NCBI RefSeq assembly: GCF_033558715.1
Contig: NZ_CP114606.1
Coordinates: 2,728,001 to 2,792,000 of the forward strand
Source of the DNA: Acinetobacter sp. YWS30-1
GTDB lineage: Bacteria; Pseudomonadota; Gammaproteobacteria; Pseudomonadales; Moraxellaceae
DNA length: 64,000 bases
Direction: 5' to 3'
The translations under genes were made by a program, and so were the position numbers. How positions within the stretch are numbered: position 1 is the first letter of the stretch; each line of letters starts with the position of its first letter. A model generated the notes under the pieces. That model did not search any database. It had not been told where the DNA came from and saw only the letters and a list, made by a program, of their open reading frames with translations. Of the stretch, positions 1 to 64,000 are shown in pieces.

Positions 1-54
1 GCCAATAAAAATAGGATAACGACGTTCACCGAGTTCGACATATAAGGTTTTCAT
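1..54 (-). CDS. aroB: 3-dehydroquinate synthase, N-terminal fragment (cut by window edge)
   Basis: Only the first 18 codons are present; the gene runs off the left edge. The translated start (MKTLYVELGERRYPIFIG) matches the beginning of AroB, the NAD-dependent enzyme that cyclises DAHP to 3-dehydroquinate in the shikimate pathway. It lies 28 bp downstream of aroK on the same strand, the common gammaproteobacterial order aroK-aroB behind the pil operon, which supports the call despite the short fragment. Confidence 0.85.
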   Translation of the reverse strand, partial: MKTLYVELGERRYPIFIG

Positions 55-82
55 GAGGGGATAACCACTTTTTCAACTGAAC

Positions 83-619
83 TTATTTTTTTGGAAGAAT
101 GAGATTCAGAATACGCTGCGCCAAATCTCGTGCAGCCCCCTGATTGGTCTCAATGATGTAATGTGCGACTTCCCGGTATAACGGATCCCGCACTGCAAGC
201 AGATCTCTGAGTTTCTGTTCAGGATTTTCGACTTGTAACAAGGGACGGTTTTTGTCGCGATAGGTTCGCTGAAGCTGAATTTCAACTGGAGTGTAAAGAT
301 AAACAACGATACCTCGCTGCTTTAAATAATCCCGATTAGGAGCCTGAGTAATTGCACCACCACCAGTTGCAAGTACCAGCTGTGGGCGTGAGGTTAACTC
401 ATCAATTACAACAGTTTCACGATGACGAAAACCCTTTTCACCCTCTTTTTCAAAGATCCAGGGAATAGTAGCCCCTGTTTTCCGCTCAATTTCATGATCG
501 CTGTCCAGAAATTCTCGTCCTAACAGTTCTGCTAAATGTCGTCCTACTGTTGTTTTACCGGCCCCCATCGGCCCTACCAAATAGATATTTGGCAGGGTTT
601 CAAACTCTTTGCTTGGCAA
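83..619 (-). CDS. aroK: Shikimate kinase
   Basis: This cytoplasmic enzyme phosphorylates shikimate at the 3-hydroxyl with ATP, on the way to chorismate and the aromatic amino acids. The P-loop GPMGAGKTT is at residues 16-24. It is followed by the DSDHEIE substrate-binding segment and a GGGA shikimate-contact motif near residue 87. At 178 aa it has the usual family length. It sits between pilQ (36 bp upstream) and aroB and is probably co-transcribed with at least one of them. The P-loop, the DSD motif and the aroB neighbour together separate it from gluconate kinases. Confidence 0.96.
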   Translation of the reverse strand: MPSKEFETLPNIYLVGPMGAGKTTVGRHLAELLGREFLDSDHEIERKTGATIPWIFEKEGEKGFRHRETVVIDELTSRPQLVLATGGGAITQAPNRDYLKQRGIVVYLYTPVEIQLQRTYRDKNRPLLQVENPEQKLRDLLAVRDPLYREVAHYIIETNQGAARDLAQRILNLILPKK

Positions 620-655
620 GGAGTCACCTATTCATTTTGTTAAATTCAAAATATA

Positions 656-2824
656 TTAATGATTTCTTGAAACACTGTCATTAACAATTCGAGGTGTAAC
701 AAAAATCAGTAGCTCACGTTTGTTATCCGATTTTACATCTTTACGGAATAAACGACCTAAATAAGGTAGATCGCCCAAGAAAGGAACTTTAGTTTGTGCA
801 TTTCGAGTTTCTTGCTCAAAAATACCACCAAGTACTACTGTTTCACCATTATCAACCAGTACATTAGTATTGATCTGGTTTTTATTAATCGTTAACTGTC
901 CAGTAGGTGTCGGATTTCCTGGTGAGTCACTGGTAATATTCAACTCCATCTGCACTTTACCATCTGGTGTAATACTTGGCGTTACATCTAAACTTAAAGT
1001 TGCATCAATAAATTCAGTAGTTGAAACTGCATTAGCACCACCACCTTCTGCGGACTGATAAGGAATTTGGGAACCAGATGCCACAGTCGCTTTTTGCTTG
1101 TCAGCAGTGAGCACTTTTGGTGTAGAAATTACTTCACCATAACCATCTGCCTGTAGCGCAGAAAGTTCAAGATCCAGCATAAAATCTGATAGGCTAATTA
1201 AACCAAAGGCGATGCGACTTGCTCCTGGACTAGTTACACCTAGATCCACATTAAGGTTATCCGGTCTCTGAATTTCATAGGTCCACCCCCCTCTTTCACT
1301 ATCAAATTCAGGCTCCCTCAAATCCCAAAGAGTCGTATCACTACCACCAACGAGAAGGTGATTATTATTGGTAATCCCTTGAGATAGAATCCCCCACTTC
1401 ACCCCCATTTCTTTAGTAAAGTCAGTGGTTGCACGGACAATACGCGCCTCTACCATCACCTGCTTTACCTGTACATCCAGCAGATCCACCATATTGCGAA
1501 TTTTATCAATAAATGGCTGGGTATCATTCACAATAATGGTATTGGTACGAGCATCAATAGAGATAGAGCCACGTGAACTTAATAAACTTTCTTTATCATC
1601 GTTATTAGTACTATTACTTGAATTACCTGATCCTGATGCACTTTTATTTTGAGTAATCAGTTTTTCAATATCTGCTGCTTTTGCATAACTGAGCTGCATA
1701 TATTCAGTTTGAATCGGTGCAAGTGCAACGCTTTGTTTTAAAGCCTTAGCTTCTTCTTCTTCGGCCTTAATTAGTTCTGCCACTGGTGCAATCCAGATCA
1801 CATTACCATTACGACGTTTATCCAGATTTTTGGTTTTTAATACAATATCTAAAGCCTGATCCCAAGGCACTTCTTTGAGGCGTAAGGTAATATTACCCTG
1901 TACGCTATCTGCAGCAACCATATTGATATCGGTAAAATCGGCTAATAATTGTAGAACTCGACGAACTTCAATATCTTGGAAATCGAGGGAAATTTTCTTG
2001 CCTGTATAAGCGACTGATTTAGGACGTAATGGACCCTTAACTTCTGGACGCTTCAAACTAATCGTCAGCTTATTATCCGTCTGGAAAGCCATATATTCAT
2101 AACTTTCTGTAGACTGAATAGTAATTACACCTGAACCATTTTGATTGACTGCATCTACGGTTGAAACAGGCGTGGCAAAATCATTCACATTCAAACGTCG
2201 GGTCAAATGTGCCGGAATCTTGGAGCCCAGAGTCCGCACAATCACTTTGGTTCCCTGCTGCTGTACATCGACTGGTGTGTTCTGACCTGCCAGATCAATT
2301 ACCACCAGTCCTTCACCTTGCGCACCCCGCTGGAAACCAATATTAGTAATCCCCTGAGCGACCTGCTGTTGTACAGGCTGAGCAATAGCGACTGGAGTGG
2401 CAGAATTAATTTTTAAAATAAAGGTATTGCCTTCCACACGCGTCGTAAATGCACCTGCATTAGCGAGATTCACCGTCAGTCGAGAACGCTGTGCATCTGA
2501 GCTAACATCCACTGAACTGGCTTCAGCAGTTGCGACTGGAATACTAGACTGTTTTAGATTTTGTTGGGCCTCATTAAAATCCAGAATCAGGCGTGATGGA
2601 GATTCAAGCTGATAAGCTTGAGGCTGAGGTGGCAAGCCATTAAACATCACCCGGATTTCAGTTCCCTGTCCAGGAATTTGCATTGGCACTACATTGGTCA
2701 TTGAAACTTGCGCACTCGCTACTTGCATCACAGCAATCGCGACAGCCCCCATAGAAAACTGACGAAACACATGATTCATTGTATTAGCATCCCCAAAAAT
2801 AAATTCTTTAATACTCTTATTCAT
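656..2824 (-). CDS. pilQ: Type IV pilus secretin PilQ
   Basis: PilQ forms the outer-membrane ring through which type IV pili extend and DNA enters during transformation. The 722 aa show a signal peptide ending near ASA (residue 38), AMIN-type domains in roughly residues 45-260, a secretin N-terminal domain from about 280, and the C-terminal secretin barrel with the signature VPFLGDLPYLGRLF. A Ser/Asn-rich low-complexity run lies near residues 395-410. An internal Met at residue 16 would also give a good signal peptide, but an AAGGAA Shine-Dalgarno stands just before the first ATG, so I keep that one. It is the last gene of pilMNOPQ. Confidence 0.97.
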   Translation of the reverse strand: MNKSIKEFIFGDANTMNHVFRQFSMGAVAIAVMQVASAQVSMTNVVPMQIPGQGTEIRVMFNGLPPQPQAYQLESPSRLILDFNEAQQNLKQSSIPVATAEASSVDVSSDAQRSRLTVNLANAGAFTTRVEGNTFILKINSATPVAIAQPVQQQVAQGITNIGFQRGAQGEGLVVIDLAGQNTPVDVQQQGTKVIVRTLGSKIPAHLTRRLNVNDFATPVSTVDAVNQNGSGVITIQSTESYEYMAFQTDNKLTISLKRPEVKGPLRPKSVAYTGKKISLDFQDIEVRRVLQLLADFTDINMVAADSVQGNITLRLKEVPWDQALDIVLKTKNLDKRRNGNVIWIAPVAELIKAEEEEAKALKQSVALAPIQTEYMQLSYAKAADIEKLITQNKSASGSGNSSNSTNNDDKESLLSSRGSISIDARTNTIIVNDTQPFIDKIRNMVDLLDVQVKQVMVEARIVRATTDFTKEMGVKWGILSQGITNNNHLLVGGSDTTLWDLREPEFDSERGGWTYEIQRPDNLNVDLGVTSPGASRIAFGLISLSDFMLDLELSALQADGYGEVISTPKVLTADKQKATVASGSQIPYQSAEGGGANAVSTTEFIDATLSLDVTPSITPDGKVQMELNITSDSPGNPTPTGQLTINKNQINTNVLVDNGETVVLGGIFEQETRNAQTKVPFLGDLPYLGRLFRKDVKSDNKRELLIFVTPRIVNDSVSRNH

Positions 2825-2840
2825 TTTTATTCCTTAAAAC

Positions 2841-3368
2841 TTATGGCGCTGGCCCAATCAAAACCAGACTTCGTGGTCGTTCCACATATCCCTCACGGCC
2901 ATCTGGAATAATCTCAATCAAGTCAATCTGTGTCGGCGTAATTCTCGTTACACGACCATGATTAAGTCCCATATAGCTGCCACGTTGTATCCGCTCAATT
3001 TCCCCATCAGGCGTTTGAATTAAAGCCAGAATCTGCCCCGCCTGATTCCGCATACTGCCTTTCATGCTTAAGGTTTCGAGTGGATAGCTTTCTAAAGGCT
3101 GTAATTGGCGTGACAAGTTCGGATAAACTCGCTTACCTGCCATAATTTTCAATTCAGCTGCTAAAGAGCTTGGCAGGAAAGGACTTTTCAGCTGATGAGC
3201 TGCGTAATTAAACATTTCTGTCGGAATAAAATCTGGTGCCGGTTCAATCGGTAATGGTGGTTGATTACGAATATTGGCCATTTCCTGATTGACTGCATCA
3301 ATTCTTGATTCGCAGCCCACCAATAAAAGTCCGAGCGTTAAAGCTGAAGTAATTTTAATGATATTCAT
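2841..3368 (-). CDS. pilP: Type IV pilus inner-membrane lipoprotein PilP
   Basis: PilP is a lipoprotein that links the inner-membrane PilN/PilO complex to the periplasmic domains of the secretin PilQ. The 175 aa start with a lipoprotein signal containing the lipobox LLVGC (Cys19), then a Pro-rich linker, then the conserved PilP core with PLESYPLETLSMKG and the C-terminal RPRSLVLIGP. Its start overlaps the pilO stop by one base and it ends 16 bp before pilQ, so translation is probably coupled along the operon. Confidence 0.96.
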   Translation of the reverse strand: MNIIKITSALTLGLLLVGCESRIDAVNQEMANIRNQPPLPIEPAPDFIPTEMFNYAAHQLKSPFLPSSLAAELKIMAGKRVYPNLSRQLQPLESYPLETLSMKGSMRNQAGQILALIQTPDGEIERIQRGSYMGLNHGRVTRITPTQIDLIEIIPDGREGYVERPRSLVLIGPAP

Positions 3369-4084
3369 TACTGAGCTCCCTGCGTATCAGTTGTAGCTGG
3401 AGTAGATGACGCGTCTGCATTTCCTACATAACGGTAGGTTTTAGCTTTTACTACATAATCAATGACAGGAATTTCAGATTTCTTTTCTTTATTTTCAGTC
3501 CCTGTAATGGTGAAGTCATGCAGTGTAACGATGCGCGAAAGACCTGCAATACTGCTCACAAAAGAACCAAAGGCATGATAATCCCCAGTGGCTTCAATCG
3601 CGATCGGCTGCTCAATAAAGAATTCCTGTTTGATTTCAGGTTCCAAGCGAATATTCTTGAATTTCAGTCCGGAGTTCACTCCACTCAGGTTAATATCTTC
3701 AACCAGACCTGGAATTTCAGTTTCTTTCGGCAATTGTTCCAATTGCTGATTAAAACGTGCTTCCATCTCCTGCAACTGAATCTGATACTGCTGTAAATTA
3801 CGAAGCTTAGATTCCTTTTCCCGGAATTCATTTAACAGGTTTTGTTCTTGAGCACTGGCTTGTGAAATCGCTTCTATCTTACCGCGAATAAACCCGAAAT
3901 ACCCCAGCATAAAAACCAGAATAACAATAAAGATCCAGCAGGTAATTTTGACTGATAATGGCCAGCTACCATAATTATTTGGATCTAGTGTATTGAATTG
4001 TTGAAAGAATTTTTCAACTGTCATTTTTTTTCTAGGAACAGCCACTACGTCTTGGCTTAATTCATCGAATCCGTCATTACTCAT
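3368..4084 (-). CDS. pilO: Type IV pilus alignment protein PilO
   Basis: PilO pairs with PilN in the inner membrane and tunes pilus extension. The 238 aa have a short cytoplasmic N-terminus, one membrane segment around residues 46-66 (ITCWIFIVILVFMLGYFGF), a long periplasmic coiled coil (about 70-120, rich in Gln and Glu) and a ferredoxin-like C-terminal domain. The C-terminal 25 residues are Thr/Ala-rich. It overlaps pilN by 4 bp (ATGA), a sign of translational coupling. Confidence 0.96.
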   Translation of the reverse strand: MSNDGFDELSQDVVAVPRKKMTVEKFFQQFNTLDPNNYGSWPLSVKITCWIFIVILVFMLGYFGFIRGKIEAISQASAQEQNLLNEFREKESKLRNLQQYQIQLQEMEARFNQQLEQLPKETEIPGLVEDINLSGVNSGLKFKNIRLEPEIKQEFFIEQPIAIEATGDYHAFGSFVSSIAGLSRIVTLHDFTITGTENKEKKSEIPVIDYVVKAKTYRYVGNADASSTPATTDTQGAQ

Positions 4085-4719
4085 GATGATGCCTCCGCTG
4101 TAGTTGTGGCTGGTGTTTGTCCTTCTTTAAGTGTTGGCTCAGCGATTTGATCCAGATCAACCGTGACCGTAAAGCTGCCATAAGATTCTTCCACTCGAGG
4201 AATCACTGATGATGGCGCTTTATCTTTTGGTTCTTCAGCAACCAGGAAAGCATTCATAAATGCATTACGATACCAGGTAGAAGCCTCCAGATTACGTAGC
4301 AATTCAGCCACTGTATTCGGACTTTCCGCCTTACCTTCAATGGTGAATTTATCGCCGGTACGCTGGAATTTGGTAATGTACATATTGCTTGGTGTGACCC
4401 GTACAATTTCATCAATCAGGTGAACTGCGATCGGCCGTTGAGTCTGTAAACCCTGAATCAGCTTCATACGTTCAACAATTGCATTACGCTGGTCTTGTAA
4501 ACCATCCAATGCTTTCAGCTGTACATCCAGATTCTGGTTAGTACTGACCACCAGCTGATTGGCCTGTTCCTGATCCTGAAGTTTTTGATCGTAATAGAAC
4601 CAGGTTGAACCTGCTGCTGCCAATCCTAGAAAAAGTGCCCCTGCGCAAATCGCTACAAATTCATTATTTCTTTTAATTCTTAGCTCATCGCGCCAAGGGA
4701 GTAAGTTAATCTTTGCCAT
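4081..4719 (-). CDS. pilN: Type IV pilus alignment protein PilN
   Basis: PilN is a bitopic inner-membrane protein. Its short cytoplasmic N-terminus carries the conserved MAKINLLPWRDELR, which binds a groove on PilM. A membrane helix follows at about residues 22-42, then a coiled coil and a periplasmic ferredoxin-like fold. The length of 212 aa is normal. It overlaps both neighbours (pilM stop/pilN start, and pilN stop/pilO start), placing it firmly inside the pilMNOPQ operon. Confidence 0.97.
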   Translation of the reverse strand: MAKINLLPWRDELRIKRNNEFVAICAGALFLGLAAAGSTWFYYDQKLQDQEQANQLVVSTNQNLDVQLKALDGLQDQRNAIVERMKLIQGLQTQRPIAVHLIDEIVRVTPSNMYITKFQRTGDKFTIEGKAESPNTVAELLRNLEASTWYRNAFMNAFLVAEEPKDKAPSSVIPRVEESYGSFTVTVDLDQIAEPTLKEGQTPATTTAEASS

Positions 4720-5777
4720 TAATCAAAACTCCTCAATGCCAAACCACATGCAACCATGAGTGAGGACGCGTCATTTTCAATTTTTTTAATATCAATTTGA
4801 GGAGAAAAGCCCATTTGCAGGAATGGATTGGCAATCGTGACCCGGTAGCCGAGTTTTTGCTGTAATAGTTTTGCCAGACCTGGAATATTGGCATTCCCCC
4901 CTGCCAATAAAATATGGTCAATCTCGTTAAACTGAGATGAAGAGAAGAAGAACTGTAATGAACGCGCTGCCTGCTGCACGACTGCATCTAGAAAAGGTTC
5001 CAGCACTTCGATATCATAATCATCGGGTAAGGCACGGGTTTTTTTAGCACGTCCTGCTTCCTCAAAAGACAATCCATAACGGTTCTGGATTTCCTGAGTC
5101 AGCTGCTTACCACCAAAAACCTGCTCACGAGTATAAATGATCTTGTTATTCTGCATGACGGATAAGGTCGTCATACTATGACCAATATCCAGGATCCCGA
5201 CAGTATTTACCCCCATCGGTAAGGTATCCGAAAACACCTTGAATGCATTTTCTAATGCAAAACTTTCGACATCTGCAATTTTTGGATTGAGGTTGGCAAT
5301 TTGCAGTACTTCAGAACGTGCTTCGACATTTTCGATTCGGGTCGCTACCAACAGGACATTAACCCGGTTCGGATTGGTTAAACGGTCTGGCAGAACTTCA
5401 AAGTCCAGACTGGCTTCATCAAGTGGGAAAGGAATATATTGTTCGGCATCTTCACGAATCTGAATTTCACGTTCATCATCCGACATATCAGCATCCATTT
5501 CGATGATCTTGGTGATGACCATAGAAGTTGGAATCGCAAAGGCTGACTGACTGGACTGGGTATTGGCCAAATTAATCGCACGCCCCAACGCATCACCCAC
5601 CGCTTCTGGATTTAAAATATTTTTTTCAACGACACTACTTTCTGGTAGTGGGACCAAAGCATAACTTTCTACCCAGTACCGACCGTTCTTTACAGAGAGC
5701 TCTAAAACTTTAACAGAAGTCGAACTAATATCCACTCCTATTAACCCCTTATTTGGCTTACGATATAACCTGCGCAC
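4719..5777 (-). CDS. pilM: Type IV pilus cytoplasmic ring protein PilM
   Basis: PilM is a cytoplasmic actin/FtsA-like ATP-binding protein that docks on PilN. The 352 aa show the phosphate-1 motif GLIGVDISSTSVKVLEL near the N-terminus, the phosphate-2 motif GILDIGHSMTTLSV and the adenosine motif HILLAGGNANIPGL. Translation starts at GTG; the next candidate ATG would remove the first phosphate motif. It is the first gene of the pil operon. The 166-bp gap to the divergent PBP1a gene must hold both promoters. Confidence 0.97.
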   Translation of the reverse strand: MRRLYRKPNKGLIGVDISSTSVKVLELSVKNGRYWVESYALVPLPESSVVEKNILNPEAVGDALGRAINLANTQSSQSAFAIPTSMVITKIIEMDADMSDDEREIQIREDAEQYIPFPLDEASLDFEVLPDRLTNPNRVNVLLVATRIENVEARSEVLQIANLNPKIADVESFALENAFKVFSDTLPMGVNTVGILDIGHSMTTLSVMQNNKIIYTREQVFGGKQLTQEIQNRYGLSFEEAGRAKKTRALPDDYDIEVLEPFLDAVVQQAARSLQFFFSSSQFNEIDHILLAGGNANIPGLAKLLQQKLGYRVTIANPFLQMGFSPQIDIKKIENDASSLMVACGLALRSFD

Positions 5778-5943
5778 AATACAATTCCTATTATTTTTTT
5801 ATCCCCAATAAAAACAAACTCACCAATCTGTGCCGGTCTATAATTTTATATAGATACAATAACTCATCTAACAATATGCATATCTAAAGGATATACTGAC
5901 CGGTAATTAGTTTGCCATTAGCTCTTATTAAAACTTACTTGTT
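5778..5943. promoter_or_regulatory. Divergent intergenic region pilM / PBP1a gene
   Basis: This 166-bp AT-rich spacer lies between two divergently transcribed genes, so it should carry a promoter for pilMNOPQ on the minus strand and one for the PBP1a gene on the plus strand. I could not assign -35/-10 hexamers with confidence. The same arrangement of ponA/mrcA divergent from pilM is seen in many gammaproteobacteria. Confidence 0.5.
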
Positions 5944-8472
5944 ATGAAAAAGCTATCTTGTTCAGGCCTTGTTCATCCATTTTTTTTGATCATTATCATT
6001 ATTTTGATCTCAATTCCGATGGGTTTCTATGGCATGTATCTCTATATTGCCCCATCTTTGCCTGAAATGTCTACGCTTAAAAAGGCGCCTTTATTAAAGC
6101 CTTTACAAGTTTTTAGCTCAGATAATGAGCTCATTGCAGAGTATGGTGGCAAGCTTTCTGTTCCTGTGAATTATGAACAGATTCCGAAAGAATTTATTCA
6201 CGCCTTCCTCGCTGCAGAAGATTCCAGTTTCTTCGAACACAGCGGGATCAGCTTTAAAGGCTTAGGACGTGCAGTCAGTGAAACTATTACCGGCTCTGAT
6301 GTACAGACTGGCGGTTCGACCATTACCATGCAGGTCGCCAAAAACTACTATTTAAGTCCCGAACGTACTTTAAAGCGTAAGCTGACTGAAATTTTCCTGG
6401 CACGTAAAATAGAACAGAATTTAAGTAAAGAAGAAATTCTGACTTTATATGTCAATAAAATTTTCTTGGGGAAAAATGCTTACGGCATTGCGGCAGCAGC
6501 GAAAATCTATTACAACAAAAGTTTAGATGAGCTTTCGATTGCGCAAATGGCAATGATTGCTGGCCTACCTAAAGCACCTTCTCGTTATAATCCGGTGGCC
6601 AACCCTAAACGTGCATTAGAACGCCGTAACTGGATTTTAGGTCGCATGCTGCAATTGGGGTATCTGAATCAAAGCCAATATCAGGAAGCCATTGCTGAAC
6701 CGATTAACCTGGATATGCCTGACCGCAGTACGCGTAACAAATTTCCCTACGTCGGTGAAATGGTTCGCTCTGAACTGGTAGAAAATTTTGGTGAACAGGC
6801 CATAGATTCAGGTTATAAAGTCTACACAACGATTCATAGTGAACGTCAGGCTTATGCTGAACAGGCGGTACAGGACGGTTTAGAAGCTTATGATCGTCGT
6901 CATGGCTGGCGAGGTGCCGAAGCTCATGATCAGCCCCTGCAAAATTTCCGTGTCTATGCCAATACTTATCCTGCTGAAGTGACCAAGGTCAATAATAATA
7001 GCTTTGAAGCGTTGATGCAGGATGGTACAACCGTAACTGTGCCTTGGTCAGGCATGTCCTGGGCCCGTCCTTATCGTAGTGCAGATAGTGTAGGTGCTGC
7101 ACCAAGCAGAGCATCACAGATTGTCAAAGTTAAAGATATTGTTCGTTTAAGGCCTAACGAGAATAAAAGTTCCTGGGCACTGGTACAAACGCCTCAGGTA
7201 CAGGGCCAATTAATTGCATTGAACCCGAATAATGGTGCGATTGAAGCCATTGTGGGTGGTTATAATTTTTATCAATCCAAATTTAACCGTGCGACTCAAG
7301 GCTGGCGTCAGCCGGGTTCAACTATTAAACCCTTCGTTTACGCTCTGGCTTTAGAACGTGGTATGACTCCACACACCATGGTCAATGATGCACCGATTAC
7401 TATTGGTAAATGGAGTCCGCGTAATTCGGATGGCCGTTATTTAGGGATGATTCCTTTACGTCGTGCTTTATATCTGTCACGTAACACGGTTTCAGTACGC
7501 CTATTACAAACTGTTGGTATTGAGCGTACACGTCAGTTATTTATGGATTTTGGCTTGCAGGATAACCAGATTCCACGGAACTATACCATTGCTCTAGGTA
7601 CACCTCAGGTTTTACCAATCCAGATGGCTACTGGTTATGCTACGTTCGCCAATGGCGGTTATCGGATTCAGCCACATTTTATTACGCGGATCGAAGATGC
7701 CTATGGCAAGACCATTTTTGAGGCTAAGCCTGAATATGCCTGCATCTCGTGTATTAATGCTCAGGAAGAAAGTCCTCAACCAACAGCCGCACTCACTCCT
7801 GATGATGAAGCAATTGAAATCAATAACAAGACCCTAGCGCAAAAACCAGAGACACCAAAAATCTCGGCTGAAGACAGTAATTACCGTCAGGCAGAACGTA
7901 TTTTAAAATCTAGTTCTGCTTATGATATGGCCAATATCCTGCGTGATGTGATTCAGCATGGTACAGGACGTGCTGCTTTAAGAATTGGTCGTAGCGATAT
8001 TGGGGGTAAAACCGGTACCACCAATGATGCCAAAGATGCCTGGTTTGCAGGTTTTAATGGCAAGCTGGTCACCGTTACCTGGGTCGGTTTCGACCAGCCA
8101 AAAACTTTAGGTCGCCGTGAATACGGTGGCGTGGCAGCCTTACCAATCTGGACCGACTTTATGGGTAATGCCTTAAAAGGTACACCAGAAGCTTGGGTTC
8201 GCCTGGATCGTAATGCTAAAGCACCTATTAACCGTAATAAAGTAGTGCAAGGTGAGCAGGAACAGCATGATCCGTCTTCTCCACCTTTAGCGACGCCTCT
8301 GTATCGCCCTGCCCCGGTTGTAGCACCTAAACGACAAAGCAATGATTTTGAAGATTTGCCTGATCAGGAAATTCGCATACCGGATGATGAAAGAGTGGCC
8401 CCAAGAGACCAGCCACCACAGCCAAATCGGGTGGTGGATCCTTTGGAAAACTTGATTGAAGAACTTGAATAA
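5944..8472 (+). CDS. mrcA: Penicillin-binding protein 1a, bifunctional transglycosylase/transpeptidase
   Basis: This class A PBP polymerises and crosslinks peptidoglycan at the inner-membrane outer face. The 842 aa have an N-terminal membrane anchor (residues 13-36), a GT51 glycosyltransferase domain with the catalytic EDSSFFEH motif (Glu92), an OB-like insert typical of PBP1a, and a transpeptidase domain with STIK (Ser near 459), SRN and KTGTT (near 690). The C-terminal tail is Pro-rich. Its natural transcription terminator just downstream has been split by an IS4-family insertion. The gene is called ponA or mrcA in different genomes. Confidence 0.96.
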   Translation: MKKLSCSGLVHPFFLIIIIILISIPMGFYGMYLYIAPSLPEMSTLKKAPLLKPLQVFSSDNELIAEYGGKLSVPVNYEQIPKEFIHAFLAAEDSSFFEHSGISFKGLGRAVSETITGSDVQTGGSTITMQVAKNYYLSPERTLKRKLTEIFLARKIEQNLSKEEILTLYVNKIFLGKNAYGIAAAAKIYYNKSLDELSIAQMAMIAGLPKAPSRYNPVANPKRALERRNWILGRMLQLGYLNQSQYQEAIAEPINLDMPDRSTRNKFPYVGEMVRSELVENFGEQAIDSGYKVYTTIHSERQAYAEQAVQDGLEAYDRRHGWRGAEAHDQPLQNFRVYANTYPAEVTKVNNNSFEALMQDGTTVTVPWSGMSWARPYRSADSVGAAPSRASQIVKVKDIVRLRPNENKSSWALVQTPQVQGQLIALNPNNGAIEAIVGGYNFYQSKFNRATQGWRQPGSTIKPFVYALALERGMTPHTMVNDAPITIGKWSPRNSDGRYLGMIPLRRALYLSRNTVSVRLLQTVGIERTRQLFMDFGLQDNQIPRNYTIALGTPQVLPIQMATGYATFANGGYRIQPHFITRIEDAYGKTIFEAKPEYACISCINAQEESPQPTAALTPDDEAIEINNKTLAQKPETPKISAEDSNYRQAERILKSSSAYDMANILRDVIQHGTGRAALRIGRSDIGGKTGTTNDAKDAWFAGFNGKLVTVTWVGFDQPKTLGRREYGGVAALPIWTDFMGNALKGTPEAWVRLDRNAKAPINRNKVVQGEQEQHDPSSPPLATPLYRPAPVVAPKRQSNDFEDLPDQEIRIPDDERVAPRDQPPQPNRVVDPLENLIEELE

Positions 8473-8480
8473 TCTGAACC

Positions 8481-8504
8481 AATAAAAAATCCCTCAATAA
8501 TGAG
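8481..8504. terminator. Left half of IS-split bidirectional terminator
   Basis: The run AATAAAAAATCCCTCAATAATGAG ends exactly at the IS left end. Joined to the sequence after the right target duplication it would rebuild a hairpin with arms AAAAAATCCCTCA and TGAGGGATTTTTT, a classic convergent-gene terminator for the PBP1a gene and rlmA. As it stands, plus-strand transcripts keep only a CTCA/TGAG stem here, with no U-tract. Confidence 0.75.
8492..8504. repeat. 13-bp target site duplication, left copy
   Basis: CCTCAATAATGAG lies directly before the left inverted repeat and is repeated exactly after the right inverted repeat (9896-9908). A 13-bp duplication fits the 11-13 bp range known for IS4-subgroup elements. 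Confidence 0.93.
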
Positions 8505-8517
8505 TAATGCCAGTCAG

Positions 8518-9822
8518 TTAAGAGATTGACTGGCTTTTTCTTGGGTATTTTTGAGGTTTTCCTTTTACAACCCTTGGATAACTCCTCACTCTTCTCTCAG
8601 GTATAACATACCGATTAGATTTCTCCATTAAACTTTCCAGATGTTTGGGGAGATTACCTGCAGAAGCCAAAGAGTCGAATCTGAGTAAATTAAGAAGGGC
8701 AATAGATGCAATATGAAAACTGATTCTCAAAGGACTTACTTTAGCTCGTTGAGCCATATGTTTCATTTGTCGTCTCAGAACATTATAGGCAATCAAGACA
8801 CCCCATAATTCTTGATAAATTAAGTCTGGTTGCTTGCTTCTTAAGAGCTTACCTTTCTGCAAATTGCTTTTAATTTCTCGGTAACACATTTCAATTTCCC
8901 AACGCTGAGCATATAACTTTGCCAAGGCTATAAGTGGGTATGTCTTTGAATCTAATAATGAAGTAATGTAACGTCTGATTTTTCCTGCCTGCTCAACTTC
9001 AATCAAACGTGCCTCCCAATAATCCCCTAACGTTGGGTTAAGCTTCTTGGCTCTAGGTGATATTGGCATCCTGATATGAAAATCATGTGGGGAATTCCGT
9101 TTAATAATTTCATAACGTAAATTATCTTTTGCTCGCATCAGCCAATGACTTGATTCTGCACGTGTTTGCCACCCTATTAGAAAATCAGCAGAGAAATAAG
9201 CTCGATCAAATAATGTAATACTTTGTGCTGGAGGAGATAATTGATTTGCTAATGTGAGTTCACCCTGATCCATACTGCCTATTTGGGCATCTATGATTTC
9301 ATGGGTATTGGTATTGACTAGGCACGTGGCTCTCACTTGTGGGTAAGGTGCTACAGCAGTTTTACCTTTAGATGAGCCAAAATGATTAAAGTTCTCTTCG
9401 GTCAGCGGCATAGACCAAACCACCCCATCAACAGCACATATGCTAAGTCCTTGAAAGTTTGAATATTGTTGCTGTGTTTCATCAAACCATGCTTGGCTGA
9501 GCAGAGAGAATAAGGTACTTAAAGGCTCTTGTCCTAAACGTTGTCGTGCTTGGACTGCTGCACTAGGAACACAATATTCTGTTGTACCAAACACGAGGTT
9601 TAATTGCTCTACAACATAGCTGATGGGTTGATTTCGAAACAAGGCAAGCCCAATAACAAGCCAAACCACATGCTCAGCAGGTAATTTTCTCCTTCTGATT
9701 GATGCCTTACCTGTTTGATGCAGGCTTGTTTCAATCCAATTTAAATCAATAAGTTCACAAAAATGGTTGAGTGATGGGAGAGAATGTTCAAGAGTGGATT
9801 CTAAATGTTCAGATAAAGACAT
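8518..9822 (-). CDS. IS4-family DDE transposase
   Basis: A DDE transposase of the IS4 subgroup. The catalytic acidic residues appear in CAVDGVVW, ITLFDRAYFS and the YREK-type motif WEIEMCYREIKSNL. The segment QELWGVLIAYNVLRRQM and the C-terminal YPRVVKGKPQKYP closely resemble E. coli IS4 transposase. The open frame extends 10 codons further upstream to 9852, but that ATG is buried in a terminator-like hairpin. Starting at 9822 (MSLSEHLE) gives 434 aa and aligns in length with IS4. Intact, so probably functional. Confidence 0.93.
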   Translation of the reverse strand: MSLSEHLESTLEHSLPSLNHFCELIDLNWIETSLHQTGKASIRRRKLPAEHVVWLVIGLALFRNQPISYVVEQLNLVFGTTEYCVPSAAVQARQRLGQEPLSTLFSLLSQAWFDETQQQYSNFQGLSICAVDGVVWSMPLTEENFNHFGSSKGKTAVAPYPQVRATCLVNTNTHEIIDAQIGSMDQGELTLANQLSPPAQSITLFDRAYFSADFLIGWQTRAESSHWLMRAKDNLRYEIIKRNSPHDFHIRMPISPRAKKLNPTLGDYWEARLIEVEQAGKIRRYITSLLDSKTYPLIALAKLYAQRWEIEMCYREIKSNLQKGKLLRSKQPDLIYQELWGVLIAYNVLRRQMKHMAQRAKVSPLRISFHIASIALLNLLRFDSLASAGNLPKHLESLMEKSNRYVIPERRVRSYPRVVKGKPQKYPRKSQSIS

Positions 9823-9857
9823 AAAAAAATGAGCGTATTTACATACACTCATTTTTA
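9823..9857 (-). promoter_or_regulatory. Terminator-like hairpin ahead of the IS4-family transposase start
   Basis: On the minus strand, arms AAAATGAGTGTAT and ATACGCTCATTTT flank a 4-nt loop and are followed by a T run ending immediately before the 9822 ATG. The structure could stop transcripts entering from rlmA, or hide the upstream ATG. Either would limit transposase made from outside promoters, a known strategy in several IS families; its function here is inferred. Confidence 0.55.
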
Positions 9858-9895
9858 CTACATTTTACTAAAATTTGCTTAACTGACTGGCATTA

Positions 9896-9908
9896 CCTCA
9901 ATAATGAG
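9896..9908. repeat. 13-bp target site duplication, right copy
   Basis: CCTCAATAATGAG follows the right inverted repeat and matches 8492-8504 exactly. Confidence 0.93.
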
Positions 9909-9919
9909 GGATTTTTTAT
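9896..9919. terminator. Right half of IS-split bidirectional terminator
   Basis: CCTCA-ATAA-TGAGG followed by GATTTTTT still forms a short 5-bp hairpin with a U-tract for plus-strand transcripts, so read-through from the PBP1a gene across the IS could end here. For rlmA transcripts on the minus strand the U-tract is now on the far side of the IS. Confidence 0.6.
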
Positions 9920-9934
9920 TTCTAAATAACCGAT

Positions 9935-10738
9935 TTACTTCTTCTGAAATACATAAATCTGGAATTGGGCCATTAAATCGAATTGATCCTGCTGCTCAAG
10001 TGCCAAACGGCGTTCAGGTTTGGCTTTATAAGCATAGGGAGTCATAGCAATCAGGTTTTTTAAATCCGCTTGAGGCAAAGTCATTGGCGCATCAATCACC
10101 TGTTCACTTACCAGATTAAATACATCCTGCAACTGCTCAACAAATTTCTGTGGCTCGTGTGCTTTCACTTCCTCAAATAAGGCTTCCCGCATCGCGTACA
10201 AATGTTGTGGTGCAGGCGTCACTACCATCAAATAAGATTTTGGCTTTAATACCCGCAAGATTTCCTGTTTCGGAATCGGGCTAAATAAGCTGGTACAGAG
10301 ATCAATGGATTGATCCAATACCGGCAAGGTTGCCCCTGTCCCTACCACCCAGGTAATTTCTTTATTCAGTTTAGCTGCAACCTGAACTGCATTTTTGGCA
10401 ATATCTACGCCGACACATTGCATGACTTCAGCCTGCATGGCATTGGTGTAATAGCCTTCGCCACAACCAATATCGAGCAGATTTTCAATCCGCAGCTCAC
10501 GGATTTTCTTGACCACAGCCTGTTGCAAAGGCGCATAATGGCCTGCACTCAGAAATGCACGGCGTGCCTGCACAGATTCAGGCGTATCGCCCGGATTTTT
10601 ACTATGTTTATGCTGCACCACATGCAGGTTCACATAACCCTGCTTGGCTACATCATAGCTATGCTGATTGTCACAGCGCCATGTACGTTCATTTAAGCGT
10701 AACTGCTCACGACAAACAGGACACATCAGTAGGTTCAT
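9935..10738 (-). CDS. rlmA: 23S rRNA (guanine(745)-N1)-methyltransferase RlmA
   Basis: RlmA methylates N1 of G745 (E. coli numbering) in 23S rRNA using SAM. The N-terminus carries a zinc-binding Cys set (CPVC at the start, then a second C and H in WRCDNQHSYD). The methyltransferase motif I is LLDIGCGEGYYTNAM, and QGYVNLHVVQHK and GDTPESVQARRAFL are hallmark RlmA segments. The open frame extends 11 codons upstream, but those overlap the mraY terminator hairpin; a GGAG Shine-Dalgarno precedes the ATG at 10738 (MNLLMCP), giving 267 aa. Convergent with the PBP1a gene. Confidence 0.93.
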   Translation of the reverse strand: MNLLMCPVCREQLRLNERTWRCDNQHSYDVAKQGYVNLHVVQHKHSKNPGDTPESVQARRAFLSAGHYAPLQQAVVKKIRELRIENLLDIGCGEGYYTNAMQAEVMQCVGVDIAKNAVQVAAKLNKEITWVVGTGATLPVLDQSIDLCTSLFSPIPKQEILRVLKPKSYLMVVTPAPQHLYAMREALFEEVKAHEPQKFVEQLQDVFNLVSEQVIDAPMTLPQADLKNLIAMTPYAYKAKPERRLALEQQDQFDLMAQFQIYVFQKK

Positions 10739-10756
10739 TTTTAAATTTCTCCAAAA

Positions 10757-10785
10757 CAAAAAAGCCGGCATGCGCCGACTTTTTC
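10757..10785 (-). terminator. Rho-independent terminator after mraY
   Basis: On the minus strand AGTCGGC-GCAT-GCCGGCT followed by TTTTTTGTTTT forms a 7-bp GC-rich stem with a U-tract, 12 bp after the mraY stop. It closes the rsmH-to-mraY operon and separates it from rlmA. Confidence 0.9.
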
Positions 10786-10796
10786 AAATGCATTTC

Positions 10797-11915
10797 TTAG
10801 CGTAATTTTAAGGTCATTAGGCCAAAAACTACCAGCATAATTGTAATAATCCAGAAACGGATGACGACTTGAGTTTCACGCCAACCTTTCTTTTCATAAT
10901 GGTGATGCAAAGGTGCCATCAGGAATACCCGTTTATTACGCATTCTTAATGAACCGATTTGCAGGAAGACTGAAATTGCTTCCACCAGGAATACACCTGC
11001 CATAATCGCAAACACGATTTCCTGACGCACCATCACGGCAATCGTACCCAGCATCGCACCTAAAGATAACGCACCCACATCACCCATAAACACTTGAGCT
11101 GGATGAGCGTTATACCAGAGGAATGCCAGACCGGCACCGATCATCGCAGCACAGATCACCACCAGTTCAGAAGAATATTTCACATAAGGAATATGTAAGT
11201 AGTTAGCGAAACGTACATCGCCTGCCAAATAAGCAAATACCCCTAAACCTGCCGCAACCAGGACAATTGGCATAATTGCCAGACCATCCAGACCATCGGT
11301 CAGGTTTACGGCATTGGATGCACCATTAATCACGAAGTAAGTGAAAATAATGAAGCCAATTCCCAGCGGAATCACAGACAATGGAATGGTGTGATCCTTA
11401 AAGAATGGAATCAACACATCCAGCATGTTGGCAGTCACAACTGGATTCGGTTGCTGCTGTGCGATCACATACAGTGCAATACCAGCACCGATTGAACCTA
11501 CAGACGTCCAAAAGAATTTCTTGCGTGCAGGTAAACCGGCATTGTCCTTATAACGGATTTTAATCCAGTCATCCGCCCAGCCAACGGCGCCGAAAATCAC
11601 CATTACCGAGAGCACAATCCAGACATAAGGATTCGTCAGGTCCGCCCACAGTAAGGTGGAGATCCCGATCGAGAGCAGGATTAATACCCCACCCATGGTC
11701 GGTGTACCCATTTTCTTGGCATGATTCTCAGGAGCAAACGAACTTACTGCCTGACCATATTTTAGTGCCTGCAATTTGCGGATCATGATCGGACCCAAGA
11801 CCAAACCGATAGTCATTGCGGTCAAGACGCTGAGCAAAGCACGTAAAGTTAGATAACGAACCACCTGAAACGTGCTATCAAAGCCCGCCAGCTGGTCAAA
11901 TAGCCATAACAGCAT
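10797..11915 (-). CDS. mraY: Phospho-N-acetylmuramoyl-pentapeptide-transferase
   Basis: MraY transfers phospho-MurNAc-pentapeptide from UDP to undecaprenyl phosphate, making lipid I at the inner membrane. The 372-aa polytopic protein (about 10 membrane helices) contains the family motifs [10 protein letters not shown], the Mg-binding stretch [11 protein letters not shown] and the C-terminal [14 protein letters not shown]. It begins one base after the murF stop and is the last gene of the cluster. The usual next gene murD is absent, replaced by a terminator and rlmA. Confidence 0.98.
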
Positions 11916-13319
11916 TTAGAGTTTCTCCATCAATGCAGCCATTAATGTTTCCATATGGGTAAAACGCGACCCTTTAAATAGAAAAGACATTGGCTGGGGA
12001 TGATGTGTTTCAATCAAATCAATTAAAAATGGTAAAGCCTGCTCCTGATTGAGGAAAGCCTGCATCTTCTTACCATATTGCGTACTACGTGCACCTTCTT
12101 GTGCAGCTGGAGCAAATTCACCCACAGCCACCACAAAATTAATGCCTTTGACCGATACCAGATCCCGACCAAGTTTATAATGCTCGATCGCGGCAGATGA
12201 ACCCAGTTCACCGATATCACCGGTCACCATCACTCGAATACCCTGCTGCTGCGCTAAAACTTCAGCCGCTGCACGCATCGAGCTTGGATTGGCATTGTAG
12301 GTATCATCAATAAATAAAAATTCTTTGTGCGGAATAAAGTTCAAACGACCTTTGGCACCAACGGCCTGTTCAAGGCCAGCCACGATATCATTCAGACTGA
12401 TACCAATCGCCAAAGAAAAAGCCACTGCTGCAGTTGCGTTTTGCACATTGTGTTCACCAGCAAATGGCAGATTTACGGTTTTACTGCCTTGCGGTGTATT
12501 TAGCGTGAAAGTCACAGATTGCGGATGTAGTTCTACGTCAGTCGCGTAGACGTCACCACCCTGACCAAAACTTAGGGTCTTCTCTGTTTTGACGTCTGCA
12601 CGGATCTGCTCGGCGTAATCATCTGCTGCGGGCACAATCGAAGTTTCAGAAATATGCGAATAGATTTCAGACTTGGCGCGACAAATCCCATCACGACCAC
12701 CAAACTCACCCAAATGTGCGGTACCGATATTAATGATACCGGCCACATGCGGCTGTACCAGATTGGAAGTGTAATCAATTTCACCCTGATGGCTCGCACC
12801 CAGCTCCATCACCGCATACTGATGTTCAGCACGCAGTTCCAGCAACATCATTGGGACACCCAAATCATTATTCAGGTTACCGCGAGTGACTAAAGTCGGT
12901 GCCAGACGTGACAAGATACTGCCCAGCATTTCCTTGGTCGTGGTTTTACCGCTACTGCCTGTCAAAGCAATGACTTTAAGCTGTGAGTTTTGCTGACGAC
13001 GATAAGCGCCAAGATGACCCAGTGCCAGACGAGTGTCTTCAACTACTAGCTGGCAAATCTCTGCATCAACAGGTCGACTGACAATTGCGACTCCACAGCC
13101 CTTCTCAGCCACTTGGGCGATAAAGTCATGCGCATCAAAACGCTCACCTTTAAGTGCCAAAAAAACATCACCTGCTTCGGCATAACGGGAATCAGTTAAA
13201 ATCCGCTTAATCTGACCTTCAGGTTTTTTATCATTCAGCCAATAACCCTGAGTGGCTTGCTGTAACTGTTCAATTGTCCATGGCTCTAGAGGCACGGTAC
13301 TTGTTGTTGAAGTATGCAT
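11916..13319 (-). CDS. murF: UDP-N-acetylmuramoyl-tripeptide--D-alanyl-D-alanine ligase
   Basis: MurF adds D-Ala-D-Ala to UDP-MurNAc-tripeptide, completing the cytoplasmic pentapeptide precursor. The ATP-binding motif GSSGKTTTKE begins at residue 121. The Mur-ligase centre ELGASHQGEID, the NLNNDLGVP segment and the C-terminal FIDDTYNANPSSM motif are present. At 467 aa it is of normal size. It lies 8 bp after murE and next to mraY within one operon. Confidence 0.98.
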   Translation of the reverse strand: MHTSTTSTVPLEPWTIEQLQQATQGYWLNDKKPEGQIKRILTDSRYAEAGDVFLALKGERFDAHDFIAQVAEKGCGVAIVSRPVDAEICQLVVEDTRLALGHLGAYRRQQNSQLKVIALTGSSGKTTTKEMLGSILSRLAPTLVTRGNLNNDLGVPMMLLELRAEHQYAVMELGASHQGEIDYTSNLVQPHVAGIINIGTAHLGEFGGRDGICRAKSEIYSHISETSIVPAADDYAEQIRADVKTEKTLSFGQGGDVYATDVELHPQSVTFTLNTPQGSKTVNLPFAGEHNVQNATAAVAFSLAIGISLNDIVAGLEQAVGAKGRLNFIPHKEFLFIDDTYNANPSSMRAAAEVLAQQQGIRVMVTGDIGELGSSAAIEHYKLGRDLVSVKGINFVVAVGEFAPAAQEGARSTQYGKKMQAFLNQEQALPFLIDLIETHHPQPMSFLFKGSRFTHMETLMAALMEKL

Positions 13320-13327
13320 GTGAAATC

Positions 13328-14824
13328 CTAATGCGCTGGAAATGCTAAATCACGGTTGTGATGCTGGGCATCAATCGCGGCCTGTACCTCGACCACATCA
13401 TCAAACCAATGTCGCACCCCATCAATCTCCTGATAATTTTCGTGTCCCTTACCGGCAATCACCACAATGTCACCTGGCTGTGCCTGGTCGACTACAAAGC
13501 GGATTGCTTCACGACGGTCATGAATTTCATGATAGGTTTTGTCTGAAAAATCGATACCCTGCTTCATGTCAGCGAAAATCTGGTTTGGATCTTCAGTACG
13601 TGGATTGTCCGAAGTCAGCACTGCAATATCAGCACCTTCGAGGGCCGCTTGAGTCATCAACGGACGTTTGCCACGATCACGATCACCGCCACAACCAAAA
13701 GCAACCCAGAGTTTTTGACTGACATGGCGCTTCAGCGTAAGCAAGACCTGAGTGAGGGCATCTGGAGTATGTGCATAATCCACAACAAATAAACGCTCAT
13801 CATCACGAATGACCTGCATACGGCCTGGAGCACCTTTCAGCTCGGGCACAGTTGCAATTAAATCGGCTAATGCAAAACCGGCTTGCTCTGCCACAACCAG
13901 GCTCGCAACCAGATTTTCGATATTGAAATGACCCAGCAAAGGACTATGCACAGTAAATGTATCTTGTGCAGTGATCAATTTAAATTCAGCACCGGAAATA
14001 CTGTATTGGATATCCTGAACCTGATAATCAGCTGCTTGTGACAAAGAATAAGTCAGAATTTTCGGCTGATTCGGATTGGCTTTTGCAGCATTCAGCATCA
14101 CTTTTGCATGTGCGTCATCAATATTGATAACTGCAACTTTCAGAGATTCAAAACTGAATAAACGCGATTTTGCTTCTGCATAAGCTTCCAACGTACCGTG
14201 ATAGTCGAGATGGTCACGGCTTAAATTGCTATAAGCCGCAATTTCAATCGCACACCCATTCAGACGGCCCTGCTCCAGACCATGCGAACTCGCCTCAATT
14301 GAAGCAAATTCCGCACCTGCCTGTGCATAAGCATGCAAGGCATTTTGCAATTGCAGGGCATCAAGGGTGGTATGAGAAGAGGCTTCCAGATTCGGCAAAA
14401 TACCATTCCCAGTAGTCCCCATAACTGCACAAGCTTTGCCTTGCAGCATCAGCAACTCAGCAACCAGACGGGAAATTGTGGTTTTACCATTGGTACCAGT
14501 TACGGCCAGAATACGGGCAGCCTTGACTGGCTGAGTCGCTTGCAGATAGCGCTTTTGCCACTCGCCCATCAAGTGACGGACATTGGGTACTACCAAAGCT
14601 GGAGTAACACCTAGCTCTTGTTCTGAAATTACGGCCAGTGCACCCAATGACAGGGCTTTTTTGGCATATTCTGCGGTTTTTTCAGGTTGAGACAAGCTGG
14701 TCAGAGCAATAAAAATTTGCCCCAGTTTAACTTTGCGGCTGTCCAGTTCGAAACCCTGAAAGGATTGTCGCATCCACTCAGCAGGTTCTTGAACGGCGTA
14801 GAGATCTTGAAATGTAATGGACAT
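13328..14824 (-). CDS. murE: UDP-N-acetylmuramoyl-L-alanyl-D-glutamate--2,6-diaminopimelate ligase
   Basis: MurE adds the third stem-peptide residue. The P-loop TGTNGKTT is at residues 109-116, and the DNPR motif (residues 406-409, in TSDNPRTEDP) is the determinant for meso-diaminopimelate rather than lysine, as expected in a Gram-negative. The 498 aa show the three Mur-ligase domains. It lies 11 bp after ftsI and 8 bp before murF, so it is co-transcribed with both. Confidence 0.98.
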   Translation of the reverse strand: MSITFQDLYAVQEPAEWMRQSFQGFELDSRKVKLGQIFIALTSLSQPEKTAEYAKKALSLGALAVISEQELGVTPALVVPNVRHLMGEWQKRYLQATQPVKAARILAVTGTNGKTTISRLVAELLMLQGKACAVMGTTGNGILPNLEASSHTTLDALQLQNALHAYAQAGAEFASIEASSHGLEQGRLNGCAIEIAAYSNLSRDHLDYHGTLEAYAEAKSRLFSFESLKVAVINIDDAHAKVMLNAAKANPNQPKILTYSLSQAADYQVQDIQYSISGAEFKLITAQDTFTVHSPLLGHFNIENLVASLVVAEQAGFALADLIATVPELKGAPGRMQVIRDDERLFVVDYAHTPDALTQVLLTLKRHVSQKLWVAFGCGGDRDRGKRPLMTQAALEGADIAVLTSDNPRTEDPNQIFADMKQGIDFSDKTYHEIHDRREAIRFVVDQAQPGDIVVIAGKGHENYQEIDGVRHWFDDVVEVQAAIDAQHHNRDLAFPAH

Positions 14825-14835
14825 TGATCACCTAT

Positions 14836-16659
14836 TTACTGGACTTTGGGAGATTCTAAAGGTTTGTCCAACGGGACATTTAGCAGGCGTAAAGATTCCT
14901 GCATCACACGGGCAAAGACAGGTGCAGATACCGTACCACCATAATAAGACCCTTGCGGATTTTCCACGACCACCACCATAGCAATACGCGGATCACTCAC
15001 GGGTGCTACACCAGCAAATAAAGCACGGTATTCACTGGTTGAATAGCCTTTACGGTCGGCACGCAATTTATGCGCAGTACCGGTTTTACCTGCAACACGA
15101 TAACCAGGTACGGTTGCACGGGTTGCTGTACCACCAGGCAGAGTTGCTGTTTCCATCATCAGCAGAACCTGTTCTGCGATTTGTGGATCAATCATCTGCT
15201 CGCCCTGTGGCTGTTCTTCTAATTTATACAGGCTTAAAGGCACTTTCACACCTTTGTTCGCCAGCATGGCATAGGCATCAGCCAGTTGCAGCACAGTCGC
15301 ATTCAGACCATAACCATAGGCCATAGTTGCTACTTCAGATACATTCCATTTACTTGGCGGCAGAATCAAACCGGAACTTTCACCCGGAAATTTCACTGCG
15401 GAACGCTGACCAAAACCAAGACGTTTATAGAAAGTCGGTAAAGTTTCATACGGCAGTGACAGAGCTAATTTAGCTACCCCGACGTTTGATGATTTCTGGA
15501 TAATCCCACCCAACGTCAACTGACCATAGTTATGCGTATCACGAATAGTGTGGTTTCCGACCCGCATACTACCTGGACTCGTATTGATGACCGAATTGGC
15601 CGTATATTTCCCGCTCTCTAGAGCCATCGCCACAGTTAGCGGCTTCATGGTTGAACCCGGCTCGAAGGAATCGACAGCGCCACGATTACGCATTGCGTCT
15701 TTATTTAATAAGCCATTCTTGTCATTCGGGTTATAAGAGGGCCAAGAAGACATTGCCAGAATTTCACCGGTTTTGACGTCGACTGCAATCGCTGTTGCGG
15801 AGCGGGCATTATTGGCGACGCCTGCTGCAGTCAGTTCACGATACATAATGTACTGTAAACGTGAGTCGATACTCAGGGTAATGTTTTCACCTGGCTCAAC
15901 TTCTTTAATCACTTCCGGTTCTTTAACCCGGTTGCCTTTTTTGTCACGGATAATCTGCTGTTCACCATCCTGACCGGCAAGACGGGTATTCAGCTGCATC
16001 TCCAGACCTTCGATCCCAATTCCCTCACTATTGGTCAGACCAATAATCTGGGAGTTTGGCTGGGGCTGAGGATAATAGCGCTTATAGTTTTTCTCGGTAT
16101 ACACACCTTGGAAATTACGCTTCATGATCAGTTCCGCCTGTTGTGGCGGCACTTCTTTTTTCAGGATCAGATAACGTGAACGTGGACGCTCTTCCATCTT
16201 TTTGCGCAATTCAGCACGATCCATGCCCACTGCATCAGCCAGCTCATCCAGATTCAGGTTTTTATCTGGGAGCTGGCGTTTTAGTTTACGGCTATTCGGC
16301 TCTTTCTGTAGCGCCAGCATGGTTTCATCATAGAGTCTTTTATTATCAAAATAGTCACGTGGGTCAATCACGATTTTCATAATCGGCGTACTGATCGCCA
16401 GTGGAATACCATTACGATCATAAATTACGCCACGCATGGCCTTGATGGTATTGGTTCGTAAAATATTGGCATTGGCTTTATTTTGCAGAAAATCCTTATT
16501 AATAATCTGCACATAGAAAGCTCGGCCGATTAGTGTCACAAAACACAGCAGCACCACGGCCCACATGATGTAAAAACGGTTGATATAAACATTTAAGGCA
16601 TTTTTCTCGGTGACGGACTGCTTTTTACGTACCGGTTGCTTCTTTCTCTTGTCTACCAT
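14836..16659 (-). CDS. ftsI: Peptidoglycan D,D-transpeptidase FtsI (PBP3)
   Basis: FtsI is the septal class B transpeptidase, acting with FtsW at the divisome. The 607 aa have a basic cytoplasmic tail, one membrane anchor (about 31-51), a PBP dimerisation domain, and a transpeptidase domain with Ser336 in PGSTMKP (SxxK), S390-S-N392 (SxN) and K525-T-G. It is the main target of several beta-lactams in Acinetobacter. It follows ftsL by 15 bp. Confidence 0.98.
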   Translation of the reverse strand: MVDKRKKQPVRKKQSVTEKNALNVYINRFYIMWAVVLLCFVTLIGRAFYVQIINKDFLQNKANANILRTNTIKAMRGVIYDRNGIPLAISTPIMKIVIDPRDYFDNKRLYDETMLALQKEPNSRKLKRQLPDKNLNLDELADAVGMDRAELRKKMEERPRSRYLILKKEVPPQQAELIMKRNFQGVYTEKNYKRYYPQPQPNSQIIGLTNSEGIGIEGLEMQLNTRLAGQDGEQQIIRDKKGNRVKEPEVIKEVEPGENITLSIDSRLQYIMYRELTAAGVANNARSATAIAVDVKTGEILAMSSWPSYNPNDKNGLLNKDAMRNRGAVDSFEPGSTMKPLTVAMALESGKYTANSVINTSPGSMRVGNHTIRDTHNYGQLTLGGIIQKSSNVGVAKLALSLPYETLPTFYKRLGFGQRSAVKFPGESSGLILPPSKWNVSEVATMAYGYGLNATVLQLADAYAMLANKGVKVPLSLYKLEEQPQGEQMIDPQIAEQVLLMMETATLPGGTATRATVPGYRVAGKTGTAHKLRADRKGYSTSEYRALFAGVAPVSDPRIAMVVVVENPQGSYYGGTVSAPVFARVMQESLRLLNVPLDKPLESPKVQ

Positions 16660-16674
16660 GTTCGAGCGCTAGCC

Positions 16675-17007
16675 TTATTTTTTCTCATCTGAAGGTTGTG
16701 GTAAGGAAATCACGACACTCTGTGAAATCGGAGGTGAATACATCCTTAACTGGGTCACTGCACGGGTACCAATCTGCGCGGTCGCACCGAAAGTCTGCTG
16801 TTCAATCAGCAAACGTCCCCACTCTGCATTCAGGTCATCCCGTTCGCGCAGATAGGTACTTAGTTTGCGGTTATCCTGACGGTATTCAAAGACTTGGAAG
16901 ACGACAAATACCGCACTGATGAAGACCATCAATATCAATATGAGGTAAATAATGACTTTTTTCAGCCATAACTTTTCTGTTTTTTTATCAACCACTTCAG
17001 TTTTCAT
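16675..17007 (-). CDS. ftsL: Cell division protein FtsL
   Basis: A small bitopic protein of the FtsQLB subcomplex that regulates septal peptidoglycan synthesis. The 110 aa have a charged cytoplasmic N-terminus, one membrane helix around residues 16-38 (VIIYLILILMVFISAVFVVF) and a periplasmic coiled coil with the typical ERDDLNAEWGRLLIEQ. Sequence conservation is low in this family; position between rsmH and ftsI confirms the call. Confidence 0.95.
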   Translation of the reverse strand: MKTEVVDKKTEKLWLKKVIIYLILILMVFISAVFVVFQVFEYRQDNRKLSTYLRERDDLNAEWGRLLIEQQTFGATAQIGTRAVTQLRMYSPPISQSVVISLPQPSDEKK

Positions 17008-17017
17008 GATGTGCCTA

Positions 17018-17929
17018 TTAAGCTAAACGTTCTGCCACGCGCAGCCATGCGCTACGTGAACGAGGATTGGCTTTAACTTCCTCATCACTTGCCTTGACCC
17101 GGGCGATTTTCTTTAAACGTCGCGTATCCTTTTGTTGTTGCGGCATTCCCCAGCCTGAATCTTCTTCAAGCGTTGATTCTTTTTGAATAAACTGTTTAAT
17201 CAACCGGTCTTCTAATGAATGAAAGCTGATCACAGCCAAACGTCCCTCTGGTTTTAAAATTTCAACCGCTTGAGGGAGGAAAGTTTCAATATCTTCTAAT
17301 TCTTTATTAATAGCAATACGAATTGCCTGGAAAGTTCGGGTGGCAGCATGTTTATTTTTTTCCCATTTTGGATGGGCAACTTTCACAATTTCCGCCAGTT
17401 TGGCTGTGGTATCAATATATCCGGCAGCCTTGATCGCTTTGGCTATACGACGACTATAACGCTCTTCCCCATACTGAAAAATCACATTGGCCAGTGCTTC
17501 TTCTTCAATATCCACCAGCCATTCTGCTGCAGTCGGACCTTGCGAGTTGTCCATACGCATATCCAGCGGGCCATCTTTCATAAAGCTGAAACCGCGTTCT
17601 GCCTGATCCAGCTGCGGTGAAGACACCCCTAAGTCAGCCATCACACCATCTACACTTTCAATACCCTGCTCAGCTAATGCCTGTTTTAAATCAGCGAAGC
17701 TGGCATGGATAATTTTAAAACGTGAATCTCCCTGTTCCAGTTCTGCGGCAACAGCCAATGCTTGCGGGTCTTTATCGAAAGCATAGACGCGTGCATTTTC
17801 ATCTAATTTGGAAAGTAATAAACGTGTATGCCCACCGCGACCAAAGGTTCCATCCACATAAATTCCCGTATTGCGACCAGCCAGTAAGGCATCAATCGTT
17901 TCGTGAAGTAATACAGAAATATGTGACAT
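17018..17929 (-). CDS. rsmH: 16S rRNA (cytosine(1402)-N4)-methyltransferase RsmH
   Basis: RsmH (MraW) methylates N4 of C1402 in 16S rRNA. The 303 aa contain the SAM motif YVDGTFGRGGHTRLLL near residue 24, the motif GVMADLGVSSPQLDQAERGFSF and the C-terminal VISFHSLEDR and NPRSRSAWLRVAERL. It is the first gene of the cluster here. No mraZ regulator gene precedes it; the upstream 130 bp are AT-rich and should contain the operon promoter. Confidence 0.98.
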   Translation of the reverse strand: MSHISVLLHETIDALLAGRNTGIYVDGTFGRGGHTRLLLSKLDENARVYAFDKDPQALAVAAELEQGDSRFKIIHASFADLKQALAEQGIESVDGVMADLGVSSPQLDQAERGFSFMKDGPLDMRMDNSQGPTAAEWLVDIEEEALANVIFQYGEERYSRRIAKAIKAAGYIDTTAKLAEIVKVAHPKWEKNKHAATRTFQAIRIAINKELEDIETFLPQAVEILKPEGRLAVISFHSLEDRLIKQFIQKESTLEEDSGWGMPQQQKDTRRLKKIARVKASDEEVKANPRSRSAWLRVAERLA

Positions 17930-18060
17930 AAAAACTCAATCAATAGGGCGAAAAATTTAACTGCACATTATCACTCTGTTTAGCTAAAGCTCCAAACGAC
18001 TTTTTGTAGATAAATATTAATTTCTATAGAGAAAACCGTTTTTATTTTTCGACAGCCGAT

Positions 18061-18090
18061 AAAAAAGCCTCCATCGAGGAAGCTTTTTTA
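18061..18090. terminator. Rho-independent terminator after sbp
   Basis: AAAAAAGCCTCC-ATCGA-GGAAGCTTTTTT forms an 11-bp stem with one mismatch and has A/T tracts on both sides. It lies 30 bp beyond the sbp stop and can serve minus-strand transcription, while insulating the downstream rsmH promoter. Confidence 0.88.
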
Positions 18091-18119
18091 TATTTTAAAT
18101 TTATTTTCTAATCAACAGA

Positions 18120-19139
18120 TTAACGCTTCGAGTTATAGATCTGGTCGAAGATTGCGCCATTCACAAAGTGAGTTTTCTGTGCATTGGCCCAGCCACCGAA
18201 TACTTCATCAATGGTAAAGGTTTTAATTTTTGGGAACTGTGATGAATATTTGGCTAATACTTTCTCATTACGTGGACGGTAGAAATGTCGTGCTGCCATG
18301 TCCTGACCAAGTGGAGAGTAAAGATAGTTGATATAACCTTTAGCTAACCATTTATTGCCATTTTTATCTACGGTACGATCTACGATGGCTACAGAGGGTT
18401 CAGTCAGAATGGTCAAAGATGGATAAACGATATCAAACTTATTTTTACCGAGAGTTTTTTGTGTTACTAGGGCTTCATTTTCCCAAGTTAACAACACATC
18501 ACCAATATTACGTTCAGCAAATGTGGTCATCGATGCACGTGCAGCAGAGTCCATCACTTTGACGTTTTTATAAAGCTTGCCGACAAATTCTTGGGCTTTG
18601 GCTTTGCTACCACCCGGCTGTTTCTCTGCATAACCCCAAGCTGACAGATAAACCCAACGTGGCAAGCCACCAGTTTTCGGATTTGGTGTAATAATTTCTA
18701 CACCCGGTTTAGTCAGATCTTTCCAGTCTTTAATTCCTTTGGGGTTATCCTTACGTACCATGAAGACAATCGTTGAAGTATAAGGTGCAGAATTGTGCGG
18801 GAACTCTTTTTGCCAGCCTGGCTGGATCTGACCAGATCTTACGATCTCTTCAATATCGTTTGCCAATGCCAAGGTCACCACATCACCTTTTAAACCGTCA
18901 ACCACAGAACGGGCCTGTTTACCTGAACCGCCGTGAGACTGTTTAAAGTTCACATCAATACCGGTTCGTTTTTTCCAGTAGGCACCAAAAGATTTGTTGA
19001 ATTCGTCATAGAATTCACGGGTCGCATCATAAGAAACGTTCAGGAATTCACGATCCGCGGCTTGGCTCGCAGTTGCAGTATATGTCAGACCTGTTGCCAA
19101 TAAGGCAGCACTAACCAGTGATTTTAATTGAGTTTTCAT
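18120..19139 (-). CDS. sbp: Sulfate/thiosulfate ABC transporter periplasmic substrate-binding protein
   Basis: Periplasmic binding protein that delivers sulfate (or thiosulfate) to a CysTWA-type importer. The 339 aa start with a signal peptide ending near ASQA (residue 27). The family signatures LNVSYDATREFYDEFN, QSHGGSGKQARSV and DVLLTWENEA are clear, as is VFGGWANAQKTHF at the C-terminus. No permease or ATPase genes are adjacent. The start of the 242-bp upstream spacer should carry its promoter. A truncated paralogue lies immediately upstream. Choice between Sbp and CysP is not certain from sequence alone. Confidence 0.92.
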   Translation of the reverse strand: MKTQLKSLVSAALLATGLTYTATASQAADREFLNVSYDATREFYDEFNKSFGAYWKKRTGIDVNFKQSHGGSGKQARSVVDGLKGDVVTLALANDIEEIVRSGQIQPGWQKEFPHNSAPYTSTIVFMVRKDNPKGIKDWKDLTKPGVEIITPNPKTGGLPRWVYLSAWGYAEKQPGGSKAKAQEFVGKLYKNVKVMDSAARASMTTFAERNIGDVLLTWENEALVTQKTLGKNKFDIVYPSLTILTEPSVAIVDRTVDKNGNKWLAKGYINYLYSPLGQDMAARHFYRPRNEKVLAKYSSQFPKIKTFTIDEVFGGWANAQKTHFVNGAIFDQIYNSKR

Positions 19140-19326
19140 AAGAGCATCGGGAGATTATCTTCATTAGATATAACTATATGAAATAAAATTATTTTTCGCA
19201 ATTGAGCAAACAAAGTGCATACAGGGTAATATTTAGTTATTTTTTGTTTTAATTTCATGTTTTATATAATAAAAATATCTAAATTAAAGGCTTATTCTAT
19301 TTTTATAGCATTTTATGCTTTAGATA

Positions 19327-19354
19327 TAAAAAAAACGGATAATAAATTATCCGC
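19327..19354 (-). terminator. Terminator of the truncated sbp paralogue
   Basis: On the minus strand CGGATAA-TTTA-TTATCCG is followed by eight T residues, 28 bp after the stop of the truncated gene. The terminator has survived although its gene has lost its 5' part. Confidence 0.85.
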
Positions 19355-19381
19355 TTTCTACTTATGGTTCAGTAATTAGAA

Positions 19382-19588
19382 TTATTTACGGTTTTCCGCA
19401 GAGATTTGATCGTAGATGGCTCCATTCACAAAATGGGTTTTCTGCGCTTTTGCCCAGCCGCCAAAGACTTTATCAATGGTAAAAGTCTGGATTTTTGGGA
19501 ATTGCGCCGCATATTTTGCTGCTGCTTTAGCATCACGTGGACGGAAGTAATATTTCGCTGCCAGCTCCTGCCCTTTTGGTGAATATAA
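19382..19588 (-). pseudogene. 3' stump of a second sulfate-binding protein gene (sbp paralogue)
   Basis: The last 68 codons of an Sbp-like protein remain (LYSPKGQELAAKYYFRPRD through VFGGWAKAQKTHFVNG to the stop). They are clearly homologous to the C-terminus of the intact sbp nearby but differ at many codons, so this is an old paralogue rather than a recent duplication. It ends at a leucine codon where the IS200/IS605 right end (TCAA on the minus strand) begins. The remaining 270 or so codons are absent from the other side of the element and from the window. Confidence 0.9.
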
Positions 19589-19598
19589 TTGACATACT

Positions 19599-19629
19599 CC
19601 CACCACTTTCGTTTTCACTCAAGTGGGGG
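19599..19629 (-). repeat. IS200/IS605 right-end subterminal hairpin, predicted 3' part of the TnpB guide RNA scaffold
   Basis: On the minus strand CCCCCAC...GTGGTGGG forms an imperfect hairpin with one extrahelical T, ten nucleotides from the TCAA terminus. In characterised elements this right-end segment is also the 3' scaffold of the TnpB omega/reRNA. The guide would then be the flanking host DNA, here the sbp stump. The RNA itself is inferred. Confidence 0.7.
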
Positions 19630-19647
19630 ATTCTAAAAGCAAAGCTC

Positions 19648-20955
19648 TTAGGCGACTTCCTCACGGATTTCGCTTGCTTTCTGCTTCTTAGGGCGACCTT
19701 TACCGCATCCACCCTCCACAGACAAAACGGCATGTCCTGCCGACAATATATTACGAGATGCGTTTAAATCCGCATTCGCAACATAACCGCATCCGACACA
19801 CTCAAATTTAGCTTGAGTTTGTCGGTTTTCTTTTGCTACATGACCACATTCACAGCAGGTTTGACTTGTGTACTTCGGATCAACTTTTACAAGTAATCCA
19901 CCTCGCCATTGTTGCTTATATTCCAACATACTAACGAGCATGCCCCAACCTTGATCTAGGATTGATTTGTTTAAGCCTGACTTAGCTTTTACATTCTTTC
20001 CTTGATTTTCGATTGTGCCACTTGCTGACTTCGACATATTTGCTACTTTTAAATCCTCAACAGCAATCATTGCGTGGTTTTTGCTGAGCGTTGTAGTGAT
20101 TTTTTGCAAGTAGTCATGACGAATATTGGCAATGTGATGATGTAGTTTATTGATTTTAAAATTCAGTTTTTTCCAATTTTGACTAAATTTAACTTTCTTT
20201 CTCTGCTTCCGTTGAAGTCTAGCTAATTTAATCTGATTGGTTTTAAAGCTATTGATCGGGTCAAAGACCTGACCATTTGAGGTAGTGATTAATTTCTTAA
20301 CACCAAGATCAACACCAATCGCTGATTTTGATGGGTGGATCGGCATTTCAGTAAGTTCTGTTTCAGTACAGAATGAAACGTACCAACGTCCTGACACCTT
20401 ACTGATCGTCACATTTTTTATTGTGCCTAGAATCTCTTGCGACTTCCTGAATTTAATAACACCTACGCCATTAGGGAGTTTGAGTTTATTTCCTTTAACC
20501 CAACAGTATTTATCGAATTGTACAAGGCGAATGGAATCATAACCGTCTGATTTTTTCTTAAATCTAGGCATAAGTGGGCGCAACTGAACCTCAGTACCAT
20601 CAGCCAATTTAAAAAATTTAGGTTTCTTAGGTTTGCGCTTTTTTTCTTTTAGTCGAGCATGTTCTTTAGGGTTGAAAAACTTCCCCCATGCTGATGCAAG
20701 ATCACGAACTTTTTGTTGAAGTGACACAGCATTTGAATTTCCATCTAAAAAGCTAAACTGAGGATTCTTTTTCAGTGCTGTTATCTTTTTTACTAGATTC
20801 ACCGCATTAATGTGTTTATTTTGAGCAAACATTTCAAATGAAATTGCTAATATTTGATTCCAAACAAAGCGTGCAGAGCCAACGAGATTATTTAAAATAA
20901 CCTCTTGCTCGACATTAGGCTCAAGCCTAAATTTATACGCTTTATTGATTTTCAT
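19648..20955 (-). CDS. tnpB: RNA-guided nuclease TnpB (OrfB) of an IS200/IS605 element
   Basis: TnpB proteins are RNA-guided DNA nucleases that help IS200/IS605 elements persist by cutting the empty donor site. The 435 aa have an N-terminal helix-turn-helix/wedge region and a RuvC core with the three acidic residues Asp216 (VGVDLGVKK), Glu300 (MIAVEDLKV) and Asp396 (YVANADLNASRN). A zinc ribbon uses Cys367/Cys370 and Cys386/Cys389. All catalytic and zinc residues are present, so activity is plausible. The extreme C-terminus is Lys-rich. It is divergent from tnpA with a 59-bp gap. Confidence 0.95.
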   Translation of the reverse strand: MKINKAYKFRLEPNVEQEVILNNLVGSARFVWNQILAISFEMFAQNKHINAVNLVKKITALKKNPQFSFLDGNSNAVSLQQKVRDLASAWGKFFNPKEHARLKEKKRKPKKPKFFKLADGTEVQLRPLMPRFKKKSDGYDSIRLVQFDKYCWVKGNKLKLPNGVGVIKFRKSQEILGTIKNVTISKVSGRWYVSFCTETELTEMPIHPSKSAIGVDLGVKKLITTSNGQVFDPINSFKTNQIKLARLQRKQRKKVKFSQNWKKLNFKINKLHHHIANIRHDYLQKITTTLSKNHAMIAVEDLKVANMSKSASGTIENQGKNVKAKSGLNKSILDQGWGMLVSMLEYKQQWRGGLLVKVDPKYTSQTCCECGHVAKENRQTQAKFECVGCGYVANADLNASRNILSAGHAVLSVEGGCGKGRPKKQKASEIREEVA

Positions 20956-21014
20956 TAATGAGTGTGTATCTGGTAATATGGTGCTGATTCTAACATTTTA
21001 GGTATATTTTTTCA

Positions 21015-21413
21015 ATGAGTGAGATATATAAAAACCGACATTCAGCCTTTAATCTTCATGTTCATTTAGTTTTTATAACGAAATATCGAAAAAAAATACT
21101 AGGTGAGTTGCATCATAAATATTTCAATGAGTGTGCAACTGAAATATGTAAAGATTTTGATGCTGAATTAAAGGAATGTAATGGTGAATCCGACCATGTT
21201 CACATGCTTATTCAGTATCCACCAACGGTACAGTTAAGCAAATTGGTTAATAATTTAAAGTCTGTAACAAGTAGAAGAATGCGAAATGAGTTTTTAGACT
21301 TGAGAGGGAATTATACAAAACCTGTTTTATGGTCAAGATCATATTTTGCAGGGTCTTGTGGTGGTGCGCCTTTGGAAATAATCAAACAATATATTCAGAA
21401 TCAACAAGGTTGA
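21015..21413 (+). CDS. tnpA: IS200/IS605-family HUH transposase TnpA
   Basis: Single-strand DNA transposase of the Y1 HUH class, working as a dimer on the subterminal hairpins. The 132 aa carry the metal-binding H61-V-H63 motif (ESDHVHMLIQYPP) and the catalytic Tyr126 in the C-terminal helix (EIIKQYIQNQ). Length and motifs are complete. It overlaps no other gene and lies divergent to tnpB, the arrangement of IS605 and IS608 rather than that of ISDra2. Confidence 0.95.
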   Translation: MSEIYKNRHSAFNLHVHLVFITKYRKKILGELHHKYFNECATEICKDFDAELKECNGESDHVHMLIQYPPTVQLSKLVNNLKSVTSRRMRNEFLDLRGNYTKPVLWSRSYFAGSCGGAPLEIIKQYIQNQQG

Positions 21414-21886
21414 AATTTGTGAAATTCACCTCCACCCTGACTGACGGGTGGAGTCCTCTTTCACTTGGAGATAGTAGAAGTTATTATCTTTTTCATGATG
21501 GGCACTCATTGCTAATTTACTCAGCACTATATAAACAAAAAAATTACTTAACAATCATGTGTTTATAATATTTTATCCAATCATATTCTATTTTTGATAT
21601 ATATGCTCACAATTCATTTCGGATACATTTTCCCCTAAAAATTTAATATCCTGCTACAATATAAGACAGTTCTTCACGATCTCTACACAGTTATCTGTTA
21701 CAAATAGGCAACTTAAATGTGGAAATCCTGAGATTTAGTAATTTTCCACAGAGAAATATTAGTTTTTTGTAAAAAATGTGACTTGGTTCTACTTTTTCAT
21801 ATCTGAATGTGATTAGATTGTAGCCAGTATTATAACAACATTTTTAACAAAACAAGATTAACCAAAGCCAAGGAGGAAGTTTGGAT
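21414..21886. other. IS left end plus AT-rich spacer without genes
   Basis: The first 60 bp are the element's left end, with a perfect 8-bp hairpin CTCCACCC/GGGTGGAG at 21430-21453. From about 21474 onward the DNA is AT-rich with no homology to sbp on either strand and no convincing gene. It should include the promoter for the small exported protein at 21887. Several TTATC/TTTTCCACA-like words occur around 21690-21760 but do not form an ordered array. Confidence 0.6.
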
Positions 21887-22192
21887 ATGAAATTTAAAAT
21901 ATTTACAGCCAGCATCCTAAGTCTTATCACGCTGTTCTCGATTCAACTTGGCCATGCCGTAGTTGTGAAAACAGAGCTACCTAAAGCCTCTGTAAGTGCA
22001 ATTGAAGTGAAAACCTCACCAATTGAAAAAGCAATTCAGCAACATAAAGCTGATAAAAATGCTTTTCATACTGAGGATGAACTTAAAGCGCTGACTGCGT
22101 TCAAATCAAATCCGACTCAAAGCTTTTTTGCAGCTCAAAACTTGCGCTTTACCCGCTTTGTGCAAAGTATCTTTTCTCCGAGCAATTCATAA
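21887..22192 (+). CDS. Small exported protein of unknown function
   Basis: I do not recognise this family. The 101 aa start with a clear signal peptide (basic MKFKIF, a hydrophobic core, then GHA as likely cleavage site near residue 24). The mature part is about 77 aa, rich in Lys, Ala and Thr, predicted mostly helical, with no Cys. A strong AAGGAGG Shine-Dalgarno at 21870-21876 favours the ATG at 21887 over a TTG six bases upstream. It is monocistronic: an AT-rich spacer lies upstream and a strong terminator downstream, before gltX. Confidence 0.75.
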   Translation: MKFKIFTASILSLITLFSIQLGHAVVVKTELPKASVSAIEVKTSPIEKAIQQHKADKNAFHTEDELKALTAFKSNPTQSFFAAQNLRFTRFVQSIFSPSNS

Positions 22193-22237
22193 GACTTAGT
22201 TTTAGTTCTCCACATTCGTTATATTTTGCTCATCCTG

Positions 22238-22288
22238 AAAAGCCGCATCATTCAATGTTGAATAAAGCATTAAGTGATGTGGCTTTTT
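22238..22288 (+). terminator. Terminator between the small exported protein gene and gltX
   Basis: AAAAGCCGCATCA pairs with TGATGTGGCTTTT (one G-U pair) across a 24-nt loop and is followed by a T run. The gltX promoter must overlap or follow it, within 43 bp of the gltX start. Confidence 0.8.
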
Positions 22289-22331
22289 CGTTATAATAGC
22301 TGCAATTTTATATTTAAGATTAGATCCGGTT

Positions 22332-23840
22332 ATGACTGTTCGTACTCGTATTGCACCTTCTCCTACCGGTTTCCCGCATGTGGGAACTGCCTATATTGCC
22401 CTGTTCAACCTGTGTTTTGCCAAACAGCACGGTGGCAAATTCATTCTTCGTATTGAAGATACGGATCAGCTGCGTTCTACTCCTGAATCTGAAAAAATGA
22501 TTCTGGACTCCCTACGCTGGTTAGGCCTGAACTGGTCAGAAGGTCCAGATGTCAGTGGTCCACATGCACCGTACCGTCAGTCAGAACGCATGAGCATCTA
22601 TAAAAAATACGCAGAAGAACTGGTAGATAAAGGTCATGCCTTCTACTGCTTCGCAACAGCGCAAGAACTGGATGAAATGCGTGCTGAACAGCAGGCTCGT
22701 GGCGAAACTCCACGCTATGATGGCCGCGGTCTAAAACTGTCTAAAGAAGAAGTGGCACGTCGTCTGGCAGCTGGTGAACCGCACGTGATCCGTATGAAAG
22801 TGCCGACTGAAGGGGTATGTACCTTTAATGACATGCTCCGTGGTGAAGTAGAAATTCCATGGGCGCAAGTCGACATGCAAATTCTGCTAAAAACGGATGG
22901 TCTGCCAACTTACCATTTGGCAAACGTGGTTGATGATCACCTGATGCAAATTACGCATGTGATTCGTGGTGAAGAATGGATTCCATCTGCACCGAAACAT
23001 CAGTTGCTGTACAAATACTTTGGTTGGGACATGCCAGTCCTGTGCCACATGCCTCTACTGCGTAACCCAGACAAATCAAAACTGTCTAAACGTAAGAACC
23101 CGACCTCAATTAACTACTACAAAGATATCGGCGTATTGCCAGAAGCATTGCTGAACTATCTAGGCCGTATGGGCTGGTCAATGCCAGATGAGCGTGAAAA
23201 ATTCACTTTGGCTGAAATGATTGAACACTTTGACATTAACCGTGTCTCTCTGGGTGGTCCTATCTTCGATATTGAGAAACTCAACTGGTTAAATGGCCAA
23301 TGGATTAAAGCTCTCTCTCCTGCTGAACTGTTAGATACCTTACTGGCTTGGAAAGCAGACCGTGCCAAACTGGAAGAAATCGCTGCTGCAATTCAACCAC
23401 GGATCAATCTGCTGTCTGAAGCAGTGAACTGGTCAGCGCACTATTTCAACCATTTCCCGACTTTGACTAAAGAACAGTTCGAAAGCAAAAAACTTTCTGA
23501 AGAACAAGTGCGTCAAAGCCTGCAATTTGCGATCTGGCGTCTAGAAAGCCTGTTCACCTGGAACAATGACACTGTTAGCCAAACGTTGATGGATCTGGCG
23601 AATCAGATGAGCATTAAATTACGTGACTTTATGCCAGCGTTCTTTATTGCGATTGCCGGTTCAACCGCTTCTACCCCAGTCATGCAGACCATGGTCACTA
23701 TTGGTCCGGATCTAACTTTTGCCCGTCTGCGCCACGCGCTGGAAGTGGTCGGTGCTCCTAGCAAGAAAGAAGTAAAAGCTTGGGAAAAACTGAATGAGAG
23801 TCTGAAACTGCCGAAAAATGAAGCAGTTGATCAAGCTTAA
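22332..23840 (+). CDS. gltX: Glutamate--tRNA ligase
   Basis: Class I aminoacyl-tRNA synthetase charging tRNA-Glu. The 502 aa have the HIGH-type signature in [13 protein letters not shown] at the N-terminus, the KMSKS-type loop [16 protein letters not shown] near residue 250, and the helical C-terminal anticodon-binding domain. A tRNA-Glu(TTC) gene lies 170 bp downstream, although that pairing need not be functional. Confidence 0.97.
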
Positions 23841-23852
23841 TTTATTTTTTAG

Positions 23853-23881
23853 TTGACGTCTAAGCGTTATATCCATAATAT
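23853..23881 (+). promoter_or_regulatory. Sigma-70 promoter of the tRNA-Ala/tRNA-Glu operon
   Basis: TTGACG at 23853-23858 and TAATAT at 23876-23881 are separated by exactly 17 bp, and the mature tRNA-Ala starts 17 bp after the -10 hexamer. This is one of the best consensus promoters in the window. Confidence 0.82.
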
Positions 23882-23897
23882 AGCGCTCACACAGACT

Positions 23898-23973
23898 GGG
23901 GTCATAGCTCAGTTGGTAGAGCGCTACAATGGCATTGTAGAGGTCAGGAGTTCGATCCTCCTTGACTCCACCA
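23898..23973 (+). tRNA. tRNA-Ala (GGC)
   Basis: A 76-nt cloverleaf with encoded CCA. The acceptor stem is GGGGTCA/TGACTCC. The anticodon stem CTACA/TGTAG encloses ATGGCAT, giving anticodon GGC. D-loop AGCTCAGTTGGTAGAGC and T-loop TTCGATC are standard. First gene of a two-tRNA transcript. Confidence 0.97.
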
Positions 23974-24009
23974 AATAAGTCTTGCTTTACCTATGTATTT
24001 GCCTCATTT

Positions 24010-24085
24010 GTCCCTATCGTCTAGAGGCCTAGGACATCGCCCTTTCACGGCGGTAACCGGGGTTCGAATCCCCGTAGGGACGCCA
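24010..24085 (+). tRNA. tRNA-Glu (TTC)
   Basis: A 76-nt cloverleaf, GTCCCTA/TAGGGAC acceptor stem, anticodon loop CTTTCAC with anticodon TTC, T-arm CGGGGTTCGAATCCCCG and encoded CCA. It lies 36 bp after tRNA-Ala and probably shares its promoter. Confidence 0.97.
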
Positions 24086-24109
24086 TATTCAAGATGGCAA
24101 CATCTTAAT

Positions 24110-24143
24110 AAAAAACCCAAGCATTGTGACTTGGGTTTTTTAT
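24110..24143 (+). terminator. Terminator of the tRNA-Ala/tRNA-Glu operon
   Basis: AAAAAACCCAAG-CATTGTGA-CTTGGGTTTTTT is a perfect U-tailed hairpin 25 bp after tRNA-Glu. Confidence 0.92.
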
Positions 24144-24228
24144 TGTCTGTCTGTTTTATATTGGCGGTATTTCGGTTTTTGCGTATCTTCCGATAAAATA
24201 ATCAGTAATTTAGAATTTTGGAGTAGTA

Positions 24229-24570
24229 ATGCAATATCGTTGCCCTAAATGTCAAAGCCCAAAAATCATGCCCGTTGCTCAGCCAGGTCAACCGGCGGCG
24301 CGCCCAGTCGTGCCTAAAAGCCTGATCATGCTGGTGCCTGCCCTGTTTGTATTATTGCTGCTGGTCATCATTAGCATCGCGATGTGGATTTTTGGAGATG
24401 GTGCAGGTACGACTTTACAGACCGCTACTGTGATCGTGTTTATTATCTGTCTGATCGCAGGCTTCATGTTCTATAAAGATTTGCCTGATTTTAAAATTTC
24501 CATGCAGGCTTTCATGCAAAGCCAAAAGAAATGGAAATGCCGTGAATGCAATCATGAGTGGGAAATCTGA
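24229..24570 (+). CDS. Small membrane protein with N- and C-terminal zinc-ribbon halves
   Basis: No specific family recognised. The 113 aa begin with CPKCQSPKIMP and end with WKCRECNHEWEI. The two CxxC knuckles could together bind one zinc ion. Between them lie a Pro/Ala-rich linker and two hydrophobic segments (about residues 31-53 and 63-83), giving a hairpin topology that puts both knuckles on the same side, presumably the cytoplasm. It is monocistronic, with a strong terminator following. Confidence 0.8.
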   Translation: MQYRCPKCQSPKIMPVAQPGQPAARPVVPKSLIMLVPALFVLLLLVIISIAMWIFGDGAGTTLQTATVIVFIICLIAGFMFYKDLPDFKISMQAFMQSQKKWKCRECNHEWEI

Positions 24571-24599
24571 TTTCTAGAGTTCACTCATTTTCAAAGCCG

Positions 24600-24632
24600 A
24601 AAAATCTTGCATGTTTATGCAAGATTTTTTTA
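24600..24632. terminator. Terminator after the zinc-ribbon membrane protein gene
   Basis: AAAATCTTGCAT-GTTT-ATGCAAGATTTTTT, a perfect 12-bp stem with a U-tract. Confidence 0.92.
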
Positions 24633-24888
24633 TTAGTAAAACTAAATCTTCTAACCCCTAATATCAAAATGTCGACTAGAACAACAAATTCATATTTCTT
24701 CCAATTTGCTTCACTTTTAAAATGAAGTTTTTTTATTTCTACTGCTTGTTTTTGCTCATTAAATACACAAAAATATCAACATGAGACTAAAAGCATGTAA
24801 TTCATTACCGAAATAAAACCGCTTTATATTGTAGTCTTTAGTGGATAGTTTAATTAATTGTTAATAATGGCAAAGGTGAGGAATAAAA
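24633..24888. other. AT-rich spacer upstream of the Sel1 protein gene
   Basis: About 250 bp of very AT-rich DNA without a plausible gene. It should contain the promoter of the downstream Sel1 gene, which has a good GGTGAGG ribosome-binding site. No clear hairpins or repeats seen. Confidence 0.5.
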
Positions 24889-25299
24889 ATGCTTAAACTT
24901 AAAAAAGTCATACATTTTCTGTTTTCTCATGATGAGCCAACAGGTTCAGAAATGGAAAATTATATTTCTGAAGCAGACACCTATTATCTGGAAGCTGTAC
25001 AGTTTGAAAAGCTTTGCCATATTTTAAAGCAACGCCAAGCTGAACAATTTCAAATTACGCAGCTAGAGCAGCAAGAAAATTATCAACGCAATGCTTTCTG
25101 GAACTACTTAAGTGCAGCAACACGTGGTCACGCCGAAGCGCAATATAGACTGGGTAAACACTTTCTTAAAGGTAGTCTAGGTTTAGATCAGAATTATTTT
25201 CATGCTGAGGAATGGCTGAATAAGGCTAAACAGCAAGGTCATTTAAAAGCTGCACAACTGTTATCAAATACTTATAGCCAAATGAGTGTCCAATATTAA
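24889..25299 (+). CDS. Sel1-like repeat protein
   Basis: A 136-aa protein with no signal peptide. The C-terminal half has Sel1-type (TPR-related) helices: AFWNYLSAATRGHAEAQYRLGKHFLKG followed by AEEWLNKAKQQGHLKAAQLLSN (shown here only as landmarks), with the consensus A-x2-G-x-A-x-A-x2-LG-x2-Y spacing. The N-terminal 60 residues are Glu/Gln-rich and helical. Such proteins usually mediate protein-protein contacts; the partner is unknown. Monocistronic, flanked by terminators. Confidence 0.82.
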   Translation: MLKLKKVIHFLFSHDEPTGSEMENYISEADTYYLEAVQFEKLCHILKQRQAEQFQITQLEQQENYQRNAFWNYLSAATRGHAEAQYRLGKHFLKGSLGLDQNYFHAEEWLNKAKQQGHLKAAQLLSNTYSQMSVQY

Positions 25300-25302
25300 A
25301 GA

Positions 25303-25332
25303 AAAAAACCAGCCCGAAAGCTGGTTTTTTTA
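25303..25332. terminator. Bidirectional terminator between the Sel1 gene and ettA
   Basis: AAAAAACCAGC-CCGAAA-GCTGGTTTTTTT has A and T tracts on both sides and lies between two convergent genes. Confidence 0.92.
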
Positions 25333-25342
25333 TGCGCTTTGA

Positions 25343-27004
25343 TTAAGCACCAATTTTGCGATATTTCTGACGCTTCGCTGCCAGATCATCGCCATATTTC
25401 TTACGGCGATACTCTTCAAACTCGGTATAGTTACCGGTGAAGAATTCTGGAGTCTCATCTTCAAATGACAAGATGTGAGTCGCAATACGGTCCAGGAACC
25501 AACGGTCATGCGATACCACCATCACACAGCCCGGGAAGACCAAAATCGCATCTTCTAACGCACGTAAAGTTTCTACGTCCAAGTCGTTTGATGGTTCATC
25601 GAGCAGGATTACGTTCGCACCTTGTTGCAGGATTTTCGCAAGTTGTAAACGGTTACGCTCACCACCTGACAATTCACCTACACGTTTTTGCTGATCTTGG
25701 CCTTTAAAGTTAAAGCGCCCAATATAAGCACGAGATGCAATTTCGTAATCACCCACTTTCAGGATATCCAGACCGCCAGACACTTCTTCCCAAACGGTTT
25801 TATTGTCATCCAGGGTGTCACGAATCTGACCCACATAAGCAACTTTTACAGAATCACCCAAAGTCACTGTACCAGTATCGGGTTGCTGTTCGCCCGTCAT
25901 CATACGGAACAATGTAGTTTTACCTGCACCGTTTGGACCTACGATACCGACAATCGCTGTTGGTGGTACTGTGAAAGACAAGTCTTTATACAGCAGTTTG
26001 TCACCAAACGATTTGCTAATCCCTTCAACTTCAACCACCTTGTTGCCCAGACGCGGACCAGGTGGAATATAGATTTCAGATGTTTCGTTACGTTGCTGGA
26101 ATTCACGAGAGTTAAGCTCTTCGAAACGCTCCATACGTGCTTTGTTTTTCTTCTGCTGGCCTTTCGCATTTGAACGAACCCATTCAAGTTCTTTTTTCAA
26201 TGCTTTAGCAAACGATTCTTCCTGCTTGTTCTCTTGTTCTAAACGCGCATTTTTCTGTTCCAGCCAAGAAGAATAGTTACCTTGGTAAGGAATACCATGT
26301 CCACGGTCAAGCTCCAGAATCCACTCGGCCACGTTATCAAGGAAGTAACGGTCGTGCGTAATCGCTACGATGGTGCCCGGGAAGTCTTTCAGGAAGCGTT
26401 CCAGCCAAGATACAGACTCTGCATCCAAGTGGTTAGTTGGTTCGTCGAGAAGCAGCATGTCTGGTTTAGACAGCAGTAAACGGCACAATGCAACACGACG
26501 GCGTTCACCACCTGAAAGCATGGTTACATCTGCATCCCATGCAGGCAGATTTAATGCTGCTGCAGCCTGTTCCAGCTGGTTATTCAGGTTATGCGCATCC
26601 CAAGTCTGGATAATTGCTTCCAGTTTTTCCTGCTCTTTTGCTAGTGCATCGAAGTCTGCATCTGGATCTGCATAGTCTGCAAATACCTGATCAAGGCGCT
26701 CTAATGCATCAAGTGCTTCACGTACGCCGTCTTCAACGTTGCCACGAACGTCTTTGGTTGGATCAAGTGGTGGTTCTTGCTCGAGGTAACCAATTTTGAT
26801 ACCCGGTTGCGCACGTGCTTCACCAGAGAAATCTTTATCTACGCCCGCCATAATACGAAGCAAAGTAGATTTACCTGCACCGTTCAGACCAAGCACACCA
26901 ATTTTTGCGCCTGGGAAAAATGATAAGGAGATATCCTTGAGGATTTCGCGCTTTGGCGGAACCATCTTGGACACTCGGTTCATCGTATAAATATATTGGG
27001 CCAC
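25343..27004 (-). CDS. ettA: Energy-dependent translational throttle protein EttA (ABC-F ATPase)
   Basis: EttA is a ribosome-bound ABC-F ATPase that gates entry into the elongation cycle according to ATP/ADP ratio. Two ABC domains are visible, with Walker A GLNGAGKST and GPNGAGKTT, signature LSGGERRR and LSGGERNR, and Walker B LLLDEPTNHLD and ILLDEPSNDLD, separated by a charged linker. No transmembrane segments. The open frame extends 19 codons upstream, but the GTG at 27004 has an AGGAG site and gives AQYIYTMNRVSK and 553 aa, the normal EttA length. Confidence 0.95.
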   Translation of the reverse strand: MAQYIYTMNRVSKMVPPKREILKDISLSFFPGAKIGVLGLNGAGKSTLLRIMAGVDKDFSGEARAQPGIKIGYLEQEPPLDPTKDVRGNVEDGVREALDALERLDQVFADYADPDADFDALAKEQEKLEAIIQTWDAHNLNNQLEQAAAALNLPAWDADVTMLSGGERRRVALCRLLLSKPDMLLLDEPTNHLDAESVSWLERFLKDFPGTIVAITHDRYFLDNVAEWILELDRGHGIPYQGNYSSWLEQKNARLEQENKQEESFAKALKKELEWVRSNAKGQQKKNKARMERFEELNSREFQQRNETSEIYIPPGPRLGNKVVEVEGISKSFGDKLLYKDLSFTVPPTAIVGIVGPNGAGKTTLFRMMTGEQQPDTGTVTLGDSVKVAYVGQIRDTLDDNKTVWEEVSGGLDILKVGDYEIASRAYIGRFNFKGQDQQKRVGELSGGERNRLQLAKILQQGANVILLDEPSNDLDVETLRALEDAILVFPGCVMVVSHDRWFLDRIATHILSFEDETPEFFTGNYTEFEEYRRKKYGDDLAAKRQKYRKIGA

Positions 27005-27323
27005 GTAGGACTCCTCAATTGAAAAACCAAATGGGGGAAGAAACAAACTCCCCCTGCTCAATCATGAGCGAAAAAATAATCGGCTATTATACGCAGAAAG
27101 TCTTCAAAACATAAGCCATTCACGTGAAGTTAATGCCTTGTTACAAGTTTAATCCTGTTTATTTTTCAAACAGCATTTCTGACACCTAAACTTGCATTAT
27201 TTTATTGATGCTATATCGTTAATTAAGATATTCATTTGAATAAATATGCACTTTTCTTCATATTTCAAGTGCTAATATTTGAGCAGTTTCATTACAGCTA
27301 AAAACACAAGAAGACCAACGATC
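27005..27323. promoter_or_regulatory. Divergent spacer ettA / sulfhydrylase gene
   Basis: About 320 bp between divergent genes, AT-rich toward the right side. It must contain promoters for both. No riboswitch-like secondary structure or recognisable operator was found by eye. Confidence 0.45.
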
Positions 27324-28601
27324 ATGACTCATAAAGCAGAAACTTTAGCGATTCACGCAGGCTATAGCCCGGAACCTACTACTAAAGCTGTGGCAGTGCC
27401 AATTTATCAAACCACCTCATATGCCTTTGACAATACTCAGCACGGTGCCGATCTGTTTGACCTGAAAGTTCAGGGCAATATTTATACCCGCATTATGAAC
27501 CCTACCACAGCGGTGCTAGAACAACGTATTGCAGCTCTGGAAGGTGGTATTGGTGCGCTGGCTTTAGCTTCGGGTATGGCTGCGATTACCTATGCGATTC
27601 AGACCATTGCTGAAGCGGGTGACAATATTGCTTCGGTGTCCACTTTATATGGTGGCACCTATAACCTGTTTGCACATACCCTGCCTAAACAAGGGATCGA
27701 AGTTCGCTTCTTTGATTATCAAGACCCGGAAGCATTACGTGGCCTAATTGATGACAAGACCAAACTGGTTTTTGTGGAATCAATTGGAAACCCACTGGGC
27801 AATATTATTGACCTCGAAGCGATTTCCAAGATTGCCCATGAATATGGCGTACCAGTCATCGTTGATAATACGGTTGCCACCCCAGTCCTACAAAAATCTT
27901 TTGATTTCGGTGCCGACATCGTGGTGCATTCACTCACCAAATACATTGGCGGTCATGGTAATTCGATCGGCGGTATTATCGTGGATAGTGGCAAGTTCCC
28001 ATGGGGGCAACATGCCGAGCGTTTCCCTGCTCTGAATACACCTGATCCAAGCTATCACGGTGTCAATTATGTCGAAGCTTTAGGTGAAGCTGCCTATATC
28101 GCGCGTGCTCGTGTCGTACCTCTGCGTAATACCGGGGCAGCGATCAGCCCGCAAAATGTATTTTTAATTCTGCAAGGCTTGGAAACTTTGAGCCTGCGTA
28201 TGGAACGTCATACCGAAAATGCGCTGAAGGTTGCAGAATATTTGCAACAACATCCAAAAGTAAAATGGGTCAATTATGCCGGTCTGAAAGATCACCCGCA
28301 GCATGCTTTGGCACAAAAATATGTGAAAGGTAAACCGTCTGCCATTCTGACTTTTGGTGTAGAAGGTGGCCGTGAAGGCGGTGCCCGTTTTATCGATGCC
28401 CTGCAACTGTTCACCCGTCTGGTCAATATTGGGGATGCTAAGAGTCTCGCCTGTCATCCTGCAACCACCACCCACCGCCAGCTCAATCCTGAAGAGCTCA
28501 AATCAGCAGGTGTGAGTGAAGATATGGTTCGCTTATCGATTGGAATTGAACACATTGATGACCTGATTGCGGATCTGGAACAATCTCTTGCAGCAGTTTA
28601 A
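27324..28601 (+). CDS. metY: O-acetylhomoserine sulfhydrylase (O-acetylhomoserine aminocarboxypropyltransferase)
   Basis: PLP enzyme of the Cys/Met metabolism family that makes homocysteine (or related thioethers) from O-acetylhomoserine. From the ATG at 27324 (MTHKAETLAIHAGY) it has 425 aa. The PLP-lysine motif is VVHSLTKYIGGHGNSIGG; GSMAAIT-type and YGGTYNLF phosphate-binding segments are also present, and the C-terminal SLACHPATTTHRQL is typical. The open frame extends 15 codons further upstream without homology, so I use the internal ATG. O-succinylhomoserine-using paralogues cannot be excluded. Confidence 0.9.
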   Translation: MTHKAETLAIHAGYSPEPTTKAVAVPIYQTTSYAFDNTQHGADLFDLKVQGNIYTRIMNPTTAVLEQRIAALEGGIGALALASGMAAITYAIQTIAEAGDNIASVSTLYGGTYNLFAHTLPKQGIEVRFFDYQDPEALRGLIDDKTKLVFVESIGNPLGNIIDLEAISKIAHEYGVPVIVDNTVATPVLQKSFDFGADIVVHSLTKYIGGHGNSIGGIIVDSGKFPWGQHAERFPALNTPDPSYHGVNYVEALGEAAYIARARVVPLRNTGAAISPQNVFLILQGLETLSLRMERHTENALKVAEYLQQHPKVKWVNYAGLKDHPQHALAQKYVKGKPSAILTFGVEGGREGGARFIDALQLFTRLVNIGDAKSLACHPATTTHRQLNPEELKSAGVSEDMVRLSIGIEHIDDLIADLEQSLAAV

Positions 28602-28617
28602 GCGCCATTTTAAAGCA

Positions 28618-28650
28618 GAAAACTCCAGCAAAAATGCTGGAGTTTTTTTA
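28618..28650 (+). terminator. Terminator after the sulfhydrylase gene
   Basis: AAAACTCCAGCA-AAAA-TGCTGGAGTTTTTT, a perfect 12-bp stem plus U-tract, 17 bp after the stop. Confidence 0.92.
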
Positions 28651-28722
28651 TTTATTTTTTGAATACAATCACTTGCTTTGTGATTTATTTTCATGATAAA
28701 AATCAATTGAAACGGCGAACAC

Positions 28723-28755
28723 AATTAGAGCAATTACTCTAATTTTTATTTTATT
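28723..28755 (+). other. Inverted repeat AATTAGAG/CTCTAATT with T-rich tail in the acr1 leader region
   Basis: AATTAGAG-CAATTA-CTCTAATT followed by TTTATTTTATTTTC. It looks like a weak terminator or attenuator, about 140 bp upstream of acr1. AT-only flanks make chance possible. Confidence 0.4.
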
Positions 28756-28895
28756 TTCAATAGTTTAATGTATAGATTTTCTTAAATAATTAGTTATTAT
28801 ATTAGTACTCATCTTCGCTCTTATCTCTTTAGAGCCATCTTTGATTTTTTAATAAAAATAATTTGAACGCAGTCTTCAAATTAGGGATAACAAAC

Positions 28896-29783
28896 GTGAA
28901 AACTAGACTACAGAAACAATTGGAAAAACGTATTGCAGGTAAAACTGTTCTCATTACAGGCGCATCCAGTGGTATAGGTTTAACGACGGCACATCAGCTG
29001 GCAGATGCTGGCGCACATGTTTTACTGGTCGCGCGTACCAAAGACACCCTAGAACAAGTAAAAAAAGAAATTGAATCCAAAGGCGGTAAAGCTTCAGTAT
29101 TTCCATGTGATCTCAACAATATGGAATCCATTGATGAAGTGTCCAAACAGATTATTGCTTCAGTCGACCATATCGATATCCTGATTAACAATGCGGGCCG
29201 CTCGATTCGCCGTGCGGTGCATGAATCAGTAGATCGTTTTCATGATTTTGAACGTACCATGCAGCTAAATTATTTTGGTGCAGTGCGCCTGGTGATGAAT
29301 ATCCTGCCGCAAATGATGATTCGCCGTGCAGGTCATATCATCAATATCAGCTCGATTGGTGTATTGGCGAACGCCACCCGCTTCTCGGCTTATGTCGCAT
29401 CTAAAGCGGCACTGGATGCTTTCAGCCGCTGTCTGTCTGCAGAAGTCCATTCACATAAAGTTGCAATCACTTCAATTTATATGCCTTTGGTTCGTACACC
29501 AATGATCGCACCGACCAAGATTTATAAATATGTGCCTACCTTGTCTCCGGAACAGGCAGCCGAACTGGTTGCTTATGCGATTGTGAAACGTCCGAAGAAA
29601 GTGGCGACCAATCTGGGACGTCTGGCTTCGATTACCTATGCGATTGCACCAGACATCAACAATGTCCTGATGTCGATCGGTTATAACCTGTTCCCAAGCT
29701 CTTCAGCATCAGTGGGTCAGCCACAAAAACTGAACTGGGTGCAAAAGGCCTATGCACGGATCTTCCCGGGCGAGCACTGGTAA
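28896..29783 (+). CDS. acr1: Fatty acyl-CoA reductase Acr1 (short-chain dehydrogenase family)
   Basis: Acr1 reduces long-chain acyl-CoA to the fatty aldehyde with NADPH, the first step of wax ester synthesis in Acinetobacter. The protein shows the nucleotide motif TGASSGIG, NNAG, a catalytic Ser in ISSIGVLANATRFS and YVASK. Segments such as NNAGRSIRRAVHES, MPLVRTPMIAPTKIYKYV and the C-terminal YARIFPGEHW match the A. baylyi Acr1 I know. The GTG start at 28896 yields 295 aa, exactly the known Acr1 length. A TTG 33 bp upstream is less likely. Other wax genes (wax synthase, aldehyde reductase) are not nearby. Confidence 0.92.
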   Translation: MKTRLQKQLEKRIAGKTVLITGASSGIGLTTAHQLADAGAHVLLVARTKDTLEQVKKEIESKGGKASVFPCDLNNMESIDEVSKQIIASVDHIDILINNAGRSIRRAVHESVDRFHDFERTMQLNYFGAVRLVMNILPQMMIRRAGHIINISSIGVLANATRFSAYVASKAALDAFSRCLSAEVHSHKVAITSIYMPLVRTPMIAPTKIYKYVPTLSPEQAAELVAYAIVKRPKKVATNLGRLASITYAIAPDINNVLMSIGYNLFPSSSASVGQPQKLNWVQKAYARIFPGEHW

Positions 29784-29799
29784 TTTCTTCAAGAATATT

Positions 29800-29828
29800 C
29801 CGGCCGCCTACTGGCGGCTATTTTATTT
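29800..29828 (+). terminator. Terminator after acr1
   Basis: GCCGCC-TACT-GGCGGC followed by TATTTTATTT, 20 bp after the acr1 stop. Confidence 0.8.
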
Positions 29829-29998
29829 CTGTACTTTAGCGATTCAGCCGCTCAGGTTTATAATCTGAATGCGCCCAACGACACATCCTGTCTTTTCAGG
29901 CACAGATTTTTGCCGCAAATGCGACGAGATCACGTACACTATGGACGGATATTTCCTATCCATCTTTTTATATTCTGATTCAATTAATGGAAACCCTT

Positions 29999-30781
29999 AT
30001 GAACAACGTGCAATGGCTCGATGAAGTAAAATTTAACGAACAAGGTCTGATTCCTGCCATTGCCCAGCACCATCAAACTGGTCGTGTATTGATGGTCGCC
30101 TGGATGAACCGTGAAGCGCTGGCTTTAACTGCCGAAAAAAATCAGGCAGTATATTTCTCCCGCTCACGTAACAAGTTATGGCATAAGGGCGAAGAATCTG
30201 GCCATTTCCAAACTGTGCATGAAATCCGTCTGGACTGTGATGCGGATGTAATTATTTTACAGATTGAACAGCATGGTGGTATTGCCTGCCATACCGGCCG
30301 TGAATCATGTTTCTACCGTAAATTAACCCCAAATGGCTGGGAAATTGTGGATGCACAAATCAAAGATCCAGCAGCAATCTATGGTGAAAAATCAACAAAT
30401 CCACATACCCTTGCTATGAATGCCTCAACCGCTCAGTCTGAACAGGTTGAAGTATTGTCATACTTGGGCGAGATGATGGCAGAGCGTAAGAAAGCCGATC
30501 CGGAATCCTCTTATGTGGCCAAGCTGTACCATAAAGGCCTCAACAAGATTCTGGAAAAAGTCGGTGAAGAAAGCTTTGAGACCGTGATCGCGGCTAAAGA
30601 TTTCAAAACTGAAGCCTCTGAAGACAACAAGAATGACCTGATCTATGAAGTGGCTGATCTATGGTTCCATACCATTGTGATGCTCGGTTACTTCGACCTG
30701 GATCCGCAACTGGTCCTGAATGAACTGGCACGCCGTCAGGGTCTATCCGGTCTGGTTGAAAAAGCCAATCGCCAACATTAA
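29999..30781 (+). CDS. hisIE: Bifunctional phosphoribosyl-AMP cyclohydrolase / phosphoribosyl-ATP pyrophosphatase
   Basis: Catalyses steps 2 and 3 of histidine biosynthesis. The N-terminal HisI half (about residues 1-125) has [16 protein letters not shown], the Mg-binding RLDCDADV and the zinc Cys pair in [14 protein letters not shown]. The C-terminal HisE half has [32 protein letters not shown] and [13 protein letters not shown]. The ATG at 29999 ([14 protein letters not shown]) has a GGAA site and fits homologues; an in-frame ATG four codons upstream is possible. The fused form is common in gammaproteobacteria. The helicase gene follows 7 bp after the stop. Confidence 0.95.
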
Positions 30782-30788
30782 ATCGTGA

Positions 30789-32303
30789 ATGAATCTACCT
30801 GTGTCTGATCTGCAAAAACCCAAAGCGACCTATGAGCAGGCAACTGCTATTGATAACGCACGTCTGGGAAAATCTTTTAAAGTCATTGCCTATGCGGGCA
30901 CAGGTAAAACTACGACCCTGCAAATGATCAGTGATGCCATGCCGGAACGGCGCGGCATGTATCTGGCGTTTAATAAATCCATTGCCTCAGAAGCACAAAA
31001 CAAGTTTCATCGTGGTGTCGACTGCCGTACTTTCCACTCCCTGGCTTTTCGCAGTGTTCCACGTGGAGTCACGGATAAACTACGCCTACCGCGTTTAAGT
31101 CCAAGCTTTATTGCCAAAGAATATCGCCTTGAACCGATGACCTTGCGCCGGATGATGGGCGGACGTTATGAAAAATATGTGCTGATGCCTTCGCGTCTGG
31201 CCAGTCTGGTTGCGAACGCAGTCGGCTATTTCTGCTCGACCAGTTCGCAATATCCCGCCCCGCGACATATTCAGGCACCGAGCTGGCTACACCCAGATGA
31301 TATTGAAGCATTGCAAAAGAAACTTTATCCAGCAGTTGAACGGCGTTGGTTAGAGTCAATTGATCCCAATCATCAGGCCGGGATTGGGCATGATATTTAC
31401 CTGAAACTTTGGGCATTGTCTGAGCCCAATATTCCTGCCGACTATGTGCTGTTTGATGAAGCACAGGATGCCGATCCGCTAATGCTTGGAATTTTGCTAA
31501 AACAGCGTAGCACTCAGGTCATCTATGTCGGCGATGCGCACCAGCAAATTTATGCCTGGCGTGGCGCAGTGAATGCCATGCAGCAGCTGCCGCTACCCGA
31601 ATCTCGTCTGACCACTTCCTTCCGTTTCGGGCCTGAAATTGCGCTGAATGCTAATGCGATTTTAGGAGCATTGAATGAAACCGTGCCCCTACTCGGCAAT
31701 CCGCACTTAAATTCCAAAGTGGTCAATAAACCGCACACTAAACTACGCGATGCGATTCTATGCCGGACCAATGCGCGTGCTATGGAACTATTACTTGCCG
31801 GTTTAGTACGTGGCGATAAAGTCAGCCTGCAAGCGGATCATGTCAAACTGAACCGTTTTGTTGATGCCGCTGCGATGCTGAAACAGGGCAAGCGTGTGGT
31901 TGATGTGCCTGAACTGGCCTGGTTTAACTCATGGCATGATGTACACGAATACTGTGAGACCAATGAAGGCAGTGATATCAAGCCTTTAGTCAAACTGGTT
32001 GATGAACATGGCACTGATCCCCTGAAAACTGCCCTCGCCAAAATCACCCCAATCGGACAAGCGGACTACATCATCTCTACCGCGCATAAGGCCAAAGGTC
32101 TGGAATGGGATCGTGTGCATATTGAAGATGACTACCAGTTCAAGCTGAATGAGAAAGACCATAAAATTAGTGACGAAGAGTTACGTCTGCTTTACGTGGC
32201 CTGTACTCGTGCTAAAGTAAGCTTAAATATTCATCACATTTATGACCTCATTCAACAACTGAAAATCAGGATGCCACAGTCACTGCGCCAAGCCGTTGGC
32301 TAA
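30789..32303 (+). CDS. UvrD/Rep-like superfamily 1 DNA helicase (Fbh1-like)
   Basis: A complete SF1A helicase of 504 aa. The motifs in order are: Q-type EQATAID, Walker A AYAGTGKTTTL (about 37), motif Ia YLAFNKSIA, Walker B LFDEAQDADP, motif III YVGDAHQQIYAWRGA, motif IV/V STAHKAKGLEWDRV and motif VI LLYVACTRAK. It lacks the long 1B/2B insertions and the nuclease domain of UvrD, RecB or AddA. The compact architecture and AFNKS and FHSLAFR segments resemble the Fbh1 branch. Probable role is displacement of recombinase or stalled-fork processing (inference). It is 7 bp from hisIE and 39 bp from the AAA ATPase gene, so probably co-transcribed. Confidence 0.88.
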   Translation: MNLPVSDLQKPKATYEQATAIDNARLGKSFKVIAYAGTGKTTTLQMISDAMPERRGMYLAFNKSIASEAQNKFHRGVDCRTFHSLAFRSVPRGVTDKLRLPRLSPSFIAKEYRLEPMTLRRMMGGRYEKYVLMPSRLASLVANAVGYFCSTSSQYPAPRHIQAPSWLHPDDIEALQKKLYPAVERRWLESIDPNHQAGIGHDIYLKLWALSEPNIPADYVLFDEAQDADPLMLGILLKQRSTQVIYVGDAHQQIYAWRGAVNAMQQLPLPESRLTTSFRFGPEIALNANAILGALNETVPLLGNPHLNSKVVNKPHTKLRDAILCRTNARAMELLLAGLVRGDKVSLQADHVKLNRFVDAAAMLKQGKRVVDVPELAWFNSWHDVHEYCETNEGSDIKPLVKLVDEHGTDPLKTALAKITPIGQADYIISTAHKAKGLEWDRVHIEDDYQFKLNEKDHKISDEELRLLYVACTRAKVSLNIHHIYDLIQQLKIRMPQSLRQAVG

Positions 32304-32342
32304 GGTAAAACATAGATGTAAAAATCACGCTACAGGTGATCC

Positions 32343-33737
32343 ATGCACATCGAAAAAATACAACTCAAACATGCTCTGCACTTTTCTAATATCCAGCTCG
32401 ATTTTGATCTGCAAAAATCACCTGTGACTTTAATTCTGGGTGATCAGGGTTCGGGTAAAACCACCTTGCTGCGCTTAAGTTATCAGGCTTTGACCTGGTT
32501 TTCTGCACGTTTTCGTGACTTGCGTACCGCAGGTTTAAGCATGTTGGATCAGGATATCCTGCAAAACCGCCTGCAATCCAAAATTGATATTCAGGTGCGT
32601 TTTCCTGATGATTTGGGATCATTGCCTGAATCAGCACAGGGAGAAGCAGCCCCTGCCCAATCCTGTTCCTGGCAGTTATATAAAACCTTAAATAGTCAGG
32701 GCATTGGCTTTGCCAAAGCGGAAACCCAGCAACTCGATGCCATGGTGAATCTCTATCAAAAGGCAAGACAACATGACCCTTTGCTCGGTCTGCCTATGGT
32801 CGCCTATTATCCGGCTGAACGCTTCGTCAATGAAATCAATATACTCAGCAAAAATAATCAGGCCATTTTTCAGACTGCGCATGCCTATGAAATTACCGCC
32901 ATTCCCTTTACGACTTTTGCACGTTTCTTTGAATGGTTTCGTGAAATCAGTGATATCGAAAATGCACAAAGTGCCAAGATCATTGACCAGATTCTAGATC
33001 AGGCGCTACAGCAATCGGATGATATACAAGCAGATCAGCTGGTCCAGCAAATTGAAAAAGCTAAAGCACATATGCATACACCGAGCCTGACTGCCTTGCG
33101 TGAAGCTTTATCCATTGTACTACCAGAACTTAGCCAGATTTATCTAGACTACCAGCCCAAGCTGCAATTGATGGTGCGTTATCAGGATCACACCTTTAGC
33201 TTTCAGCAGTTGTCGAGCAGTATCCGGAACTGGATTGCACTGGTGGGAGATGTTGTACGGCGCCTTTGTCTGCTTAATCCGCACAGCTTATTTCCCTGTC
33301 AGGAAGGTACTGGCATTTTACTGATTGATGAAATTGATCATCAACTGGATCAGGACATGGCCGCCGTCATTTTACCGCGTCTGCATCAGGCGTTTCCTAA
33401 CTTGCAGATTATTGTGACTGGAAACCGGCCGGAATTGCTGGAGCAGGCTCAGGATTTTCAGTGTCTAAAACTGGAAAATAAACAGGTGCATCCCATCCAT
33501 CTAAATCCAATGCAGGTTCAGTATGATCATTTTTATGCAGAGTTGCCGCTTGAGATGAGCCAAAATCATTCAGATATAGAAAAAGTTGAAGATGCACTTC
33601 AGGAACCAGAAATAGTCAACTTGACGGCTCAGTCTGTTTTGCAACTGATTCAGGAACAGCTAAGCACAGAACAGCAGCAAGAACTTTTACAACTGTTGAG
33701 TCAGGATAATTCACAAAGCCTGCCTCAATCTTCTTAA
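32343..33737 (+). CDS. AAA ATPase of the RecF/OLD-like type
   Basis: A 464-aa ATPase with the N-terminal pattern IEKIQLKHALHFSNIQLDF and Walker A LGDQGSGKTTLL (about residue 32). A long helical Gln-rich middle follows (about 90-290), then an ABC-type signature region near QQLSSSIRNW, Walker B GILLIDEIDHQLDQ and a switch-like IVTGNRPELL. The C-terminal 90 residues are acidic and Gln-rich with no TOPRIM nuclease motifs. The function is unknown; similarity to RecF, OLD and AbiEii-like ATPases is at the level of the ATPase fold. It follows the helicase gene. Confidence 0.8.
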   Translation: MHIEKIQLKHALHFSNIQLDFDLQKSPVTLILGDQGSGKTTLLRLSYQALTWFSARFRDLRTAGLSMLDQDILQNRLQSKIDIQVRFPDDLGSLPESAQGEAAPAQSCSWQLYKTLNSQGIGFAKAETQQLDAMVNLYQKARQHDPLLGLPMVAYYPAERFVNEINILSKNNQAIFQTAHAYEITAIPFTTFARFFEWFREISDIENAQSAKIIDQILDQALQQSDDIQADQLVQQIEKAKAHMHTPSLTALREALSIVLPELSQIYLDYQPKLQLMVRYQDHTFSFQQLSSSIRNWIALVGDVVRRLCLLNPHSLFPCQEGTGILLIDEIDHQLDQDMAAVILPRLHQAFPNLQIIVTGNRPELLEQAQDFQCLKLENKQVHPIHLNPMQVQYDHFYAELPLEMSQNHSDIEKVEDALQEPEIVNLTAQSVLQLIQEQLSTEQQQELLQLLSQDNSQSLPQSS

Positions 33738-34174
33738 CTAGTGCTGAAACGATAATGCAATTTAAAAATTAAAATCAGGATGCAAGAATAGGTTTTGATT
33801 TTCTGCATTCCTGATCAAGAAGTTATAAATTTTTATCAATAAATGCAGGGAGTTTGATCTTTATTTTCGGTCAAATTTGTACGAGATGTTCAAGCATGCA
33901 CCCCATATCAAAACCAAGCTTACGTATAATCTACAAGTTCTACATAAAAACATTGATGTTGTGGTTATCCTGTAATATGATCGGTTTTACTTGCAATTTT
34001 CGTTGTAAAATCGGAATTTGCTATCGTTTATAAGTTGCGCAATACAACTGTTTTATTCTGTTTGAATATCATTCTGGCTTTCAAGATCGAGAAGTTTTGG
34101 GTCGCTCTTTGCGGTCCTGTAATCCTTGAAAGATAAAGATTCACCCTAGGTTGACCTTAACCTATATCACGACA
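33738..34174. other. Spacer upstream of the Mrp operon
   Basis: About 440 bp with no plausible gene. It should contain the terminator of the preceding ATPase gene and the promoter and leader of the Mrp operon. A TTTGA...TCAAA inverted repeat (around 33851-33873) and a TAATAT near 33976 were seen, but neither forms a convincing terminator or promoter. Confidence 0.45.
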
Positions 34175-37012
34175 ATGGATACGAGTGTGCTGCCAATTAT
34201 TATATTGTTACCGTTAGTATTAGGCACAACCCTTGTCTCGTGGCTGAAGCAATTTTCACGCGGGGTAACGGCTTTAGGAGCAATTGCCGTCAGCCTCAGC
34301 AGTTTCTTATTACTGTTGAGTCAGGCGCCTGCTGTATTTAATGGAACGGTAATTACCCAGACCTGGTCCTGGCTACCCCAGCTTGGAATCGACTTCAGTT
34401 TCCGGCTGGATGCTTTGGGCATGCTGTTTGCTCTGCTGATTAGTGGAATTGGTACCCTGATTTATATCTATGCCTATTACTATCTCAGTCCTAAAAACTC
34501 CCTGAGTAAACTCTATTTCCTGCTGATGCTGTTTATGGCAGCGATGCTCGGTATTTCATTGTCTAATAATCTTCTGATTCTCCTGATTTTCTGGGAACTC
34601 ACCAGTATTTCTTCCTTCCTGCTAGTTGGTTACTGGAGCAATTACGAAGCGGCCCAACGCGGCTCACGCATGGCTCTAACCATTACCGGCATGGGCGGCT
34701 TATCTATGCTGGGTGGTTTTATTCTGCTCGGACAGATGACGGGTACCTATCAGATTGACCAGATCCTGATGATGGGCGAACAGATTCAGGCACATGCCCT
34801 ATTTGTACCGACATTATTATTAATTTTACTCGGTGCTTTTACCAAAAGTGCGCAGTTCCCGTTTCACTTCTGGTTACCAAATGCCATGGCAGCACCGACG
34901 CCGGTGTCTGCCTATCTGCACTCTGCCACCATGGTCAAAGCGGGCCTGTTTTTAGTCGCACGTTTATTGCCGATTTTTGCAGGCGCGGCACTGTTCCATA
35001 ATATTGTTACTTTTATCGGGTTATTTACCCTGTGTGTGGCAGCGTTCTTTGCCATCTTTAAAGAAGATCTGAAAGGTCTGTTGGCCTATTCAACTATTAG
35101 CCACTTGGGCCTGATCATGTGTTTGCTGGGTATTGGCTCACCACTGGCCGTGGCAGCAGCAATTTTCCATATCATTAACCATGCAACCTTTAAAGCTGCC
35201 CTATTCATGATTGCCGGGATCATTGACCATGAATCCGGTACTCGTGATCTGCGAAAATTGTCTGGTCTTTGGCAAATGCTGCCTTTTACCGCAACACTGA
35301 CCATGATCACCGCCGCCTCCATGGCTGGTATTCCATTAACCAATGGTTTCTTGTCCAAGGAAATGTTCTTTACCGAACTGGTCGCAAACTTAAGTGGCCC
35401 AGTCATGGTCGGTGCTGCTATTGCAGGAACACTGGCCGGGATTTTCGCTGTCGCCTATTCGATTCGCCTGGTACATGGCGTGTTTTTTGATGGTCCATTA
35501 GGCCAGCAAGTCCCAAATAAAGCTGCGCATGAGCCGCCATTTGGTATGCGTGCACCGGCTATCTTACTGGCTTTTCTGTGTATTGCAGTTGGTCTGCTAC
35601 CAGGATTACTGGTCGAAAAGATTGTAAATAGCACCACACAAGCGTCAACCCAGAATTTCGCCTTTGAAGGAACTCACCTCGCCCTCTGGCACGGTATTAA
35701 TCTGCCTTTGGTGATGAGTATCATCGCGATATTCGGCGGTGCAATTTTCTATTTTGCACTGGCCAAAGGCGGTGCGATCCGGGAAATTGATCTGGATCCA
35801 AAACTGGGCAAACTGCAAGGCCGTGTACTGTTTGATCTGTTCCTGAAAAATCTGTTACTGAATTCAAGACGTTTCCGCCGTGCGACTGAAAATGGCAAAT
35901 TGCAAAGTTATATTTTGTGGACGGTGCTGTTTACCATTGGTCTGGTGGGCTATCCACTCGTCGTCAATGGGATCGACACCGGTAGCCGCGAACTGACCCA
36001 TGCACCAGTTCTGGCCATCGTTCTATGGTTACTGCTGTTCTCAGCCTGCTGGATGATGCTGTGGTTCCATCATGAACGGATTAAAGCCATCCTGATCAGC
36101 GGTGCGGTCGGTCTGGTCGTCACCATGGTTTTCATTGGTTTCTCGGCACCCGATCTGGCTTTGACCCAGATTACAGTCGATGTAGTAACAACTGTTCTGC
36201 TACTGATGAGCCTGTCACTCCTGCCACAATTAACGCCTTATGAATCCAGCCCGACCCGACGCTGGCGAGATGCAGTGATTGCGGTCTGCGGGGGTCTAGG
36301 AATTGCAACGGTTGCTTGGCTAGTTATGACACGTGACCATAATTCAATTTCCTGGTTCTTCATCCAACAATCGATTCCGCTTGGTGGCGGTACAAACGTC
36401 GTCAACGTAATTCTGGTCGATTTCCGTGGTTTCGATACCTTCGGCGAGATTACCGTACTTGGGATTGCTGCCATTGGGGTACTGAGTCTAATGGACGGTA
36501 TGCGTGCTCATGGCACCACTATTACCCAAGGCCTGACTTACCGTTTTAACCCCTCCCCTTTGATGCTACGAATTACTGCATCATGGATTTTACCGGTAGC
36601 ACTGGTGGTGAGTCTGTATATCTTTATGCGCGGCCATAATCTTCCGGGTGGCGGTTTTATTGCCGGTCTGGTCACCTCATTGGCCTTGATCATTCAATAC
36701 GTTGCCATTGGTCAGGATCATGCAGAAAAAATGCTGGGAGCTAAATCTGGACGTCTCTATGAAATCTGGATTGGTATCGGTCTGACTATTGCAGGCCTAA
36801 CCGGTATCGCAGCCTGGTTCTGGTCACGTCCATTCCTGACCAGTGCCCATATTCATGTCCATCCGCCATTACTTGGCGATATGCATCTGGCTTCTGCCGC
36901 GCTATTTGATGTCGGTGTCTATGTCACCGTAGTCGGGGCGACCATGTTGATGATTTCCGTTCTGGGTGACTCCCGTCACTCAAGTATGACTGGCCCAGTA
37001 CCAAGAGGATAA
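34175..37012 (+). CDS. mrpA: Mrp-type Na+/H+ antiporter subunit A, with fused MrpB domain
   Basis: MrpA is the largest subunit of the multi-subunit cation/proton antiporter; its core is homologous to respiratory complex I NuoL. From the ATG at 34175 (MDTSVLPIIILLPLVLG) it has 945 aa and about 20 or more membrane helices. NuoL-like features include FWELTSISSFLLVGYW, FTKSAQFPFHFWLPNAMAAPTPVSAYLHSATMVKAG (landmark Glu and Lys residues) and YSTISHLGLIM. The C-terminal 170 residues (YIFMRGHNLPGGGFIAGLV) are an MrpB domain, usually a separate protein. A TTG eight codons upstream is less likely. First gene of mrpA-C-D-E-F-G. Confidence 0.95.
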   Translation: MDTSVLPIIILLPLVLGTTLVSWLKQFSRGVTALGAIAVSLSSFLLLLSQAPAVFNGTVITQTWSWLPQLGIDFSFRLDALGMLFALLISGIGTLIYIYAYYYLSPKNSLSKLYFLLMLFMAAMLGISLSNNLLILLIFWELTSISSFLLVGYWSNYEAAQRGSRMALTITGMGGLSMLGGFILLGQMTGTYQIDQILMMGEQIQAHALFVPTLLLILLGAFTKSAQFPFHFWLPNAMAAPTPVSAYLHSATMVKAGLFLVARLLPIFAGAALFHNIVTFIGLFTLCVAAFFAIFKEDLKGLLAYSTISHLGLIMCLLGIGSPLAVAAAIFHIINHATFKAALFMIAGIIDHESGTRDLRKLSGLWQMLPFTATLTMITAASMAGIPLTNGFLSKEMFFTELVANLSGPVMVGAAIAGTLAGIFAVAYSIRLVHGVFFDGPLGQQVPNKAAHEPPFGMRAPAILLAFLCIAVGLLPGLLVEKIVNSTTQASTQNFAFEGTHLALWHGINLPLVMSIIAIFGGAIFYFALAKGGAIREIDLDPKLGKLQGRVLFDLFLKNLLLNSRRFRRATENGKLQSYILWTVLFTIGLVGYPLVVNGIDTGSRELTHAPVLAIVLWLLLFSACWMMLWFHHERIKAILISGAVGLVVTMVFIGFSAPDLALTQITVDVVTTVLLLMSLSLLPQLTPYESSPTRRWRDAVIAVCGGLGIATVAWLVMTRDHNSISWFFIQQSIPLGGGTNVVNVILVDFRGFDTFGEITVLGIAAIGVLSLMDGMRAHGTTITQGLTYRFNPSPLMLRITASWILPVALVVSLYIFMRGHNLPGGGFIAGLVTSLALIIQYVAIGQDHAEKMLGAKSGRLYEIWIGIGLTIAGLTGIAAWFWSRPFLTSAHIHVHPPLLGDMHLASAALFDVGVYVTVVGATMLMISVLGDSRHSSMTGPVPRG

Positions 37013-37016
37013 TAGA

Positions 37017-37382
37017 ATGATTAGTTTAGAACTTTTATTAGCCTCAGCAATTGGCCTACTCACTGCCACCGGGATCTATCTGATTCTGCGAGCACGTACC
37101 TTTCCGGTCGTCCTTGGGCTGGCCATGATTGGTTATGCAGTGAACCTGTTTTTATTTGCCATGGGCCGTATTCAGATGAATTCGCCTGCAGTGCTCACCG
37201 AAGCCACGCAGGTCACCGATCCTTTACCTCAGGCGCTAGTGCTGACCGCCATTGTAATCGGTTTTGCTACCACCGCCTTTATTGTACAGCTGGCCTTACG
37301 TAGCCGTTATGAATCAGGAACAGACCACGTTGATTCCAAAGAAGAGATACCGCAACATGACCCACGTGAGGATGAGCCGTAA
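37017..37382 (+). CDS. mrpC: Mrp-type Na+/H+ antiporter subunit C
   Basis: A NuoK-like small subunit. The 121 aa have three membrane helices and the family stretches YLILRARTFPVVLGLAMIGYAVNLFLF and DPLPQALVLTAIVIGFA, in which the DPLPQALVLTAIVI motif is highly typical of MrpC/MnhC. The C-terminal tail is acidic. It starts 4 bp after mrpA and its stop overlaps the mrpD start. Confidence 0.97.
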   Translation: MISLELLLASAIGLLTATGIYLILRARTFPVVLGLAMIGYAVNLFLFAMGRIQMNSPAVLTEATQVTDPLPQALVLTAIVIGFATTAFIVQLALRSRYESGTDHVDSKEEIPQHDPREDEP

Positions 37383-39190
37383 TGACTGATCTTCTCAACT
37401 TCTTGAATCAACACACCCCTATTTTCAGTATTCTTTTACCGGCTTTTACCGCCTTTATTTTAGTACTGTTAGGTAACCCAGGTTCTGGTTCTCTGATTAC
37501 CGACTGGCGTCAGCCGTGGCGTCGTGGCGTGAGTCATATTTCGACCCTACTGGGTTTGATTATGGCGATTGGCTACCTGATCAATAGCAGCCAAGGGCAA
37601 ATTAATGTCTACACTTTAAGTGAATGGGCTGCCCCTTTTGGTATTGTGCTGGTCCTGGACCAGCTCTCTGCCTTGATGCTGGTACTGACCTATACACTCG
37701 CTTTGCCAATCGTTTGGTATGCCAGCAAAGAATGGGATATTCGCGGGCGTTATTTCCACGCCATGGTTCATTTTCTATTAATGGGGCTTAGTGGTGCCTT
37801 CCTGACCGGTGACTTGTTTAACCTGTTCGTATTCTTCGAGATCCTGTTAATGGCCTCCTATGTCCTACTTTTGCATGGGCAAGGCAAGGCACGCTTCCAG
37901 CTCGGTGTGCATTATGTGGCTATTAACCTGCTCGCTTCTGCCATGTTCCTGATCGGGCTCGGCATGATTTATGGCAGTGTCGGCAGCCTAAATATGGCTG
38001 ATGTCGCTAGACTGATGCCAACTTTGGCAGGCGATGAACATAAGCTGGCCGTTGCGGGCGGACTGATGCTATTTGTGGTGTTCGGGATCAAGGCAGCCAT
38101 GTTACCGGTAGGCCTGTGGCTTCCTAAAACGTATGCTGTGGCAACTACTCCGGTGGCTGCCCTGTTTACCATCATGACCAAAGTCGGGATCTACGCGATT
38201 ATCCGGGTCAATGGTACTGTATTTGATGATGAATACAGTCATCAGATCCTGATGAACTGTCTGCTGGTCATTGGGGTGATTACCTCACTGTATGGCGCAT
38301 TTGGTGCCATTGGGACTGAACGTCTACGCCGTTTTGTCGGCTTTATGATCCTGTCTTCAGTCGGCACCATTCTGATTGCGATTGCCATGAACAGTACTCA
38401 AGCCTGGGCAGGTGCCTTGTATTATATGGTGCACAGTACCCTGATTGGCGCAGCGTTTTATATCCTGTGTGGCTGGATTACTTCACAACGCGGTGAATTT
38501 AAAGATCACTTTAAAATTGCCCCACAGATGAAACAGAATAAGCTGGTTTCTATTGTGTATTTCATCATTGCCTTGATGATGGCCGGCTTGCCACCTTTCA
38601 GTGGCTTCTTCGGTAAAGTGTTTATCCTGCAAGCTTCAGGACAGTCTGAACATCAAATGCTGATTATCTTTACGGTTCTACTGGTCAGCTTACTAAGTAT
38701 TCTGGCTTTTACCCGGGTCGGTTTTATTCTGTTCTGGCGTTCAAGCCGACCAGAACAGGATGAAAATTCTGAAGAATTCAGCAAATATGAATCCTTGCCC
38801 AGCAAGGCACCAGCACGAAATGACCGGGTCATTTATCTATTATTGCTCAGTCTGACAGCCTACGTTGTTTTTGCTGCACCGATTTATCAATATAATTATC
38901 AGACCGCAGCACAGATTAAGACCAATCCGATTTATGAAGCAGCACTGTTAAAACGTGATGCTGAAGGCAAGTTCATCAGTGTTCAGCCATTTGATCCGGG
39001 TTATTTACCAGAAACCCAATACGGTGGTGAAACGCCTGATCCAAATGCGCACCTGATTCCTTATGTCATTTCAGAAAATACCTTAAATGGCGATCATATT
39101 TCTGAATTTAAACAGCGTCAGATTGATAAACAGTATATTGAACAGAGCAAATACGACGACAATCAACTTAAACCGGCGGAGGGACTTTAA
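37382..39190 (+). CDS. mrpD: Mrp-type Na+/H+ antiporter subunit D
   Basis: A NuoM/NuoN-like subunit of 602 aa with about 14 membrane helices. The key segments are FFEILLMASYVLLLHG (conserved Glu), GIKAAMLPVGLWLPKTYAVATTPVAALF (conserved Lys) and MMAGLPPFSGFFGKV. The C-terminal soluble tail of about 100 residues, after the last helix, is longer than in Bacillus MrpD. It overlaps mrpC and mrpE by one base each. Confidence 0.97.
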   Translation: MTDLLNFLNQHTPIFSILLPAFTAFILVLLGNPGSGSLITDWRQPWRRGVSHISTLLGLIMAIGYLINSSQGQINVYTLSEWAAPFGIVLVLDQLSALMLVLTYTLALPIVWYASKEWDIRGRYFHAMVHFLLMGLSGAFLTGDLFNLFVFFEILLMASYVLLLHGQGKARFQLGVHYVAINLLASAMFLIGLGMIYGSVGSLNMADVARLMPTLAGDEHKLAVAGGLMLFVVFGIKAAMLPVGLWLPKTYAVATTPVAALFTIMTKVGIYAIIRVNGTVFDDEYSHQILMNCLLVIGVITSLYGAFGAIGTERLRRFVGFMILSSVGTILIAIAMNSTQAWAGALYYMVHSTLIGAAFYILCGWITSQRGEFKDHFKIAPQMKQNKLVSIVYFIIALMMAGLPPFSGFFGKVFILQASGQSEHQMLIIFTVLLVSLLSILAFTRVGFILFWRSSRPEQDENSEEFSKYESLPSKAPARNDRVIYLLLLSLTAYVVFAAPIYQYNYQTAAQIKTNPIYEAALLKRDAEGKFISVQPFDPGYLPETQYGGETPDPNAHLIPYVISENTLNGDHISEFKQRQIDKQYIEQSKYDDNQLKPAEGL

Positions 39191-39708
39191 TGGCTGAATC
39201 ATTACTTCAACGCTGGTTCCCTCATCCTTTCGTGTCAGTAATTGTGGCGATGAGCTGGGTCATGCTGGCCCATAATATGGAAGCCGGCACACTCCTTATG
39301 GCAATATTTCTGGCCATCTTGATTCCGCGAATGGTCGCCCCTTTCATTGATTACACGCCGAATATCCGGTGGATCCCGGCGATGCGCCTGTTTTGGATCG
39401 TTGTTTGGGACATCATTGTCGCAAACATTAAGGTAGCGATTCTGGTGCTGGGACCGACCAAAAATCTGCATCCCAAATGGTTTCGGGTACCGCTGGATAC
39501 CGAACATGAAGAAGTGAATACGTTGCTGGCAATGATTATTACCACGACACCAGGTACAGTCTCTGCGGGGATTGATCAGGACCGTGGCGATATTCTGGTG
39601 CATGCCTTAAGCACGGATGATGAAGAGGCTGAAATTGAAACCATCAAACAGCGCTATGAACAACCTTTGATTAAAATTTTTAGCGCACAATCAGGAGCTG
39701 AAGCATGA
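39190..39708 (+). CDS. mrpE: Mrp-type Na+/H+ antiporter subunit E
   Basis: A 172-aa membrane subunit needed for assembly of the Mrp complex. Two N-terminal membrane helices, then the conserved LFWIVVWDIIVANIKVAILVL and the soluble domain with TLLAMIITTTPGTVSAGI, a landmark of MrpE/MnhE. It overlaps mrpF by 4 bp. Confidence 0.96.
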   Translation: MAESLLQRWFPHPFVSVIVAMSWVMLAHNMEAGTLLMAIFLAILIPRMVAPFIDYTPNIRWIPAMRLFWIVVWDIIVANIKVAILVLGPTKNLHPKWFRVPLDTEHEEVNTLLAMIITTTPGTVSAGIDQDRGDILVHALSTDDEEAEIETIKQRYEQPLIKIFSAQSGAEA

Positions 39709-39980
39709 CCATTCTGCCATATGCATTGCTGATTTGTCTGGGTGCTGTCACGATCTCCATGTTGTTGTGTCTGATCCGGCTGGTTATGGGCCCATCAATC
39801 GTCGACCGTTTGCTGGCACTGGACACCCTATTTTTAAATGCAACCTGTCTGGTGGTGATTCTGGGAATCTACTGGAGCAGCACTTTCATGTTTGAAGGTG
39901 CCCTACTGGTGGCCATGCTGGGCTTTGTTTCTACCGCTGCCCTTGCCCGCTATTTCACCACTGGACATGTCATCGACTAG
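39705..39980 (+). CDS. mrpF: Mrp-type Na+/H+ antiporter subunit F
   Basis: A 91-aa protein with three membrane helices. The family motif RLVMGPSIVDRLLALDTLFLNA is clear, with the conserved Asp in the second helix region. It overlaps mrpE by 4 bp and precedes mrpG by 10 bp. Confidence 0.96.
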   Translation: MTILPYALLICLGAVTISMLLCLIRLVMGPSIVDRLLALDTLFLNATCLVVILGIYWSSTFMFEGALLVAMLGFVSTAALARYFTTGHVID

Positions 39981-39990
39981 GAGTTTTTAA

Positions 39991-40389
39991 ATGCCTTTGA
40001 TTTTAGAAATACTAGTTTCGATTTTTTTATTGATTGGCGCTTTCTTTATGCTGGTGGGCGGCATTGGGATGATACGTCTACCCGACCTTTTTATGCGTCT
40101 GCATGCACCGACCAAATCCAGTACCTTAGGTCTAGGAAGCTTTCTGATCGCTTCTATTATTTTTTCGGCTATCTATGGTCGTTTAGGTTTTGCTGAAGTA
40201 CTGATTACCCTGTTTGCCTTCATTACTGCACCGGTATCTGCCAACCTGATGGCGCAAGCGGCCTTGCATTTACGTTTGCGCTCGATGAGTGGTGAAGTGC
40301 CAGAAACACTAGAACGTCCATTGCCTTGGCAGAAAACCCGCCGTCGTGCATTTTATGAAAAGAAAATGAATGACCAGGATTCAAAGTAA
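39991..40389 (+). CDS. mrpG: Mrp-type Na+/H+ antiporter subunit G
   Basis: A 132-aa subunit with three membrane helices. The hallmark GGIGMIRLPDLFMRLHAPTKSSTLG is present, followed by FITAPVSANLMAQAALHL. The C-terminus has a basic cytoplasmic tail. It is the last gene of the Mrp operon and is followed by a strong terminator. Confidence 0.96.
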   Translation: MPLILEILVSIFLLIGAFFMLVGGIGMIRLPDLFMRLHAPTKSSTLGLGSFLIASIIFSAIYGRLGFAEVLITLFAFITAPVSANLMAQAALHLRLRSMSGEVPETLERPLPWQKTRRRAFYEKKMNDQDSK

Positions 40390-40421
40390 TAGTTAGCCAG
40401 TTCTACTTAAAAGTTCAACAA

Positions 40422-40453
40422 TAAAAAAGCCACCCTAAGGTGGCTTTTTTATT
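40422..40453. terminator. Bidirectional terminator between mrpG and rbfA
   Basis: AAAAAAGCCACC-CTAA-GGTGGCTTTTTTATT, a perfect 12-bp stem with tracts on both sides between convergent operons. Confidence 0.93.
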
Positions 40454-40468
40454 GCGCTTTATAAAAGC

Positions 40469-40873
40469 TTATTCTTCATCTTTCTTGTCTTCAGCAGGAG
40501 GTAAATCCTTCACTGCTTCAGCAATCAGACCAAACATATAGTTACCATATGCATTGGTTTTGTCATAATGGAAACGTAGACGAGGCGTAATACGTGTCTT
40601 GATCCGACGGCCCAGTTCATGGCGCAGGAACCCGGATGCCTTATTCAGGACATCGAGTGTTTCTTTATTTGCCGCTTCACTTTGCTCATCACCAAGTTCA
40701 CGACCCATTACTGTGACATAAACTTCTGCATATCCTAAGTCTGGGCTTACCTTCACGGCTGAGATGGTCACCAGACCACCCAGACGTGGATCTTTCAGCT
40801 CCTGACGGATCAGTTCAGACAACTCGCGTTGTACCGTATCCGCCATACGCTTCAGACGTTGACTACCCGCCAT
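40469..40873 (-). CDS. rbfA: Ribosome-binding factor A
   Basis: RbfA binds the 30S subunit and helps mature the 5' end of 16S rRNA, notably in the cold. The 134 aa form a KH-like domain with RMADTVQRELSELI, KDPRLGGLVTISAVKVSPDL and the C-terminal LRFHYDKTNAYGN. The acidic/Lys-rich tail is short. Its start overlaps the infB stop by one base, and it is the last gene of rimP-nusA-infB-rbfA. Confidence 0.97.
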   Translation of the reverse strand: MAGSQRLKRMADTVQRELSELIRQELKDPRLGGLVTISAVKVSPDLGYAEVYVTVMGRELGDEQSEAANKETLDVLNKASGFLRHELGRRIKTRITPRLRFHYDKTNAYGNYMFGLIAEAVKDLPPAEDKKDEE

Positions 40874-43584
40874 TAAAGACTCCGTTTAATCAATTGCACA
40901 TCATACACTTCGATTTTATCGAGAGGTTTGATGTCTTTATAGCCTTTCACCGCAAGACCACATTCCATACCGGCACGAACTTCTTCCACCACTTCTTTAT
41001 AGCGACGAAGAGATTCTAGCTCGCCTTGGAAGATCACCACGTCATCACGTAATACGCGAATCGGTTTGTTACGGTGTAATACGCCTTCAAGCACCATACA
41101 GCCTGCTGCAGCACCGAATTTGCTTGAGTGGAACACTTCACGCACTTGAGCAACACCCAAGATGGTTTCACGGTGTTCAGGAGCAAGCTTACCGCTCATC
41201 GCTGCTTTCACGTCATCAATCAATTGATAGATCACTGAGTAGTAACGAATGTCGATACTGTCTGCATCTGCTTTTTGACGTGCAGTATTGTCGGCACGTA
41301 CGTTAAAGCCAAGAAGAACCGCTTCTGAAGATTCAGCAAGTGTGACGTCAGATTCAGTAATCGCACCAACACCAGAACCGATGATACGTACTTTTACTTC
41401 ATCCGTTGAAAGCTCAGCCAATGCAACATGCAGCGCTTCCAATGTACCGCGTACATCAGTTTTTAATACCACATTGACGATCGGCACATCTTTTTTGCCC
41501 ATAGACGCCATGATGTTTTCAAGACGCATTGCAGATTGACGTTCAAGACGTTTTTGACGTTCACGATCCATACGCGCATCGGCAACTTCACGTGCTTTCT
41601 TCTCGTCATTCACAACAAGAACTTCGTCACCTGCCATCGGCGCTTCTGGAAGACCCAGAATTTCAACTGGAATCGAAGGACCTGCAGACTTGATACGTTT
41701 ACCGTTTTCATCGGTCATGGCACGAACGCGGCCATAAGATGAACCAGCAAGTACCAGGTCACCCACTTTCAGCGTACCGTTTTGAACCAGAATAGAAGTC
41801 ACTGCACCGCGGCCTTTATCAACACGCGCTTCAATCACAACACCTTGTGCCGCACCTTCTTCAGACGCCTTCAATTCAAGCAATTCAGACTGAATTAAAA
41901 TCAGGTCAAGAAGTTCATCAATACCGGCACCAGTATGTGCAGATACTTTCGCTACAGGAACGTCACCGCCCCATTCTTCAGGTACGATTTCTTTGGTGGT
42001 CAATTCGTTCAATACACGATCTGGATCAGCTGAGTCTTTATCCATCTTGTTGATTGCAACAATGATCGGTGTACCCGCTGCACGTGCGTGATCGATTGCT
42101 TCTGCAGTTTGTGGCATCACGCCATCATCTGCTGCAACAACCAGAACTACGATATCAGTCGCTTTGGCACCACGTGAACGCATTGCAGTAAACGCTGCGT
42201 GTCCCGGAGTATCAAGGAATGTGATAATACCTTTATCCGTGGTTACATGATAAGCACCGATATGCTGGGTAATACCCCCTGCTTCGCCTTGCGCCACTTT
42301 GGCACGACGAATACGGTCTAGAAGCGATGTTTTACCATGGTCAACGTGACCCATGATCGTAACAACTGGCGCACGAGTGGTTTGCGCACCACGAGCTTCT
42401 TCAGCCTGTTCAAGCAGGTTATCTTCAACTGCAGTTTCAGAAACCAGTACTGGGTTATGGCCCATTTCTTCAACCACAAGAGCCGCGATTTCCTGATCGA
42501 TCGCCTGGTTTTGAGTAACCAGTTCACCCATTTTCATCAGTGACTTGATCACTTCACGAACCTTAACTGCCATTTTCGCAGCCAGGTCAGCAACGACAAT
42601 CGTTTCACCGATTTCAACGTCATAAACCTGTTTTTTCACTGGTTTTTCAAAACCATGCTTGTTCGCTTGGCTAGATTTCAAACCGCGTTTGTGTGAGTTA
42701 TCACGGAAAGACTGCTCTTCACCACGACGACCACCTTTCTTCGGTGAACGTGTATTTGAAGTGTTAGTACCACGTTTAATTTCGCGGTCTTCTTTCGCAA
42801 ATGAGTCTTCATATGCCTGGCCAACTAGACCAGCAGCAAGTGGAGAATCATCAATCACACGAATGGTTGCAGTGGTATCTTCAGAAGAATACTTAGATGC
42901 CATCTTGCGCATTTGCTCAAGGGTACGTTGTTGTGCTTCTTCAGCTGCCTTACGACGTGCTGCTTCTTCAGCTGCTTTTAATTGAGCGGCTTGAGCTTCA
43001 CGCGCTTTTTTCTGTTCTGCTGTTTCAACTTGTTTAACCGCTGCTTTCACAATCGGTTTATTAGTTGATTTGCGTTTTACCACAACAGCTGCTTTAGGTG
43101 TTTCCTGTTTCTCAGTTTCTTGTTTCTGAGCTGCACGCATTGCTTCTAGCGCTTTGCTTGCATTGTTTGTACCTGATTTAGGTGCATCAGCAGGTTTTTT
43201 AGCTGGTGCTGACTTCTGTTCAGCTTCTGCTTTCGCTTGCTGTTCAGCTTGAGCCTTCGCTAAAGCTTCTGCTTTAATTTGTTCCGGGTCTGGCTTGACG
43301 AATGTATGTTTCTTGCGAACTTCTACATTAATCGTTTTCGCCTTACCTGAAGTACTTGCCACTTTAGCAGTACTGGTCGTTTTACGTTTCAACGTGATTT
43401 GTCCTGCATGGCCATCTGAACCTTGTGTCTTTTTCACATGATTCATTAAGCGATCTTGTTGTTCGGTGGTAATAATATCGTCAGCTTTACGCTGTGGTAA
43501 ACCTGCCTCACGAACCTGCTCTAGGAGCTTATCAACATGGCGACCCACGCTGAGTGCTAACTCTTTAATCGACTTGTCCGTCAT
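40873..43584 (-). CDS. infB: Translation initiation factor IF-2
   Basis: IF-2 is the GTPase that places fMet-tRNA on the 30S subunit. The 903 aa have an N-terminal IF-2N domain ([23 protein letters not shown]), a long charged Ala/Lys/Glu linker (about 60-320), a second IF-2N-like domain, then the G domain with GHVDHGKTS (G1), DTPGH (G3) and NKMDK (G4), followed by domains II-IV. The large Lys/Ala linker is typical for gammaproteobacteria. Located 10 bp after nusA and downstream of four initiator tRNA genes. Confidence 0.98.
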
Positions 43585-43594
43585 ATACTACCTC

Positions 43595-45079
43595 CTAGTT
43601 AAACCATGATTCGCGCGCTTTCATAATAAGTTGACCGGCCTTCTCAGCACCGAGACCTTCGATATCTTCGATATCATCAGTCGCTTGGTCAGCTAAGTCA
43701 TCTACGGTTACCACACCACGAGCTGCGAGAGCTTGCGCGATCTCTGCTGTCATGCCTTCCATTGCAACAAGTTCTTCACTTGGCGCTTGTACGTTTTCTT
43801 GCTGTTGTAATGCATCAGCAAGTGCAATTTCTTTCGCACGGCTTTGCAGTAGTTCAACCAGTTCCGCATCCAGTTCGATTTCATCAAACGTTTCTGGCGG
43901 TACGTAAGCAATTTCTTCAAGCGAGGTGAAGCCCATTTCTACTAACGCCATCGCCAAATCTTCAGCAATATCCAGACGTGTAACAAACATATCCAGGTAT
44001 TTTTGTGCTTCGCTTTGCTGACGTGCGTAGTACTCTTCTTCCAGCATCATGTCCAGCTTATAGCCAGTCAGTTCAGATGCCAGACGAACGTTTTGACCTT
44101 GTGAACCAATTGCGCGAGCTAGCTGATCACTAGTCGCGAAAATGATGTCTGCAGTACGTGCATCTTCATCGATGACAATACTAGATACATCTGCTGGTTC
44201 TAATGCACTTGCGATATATTGCGCAGGATCATCCGACCAAACCACCACATCAATACGCTCGCCATTGAGCTCTTGCTGTACAGCCTGGATACGGGTACCA
44301 CGCATACCAATACAAGCACCCACCGGGTCAATACGGTGGTCATTGGTTTTCACTGCAATTTTAGCACGAACACCCGGTTGACGAGCTGCGGCCTTAATTT
44401 CAATGATTTCTTCAGAAATTTCAGGAATTTCTTTTTTCATCAATGCAATCAGCATTTCCGGTTTAGCACGTGACAACAATAACTGTGCACCACGGCCTTC
44501 ACGGTTAACGCTATATAGAATCGCATTTACGCGTTGTTTCGGACGAAGGATTTCCTTCGGAATCATCTCTTCACGTGCCAGATACGCTTCTGCGTTGTCA
44601 CCCAAGTCAATGATAAAGCCATCTTTGGTTTGTTTTTTCACTTCACCATAGATCAGCTCACCGACTTTAGATTCATAAGCATCAGCAACCAGTGCACGTT
44701 CTGCTTCACGGATCTTCTGTACAATCACCTGTTTCGCGATCTGGGCAGCAATACGACCGAAATCGATTGATTCTACTTCCAGTTCACGGATATCGCCAAT
44801 CGACCATTGTGCCGGATCCACATCAGAGATCGCATCCTGACAGGCAGGCATTTCATGATCTTCATCAGCCACCACTTCCCATTGACGGAAAGTACGATAA
44901 TCACCAGTTTTACGGTCAATTTCTACACGAAGACGAGCTTCTTCCGAGTGAGTCCCCTCGTAGAATTTCTTCTTAGTCGCTGCAACCAAAGCTTGTTCTA
45001 GCGCTTCAAAAATTGCTTCACGACTTACACCTTTTTCGTTACTAACCGTTTCAACGACGGTAAGAATTTCACGTGCCAT
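43595..45079 (-). CDS. nusA: Transcription termination/antitermination factor NusA
   Basis: NusA binds RNA polymerase and nascent RNA and modulates pausing, termination and antitermination. The 494 aa show the N-terminal RNAP-binding domain (MAREILTVVETVSNEKGVSREAIFEALE), an S1 domain (about 135-200), two KH domains (with GACIGMRGTRIQAVQQEL and AIGSQGQNVRLASELTG) and two C-terminal acidic repeats (LVEMGFTSLEEIAYV, VDDLADQATDDIEDIEGL). It lies 35 bp after rimP in the same operon. Confidence 0.98.
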   Translation of the reverse strand: MAREILTVVETVSNEKGVSREAIFEALEQALVAATKKKFYEGTHSEEARLRVEIDRKTGDYRTFRQWEVVADEDHEMPACQDAISDVDPAQWSIGDIRELEVESIDFGRIAAQIAKQVIVQKIREAERALVADAYESKVGELIYGEVKKQTKDGFIIDLGDNAEAYLAREEMIPKEILRPKQRVNAILYSVNREGRGAQLLLSRAKPEMLIALMKKEIPEISEEIIEIKAAARQPGVRAKIAVKTNDHRIDPVGACIGMRGTRIQAVQQELNGERIDVVVWSDDPAQYIASALEPADVSSIVIDEDARTADIIFATSDQLARAIGSQGQNVRLASELTGYKLDMMLEEEYYARQQSEAQKYLDMFVTRLDIAEDLAMALVEMGFTSLEEIAYVPPETFDEIELDAELVELLQSRAKEIALADALQQQENVQAPSEELVAMEGMTAEIAQALAARGVVTVDDLADQATDDIEDIEGLGAEKAGQLIMKARESWFN

Positions 45080-45114
45080 AAGTCACCTATTCGTTCAGAT
45101 TCTTATTAATTGAA

Positions 45115-45639
45115 TTAATCTTGATAGACCAAGTTTGCTTTATCGATATTGTGACTGTCGATATCCAAAATCTGTTGCTTTTCTACTTCAACTTGAATCA
45201 TTTCATTTTCAAGGTCGACTGCAACCAGTTTTGCCTGAAATTTACGACGGTTATCGACGGCACTGATCAAACGCAGCGCAACCGTTTGTCCGATATAATG
45301 AGCCATCTGCTCCAGCTGGAAGAATGGACGATCCCAACCTGGTGAAGACACTTCAAGCGAATATTCACCTGAGATTGGATCATGTACATCCAGGATCGCG
45401 CCGACTTGCTGTGTGACACGTACACAGTCCTGAACCCCAATACCACGACCCTGCTCTTCTTCGCCATCTTCATTGACAACAGGTGCTGCATTTTCATCGA
45501 CCGGTTTGTCGATATAGATCCGTAATAATGAACGTTTGCCTTGTGGCAGGAATTCAATCCCCCACAGATTTACATCACAGGCTTCAACTGCTGGTGCAAT
45601 CAAGTCCTGAAGTGCTTGAGTTTTATTTGATAGCTTCAT
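45115..45639 (-). CDS. rimP: Ribosome maturation factor RimP
   Basis: RimP helps assemble the 30S subunit. The 174 aa contain the core segments [30 protein letters not shown] and the signature [15 protein letters not shown]. Compared with E. coli RimP there is a short acidic insertion around residues 48-68 ([11 protein letters not shown]). It is the first protein gene after the tRNA cluster; tandem terminators separate it from the nearest tRNA-fMet, so it probably has its own promoter in the 45640-45758 interval. Confidence 0.95.
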
Positions 45640-45758
45640 TTACTCTCGTCATCTGGTGCGATTTTATGATCTATTTGACCACTACAAACCAATACAAACT
45701 ATAGTAGTAGTGAAACATGGAGATTTGACCAAATATTGTCGACACTACACGATAGCCA

Positions 45759-45782
45759 ATAAAAAAGGGCGTAAATCGCCCC
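45759..45782 (-). terminator. Second terminator between the tRNA-fMet cluster and rimP
   Basis: On the minus strand GGGCG-ATTTA-CGCCC is followed by TTTTTTATT, a perfect 5-bp GC-rich stem. It is the stronger of two terminators in tandem. Confidence 0.85.
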
Positions 45783-45823
45783 AATTAATGCACAATTTGA
45801 ACTTTTTTCAAATCCCACTGTGC

Positions 45824-45852
45824 AAAAAGGCCCACCATAGTTGTGAGCCTCT
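45824..45852 (-). terminator. First terminator after the tRNA-fMet cluster
   Basis: On the minus strand AGGCTCAC and GTGGGCCT pair (one non-Watson-Crick position) around a 7-nt loop and are followed by TTTTTG, 12 bp beyond the last tRNA-fMet. Confidence 0.75.
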
Positions 45853-45863
45853 TTTAAGAAACT

Positions 45864-45940
<77 letters not shown>

Positions 45941-46028
45941 TCAACGTGCAAAAATTATATACAAAAGATGCGAACTTTTCAATCACAACCACATCATTCT
46001 GCATATTTGTTATCTGTTACTGAAAAAT

Positions 46029-46105
<77 letters not shown>

Positions 46106-46176
46106 TCAGCATACAAATAATATTCAGCTTAATATTTTACACTAAACTGCCTTTAAAGTTTGCAGCTTTAAAGGAT

Positions 46177-46253
<77 letters not shown>

Positions 46254-46334
46254 ACAACATGCAAATAATTCTTCTCAACTTAAATCAGATTTAAGCTGCC
46301 TTTTAAAAGTTTGCGTCTTTAAAAAAGGATTGAT

Positions 46335-46411
<77 letters not shown>

Positions 46412-46437
46412 TCAACAGAAGTTTTTTTAGCTGCATA

Positions 46438-46469
46438 CACCAACTTATATTCTGGATTATAAGTTGGTG
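46438..46469. repeat. 12-bp perfect inverted repeat reaching into the tRNA-Leu 3' end
   Basis: CACCAACTTATA (46438-46449) and TATAAGTTGGTG (46458-46469) flank an 8-nt loop. On the minus strand the first arm begins in the tRNA-Leu GCACCA tail. No U-tract follows directly, so this is not a standard terminator. Confidence 0.75.
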
Positions 46470-46549
46470 CGGAAGGGGGGACTTGAACCCCCACGCCCGA
46501 AAGCACTACCACCTCAAGGTAGCGTGTCTACCAATTCCACCACCACCGC
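46465..46549 (-). tRNA. tRNA-Leu (GAG)
   Basis: 85-nt class II tRNA with a long variable arm. Anticodon stem CTACC/GGTAG encloses TTGAGGT, anticodon GAG. T-arm GGGGGTTCAAGTCCCCC and CCA are present. The acceptor stem (GCGGTGG with CTTCCGC) contains a T-T mismatch at 5:68 and a G-T wobble next to it, unusual for a functional tRNA but tolerable. Confidence 0.94.
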
Positions 46550-46602
46550 AGCTGTGACGCATTCTAGTCGCATCACTGAAAAAAAGAAAGGTTTAATTAA
46601 AA

Positions 46603-46932
46603 TTATTCGGTCGTTTGTGGTGCAGTTGGTGAAGTTTCAACCGGTTGCGCAGGCGCAGTTGGTGCTGATTGAATTGACGATAAACTGTACGCATTCGTGG
46701 TTTGTTTCTTGGCAAGAATCGCCAAAGTAATACTGGTCACAAAGAACAATGCGGTAAAAACTGCCGTCAAACAGGTCATGAAATTACCCGAACCTGAGGC
46801 ACCAAAGATCGTTGCCGCACCGCCGCCGCCAAATGATGCACCTGCATCCGCACCTTTACCATGCTGAACTAAAATCAAGACAATCATCAAAATCGCTAAG
46901 ATAATATGTACTACCAGCACAAAAGTTTGCAT
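46603..46932 (-). CDS. secG: Protein translocase subunit SecG
   Basis: SecG is the small third subunit of the SecYEG channel. The 109 aa have two membrane helices (about 3-22 and 53-75). Between them lies the signature LVQHGKGADAGASFGGGGAATIFGASGSGNF. The C-terminal tail is Pro/Thr/Ala-rich, as in other Acinetobacter and Pseudomonas SecG. It lies 13 bp after tpiA, and tRNA-Leu follows 53 bp downstream, the same order as secG-leuU in E. coli. Confidence 0.96.
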   Translation of the reverse strand: MQTFVLVVHIILAILMIVLILVQHGKGADAGASFGGGGAATIFGASGSGNFMTCLTAVFTALFFVTSITLAILAKKQTTNAYSLSSIQSAPTAPAQPVETSPTAPQTTE

Positions 46933-46945
46933 GCTGAACTCCTAA

Positions 46946-47737
46946 TTATTGTGTATTTGCAAATGCTTGAGCAATTTGATGGAACGACTCAGCATTGAGT
47001 GATGCACCACCCACCAATGCCCCGTTAATGTCAGGGCAGGCTGCTAACTCTACTGCATTTTCCGGTTTTACACTACCACCATATAAGATTGCCATAGTCG
47101 CAGCATAACCTGTAATCTGGCTCAAACCCTGACGGATCTGGGCATGCATGGCCTGCGCATCTTCTGGAGAAGCTGTTTTACCGGTACCAATGGCCCAGAT
47201 TGGCTCATAAGCAATCACAATATTTTTCCACTGTTCATCTTCTACCACAGTCGCGATATCGCAAATCTGTTGGAGAACCACCGCTTCTGCCTGCCCTGCT
47301 TCACGCTGTTCCAGACTTTCGCCCACACAGTAAATTACGGTTAAACCGGCATTTAAGGCATTCTTGATTTTAGTATTTAAAATCTGTGAACTTTCAGCAA
47401 AAATTTCACGACGTTCAGAGTGCCCAATCAATACATAGTGAATCTGGCTATCAGCCAATAATTCAGCACTCACTTCCCCAGTATAAGCGCCTGTCCCTGC
47501 AATACGTGATACATCTTGTGCTACGGTATATACAGGGCGATTAGCAGAAGCAAATGCAGTTTGAATTTGAGTTAAGGCAAGGGTTGTCGGCGCCACACCC
47601 AAATGACATTTCTCTGTTGAAACTGGTGCAGACTCAAGCAAGTCTTTTAAATTCTGAACCAAAGCTTGGGCATCTGCCTGCATTGGATTCATTTTCCAGT
47701 TGCCCACCACCCAAGGGGTAATCGTCGAAACCGACAT
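46946..47737 (-). CDS. tpiA: Triosephosphate isomerase
   Basis: Interconverts dihydroxyacetone phosphate and glyceraldehyde 3-phosphate. The 263 aa begin [10 protein letters not shown] (catalytic Lys in NWKMN), with the catalytic His in LIGHSERRE, Glu in [14 protein letters not shown] and the phosphate loop [13 protein letters not shown] short N-terminal extension precedes the normal start motif. First gene of a probable tpiA-secG-tRNA transcript, divergent from pilB. Confidence 0.97.
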
Positions 47738-48015
47738 AAATAACCTATTTCACTGACATATCTTGAATTGGGCACATTCTACACGGAATTGTAAAATTTA
47801 AAGAATAGTTTTATTCATCCTATTTCTCAGTTTAGACTATTCAAAATGGTTATTTTTTGTTATCACTGAAAAAAATGCCCGGTTCTTCCGACCAGTTCAA
47901 GCTTTTACTGAATATCACGAAGATTGCAGCATTCTCAGCTATGGTATTTTTGTATAACAAACGTATAATTTTAGAATAGCAAATTAAAAAAATTGAATTG
48001 ATAGGCATTTGAAGC
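47738..48015. promoter_or_regulatory. Divergent spacer tpiA / pilB
   Basis: 278 bp between divergent operons. A consensus -10 hexamer TATAAT lies at 47964-47969, about 46 bp before the pilB start, but no good -35 hexamer is at the right distance, so pilB may rely on an activator or on an extended element. Confidence 0.5.
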
Positions 48016-49725
48016 ATGACAGCATTGCAGGGGTCACCAAGATTTACGGGGTTTATTCGTCGCCTGGTCGATGAAGGGGTATTATCAGCTGAAGATATGC
48101 GGACTGCTTTAGCCAATGCCAAACAGGAAAAAACAGATATCGTGGCCTATTTGGTCAGTCATCATAATCTTTCCCCTACTACCATTGCTGAAACGATCTC
48201 AGTAGAATTTGGTGAGCCTCTATTTGATATTGGTGCTTATGATCCGGGACAAATCCTGCGTGAAGATATTGATGAAAAGCTGATTACCAAGCATCGTATT
48301 CTGCCAATTTATAAAAACGCCAATATTCTTTATGTCGCCACGAGCAATCCGACCAATATCGAAGCAACGGATGCCATCCGCTTTGCAACCAAACTGAATA
48401 TTGAAACTGTTATTGTTGAACACAATAAACTCGAAAAACTGATTGAGCAAAACTTTACTGAAGAAAGTACTTTTGATTTTGATGATGATTTCGATCTGGA
48501 TGTAAATGTCGATACAGCCGATCCGACTCAAGAAGAAGACGAAAAAGACAAGGGTGAAGAAGCCCCTATTGTTAAATATATTAATAAGTTACTGATTGAT
48601 GCTATTCGTATGGGGGCATCAGATTTACATTTTGAACCTTATGAAAAAATGTATCGGGTGCGCTATCGTGTCGATGGGGTTTTACGTCAGATTGCAACAC
48701 CGCCGCTACAACTGGCAAACCGTTTGGCGTCGCGTTTGAAAGTCATGTCGCAGATGGACATTTCTGAGAAACGCGTGCCTCAAGACGGCCGTATTAAATT
48801 AAAGCTCTCAAAAAACAAAGCCATCGACTTCCGTGTTAACTCGCTCCCTACCCTGTTTGGCGAAAAACTGGTTCTACGTATTTTAGATCCGTCTAGTGCC
48901 ATGCTGGGAATTGATGCTTTAGGTTATGAACCTGAGCAGAAAGAATTATTTATGGAAGCCTTAGATAAACCGCAAGGGATGTTACTGATTACCGGTCCTA
49001 CTGGTTCCGGTAAAACAGTATCCCTTTATACGGGCTTAAACATCTTAAATCGTGAAGATACCAATATTTCTACTGCGGAAGACCCAGTCGAGATTAACCT
49101 GCAAGGGATTAATCAGGTGAACGTCAATAATAAAGTTGGCCTGACGTTTGCAGCTGCTTTAAAATCCTTTCTGCGTCAGGATCCTGATATTGTCATGGTC
49201 GGTGAGATCCGTGATCTGGAAACAGCTGAAATTGCAATCAAAGCAGCGCAAACAGGTCATATGGTGATGTCAACTCTGCACACCAACAGTGCTCCGGAAA
49301 CTTTGACCCGTTTACGTAATATGGGCGTACCTTCTTTCAATATCGCGACTTCAGTCAATCTGGTGATTGCGCAGCGTCTGGCCCGTCGCTTGTGTTCACA
49401 ATGTAAAAAACCGGCTGACATTCCAAAGCAAAGCTTACTGGAGATGGGCTTTACCGAAGCAGATTTACAAAGCCCTGAATTTCAGATTTATGAGCCAGTC
49501 GGCTGTAATGAATGTCGTGAAGGTTATAAGGGCCGGGTCGGTATTTATGAAGTTATGAAGGTAACACCTGAGATTTCAAGAATTATTATGGAAGATGGCA
49601 ATGCCATTGAAATTGCTGAAGCTTCCGCACGTGCAGGATTTAACAATTTACGCCGATCAGGGTTAGTGAAGGTTATGCAGGGGGTGACTTCTTTACAGGA
49701 AGTCAATCGTGTAACCAGCGAATGA
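48016..49725 (+). CDS. pilB: Type IV pilus assembly ATPase PilB
   Basis: PilB is the hexameric cytoplasmic motor that powers pilus extension. The 569 aa have an N-terminal MshEN-type domain (about 1-150), an acidic linker rich in Asp/Glu (about 150-185), then the ATPase with Walker A ITGPTGSGKTVSLY (near 330), an Asp box, Walker B DPDIVMVGEIRD and His box STLHTNSAPETL. A tetracysteine zinc site is formed by CSQCKKP and CNECREGYKG. It heads pilB-pilC-pilD-coaE. Confidence 0.98.
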   Translation: MTALQGSPRFTGFIRRLVDEGVLSAEDMRTALANAKQEKTDIVAYLVSHHNLSPTTIAETISVEFGEPLFDIGAYDPGQILREDIDEKLITKHRILPIYKNANILYVATSNPTNIEATDAIRFATKLNIETVIVEHNKLEKLIEQNFTEESTFDFDDDFDLDVNVDTADPTQEEDEKDKGEEAPIVKYINKLLIDAIRMGASDLHFEPYEKMYRVRYRVDGVLRQIATPPLQLANRLASRLKVMSQMDISEKRVPQDGRIKLKLSKNKAIDFRVNSLPTLFGEKLVLRILDPSSAMLGIDALGYEPEQKELFMEALDKPQGMLLITGPTGSGKTVSLYTGLNILNREDTNISTAEDPVEINLQGINQVNVNNKVGLTFAAALKSFLRQDPDIVMVGEIRDLETAEIAIKAAQTGHMVMSTLHTNSAPETLTRLRNMGVPSFNIATSVNLVIAQRLARRLCSQCKKPADIPKQSLLEMGFTEADLQSPEFQIYEPVGCNECREGYKGRVGIYEVMKVTPEISRIIMEDGNAIEIAEASARAGFNNLRRSGLVKVMQGVTSLQEVNRVTSE

Positions 49726-49755
49726 TCGTGCTGAATATAAAATAAGGATAAAGCT

Positions 49756-50985
49756 ATGGCAGCAGTAAAAAAAGGCCAAATGACACCGATCTTCAGTTAT
49801 GAAGGGGTTGATCGCAAAGGCGCCAAGATCAAGGGGGAATTGCCGGCACGAAATATGGCCTTGGCAAAAGTGAACTTGCGCAAACAAGGCATCACGATCA
49901 AAACTATTCGAGAAAAGAAAAAAAATATTCTCGAAGGTTTGATGAAGAAAAAAGTTTCCACGCTGGATATCACCATCTTCACCCGTCAGTTAGCGACCAT
50001 GATGAAAGCCGGGGTACCTTTAGTACAAGGCTTTGAAATTGTCGCAGAAGGTTTGGAAAATCTATCTATGCGCGAGGTTGTGCTTGGAATTAAAGGCGAA
50101 GTTGAAGGGGGGAATACTTTTGCCGGAGCATTACGAAAATACCCACAATATTTTGACAACCTATTCTGTTCTTTAGTTGAGTCTGGCGAACAATCTGGTG
50201 CTCTGGAAACCATGCTGGATCGTGTCGCGATTTATAAAGAAAAAAGTGAGCTGTTAAAGCAAAAAATTAAAAAAGCCATGAAATACCCAGCTACAGTAAT
50301 TGTAGTAGCTGTGATCGTCACAATTATCCTGATGGTGAAAGTAGTTCCTGTATTCCAGGACTTATTCTCTTCATTCGGTGCAGACTTACCTGCATTTACT
50401 AAAATGGTAGTCAATATGTCCGAATGGATGCAAAAATATTGGTTCCTTTTGATTATTGGAATTGGCGTAGTGATTACTGCTTTCCTTGAAGCGAAAAAGC
50501 GTAGCAAAAAATTCCGTGATTTACTGGATAAGGCCGCGCTCAAAGCACCCATCTTTGGTGATCTGGTCTATAAAGCGATCATTGCCCGTTATAGCCGCAC
50601 TCTCGCCACCACTTTTGCTGCCGGTGTGCCATTAATTGATGCGCTTGAATCGACTGCTGGTGCAACCAATAACGTGGTCTATGAGGAGGCGGTATTAAAA
50701 ATCAAGGAAGATGTTGCGACAGGTCAACAGCTTCAATTTGCCATGCGTGTCACCGATAAATTCCCCTCTATGGCCGTACAAATGGTTGCAATTGGTGAAG
50801 AATCAGGTGCATTGGATGCCATGCTGGATAAAGTCGCAACCCATTATGAAAATGAAGTCGACAATGCGGTTGATGGTTTAACTTCCATGATGGAGCCCTT
50901 GATTATGGCAATTCTTGGTGTCCTTGTTGGTGGCCTTGTTATCGCAATGTACCTTCCAATTTTCCAAATGGGTTCCGTGGTTTAA
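49756..50985 (+). CDS. pilC: Type IV pilus inner-membrane platform protein PilC
   Basis: PilC is the polytopic platform on which PilB acts. The 409 aa contain two homologous GspF domains (about 75-195 and 280-400) with the repeat motif TRQLATMMKAGVPLVQGFEI and its second copy SRTLATTFAAGVPLIDALES, and three membrane helices. It is 30 bp downstream of pilB, and its stop overlaps the pilD start. Confidence 0.98.
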   Translation: MAAVKKGQMTPIFSYEGVDRKGAKIKGELPARNMALAKVNLRKQGITIKTIREKKKNILEGLMKKKVSTLDITIFTRQLATMMKAGVPLVQGFEIVAEGLENLSMREVVLGIKGEVEGGNTFAGALRKYPQYFDNLFCSLVESGEQSGALETMLDRVAIYKEKSELLKQKIKKAMKYPATVIVVAVIVTIILMVKVVPVFQDLFSSFGADLPAFTKMVVNMSEWMQKYWFLLIIGIGVVITAFLEAKKRSKKFRDLLDKAALKAPIFGDLVYKAIIARYSRTLATTFAAGVPLIDALESTAGATNNVVYEEAVLKIKEDVATGQQLQFAMRVTDKFPSMAVQMVAIGEESGALDAMLDKVATHYENEVDNAVDGLTSMMEPLIMAILGVLVGGLVIAMYLPIFQMGSVV

Positions 50986-51845
50986 TGCAAGATTTTATTT
51001 TATATTTCAGTCAAAACCCAACTGCGCTTTATCTCGCAGTTGGGCTTTTTAGTCTCTGTATTGGTAGCTTTTTAAACGTTGTCATTTACCGTACCCCTAA
51101 AATGATGGAACAGGAATGGCGTACAGATTGCCAGCTGTTCTTGCATCCAGATCAGCCCATTATTGATGAAAGCAAAATTACTTTAAGCAAACCAGCTTCA
51201 ACCTGCCCGAAATGTCAGACTCCTATTCGCTGGTATCAGAATATTCCGGTGATTAGCTGGATCTTATTACGTGGTAAATGTGGTAACTGTCAAAATCCTA
51301 TCAGTATCCGCTATCCATTTATTGAGCTTTTGACAGCTGCTTGTGCACTGATAGTGGTGGCAGTATTTGGGCCTACCATACAGATGCTGTTTGGTCTGGT
51401 TTTTACCTATGTCCTGATTGCCCTCACCTTTATTGATTTCGATACCCAGTTATTACCCGATCGCTATACCCTGCCGCTGGCTGCACTCGGCCTGGGCATT
51501 AATAGTTATGCGATTTATACTACCCCTGATTCTGCCATCTGGGGCTATATCATTGGCTTCTTATGCTTGTGGGTGGTGTACTATCTGTTTAAGCTGGTGA
51601 CCGGCAAGGAAGGTATGGGCTATGGAGATTTCAAATTACTAGCTGCCTTAGGTGCCTGGATGGGGCCTATGCTCCTACCACTCATTGTATTATTGTCATC
51701 ATTGGTGGGCGCGATTATTGGGATTATCCTGCTTAAAGTCCGTAAAGAAAATCAGCCCTTTGCCTTTGGCCCTTATATTGCCATTGCCGGCTGGATTGCC
51801 TTTTTATGGGGTGAGCAGATCATGAAAATCTATTTAGGTCAGTAA
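50985..51845 (+). CDS. pilD: Prepilin peptidase / N-methyltransferase PilD
   Basis: PilD cleaves the leader of type IV prepilins and type II secretion pseudopilins and methylates the new N-terminus. The 286 aa have the N-terminal GSFLNVVIYRTPKMM segment, a tetracysteine cluster CPKCQ...CGNCQ between the first helices, and two catalytic Asp residues in FIDFDTQLLPD and GMGYGDFKLLAALGAW (GxGD). About eight membrane helices. It overlaps pilC by one base, and coaE follows after one base. Confidence 0.98.
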   Translation: MQDFILYFSQNPTALYLAVGLFSLCIGSFLNVVIYRTPKMMEQEWRTDCQLFLHPDQPIIDESKITLSKPASTCPKCQTPIRWYQNIPVISWILLRGKCGNCQNPISIRYPFIELLTAACALIVVAVFGPTIQMLFGLVFTYVLIALTFIDFDTQLLPDRYTLPLAALGLGINSYAIYTTPDSAIWGYIIGFLCLWVVYYLFKLVTGKEGMGYGDFKLLAALGAWMGPMLLPLIVLLSSLVGAIIGIILLKVRKENQPFAFGPYIAIAGWIAFLWGEQIMKIYLGQ

Positions 51846-51846
51846 A

Positions 51847-52452
51847 GTGAAATTTGTACTCGGTTTAACTGGTGGAATTGGTAGTGGCAAGTCTGCTGCC
51901 AGCCAATGGTTTGAAGCTCAAGGGATTGCTGTCGTAGATGCGGATATTGTCGCCCGTGAAGTCGTTGATATCGGTCAACCAGCCCTACAGCAAATTCGGG
52001 AAGCTTTCGGCGATTGGGTTTTACTCAAGGATGGTTCATTGAATCGCCGTGTTTTGCGCGAACATATTTTCCAGTCTCCAGAAGCACGAAAAATGCTGGA
52101 AAATATCACCCACCCTGCTATTCGCAATTCAATTATTCAACAGTTACATGCAGCACAAAGTCCTTATGCGATTTTAGTTTCTCCTTTATTGTTTGAAACA
52201 AATCAGCATGAACTAACACAACATACGTTATTAATTGATGCTGCTATTGAACTGCAAATTCAACGGGCTTCACAGCGCGATGGACAAAATGTAGAGCAAA
52301 TTCAGAAGATCATTGCCGCACAAATGCCGCGTGAACAAAAGTGTGCCATGGCTGATGATATTGTACTGAATGATGGTGAGCTAGAACATCTCTATGCTCA
52401 TCTCACACCATTACATGAAAAGTATCTTCAGATGGCTGCTCAAAATCATTAA
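51847..52452 (+). CDS. coaE: Dephospho-CoA kinase
   Basis: CoaE phosphorylates dephospho-CoA in the last step of coenzyme A synthesis. The 201 aa have the P-loop GLTGGIGSGKSAASQWF at the N-terminus, the DADIVAREV segment and the lid region with QRDGQNVEQIQKIIAAQM. Translation starts at GTG, one base after the pilD stop. The pilB-pilC-pilD-coaE order is widely conserved in pseudomonads and relatives. Confidence 0.97.
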   Translation: MKFVLGLTGGIGSGKSAASQWFEAQGIAVVDADIVAREVVDIGQPALQQIREAFGDWVLLKDGSLNRRVLREHIFQSPEARKMLENITHPAIRNSIIQQLHAAQSPYAILVSPLLFETNQHELTQHTLLIDAAIELQIQRASQRDGQNVEQIQKIIAAQMPREQKCAMADDIVLNDGELEHLYAHLTPLHEKYLQMAAQNH

Positions 52453-52475
52453 CCCGAACTCAGTTAGAGTTCAAA

Positions 52476-52507
52476 TAAAAAGCAGTCCTTTTAGGACTGC
52501 TTTTTTT
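52476..52507. terminator. Bidirectional terminator coaE / EamA transporter
   Basis: AAAAAGCAGTCC-TTTT-AGGACTGCTTTTTTT between convergent genes. The right arm overlaps the last codons of the EamA gene. Confidence 0.9.
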
Positions 52508-53408
52508 GTTGTTCCAGTTTCTGACTCAGGCTATCTTGATGCATCAGCCAGCGCCAAGGTTGTATGGCACCAATTGCCATACCTACCAAACCAGAAACAA
52601 TCGCGAGACTTAGAGGTTCATTTAATAACGGTACAGCCAGTATGGCAGCAATGAATGGTGCGAGGGTCACGATACTGCCCGCTTTAAATGCACCTAAACG
52701 CTTAATCGCTTCCACATAAGTTAGTGTCGCTACAATCACCACAAAAACACCGTGAAAGAGTACCTGGGAAGCCATTTGCCAAGGTTCAGCAGCATCCAGA
52801 TGTTTGGGGAAGAATAGCAGATAAATTGGCACATAAATGATGGCTGACCAGATCGCTACACTGGCCATAGAATGCCAGGCAGATAGCTTCCATTGACGTA
52901 GCAGTACAGTGAATACACCCCACCACATTGCACTGATGAAAAATAGCAGATCGCCTAATCCCAAGGCCACACCGGACTCTCGGAACATCAGCCAACTCAT
53001 ACTGCCAATCGCAAGCAGCATAATCGCCATACTGATCCAAGTATGTCGGTCAAATCCCTGTTTAAATAACACAAAAGCAGCCACTGCGGTACAAAGTGGA
53101 ATACAGCCATTTAGAAATACGGCAGCATGAGCTGCAGGTGCATAATGGAAAGCAGTATAGGCGGTCAGGCAATACCCTACCCCGCCAATCATGGCTAAGA
53201 GAAAGGATTCCTTACTCCACAAAAAGGCTGTGTCCTTTTTATAAATCAGGACTGGCATCAGAATCAGAAAAGCCAATAGAAAACGTAATCCCACCAGATC
53301 CCAGGCACTAATCCCCCACTGGGCACTTAAGCGCGTGCTTAAGGTAAAACCTCCCCAAATACACATGGTAATTAAGACAAAGGCATAACCTTGCGTTCGG
53401 GGAGACAT
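52491..53408 (-). CDS. EamA/DMT-superfamily transporter
   Basis: A 305-aa inner-membrane protein with about 10 hydrophobic helices arranged as two EamA repeats (about 8-140 and 150-285). The first repeat has FVLITMCIWGGFTLSTRLSAQW, and the second FFISAMWWGVFTVLLRQW; the pattern PLLNEPLSLAIVSGLVGMAIG is typical of the family. Substrates of this group include amino acids and other small metabolites; the specific one cannot be read from sequence. The C-terminal tail is Lys/Gln-rich and is encoded partly within the terminator. Confidence 0.88.
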   Translation of the reverse strand: MSPRTQGYAFVLITMCIWGGFTLSTRLSAQWGISAWDLVGLRFLLAFLILMPVLIYKKDTAFLWSKESFLLAMIGGVGYCLTAYTAFHYAPAAHAAVFLNGCIPLCTAVAAFVLFKQGFDRHTWISMAIMLLAIGSMSWLMFRESGVALGLGDLLFFISAMWWGVFTVLLRQWKLSAWHSMASVAIWSAIIYVPIYLLFFPKHLDAAEPWQMASQVLFHGVFVVIVATLTYVEAIKRLGAFKAGSIVTLAPFIAAILAVPLLNEPLSLAIVSGLVGMAIGAIQPWRWLMHQDSLSQKLEQQKKQS

Positions 53409-53451
53409 AGACTTCTTCTTTAACAGTATTTAGGTAAATAATAAAAAGGAC

Positions 53452-54201
53452 TTAAGCTTGACGCTGACGACAGGCTTCATAAAGAGCCATCCCTGTTGCC
53501 ACGCTCACATTCAGACTTTGCAGATTTCCTGCCATCGGAATATAAACCGTCTGATCACATTGGCTTTGGGTAATTGGACGCAAACCGGTATCTTCCGCAC
53601 CCATCACCACGCATACACCTGTACCAGTAAAATCAAATTTCTGGATAGGTAAAGCTTTTTCATCCAGCATCGTACCAACCACACGTACATTAAATTCATC
53701 TTTGATTTGACCCAAAGTACGCGCCAGATTGGTCACCTGAATAAACTTCACTTTTTCTGCACCACCTGCTGCCACTTTACGTGCAGTCGGCGTCAGGCTT
53801 GCTGAACGGTCACGCGGTACAATCACAGCCGCTACACCCATCGCTGCGGCAGTACGAATACAAGCACCCAGGTTATGTGGATCCGTTACCTGATCGAGTG
53901 CTAATAGAAGTACTTGAGAATCTTGTTTCAATAGATCTTCCAGATCCTTTTCATTTAAGGTTGGATGCGGGCGAACTGCCGCTACAACGCCTTGGTGAAA
54001 AGGCAAACCAGCCAGTTTTTCCAGCTTGTCACGACTAGCCTGCTGAACACTAATGCCAAAAGGCTCAGCCAATTCCAGCACACGTTTCAGGCGCTGATCA
54101 TCACGGCCTTTCAGGGTAAAAAGAGTCAAGACACGTTCAGGCTCAAGCTCCAGCAGTGATTCTACTGAATGGACGCCATAATAATACTCAGGTTTAGCCA
54201 T
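53452..54201 (-). CDS. rlmB: 23S rRNA (guanosine(2251)-2'-O)-methyltransferase RlmB
   Basis: A SPOUT-class methyltransferase modifying G2251 in the 23S P loop. The 249 aa have the N-terminal substrate-binding domain (YYYGVHSVESLLELEPERV) and a knotted catalytic domain with motifs DPHNLGACIRTA, VVMGAEDTGLRP and LQSLNVSVATGMALYEA. The DPHNLG and NVSVA motifs are diagnostic. Monocistronic by spacing. Confidence 0.96.
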   Translation of the reverse strand: MAKPEYYYGVHSVESLLELEPERVLTLFTLKGRDDQRLKRVLELAEPFGISVQQASRDKLEKLAGLPFHQGVVAAVRPHPTLNEKDLEDLLKQDSQVLLLALDQVTDPHNLGACIRTAAAMGVAAVIVPRDRSASLTPTARKVAAGGAEKVKFIQVTNLARTLGQIKDEFNVRVVGTMLDEKALPIQKFDFTGTGVCVVMGAEDTGLRPITQSQCDQTVYIPMAGNLQSLNVSVATGMALYEACRQRQA

Positions 54202-54237
54202 GAACGACCTCGAAAATAAATTGGGAAATAGGCAGCA

Positions 54238-54272
54238 AAAGAAAAATCCTGCAAAGCCAACTTCACAGGATT
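54238..54272 (-). terminator. Terminator after ppnP
   Basis: On the minus strand AATCCTG...CAGGATT pairs across a 14-nt loop, followed by TTTTCTTTT, about 70 bp after the ppnP stop and upstream of rlmB. Confidence 0.7.
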
Positions 54273-54343
54273 CTGTATTAAGCTTAGTTTAACCGATTCA
54301 GAACAAAATTTCTTGATCGGTTACAGCTCATCTGTAGGTCTGT

Positions 54344-54667
54344 TTAGCCTTCAAAATGGCAAACATAGTCCAGCACATCATCAGTTTCAATTTTGAAACG
54401 GCTATTGCCTGGCACATAGAAAGACTGACCAGCACGGAACAGTTCTTTTTCTTCGCTATCAGCGATTTGCACACGGCATTCACCTGAGATGATTTCCATA
54501 CGCTCAGGCACATGTGTTTCAAAAGTTAATGCATTTTCTGAAGGTAAAATTACCCCTAAGGTTTTTTTAGTGCCATCTTCAAATTGCACCACATGGCTAA
54601 TGCACAACCCGCCAAAATACACATTCGATTTTTTAAGTACTGATACATGATCAAACTGAGCTGACAT
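54344..54667 (-). CDS. ppnP: Pyrimidine/purine nucleoside phosphorylase PpnP
   Basis: A small cupin enzyme (formerly YaiE) that phosphorolyses nucleosides. The 107 aa are typical in length, with NVYFGGLCISHVVQF near the start, LGVILPSENALTFETHVPERMEIISGECRV in the middle and the second cupin motif AGQSFYVPGNSRFKIE. It ends in the family-typical YVCHFEG. A GGAGAAAT ribosome-binding site precedes the ATG. Confidence 0.94.
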   Translation of the reverse strand: MSAQFDHVSVLKKSNVYFGGLCISHVVQFEDGTKKTLGVILPSENALTFETHVPERMEIISGECRVQIADSEEKELFRAGQSFYVPGNSRFKIETDDVLDYVCHFEG

Positions 54668-55104
54668 GCCATTTCTCCAGATAAAGCATTTTGTAATATT
54701 TTGATTGCTGTAGTTTAAATGTGCACCCGCAACTAATCAATCGAAGTTTATCGGACTTGAATGAAATTATTGGTGCCCCCTGCTTGCCTTGATTCCAGCC
54801 TGTTTGAATGATTTCGGCAGATCCTGGAAAATGCCGTGATTTTTCCCGCCATTTATAAGCAAAATATATTCCGACCTGATTTAATTTAACTTTCAAGCAT
54901 GTCAGAAAAATGAAAATATCTTTTGTAACTTCAGTGGCCTGATCTTGGTTCCTGTGACACAACATTCAAATAAGCGTGTATTAATCCCTGAAATTTAAGA
55001 TAGAATGAAATCGATTTATCCTGATTTATAATAACAGCCGCGTTGCTAGACTGAAGCAACTGACATGCTATTTCATTCAAACTTTTCGCAGCCCGGATGC
55101 GTTT
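54668..55104. other. Spacer between ppnP and recN
   Basis: About 440 bp between divergent genes, containing the promoters for ppnP and recN. A minus-strand open frame overlaps it, but it lacks codon bias, a ribosome-binding site and homology that I recognise. No repeats, tRNA or clear operators seen. Confidence 0.5.
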
Positions 55105-56766
55105 ATGCTGACACATTTAACTCTGATCAATTTTGCTTTGGCCGAGCATCTTGCTATTGATATTGATAAAGGTTTTAACGTTCTTACTGGTGAAACCGGT
55201 GCAGGTAAATCCCTGTTACTGGATGCTCTGTCTGCCTGTCTGGGGGAGCGAACCGATACCAATTATGTGCGTTATGGCACCGAAAAAGCGGATGTAACAG
55301 CAACCTTTAGTTATCAGGAAGACAGCCCTGAAGCGAGCTGGTTAAAAGAGCATGAACTGGATGATGAGTCGGGAGAGATTCATTTACGCCGGGTGATCTT
55401 TGCCACTGGCCGCAGTAAGGCCTGGATCAATGGTCGTCCCAGTAGTCTGTCTGAACTGAAAGAAATTGGCCGACTACTGGTTCAGCTTTATAGCCAGCAT
55501 AGTCAGCAGCAACTTCTAGAACCACCTTATCCCAAACACTGGCTGGATCGCTATAGCAATTTTTATGCACCAGCTCAGGAAGTACGTGACGCTTATAGCA
55601 CCTGGCATAAAAATATTCGCCAGCATCAGGCCGCGCTGGATGCACAAGCAACCCGTAAGCAACGTATGGAAACTCTGGAGCTGCAACTTGAAGAACTGGA
55701 AGAAGTCGTCCAGACGGATTATCAGGAAATTGAGCAGGAATTTGACCGCCTTTCACATCATGAAGCCATCATGCAGGATTGTATCTATAGCCTGAATGGC
55801 CTGGATGAAGGTGAACAGAATATTTCGCAGGAACTGGCTTCAATTTTACGCCGTATGGAATCGCATGCCGGTCGTAGCGAGCAGCTTTCCCAGATTTATA
55901 CCTCTTTACTGAATGCCCAAAGCGAACTCGAAGATGCGACGGCGACCTTACGCCAGTTTATGGATCGGCAAAGCTTTGATCCGGAACGTATGGAAGAACT
56001 GAATTCCAAACTGGAAGTGTTTCACCGTTTAGCACGCAAATACCGCACCCAGCCAGAATTGCTGAAAGAAGAATATGAGGCCTGGCAGACTGAACTTGAA
56101 CAATTGCATCAGCTAGAAGACCCAGAAACTCTGGCTGAACAGGTCGAGGTCTCTTATCAGGAGTTTCTAAGCAAAGCTCAACATCTGGACCAGATTCGCC
56201 GTGATGCAGCCGAACCGCTGGCGAAAAAACTGACCGAACAGGTGAAACAGCTTGCCCTACCTGAAGCGCATTTTGAATTTAAATTTGAGCCTTTGGAACA
56301 TCCATCAAGTGAAGGTTTGAGTTTTATTCAGCTTCTGTTTACTGCCAACAAGGGCATACCAGCACAACCTCTGGCACGCGTGGCTTCAGGCGGTGAATTA
56401 TCCCGTATCGCCTTGGTGATGCAGGTGATGAATGCAGAAAAAACCGAAGCTGAAGTATTGGTCTTTGATGAAATCGACGTCGGGATCAGTGGCGGAACTG
56501 CGGAAATCGTGGGTCGCTTATTGGCTGATCTGGCACAGCATGTACAAATTCTTTGTATTACCCATCAGGCGCAGGTGGCTGCACAGTCCGACCAGCATTT
56601 ATTAGTGAAAAAACGCCAGACTGATCCGGCCAGCAGTACCATTATTAATTTGGAAGAAAGTGAAATTGTACAGGAACTTGCACGTATGACGGGTGGCGTG
56701 GAAATTAATGAAACCACCTTGCAGCATGCACGTCAGTTAAGACAGTTAAAGTTTCAGCAAGCATAA
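55105..56766 (+). CDS. recN: DNA repair protein RecN
   Basis: RecN is an SMC-like ATPase acting early in double-strand break repair. The 553 aa have Walker A LTGETGAGKSLLLDAL (Lys35) at the N-terminus and a long central coiled coil (about 155-365, rich in Glu/Gln/Leu). The C-terminal half carries the ABC signature RVASGGELSRIALVMQ, Walker B VLVFDEIDVGISGG and ILCITHQAQVAAQSD. E. coli recN is SOS controlled; I see no LexA box in the upstream spacer. Confidence 0.97.
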   Translation: MLTHLTLINFALAEHLAIDIDKGFNVLTGETGAGKSLLLDALSACLGERTDTNYVRYGTEKADVTATFSYQEDSPEASWLKEHELDDESGEIHLRRVIFATGRSKAWINGRPSSLSELKEIGRLLVQLYSQHSQQQLLEPPYPKHWLDRYSNFYAPAQEVRDAYSTWHKNIRQHQAALDAQATRKQRMETLELQLEELEEVVQTDYQEIEQEFDRLSHHEAIMQDCIYSLNGLDEGEQNISQELASILRRMESHAGRSEQLSQIYTSLLNAQSELEDATATLRQFMDRQSFDPERMEELNSKLEVFHRLARKYRTQPELLKEEYEAWQTELEQLHQLEDPETLAEQVEVSYQEFLSKAQHLDQIRRDAAEPLAKKLTEQVKQLALPEAHFEFKFEPLEHPSSEGLSFIQLLFTANKGIPAQPLARVASGGELSRIALVMQVMNAEKTEAEVLVFDEIDVGISGGTAEIVGRLLADLAQHVQILCITHQAQVAAQSDQHLLVKKRQTDPASSTIINLEESEIVQELARMTGGVEINETTLQHARQLRQLKFQQA

Positions 56767-56777
56767 ATCATGCTTAA

Positions 56778-56812
56778 TAAAAAATCCCTAACTAGTGCAG
56801 GGATTTTTTTAT
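56778..56812. terminator. Bidirectional terminator after recN
   Basis: AAAAAATCCCT-AACTAGTGC-AGGGATTTTTTT between the convergent recN and CsgG-like genes. Confidence 0.92.
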
Positions 56813-56838
56813 GAACAGCTTTTAGTTAAAGCCAAAAA

Positions 56839-57819
56839 TTACCATTTGACTGGTTGATCACTAGAACCTGGTGTCATTCCATAACCGGGTGACTGGTCAT
56901 AAGCTTGACGAGTTTGTACAGGCTGCAATTTCAAACCTTGTAAAATCTCTGGATTAAGACCTTGAGCAATTTTGTCTGCAGTACTGTCATTTAAATCGTT
57001 CGTCAAAATATTCTGCGTCATTAAATTAGACAAGGTACGGTTAAAGATTCCGGCTGCAACAACTTTACTGGTCGCTGCTTCAATCACCCGCCAGCTTAGA
57101 CTCACCTGAGCCGCGCCAGCATTCAGACCATACATCTGCTGCTCACTGGCACTAGATAAATCTTTAATCTGACCAACCAGCAAATAATCTGCGCCAACTT
57201 TCTGACCAATGCGTGCCAGTTCCTGTGGTGCGCCATCCCAATACAGGAAATCAGTTTCAGACTGCATTTCCTCAATATAGTGACGATCAACCACACTTAA
57301 CTGTCCGCTTTGGGTCAGATAAGTGCCCAGTGTATCGGATAATTCCTGACTAAATTCACGGGCAGATCCCCCACCAGCCAGTCGATTATTTTTTTCTGCC
57401 ATCTGGAATGGTAAAACAGCGATCCGGTGTAAATGCTGATCCTGCACAGCAGATTCAAATTTAACTACATGAGCACGAACTTTGGCCCGATAATTATTCT
57501 TCGCTCCAGAAACACTGAGCACCTGGAATTTAGTAACTGAACCCGAGCCCTGATTGGCTACACTAAAGACCGGGGATACCTTGCCGGTATAGGTCCAGCC
57601 TTGATGATTCACTGATAAAGAAACGGTTTCTTCATAATCCATCTGTGAAGAAACCGAAGCACCATTTACTGATTGAACCGCTACCAATAACGCTTCAGAA
57701 ATGGCCTGATGCTGTGTAGAACCACTGCCGCTGGCTTCTTTGATCACTTCCTTAATTGCTGCAAAAGCAGGTGAACTGAGCAATCCGGACAATAAGCCTG
57801 CAAGTAATATTTTTTTCAT
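56839..57819 (-). CDS. CsgG-like periplasmic/outer-membrane protein
   Basis: A 326-aa exported protein starting MKKILLAGLLSG with a signal peptide ending at AFA (about residue 20). Residues 120-270 have the CsgG/LpoB-type fold: HRIAVLPFQMAE, LSDTLGTYLTQSGQLSVVDR, IGQKVGADYLLVGQIKDL and SWRVIEAATSKVV. Unlike its neighbours there is no lipobox cysteine. The N-terminal part (EASGSGSTQHQAISEAL) resembles a LPP20-type domain. The frame extends 13 codons upstream without a signal sequence, so I use the internal ATG. Last gene of the envelope protein operon, 51 bp after the LpoB-like gene. Confidence 0.82.
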   Translation of the reverse strand: MKKILLAGLLSGLLSSPAFAAIKEVIKEASGSGSTQHQAISEALLVAVQSVNGASVSSQMDYEETVSLSVNHQGWTYTGKVSPVFSVANQGSGSVTKFQVLSVSGAKNNYRAKVRAHVVKFESAVQDQHLHRIAVLPFQMAEKNNRLAGGGSAREFSQELSDTLGTYLTQSGQLSVVDRHYIEEMQSETDFLYWDGAPQELARIGQKVGADYLLVGQIKDLSSASEQQMYGLNAGAAQVSLSWRVIEAATSKVVAAGIFNRTLSNLMTQNILTNDLNDSTADKIAQGLNPEILQGLKLQPVQTRQAYDQSPGYGMTPGSSDQPVKW

Positions 57820-57870
57820 AATGAATTCTTCTGCGGTCACTGTGCCAAAGCACAGCAACCTTAATTTAAA

Positions 57871-58470
57871 TTACAGGCCGAAAGTCGAACGCTTGCCTGC
57901 TTTACGGATTTCTTTCTCGCCAGTCCACTCGACAATTCCAGTCTGCAGGTTTTGCAATTTAAAGGTGAACTTGTAATACACATCGCTCTTGCTGCCCGCA
58001 TTTTTTACAATGCTCGACAAGTTGCCATTTAGCATATATTCAGCACCGATATGACCACCGCTCCGTACAGCGGTTGCCTGATTCACCATGCCGCTCTGTT
58101 TTTGATAGGCCAGTTGTTGCGCCATCGCATTCACAGACTTCATATCCACAAACCGGAATTTTCCAGAGTTGATCAGCTTGTTCTGAATGCTGTCAGTAAT
58201 GGATTCAGTATCAATATGTTCCTGAGTTTTATTGTGAATACGATCTACTACAATCACCGGGCGACGGTTTTGTGTCATCTGTACGATCGGCGGGAACATC
58301 AGCATGTCATCCACCATTTTCGCTGCGATCATTTGCAGATCAGTCGAACCGAAGTCAGTCGTCAAAGTTTCAACTGCTTGCGCATCGCCATAACTCACTG
58401 CACCAGTAGACGCACAGCCACTAACCAGAGTCGTTGCTGCCAATACAGCGAAAATCAATTTTGCATTCAT
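57871..58470 (-). CDS. lpoB: Penicillin-binding protein activator LpoB-like lipoprotein
   Basis: An outer-membrane lipoprotein of 199 aa with lipobox LVSGC (Cys19). The family core includes PVIVVDRIHNKTQEHIDTESITDSIQNKL and FRFVDMKS, HIGAEYMLNGNLSSI and LQNLQTGIVEWTGEKEIRK. In E. coli LpoB reaches through the peptidoglycan to stimulate PBP1b. This protein lacks the long disordered Pro-rich linker seen in the E. coli protein after the lipid anchor. The upstream YcfL-like gene gives the same gene pair as in E. coli (ycfL-lpoB). Confidence 0.9.
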   Translation of the reverse strand: MNAKLIFAVLAATTLVSGCASTGAVSYGDAQAVETLTTDFGSTDLQMIAAKMVDDMLMFPPIVQMTQNRRPVIVVDRIHNKTQEHIDTESITDSIQNKLINSGKFRFVDMKSVNAMAQQLAYQKQSGMVNQATAVRSGGHIGAEYMLNGNLSSIVKNAGSKSDVYYKFTFKLQNLQTGIVEWTGEKEIRKAGKRSTFGL

Positions 58471-58482
58471 GTTTAATCTCTC

Positions 58483-58884
58483 TTATTTTTTCAAGTACAC
58501 AACAACATCGACAGCAGATGGATTTGGCGCCAGGGATTGCACGCCTTTGGTTTCACGGCCAGTTAACTGAATCGGCTTCCAGATGGCACCTTCAGGATTC
58601 ACTTCCGCACCTTGCGCATCTACCCACACGATCTTGTAGCTAAAATCTTTGTTATTAAAACGACGGTTTTTGATTGCAATTGATGCGCGCTTCAAATCCC
58701 CTGCCGCACTCATATTTACGCGTTCTACAAATACTTCCGTACTCAGGATCGGGTTATTGGTGATCGTACGGATGCTGATTTCATTGCTTGAATTGGTCTG
58801 GGTCGACAAGGCATTCGGTGCAGTACACCCCACCATTAACAGTGCCCCTAAACCAAGTACTGCAAAGCTGAATTGATGTTTCAT
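58483..58884 (-). CDS. YcfL-like lipoprotein (DUF1425)
   Basis: A 133-aa lipoprotein with lipobox LMVGC (Cys20). The mature domain has the small beta-sandwich pattern of the YcfL family, with NNPILSTEVFVERVNMSAAGDLKRASIAIKN, FSYKIVWVDAQGAEV and LAPNPSAVDVVVYLK. Its role is not established. It precedes the LpoB-like gene by 12 bp, as ycfL precedes lpoB in enterobacteria. Confidence 0.88.
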   Translation of the reverse strand: MKHQFSFAVLGLGALLMVGCTAPNALSTQTNSSNEISIRTITNNPILSTEVFVERVNMSAAGDLKRASIAIKNRRFNNKDFSYKIVWVDAQGAEVNPEGAIWKPIQLTGRETKGVQSLAPNPSAVDVVVYLKK

Positions 58885-58903
58885 ATCGTTCTCTTAGATT
58901 TTA

Positions 58904-60253
58904 TTAATGTGGGATGGTGCTTACGCTGGCAGTAATCTTGTCATTGACGTGATGTGCATAGACAAAGACAGTTTGATTGGCTTTGACATCCAGATTGACA
59001 GCTGAACTGGAAAGACTGCCGCTAGAGAGCTGTAATTTATGGTTACCTGGAGCGAGATTTAAGCGGGCAATCTGGGCATTACTTGGCAAGGTACTCCAGC
59101 CACGCAAGTCGGCACGTTCAGTTGACATATTAAGCACATTGCCGGCCACCTGACCCAAAATACCCAGCTGATTGCCCAACTGTTTTTGTGCCGCATATTT
59201 GGCGCTTGCACGCATGATTTGACTGGTCAGATTGCCTACTACTTTTTCTTTCAGATCTTTAACTGCCAGAGCGCCAATATCACTAATCACGTAGCTGTCT
59301 TGCATAGGCTTATTGTTAACTTTGACTTTTAAGCTTTTCGGTGCCACATAGGTGCTTGGTTCATAAGTCGCAAAAGCGATATTGACCAGACCGCCTGGTG
59401 TTGGCACATCAATCTTGTTTTCAACCTTTTGTGGCACAATGCCTTGCTCGATAAAGACAATCACCGGCACACTGCCACTTTTTGGTTTTGCTACTAACTG
59501 ATTCAGGCGTTTTACATCTTGGGCAATCTGCGCATCTGGTTGTAATTCATAGGCCTTTTTATAATCTACCAAGGCATCATTATATTCACCCAAGGTTTCC
59601 CATAAATTGGCAGCCATGTAGAACGCATACGCATTCTGGTAGCTGTTTTTAATCTTGCCTGCAATAGGGTCCAAACCTATAAACGCTTCATCCAGTGCGC
59701 TAAGCGGATTTCCTTCAGTAGCCGGTTTTTTAACTTTATCTTTTTTTCTTTCCAGCTCTTTCTGGTGAGCCAGTTCAATTTCACGCTGGAGGCCTTGCGC
59801 GACCCGCATTTCTACGGATGCAGCTTCTAAATCTTTGAGAAAAATATAGTTTTTTGCCTGAGAAATATGTGCCAGTACCTGTTCATGTGGTGGCACCAGA
59901 TAAGGAACGATTGAATCATTACTCATCAAAGCCAGAGCTTTAAAGCCCACACGGGATACACTGACTTTCGCACGATTTTGCTGTTTATCCAGCAAAGTAA
60001 AAGCCTGTTTATAATATTCTTGGCTTTGATCATATTGATGATTAACCTGTAATAAACGGGCTTGTTCTAACAGATATAAAACTCCATCTTTTGAATTAGT
60101 TTTATTCTTGAAATCTGTAATTAAATTTTCAGACAGTTCTGCATTTAAATGACTACGAAAAAAATTACCTTCTTCATTATATGTTTTGAATACTGCCGCA
60201 TGGGAAATAATAGATGCTGAACATAGAGTAGAAATTAAAGTCGGCGAATTCAA
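58904..60253 (-). CDS. COG3014-type envelope protein with TPR region, 5' end displaced by ISAba125
   Basis: A 449-codon frame with alpha-helical repeats in about residues 50-100 and 210-255 (YYKQAFTLLDK, NALVDYKKAYELQPDAQIAQDV-type TPR pattern). A C-terminal beta domain has GGLVNIAFATYEPSTYVAP and LRGWSTLPSNAQIARLNLAPG. The present frame starts at TTG codons supplied by the IS end. Joining across the IS restores the natural start MHHFFKGTLISTLCS, a signal peptide ending SHA. With the IS present the first seven native residues and their two Lys/His charges are lost, so export and expression are probably poor. First gene of the four-gene operon. Confidence 0.82.
   Translation of the reverse strand: MNSPTLISTLCSASIISHAAVFKTYNEEGNFFRSHLNAELSENLITDFKNKTNSKDGVLYLLEQARLLQVNHQYDQSQEYYKQAFTLLDKQQNRAKVSVSRVGFKALALMSNDSIVPYLVPPHEQVLAHISQAKNYIFLKDLEAASVEMRVAQGLQREIELAHQKELERKKDKVKKPATEGNPLSALDEAFIGLDPIAGKIKNSYQNAYAFYMAANLWETLGEYNDALVDYKKAYELQPDAQIAQDVKRLNQLVAKPKSGSVPVIVFIEQGIVPQKVENKIDVPTPGGLVNIAFATYEPSTYVAPKSLKVKVNNKPMQDSYVISDIGALAVKDLKEKVVGNLTSQIMRASAKYAAQKQLGNQLGILGQVAGNVLNMSTERADLRGWSTLPSNAQIARLNLAPGNHKLQLSSGSLSSSAVNLDVKANQTVFVYAHHVNDKITASVSTIPH
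60240..60242. repeat. 3-bp target duplication, left copy
   Basis: GTC directly left of ISAba125, repeated at 61330-61332. Confidence 0.85.
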
Positions 60254-61329
60254 ACATGAGGTGCGACAGTTTCAAAAGCCTTATGATAATCAACAAGCTG
60301 AGCAAATTTCTCTAATGGTGTAAGCCAATCTAACGCTTTTCTAGGACGAGTATTCAGTGACATGGCGACTTGATTTAAATAATGCTGATCTGCCTGATTT
60401 AAATCAATCCCTTTAGGTAAATATTGCCTAATTAAACCATTCATATTTTCGCATGTACCTTTCTGCCATGGCGAATGTGGGTCACAGAAATATACATCTA
60501 TGCCTAAATCTTCTTCGAGGATTTTATGTTCTGACATCTCACGTCCACGGTCATAGGTCAACGTTTTACGTAGTTCTGCAGGTAAATATTTCAGAGCTTC
60601 AGTTAAAGCCTTGCGCACTGATTCTGCCTTTGCATCAGGTAATGTTGCCAAGATACAGAGCCGTGTATTTCGTTCAATAAGTGTTGCTATCGAACTTTTA
60701 TTGTCTTTACCTTTAATTAAATCGGCTTCCCAATGACCCGGTATTTTTCTTTCTTGAACTTCGGCTGGGCGCTCATGAATAGTTTTAATATCCTGTAATA
60801 TAGAATCTTTTTTAGGTTCACCGTTAGCTTTTCGCTTTTTATTTTCATGACGCAGACAGGATAATAAGTCTTTTTTCAACTCACCCTTTGGTAATGCTCG
60901 TATAGTTGAATAAATCGTTGTATGGCTTACATTCATTGTTTGATCCAAATCAGGAAATGTCTTTAAACGCTTTGCTATTTGCTGAGGAGACCATAAACAA
61001 CGGATCGCTTCAACAATAAATCTCCAGAGAATTGAGTCGATTTTGAGTTTTCTGTGACCGCGTCTACGTCTAGCGAAGGTGTTATCAGAAGCATATTGAG
61101 CTTGATAAACGTCATTGATGCTATTTCTTTTAAGCTCACGATAGATCGTACTAGGATGTCTTTTAATGAGTTCAGCAAATTTTCTGGCTGAAAAGCCTTC
61201 TTTTCTTGACTCAAGCATTAATGCAGTACGATCTTCAAAGTTAAGATGATGGTATGACAATTTTATATACTCCATAAACCCTTTAAATTAATTAGGTGGT
61301 TTATGTCGCACTTCAAGTTTTACTCTGCC
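60243..61329 (-). mobile_element. ISAba125 (IS30 family), complete
   Basis: A 1087-bp element bounded by imperfect inverted repeats: GGCGAATTCAAACATGAGGTGCGACA on the left (given here only in part as GGCGAATTC...GTGCGACA) and GGCAGAGTAAAAC...GTGCGACA on the right, flanked by GTC on both sides. Length, ends and transposase agree with what I know of ISAba125, whose same end supplies a -35 box to blaNDM-1 in other contexts. It carries one intact transposase gene on the minus strand. Confidence 0.92.
60250..61275 (-). CDS. ISAba125 IS30-family transposase
   Basis: A 341-aa DDE transposase of the IS30 family. The N-terminal helix-turn-helix (FAELIKRHPSTIYRELKRN) is followed by the catalytic core with Asp in PGHWEADLIKG, Asp in LTYDRGREM and Glu in SPWQKGTCENMNGLIRQYLP, then NTRPRKALDWLTPLE. 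All three catalytic residues are present, so it is likely active. The stop codon lies within the left inverted repeat. Confidence 0.95.
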   Translation of the reverse strand: MEYIKLSYHHLNFEDRTALMLESRKEGFSARKFAELIKRHPSTIYRELKRNSINDVYQAQYASDNTFARRRRGHRKLKIDSILWRFIVEAIRCLWSPQQIAKRLKTFPDLDQTMNVSHTTIYSTIRALPKGELKKDLLSCLRHENKKRKANGEPKKDSILQDIKTIHERPAEVQERKIPGHWEADLIKGKDNKSSIATLIERNTRLCILATLPDAKAESVRKALTEALKYLPAELRKTLTYDRGREMSEHKILEEDLGIDVYFCDPHSPWQKGTCENMNGLIRQYLPKGIDLNQADQHYLNQVAMSLNTRPRKALDWLTPLEKFAQLVDYHKAFETVAPHV

Positions 61330-61352
61330 GTCCCTTTAAAAAAATGATGCAT
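61330..61352 (-). pseudogene. Displaced 5' end of the COG3014-type gene
   Basis: On the minus strand ATGCATCATTTTTTTAAAGG then GAC reads MHHFFKG, the natural start of the gene interrupted at 60242. The GTC duplication lies at 61330-61332. The gene's own promoter must be further right, in the AT-rich spacer. Confidence 0.85.
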
Positions 61353-61996
61353 AACGATCCGTTAAAATAATAGAAGATTAAAAATCGGCGCATCTTACAA
61401 ACAAAGCCTGATTGTTTCAATATGTAGTTTATGTATATATTACGTAAAATTTAACTCTAAACAAACGCATTATATTTACCTAAATTAAACAATATTAAAT
61501 AAACTTTACAAATTATGATCGTTTTTAAGTATGAAAAATCTTTTCTATTATTGCTATATAAGTTTAATTAATTACATCTATTCATTAATAAAATAACTTA
61601 TAAAAAATTAATAAAAAATAAAGCACTCCGCTTTAAATATAAAATTTAATATTTTCTTTTATTTAATTATTTAGTTTAATTATTAAACAATTAAAAATAT
61701 ATAAACTTATCCCTTATTGAATTTATTTTATATTCTTAGTCAATAATAAATGCACTCTAGAATTTACCATTCAATAAAATAAAACTGATTTTATTGATTT
61801 ATTGAAAAAATAAAAAAAATACCTATTTGTAGTTTTTTTATACTCAGTATCTACAAAGCTAAGTTGTCAGTGGTGCATTTTTGTGGGATAAGTAAATAAA
61901 GGAATAGATAATTTGCAAATTGAAAATCCAGTCTTTTGCCCTGATAAATCATCTACCACGATCACAAACGATATAGACTTTTGGAGAGCCGCTCAG
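61353..61996. other. Very AT-rich divergent spacer
   Basis: About 640 bp between the broken COG3014-type gene and yqgE, dominated by A/T runs from about 61430 to 61870. It holds the promoters of both divergent units. No gene, tRNA or ordered repeats seen. Such DNA is often intrinsically bent and bound by H-NS-type proteins. Confidence 0.55.
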
Positions 61997-62551
61997 GTGA
62001 CTAAACAATATCTGACTCATCGTTGTCTGATTGCGCCACCCCATGCAAGTGACGATTTTTTTGCCCATACGGTCATTTATCTGGCTCGTCATGATGAAGA
62101 TGGCGCTCAAGGGATTATTATTAACCGCCCTGCTGGCATTCAAATTAAAGAATTGCTGAATGATCTGGACATTGAGGCGGATAATGTCAATCCCCATGAA
62201 GTGTTGCAAGGTGGACCTTTGCGACCAGAGGCCGGTTTTGTCCTGCATACCGGTCAGCCGACTTGGCATTCCTCTATTGCTGTGGGTGAAAATGTTTGTA
62301 TTACCACATCTAAAGATATTCTGGATGCGATTGCGCATAATGGAGGCGTAGGCCGCTATCAGATCGCCTTGGGTTATGCGAGCTGGGGCAAACATCAGCT
62401 TGAAGAAGAGATTGCCCGAGGTGACTGGCTAATCTGTGAATCCGATATGGACCTGATTTTTAACTTACCTTATAACGACCGCTGGGATGCTGCCTATAAA
62501 AAAATGGGCGTAGACCGAACCTGGTTATCTTCCGAGATTGGACATGCCTGA
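61997..62551 (+). CDS. YqgE/AlgH family protein
   Basis: A 184-aa protein of the UPF0301 (YqgE/AlgH) family, probably cytoplasmic; its biochemical role is not settled. Motifs are [56 protein letters not shown] and the C-terminal [13 protein letters not shown]. The open frame extends 28 codons upstream through a TTG, but the GTG at 61997 ([10 protein letters not shown]) has a GGAGAG site and gives the usual family length. It overlaps ruvX by 8 bp, the conserved yqgE-yqgF pair. Confidence 0.93.
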
Positions 62552-62987
62552 TGTAAACGCGCCAAACACTATTATGGCGTTTGATTTTGGTACACAGAAA
62601 ATGGGAATAGCAGTCGGCCAATCCCTGATTGAAAGTGCCAATCCCCTCCCTTTATTTCCTATGAAAGACGGGATTCCGAACTGGGACGAATTACTGAAAA
62701 TTGTAAAAAGCCATCAGCCGGGCCTATTTTTGGTCGGCCTGCCACTAAATATGGATGATAGTGAATCTGAACTGTCGACACGGGCACGTAAATTTGCCCG
62801 CCGTTTACGTCATCAGACCAATATTGAAACCTTGATGGTGGATGAACGCCTGACCACTCGTGAAGCACGGGATGAACTGGATCATTATCAGGCACAAGGT
62901 CGCGGCAAAAAATTGTCTGCGGACAGTATTGCTGCTGCCCTCTTGATTGAAAGCTGGTATAGGCATCCGGCTGGACTGCAACCCTAA
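62544..62987 (+). CDS. ruvX: RuvX/YqgF, putative Holliday junction resolvase / pre-16S rRNA nuclease
   Basis: A small RNase H-fold nuclease implicated in 16S rRNA 5'-end maturation. The 147 aa contain [16 protein letters not shown] (first Asp), [30 protein letters not shown] (Glu) and [13 protein letters not shown] (final Asp). The start is the ATG at 62544 (MPDVNAPN), 8 bp inside yqgE, indicating coupled translation. The gene follows yqgE in most gammaproteobacteria. Confidence 0.95.
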
Positions 62988-63007
62988 ATTTCTTTTAAAT
63001 ATAAGCA

Positions 63008-63036
63008 ATAGCATCTTTCGAGATACTATTTTTTTT
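63008..63036 (+). terminator. Terminator after ruvX with TTCG tetraloop
   Basis: ATAGCATCT-TTCG-AGATACTAT (one mismatch) followed by eight T residues, 20 bp after ruvX. The UUCG loop stabilises the RNA hairpin. Confidence 0.85.
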
Positions 63037-63222
63037 GAATTGAAGAATCTCTTTTTTAGTTCATTGGGGTACTTTTAATCTAAAAACAATAGAGTGCCTT
63101 CATCAATCATTTTTTCATCATTCGACACCGAAGAAATCCCCTTATCCTAATTTCTCCCTGATAGAGAAAGAACTTTAAATACGAATGGACTAACATTTTT
63201 GGTTTTATCAAAGATAATTTAA

Positions 63223-63843
63223 TTAAGGAAAAAAATAACGAAAGGTCAGGTTAATTCTAGGTTCTAAAACCCGAGTCGTTTTCCGGATACAATGTTTCCA
63301 GTAGTGTTGGGTCTGTCCTCGCATCACAATCAACTGACCACTTTGTAAAAGCAGATCTACTGTTTCATTCTCTGTTTTGTGTTTAAAGCTCATCTTGCGG
63401 GTTGCCCCCAAACTGAGGGATGCAATCACATTTTCCTGTGACGTTCCCTGATATAAAGCCGCTTCATCATCACTATGCCAGCCCAGACCTTGCGAACCAT
63501 CTTCATATAAATTGGCCAGACAGGAATTAAACGAATGACCGACCAGCTTTTCAATATGCTGTTTTAACCGGAACAGACCCGGTGTCCAGATCTGAGCCTG
63601 CTTGAAACTTCCAGAGTAGTGATACTGATAATGTTCATCGCCATACCACACCACTTTTCGTCCCGTAATATAATGCTTGCCAAATAAATTCACTTCGTCC
63701 GGCTGCCAGACCAGATGAGCTAAAAAATCCTGTAAATATTGCTGGCTCTGCTTTTCATCCAAAATCTGGCCATAATCTTCCACGACCCCATCAAAGGGTA
63801 ATAGATTAGCTTGAGGTTCTGGCGCAAACAGGTCCAAAGTCAT
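63223..63843 (-). CDS. AlkB-like 2-oxoglutarate/Fe(II)-dependent dioxygenase
   Basis: A 206-aa dioxygenase of the AlkB superfamily, closest in motif layout to the ALKBH2/3 branch rather than E. coli AlkB. The iron ligands are H123 and D125 (GWHSDDEAALY) and probably H184 (MRGQTQHYWKHCIRK). The 2-oxoglutarate Arg residues are in EPRINLTFR. The nucleotide-recognition lid has LFGKHYITGRKVVWYGD. It likely reverses N1-methyladenine/N3-methylcytosine lesions. No adaptive-response gene ada is adjacent, so it is probably constitutive or self-standing. Starts at 63843, no close neighbour. Confidence 0.9.
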   Translation of the reverse strand: MTLDLFAPEPQANLLPFDGVVEDYGQILDEKQSQQYLQDFLAHLVWQPDEVNLFGKHYITGRKVVWYGDEHYQYHYSGSFKQAQIWTPGLFRLKQHIEKLVGHSFNSCLANLYEDGSQGLGWHSDDEAALYQGTSQENVIASLSLGATRKMSFKHKTENETVDLLLQSGQLIVMRGQTQHYWKHCIRKTTRVLEPRINLTFRYFFP

Positions 63844-64000
63844 TTTAAAATCAGTCTAAAAATTTCAGTATCTTGCTGAAAAGATTGAGACTTATCCGGA
63901 AAAATTACAATCTAATTTCACAAATAAATACAACATTTACTCTTGTGAGTACCTTTATTCCTGCCTAGACTAAATTCAACTTTGACAATAAAAATAATTG
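63844..64000. other. Right window edge, no gene identified
   Basis: 157 bp of AT-rich DNA upstream of the AlkB-like gene. It likely contains that gene's promoter. Nothing else recognised. Confidence 0.4.

Follow-up and report, generated by a model that had tools for sequence, protein, structure and literature searches.

A CTAT-targeting IS200/IS605-family element in an Acinetobacter sulfate-binding-protein gene: a predicted TnpB guide and a deletion bounded by target motifs

Results

An IS200/IS605-family element that interrupts a second sulfate-binding-protein gene (sbp2) of Acinetobacter carries both tnpA and tnpB, and 772 bp of sbp2 are missing between the two remnants on either side of it. 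The missing interval is bounded at both ends by CTAT, which is also the motif at which related elements are inserted. By analogy with studied members of the family, the sbp2 sequence adjoining the right end would serve TnpB as guide, and we infer that TnpB cuts DNA in which CTAT is followed by that guide.

Locus and layout of the element

The window, i.e. the whole 64,000-nucleotide stretch analyzed, sits within a 3.3-Mb genome. Intact sbp1, the remains of sbp2 and the element lie between what we take, having named the neighbors by eye, to be cell-wall genes and gltX (Table 1). The ends of the element were placed by identity with copies in Acinetobacter towneri and by empty sites in relatives. 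Its tnpA and tnpB diverge, a single copy is present in this genome, and another genome of the genus (G088) carries the same element. Elsewhere in the window, four tRNA-Met genes (anticodon CAT) stand in a row and are followed by tRNA-Leu (45864–46549, minus strand), and the G+C fraction is 0.367 at 60001–64000 compared with 0.39–0.48 in the other 4-kb blocks.

Table 1. Features of the sbp2 locus (positions in the window)
Feature	Position	Strand	Remarks
sbp1, intact sulfate-binding-protein gene	18120..19139	-	
sbp2 3' stump, 68 codons and stop	19382..19588	-	
Predicted 16-nt guide TTATATTCACCAAAAG, sbp2 flank	19573..19588	-	position by ISDra2 precedent
IS200/IS605-family element, 1882 bp	19589..21470	-	left end 21470, right end 19589
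Right end: GAAT, hairpin with bulged T, linker, TCAA	19589..19633	-	
Predicted guide-RNA scaffold, last 140 nt of element	19589..19728	-	fold and pair counts
tnpB, 435 aa, predicted RNA-guided nuclease	19648..20955	-	
tnpA, 132 aa, Y1 HUH transposase	21015..21413	+	His-x-His in DHVHM, Tyr126
Left-end hairpin CTCCACCC/GGGTGGAG	21430..21453	-	
CTAT at left boundary, target motif, predicted TAM	21471..21474	-	
sbp2 start, first 26 bp, left of element	21471..21496	-	comparison with G114

The tnpB frame is open throughout and retains the RuvC triad (Asp216, Glu300 and Asp396) and the zinc-binding domain with its cysteine pairs 367/370 and 386/389, in keeping with an earlier reading made from the letters of this DNA (the sequence-only reading), which had called the gene intact. 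Its product matches Pfam OrfB_IS605 and Cas12f1-like_TNB, and scores 308.7 bits against NCBIfam guided_TnpB, for which the cut-off is 100. The tnpA frame is likewise intact, encodes the His-x-His motif and single catalytic tyrosine of a Y1 HUH transposase, matches Pfam Y1_Tnp and NCBIfam transpos_IS200, and aligns to the ISHp608 transposase. Hairpins lie close to both ends, in a family that needs no terminal inverted repeats, and the element sits 3' of a short fixed motif with no duplication of the target. By each of these tested features it belongs to IS200/IS605.

Structure of the ends and predicted RNA scaffold

Read on the minus strand, the right end consists of GAAT from 19633, the bulged-T hairpin and AGTATGTCAA, which finishes at 19589; directly after it comes TTATATTCACC, belonging to the sbp2 stump. 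The sequence-only reading had the order of GAAT, hairpin and stump right but set TCAA after a spacer of ten nucleotides, whereas the ten nucleotides that follow the hairpin already include it. Folding of the right end, which that reading had named as a check, exceeds chance: the DNA hairpin of the right end has a z-score of −3.39 (1 of 200 shuffles as good), and the 160-nt RNA formed by the last 140 nt of the element and 20 nt of guide folds with a z-score of −3.41 (0 of 200). The left hairpin has a z-score of −2.89, and the four bases 5' of it (21457–21454) are AGGA.

The right end is conserved among related elements. From 36 right ends found we aligned 32, leaving out L046, L058 and L067 for their closeness to rows that were kept and L052 because it is no end of an element. 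In this alignment 91.7% of cells are able to pair, compared with 90.6% after shuffling. Two-sided changes were seen in 34 cells against a shuffled mean of 16.4, a count that none of 500 shuffles reached, and seven pairs show such a change, a number reached in 25 of 500 shuffles; the number of further pair types in the 32 right ends did not exceed that in the shuffles (25 compared with 25.7). The structure was derived from one of the sequences and is thereby favored over slid versions of itself, and its two upstream helices are poorly kept (88 and 74% paired). Rfam has no family for the right end and returned two matches below threshold. The structure and its two-sided changes speak for a guide RNA from the right end, the production of which is likely.

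The target motif is CTAT

Relatives of the element came from three sources: contigs of genomes gave 62 loci, 33 of 194 whole genomes had some match, often a short one, and plasmids were included as well. A pattern requiring both ends retrieved 45 copies, among which 24 have distinct flanks. At the left boundary of these distinct insertions, 8–10 nt ahead of the conserved left-end block, the motif is CTAT in 23 and TTAT in one, so that all 24 junctions have [CT]TAT at the boundary; TTAC does not occur in the 14 nt before the block in any of them. That CTAT belongs to the target follows from empty sites in relatives, since at the seven securely clean sites the motif runs directly into the right flank, reading CTAT in six and CGAT in one, the latter in a diverged relative. 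An excerpt of PMC5934647 describes how the target of IS608 is read by pairing with the four bases adjoining the left hairpin. In the present elements those bases are AGGA in 23 of 24 and AGAA in the remaining one (L009), which also sits at CTAT. With the pairing register carried over from IS608, AGGA would suit CTAT better than TTAC, a hint in favor of the former.

The deletion in sbp2 and other empty sites

The size of the loss was taken from G114, a genome that is 96.5% identical across 1 kb comprising the sbp2 start and the DNA upstream of it. There, sbp2 begins with the sequence that in the window flanks the element on the left, from ATG to ...TCTACTAT, and the match to the right flank starts 772 bp further on, after ...AAACTAT. 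The upstream CTAT spans codons 8–9 of sbp2, and three more CTATs inside the missing interval were not used. The sequence-only reading had overlooked both the loss and the identity of the left flank (21496–21471) with the start of the same gene.

Of the 24 distinct insertions, 16, among them the one in sbp2, were compared with empty sites read from the assemblies of relatives; L036, L041, L044, L051, L054, L055, L124 and L125 were left out. Eleven sites were securely resolved. Seven are clean (L008, L009, L012, L034, L047, L048 and L049), and four are losses from CTAT to CTAT: that at sbp2, L005 in A. lwoffii (173 bp compared with G209), L033 in A. towneri (2456 bp compared with G009, G024 and G001) and L010 in A. 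pseudolwoffii (6505 bp compared with G023). As it was the sbp2 case that prompted the count, the figure without it is three losses in 10 resolved sites. Outside the secure set are L042, which is weakly clean (77–79% identity, intervals of −2 and −3); L002, which beyond short pieces matched nothing but its own genome; L003, for which the left flank alone aligned in the stretches compared; L031, which lies in repeated DNA; and L056, which is diverged and has no clear CTAT, the interval being 16 or 65 bases too long.

A relative still shows CTAT at the far end in three of the four losses. This tetranucleotide occupies 0.24–0.28% of positions per strand in the window, and three far ends at CTAT are therefore not due to chance. 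At L033 the three relatives have CTGT or CTTT at the far end, and one of the three has CTAT at the near end. Only one relative, G023, has both flanks of L010, and the difference there may be an insertion in G023 instead of a loss; the interval in G023 holds frames that look ordinary by eye.

The L033 copy (around 1985–4817) has replaced most of a long gene whose 3' part is kept beside the right end, much as in sbp2. In G009 this gene is a frame of more than 900 aa, helicase-like by eye. An rRNA account of the 2456-bp A. towneri interval was discarded, the interval having no Rfam match and one long frame. Elements of about 1.5 kb make up 10 of the 24 insertions (L005, L008, L009, L010, L012, L036, L048, L049, L054 and L056) and, judged by their length, are without tnpA. 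The losses at L005 and L010 lie beside such short elements and would thus need a transposase acting in trans.

The predicted guide matches element-free sbp2 alleles

The guide is predicted to be the flank that follows the right end, TTATATTCACCAAAAGGGCA, and the motif required by TnpB to be the target of TnpA, as in ISDra2, whose guide comes from the right flank and whose TnpB motif equals the TnpA target site (PMC8612924, in excerpt). CTAT followed by the first 16 guide bases is found exactly in sbp2 of at least five other Acinetobacter genomes; the matches checked, in G114, G043, G207, G060 and G111, are all element-free sbp2 alleles. The predicted guide is sequence of the sbp paralogue, as the sequence-only reading had proposed, and in these element-free alleles the motif lies next to it. 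In G043, G207, G060 and G111, sbp2 is a frame of 354 aa. The G114 gene (L023) is open for 314 aa and stops some 20 residues earlier than in these four genomes; there, too, the gene may be in decay.

Within its own genome, with up to three mismatches allowed over CTAT and 16 nt, the sole match is the stump itself, in which TCAA replaces CTAT. A reversed-pattern control also gave one match, so single matches at three mismatches mean little. Across the genus 148 of 175 genomes match with up to three mismatches, and controls often match too, for which reason exact matches alone were used.

The sequence-only reading had further held that sbp1 escapes cutting through its many mismatches and through lack of the motif. 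The first part stands, as sbp1 differs from the guide at 8 of 20 positions, four of them within the first 12. The second does not, as the equivalent place in sbp1 reads AACTAT and CTAT is present. Judged from these sequences, it is the mismatches to the guide, and not a missing motif, that should spare sbp1 from TnpB.

Discussion

We consider the locus best explained by an intact TnpA/TnpB element that targets CTAT, is directed by its guide to cut matching DNA, and beside which sbp2 sequence was lost from CTAT to CTAT through TnpA, an account that we hold to be somewhat probable. The genes, the ends, CTAT, the conserved structure, the empty sites and the boundaries of the deletion are seen in the sequences; that the RNA is made, that TnpB cuts, which enzyme caused the deletion and which event came first is what we infer. 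TnpA would move the element as single-stranded DNA and insert it 3' of CTAT. For TnpB, the RNA scaffold would come from the right end and the guide from the sbp2 bases next to it. It would cut CTAT plus guide either at the empty site left by excision or in an sbp2 allele that lacks the element and has come in from a relative, after which repair would copy the element back. A second event would have removed exactly the DNA between the CTAT near the start of sbp2 and the CTAT 772 bp on. Most likely TnpA either cleaved the distant CTAT instead of the element's own left site or acted on two CTATs during a single integration, and joined across. Had the upstream CTAT been the element's first site, new DNA would have come to lie at its right end and the guide would have been re-set.

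The same junction would result from homologous recombination between two copies in the same direction, one at each sbp2 CTAT, with element, motif and guide as above; TnpA would then have made ordinary insertions only, and the deletion would be the work of the host. All three other losses could have arisen likewise, at least four copies that are nearly identical occur in A. towneri, the host of the L033 loss, and an excerpt of PMC11708052 reports adjacent deletions and copy recombination for other IS families. Such recombination requires, however, two same-direction insertions within 772 bp at sbp2 and within 173 bp at L005, and the single copy in the present genome makes two nearby insertions less likely; we rate this route as possible but clearly behind deletion by TnpA. 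We consider it improbable that the transposase had no part in the sbp2 loss, which would then be an independent deletion or the result of slippage at short repeats, with the CTATs coincidental or acting only as 4-bp microhomology. Repeats of 4 bp can serve microhomology deletions and sbp2 is dispensable beside sbp1, but in all three cases in which a relative still shows the far-end motif the boundary falls exactly on CTAT, and no junction among the 24 lacks [CT]TAT at the boundary.

Two further readings concern TnpB itself. The element could be dead: TnpB or its guide RNA may have ceased to be produced or may have lost activity, which would leave the flank a purely nominal guide. That this genome has one copy only would fit. 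Both frames are, however, intact with their catalytic residues, and the near-identity of the copies found at several sites in A. towneri points to recent movement; we think a dead element unlikely. The sequence-only reading had assigned TnpB the motif TTAC, the want of which would spare sbp1. The IS608 motif is indeed TTAC, and GAAT and TCAA are common to IS608 and the present element (PMC5934647, in excerpt). As motif of this element TTAC is nevertheless ruled out by its absence from all 24 insertions and by the empty sbp2 site, which reads AACTAT, as does the equivalent site in sbp1; there is scarcely any chance that TnpB recognizes it.

Comparison with known systems places the CTAT element close to studied ones. 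The copies of A. towneri DSM 14962 (L031–L034) share its ends and boundary CTAT, and their tnpB is 100% identical in the best tblastn segment; they differ in occupying other sites, L033 with its own loss and L034 clean. TnpA is related to the solved transposase of IS608 (ISHp608, Helicobacter pylori), and both elements have GAAT and TCAA at the right end and a bulged hairpin and insert 3' of a tetranucleotide that is kept (PMC5934647, in excerpt), but IS608 uses TTAC and carries AAAG before the left hairpin where the present element has CTAT and AGGA. TnpB belongs to the same family as that of ISDra2 (8bf8 and 8h1j, E 2.8e-40), whose arrangement of guide and motif it is predicted to share (PMC8612924, in excerpt), while the ISDra2 motif is TTGAT. 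Among Acinetobacter elements, ISAba30 is reported to have a tested TnpB.

That guides taken from the insertion site direct cutting of element-free copies is the accepted view of TnpB (excerpts of PMC8612924 and PMC11870625). The role of the right end as scaffold and of the flank as guide, with cutting of empty copies, is established for the family; the sequence-only reading carried it over to this locus, where it would hold as well. A plasmid TnpB gene drive described in an excerpt of the preprint PMC11870625 similarly has a guide that records the insertion site and cuts element-free copies; the present element, in contrast, is chromosomal, has a deletion alongside and is known from sequence alone. 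The adjacent deletions of IS150 and IS903-type elements resemble those found here in that the IS is kept and neighboring DNA is lost (PMC11708052, in excerpt), but they involve other transposase classes, whereas the losses beside the present element end at target motifs. Neither IS200 nor IS605 appears in the text of PMC11708052. The arrangement of guide and scaffold is ordinary for IS200/IS605 elements with tnpB, and deletion from CTAT to CTAT less so. Among the papers listed in searches of a collection short on subscription papers, there was no report of a CTAT TnpB group or of motif-to-motif deletions by IS200/IS605 elements.

These data describe a TnpB group with a well-supported motif, CTAT, and with naturally matched targets in sister species, which makes cutting directly testable. 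If TnpA makes the deletions, IS200/IS605 elements would go beyond seamless insertion and excision and remove DNA exactly between target motifs, and the nuclease may be reprogrammed in the same step. More speculatively, TnpA may often make exact motif-to-motif deletions beside the elements of this Acinetobacter/Psychrobacter group. Since it is the flank that specifies the guide, each deletion could supply TnpB with a new guide for the intact allele of the newly truncated gene, and element and deletion could spread together by cut-and-copy repair. We put this forward tentatively; if true, it would amount to a drive for gene deletion, beyond a drive for insertion.
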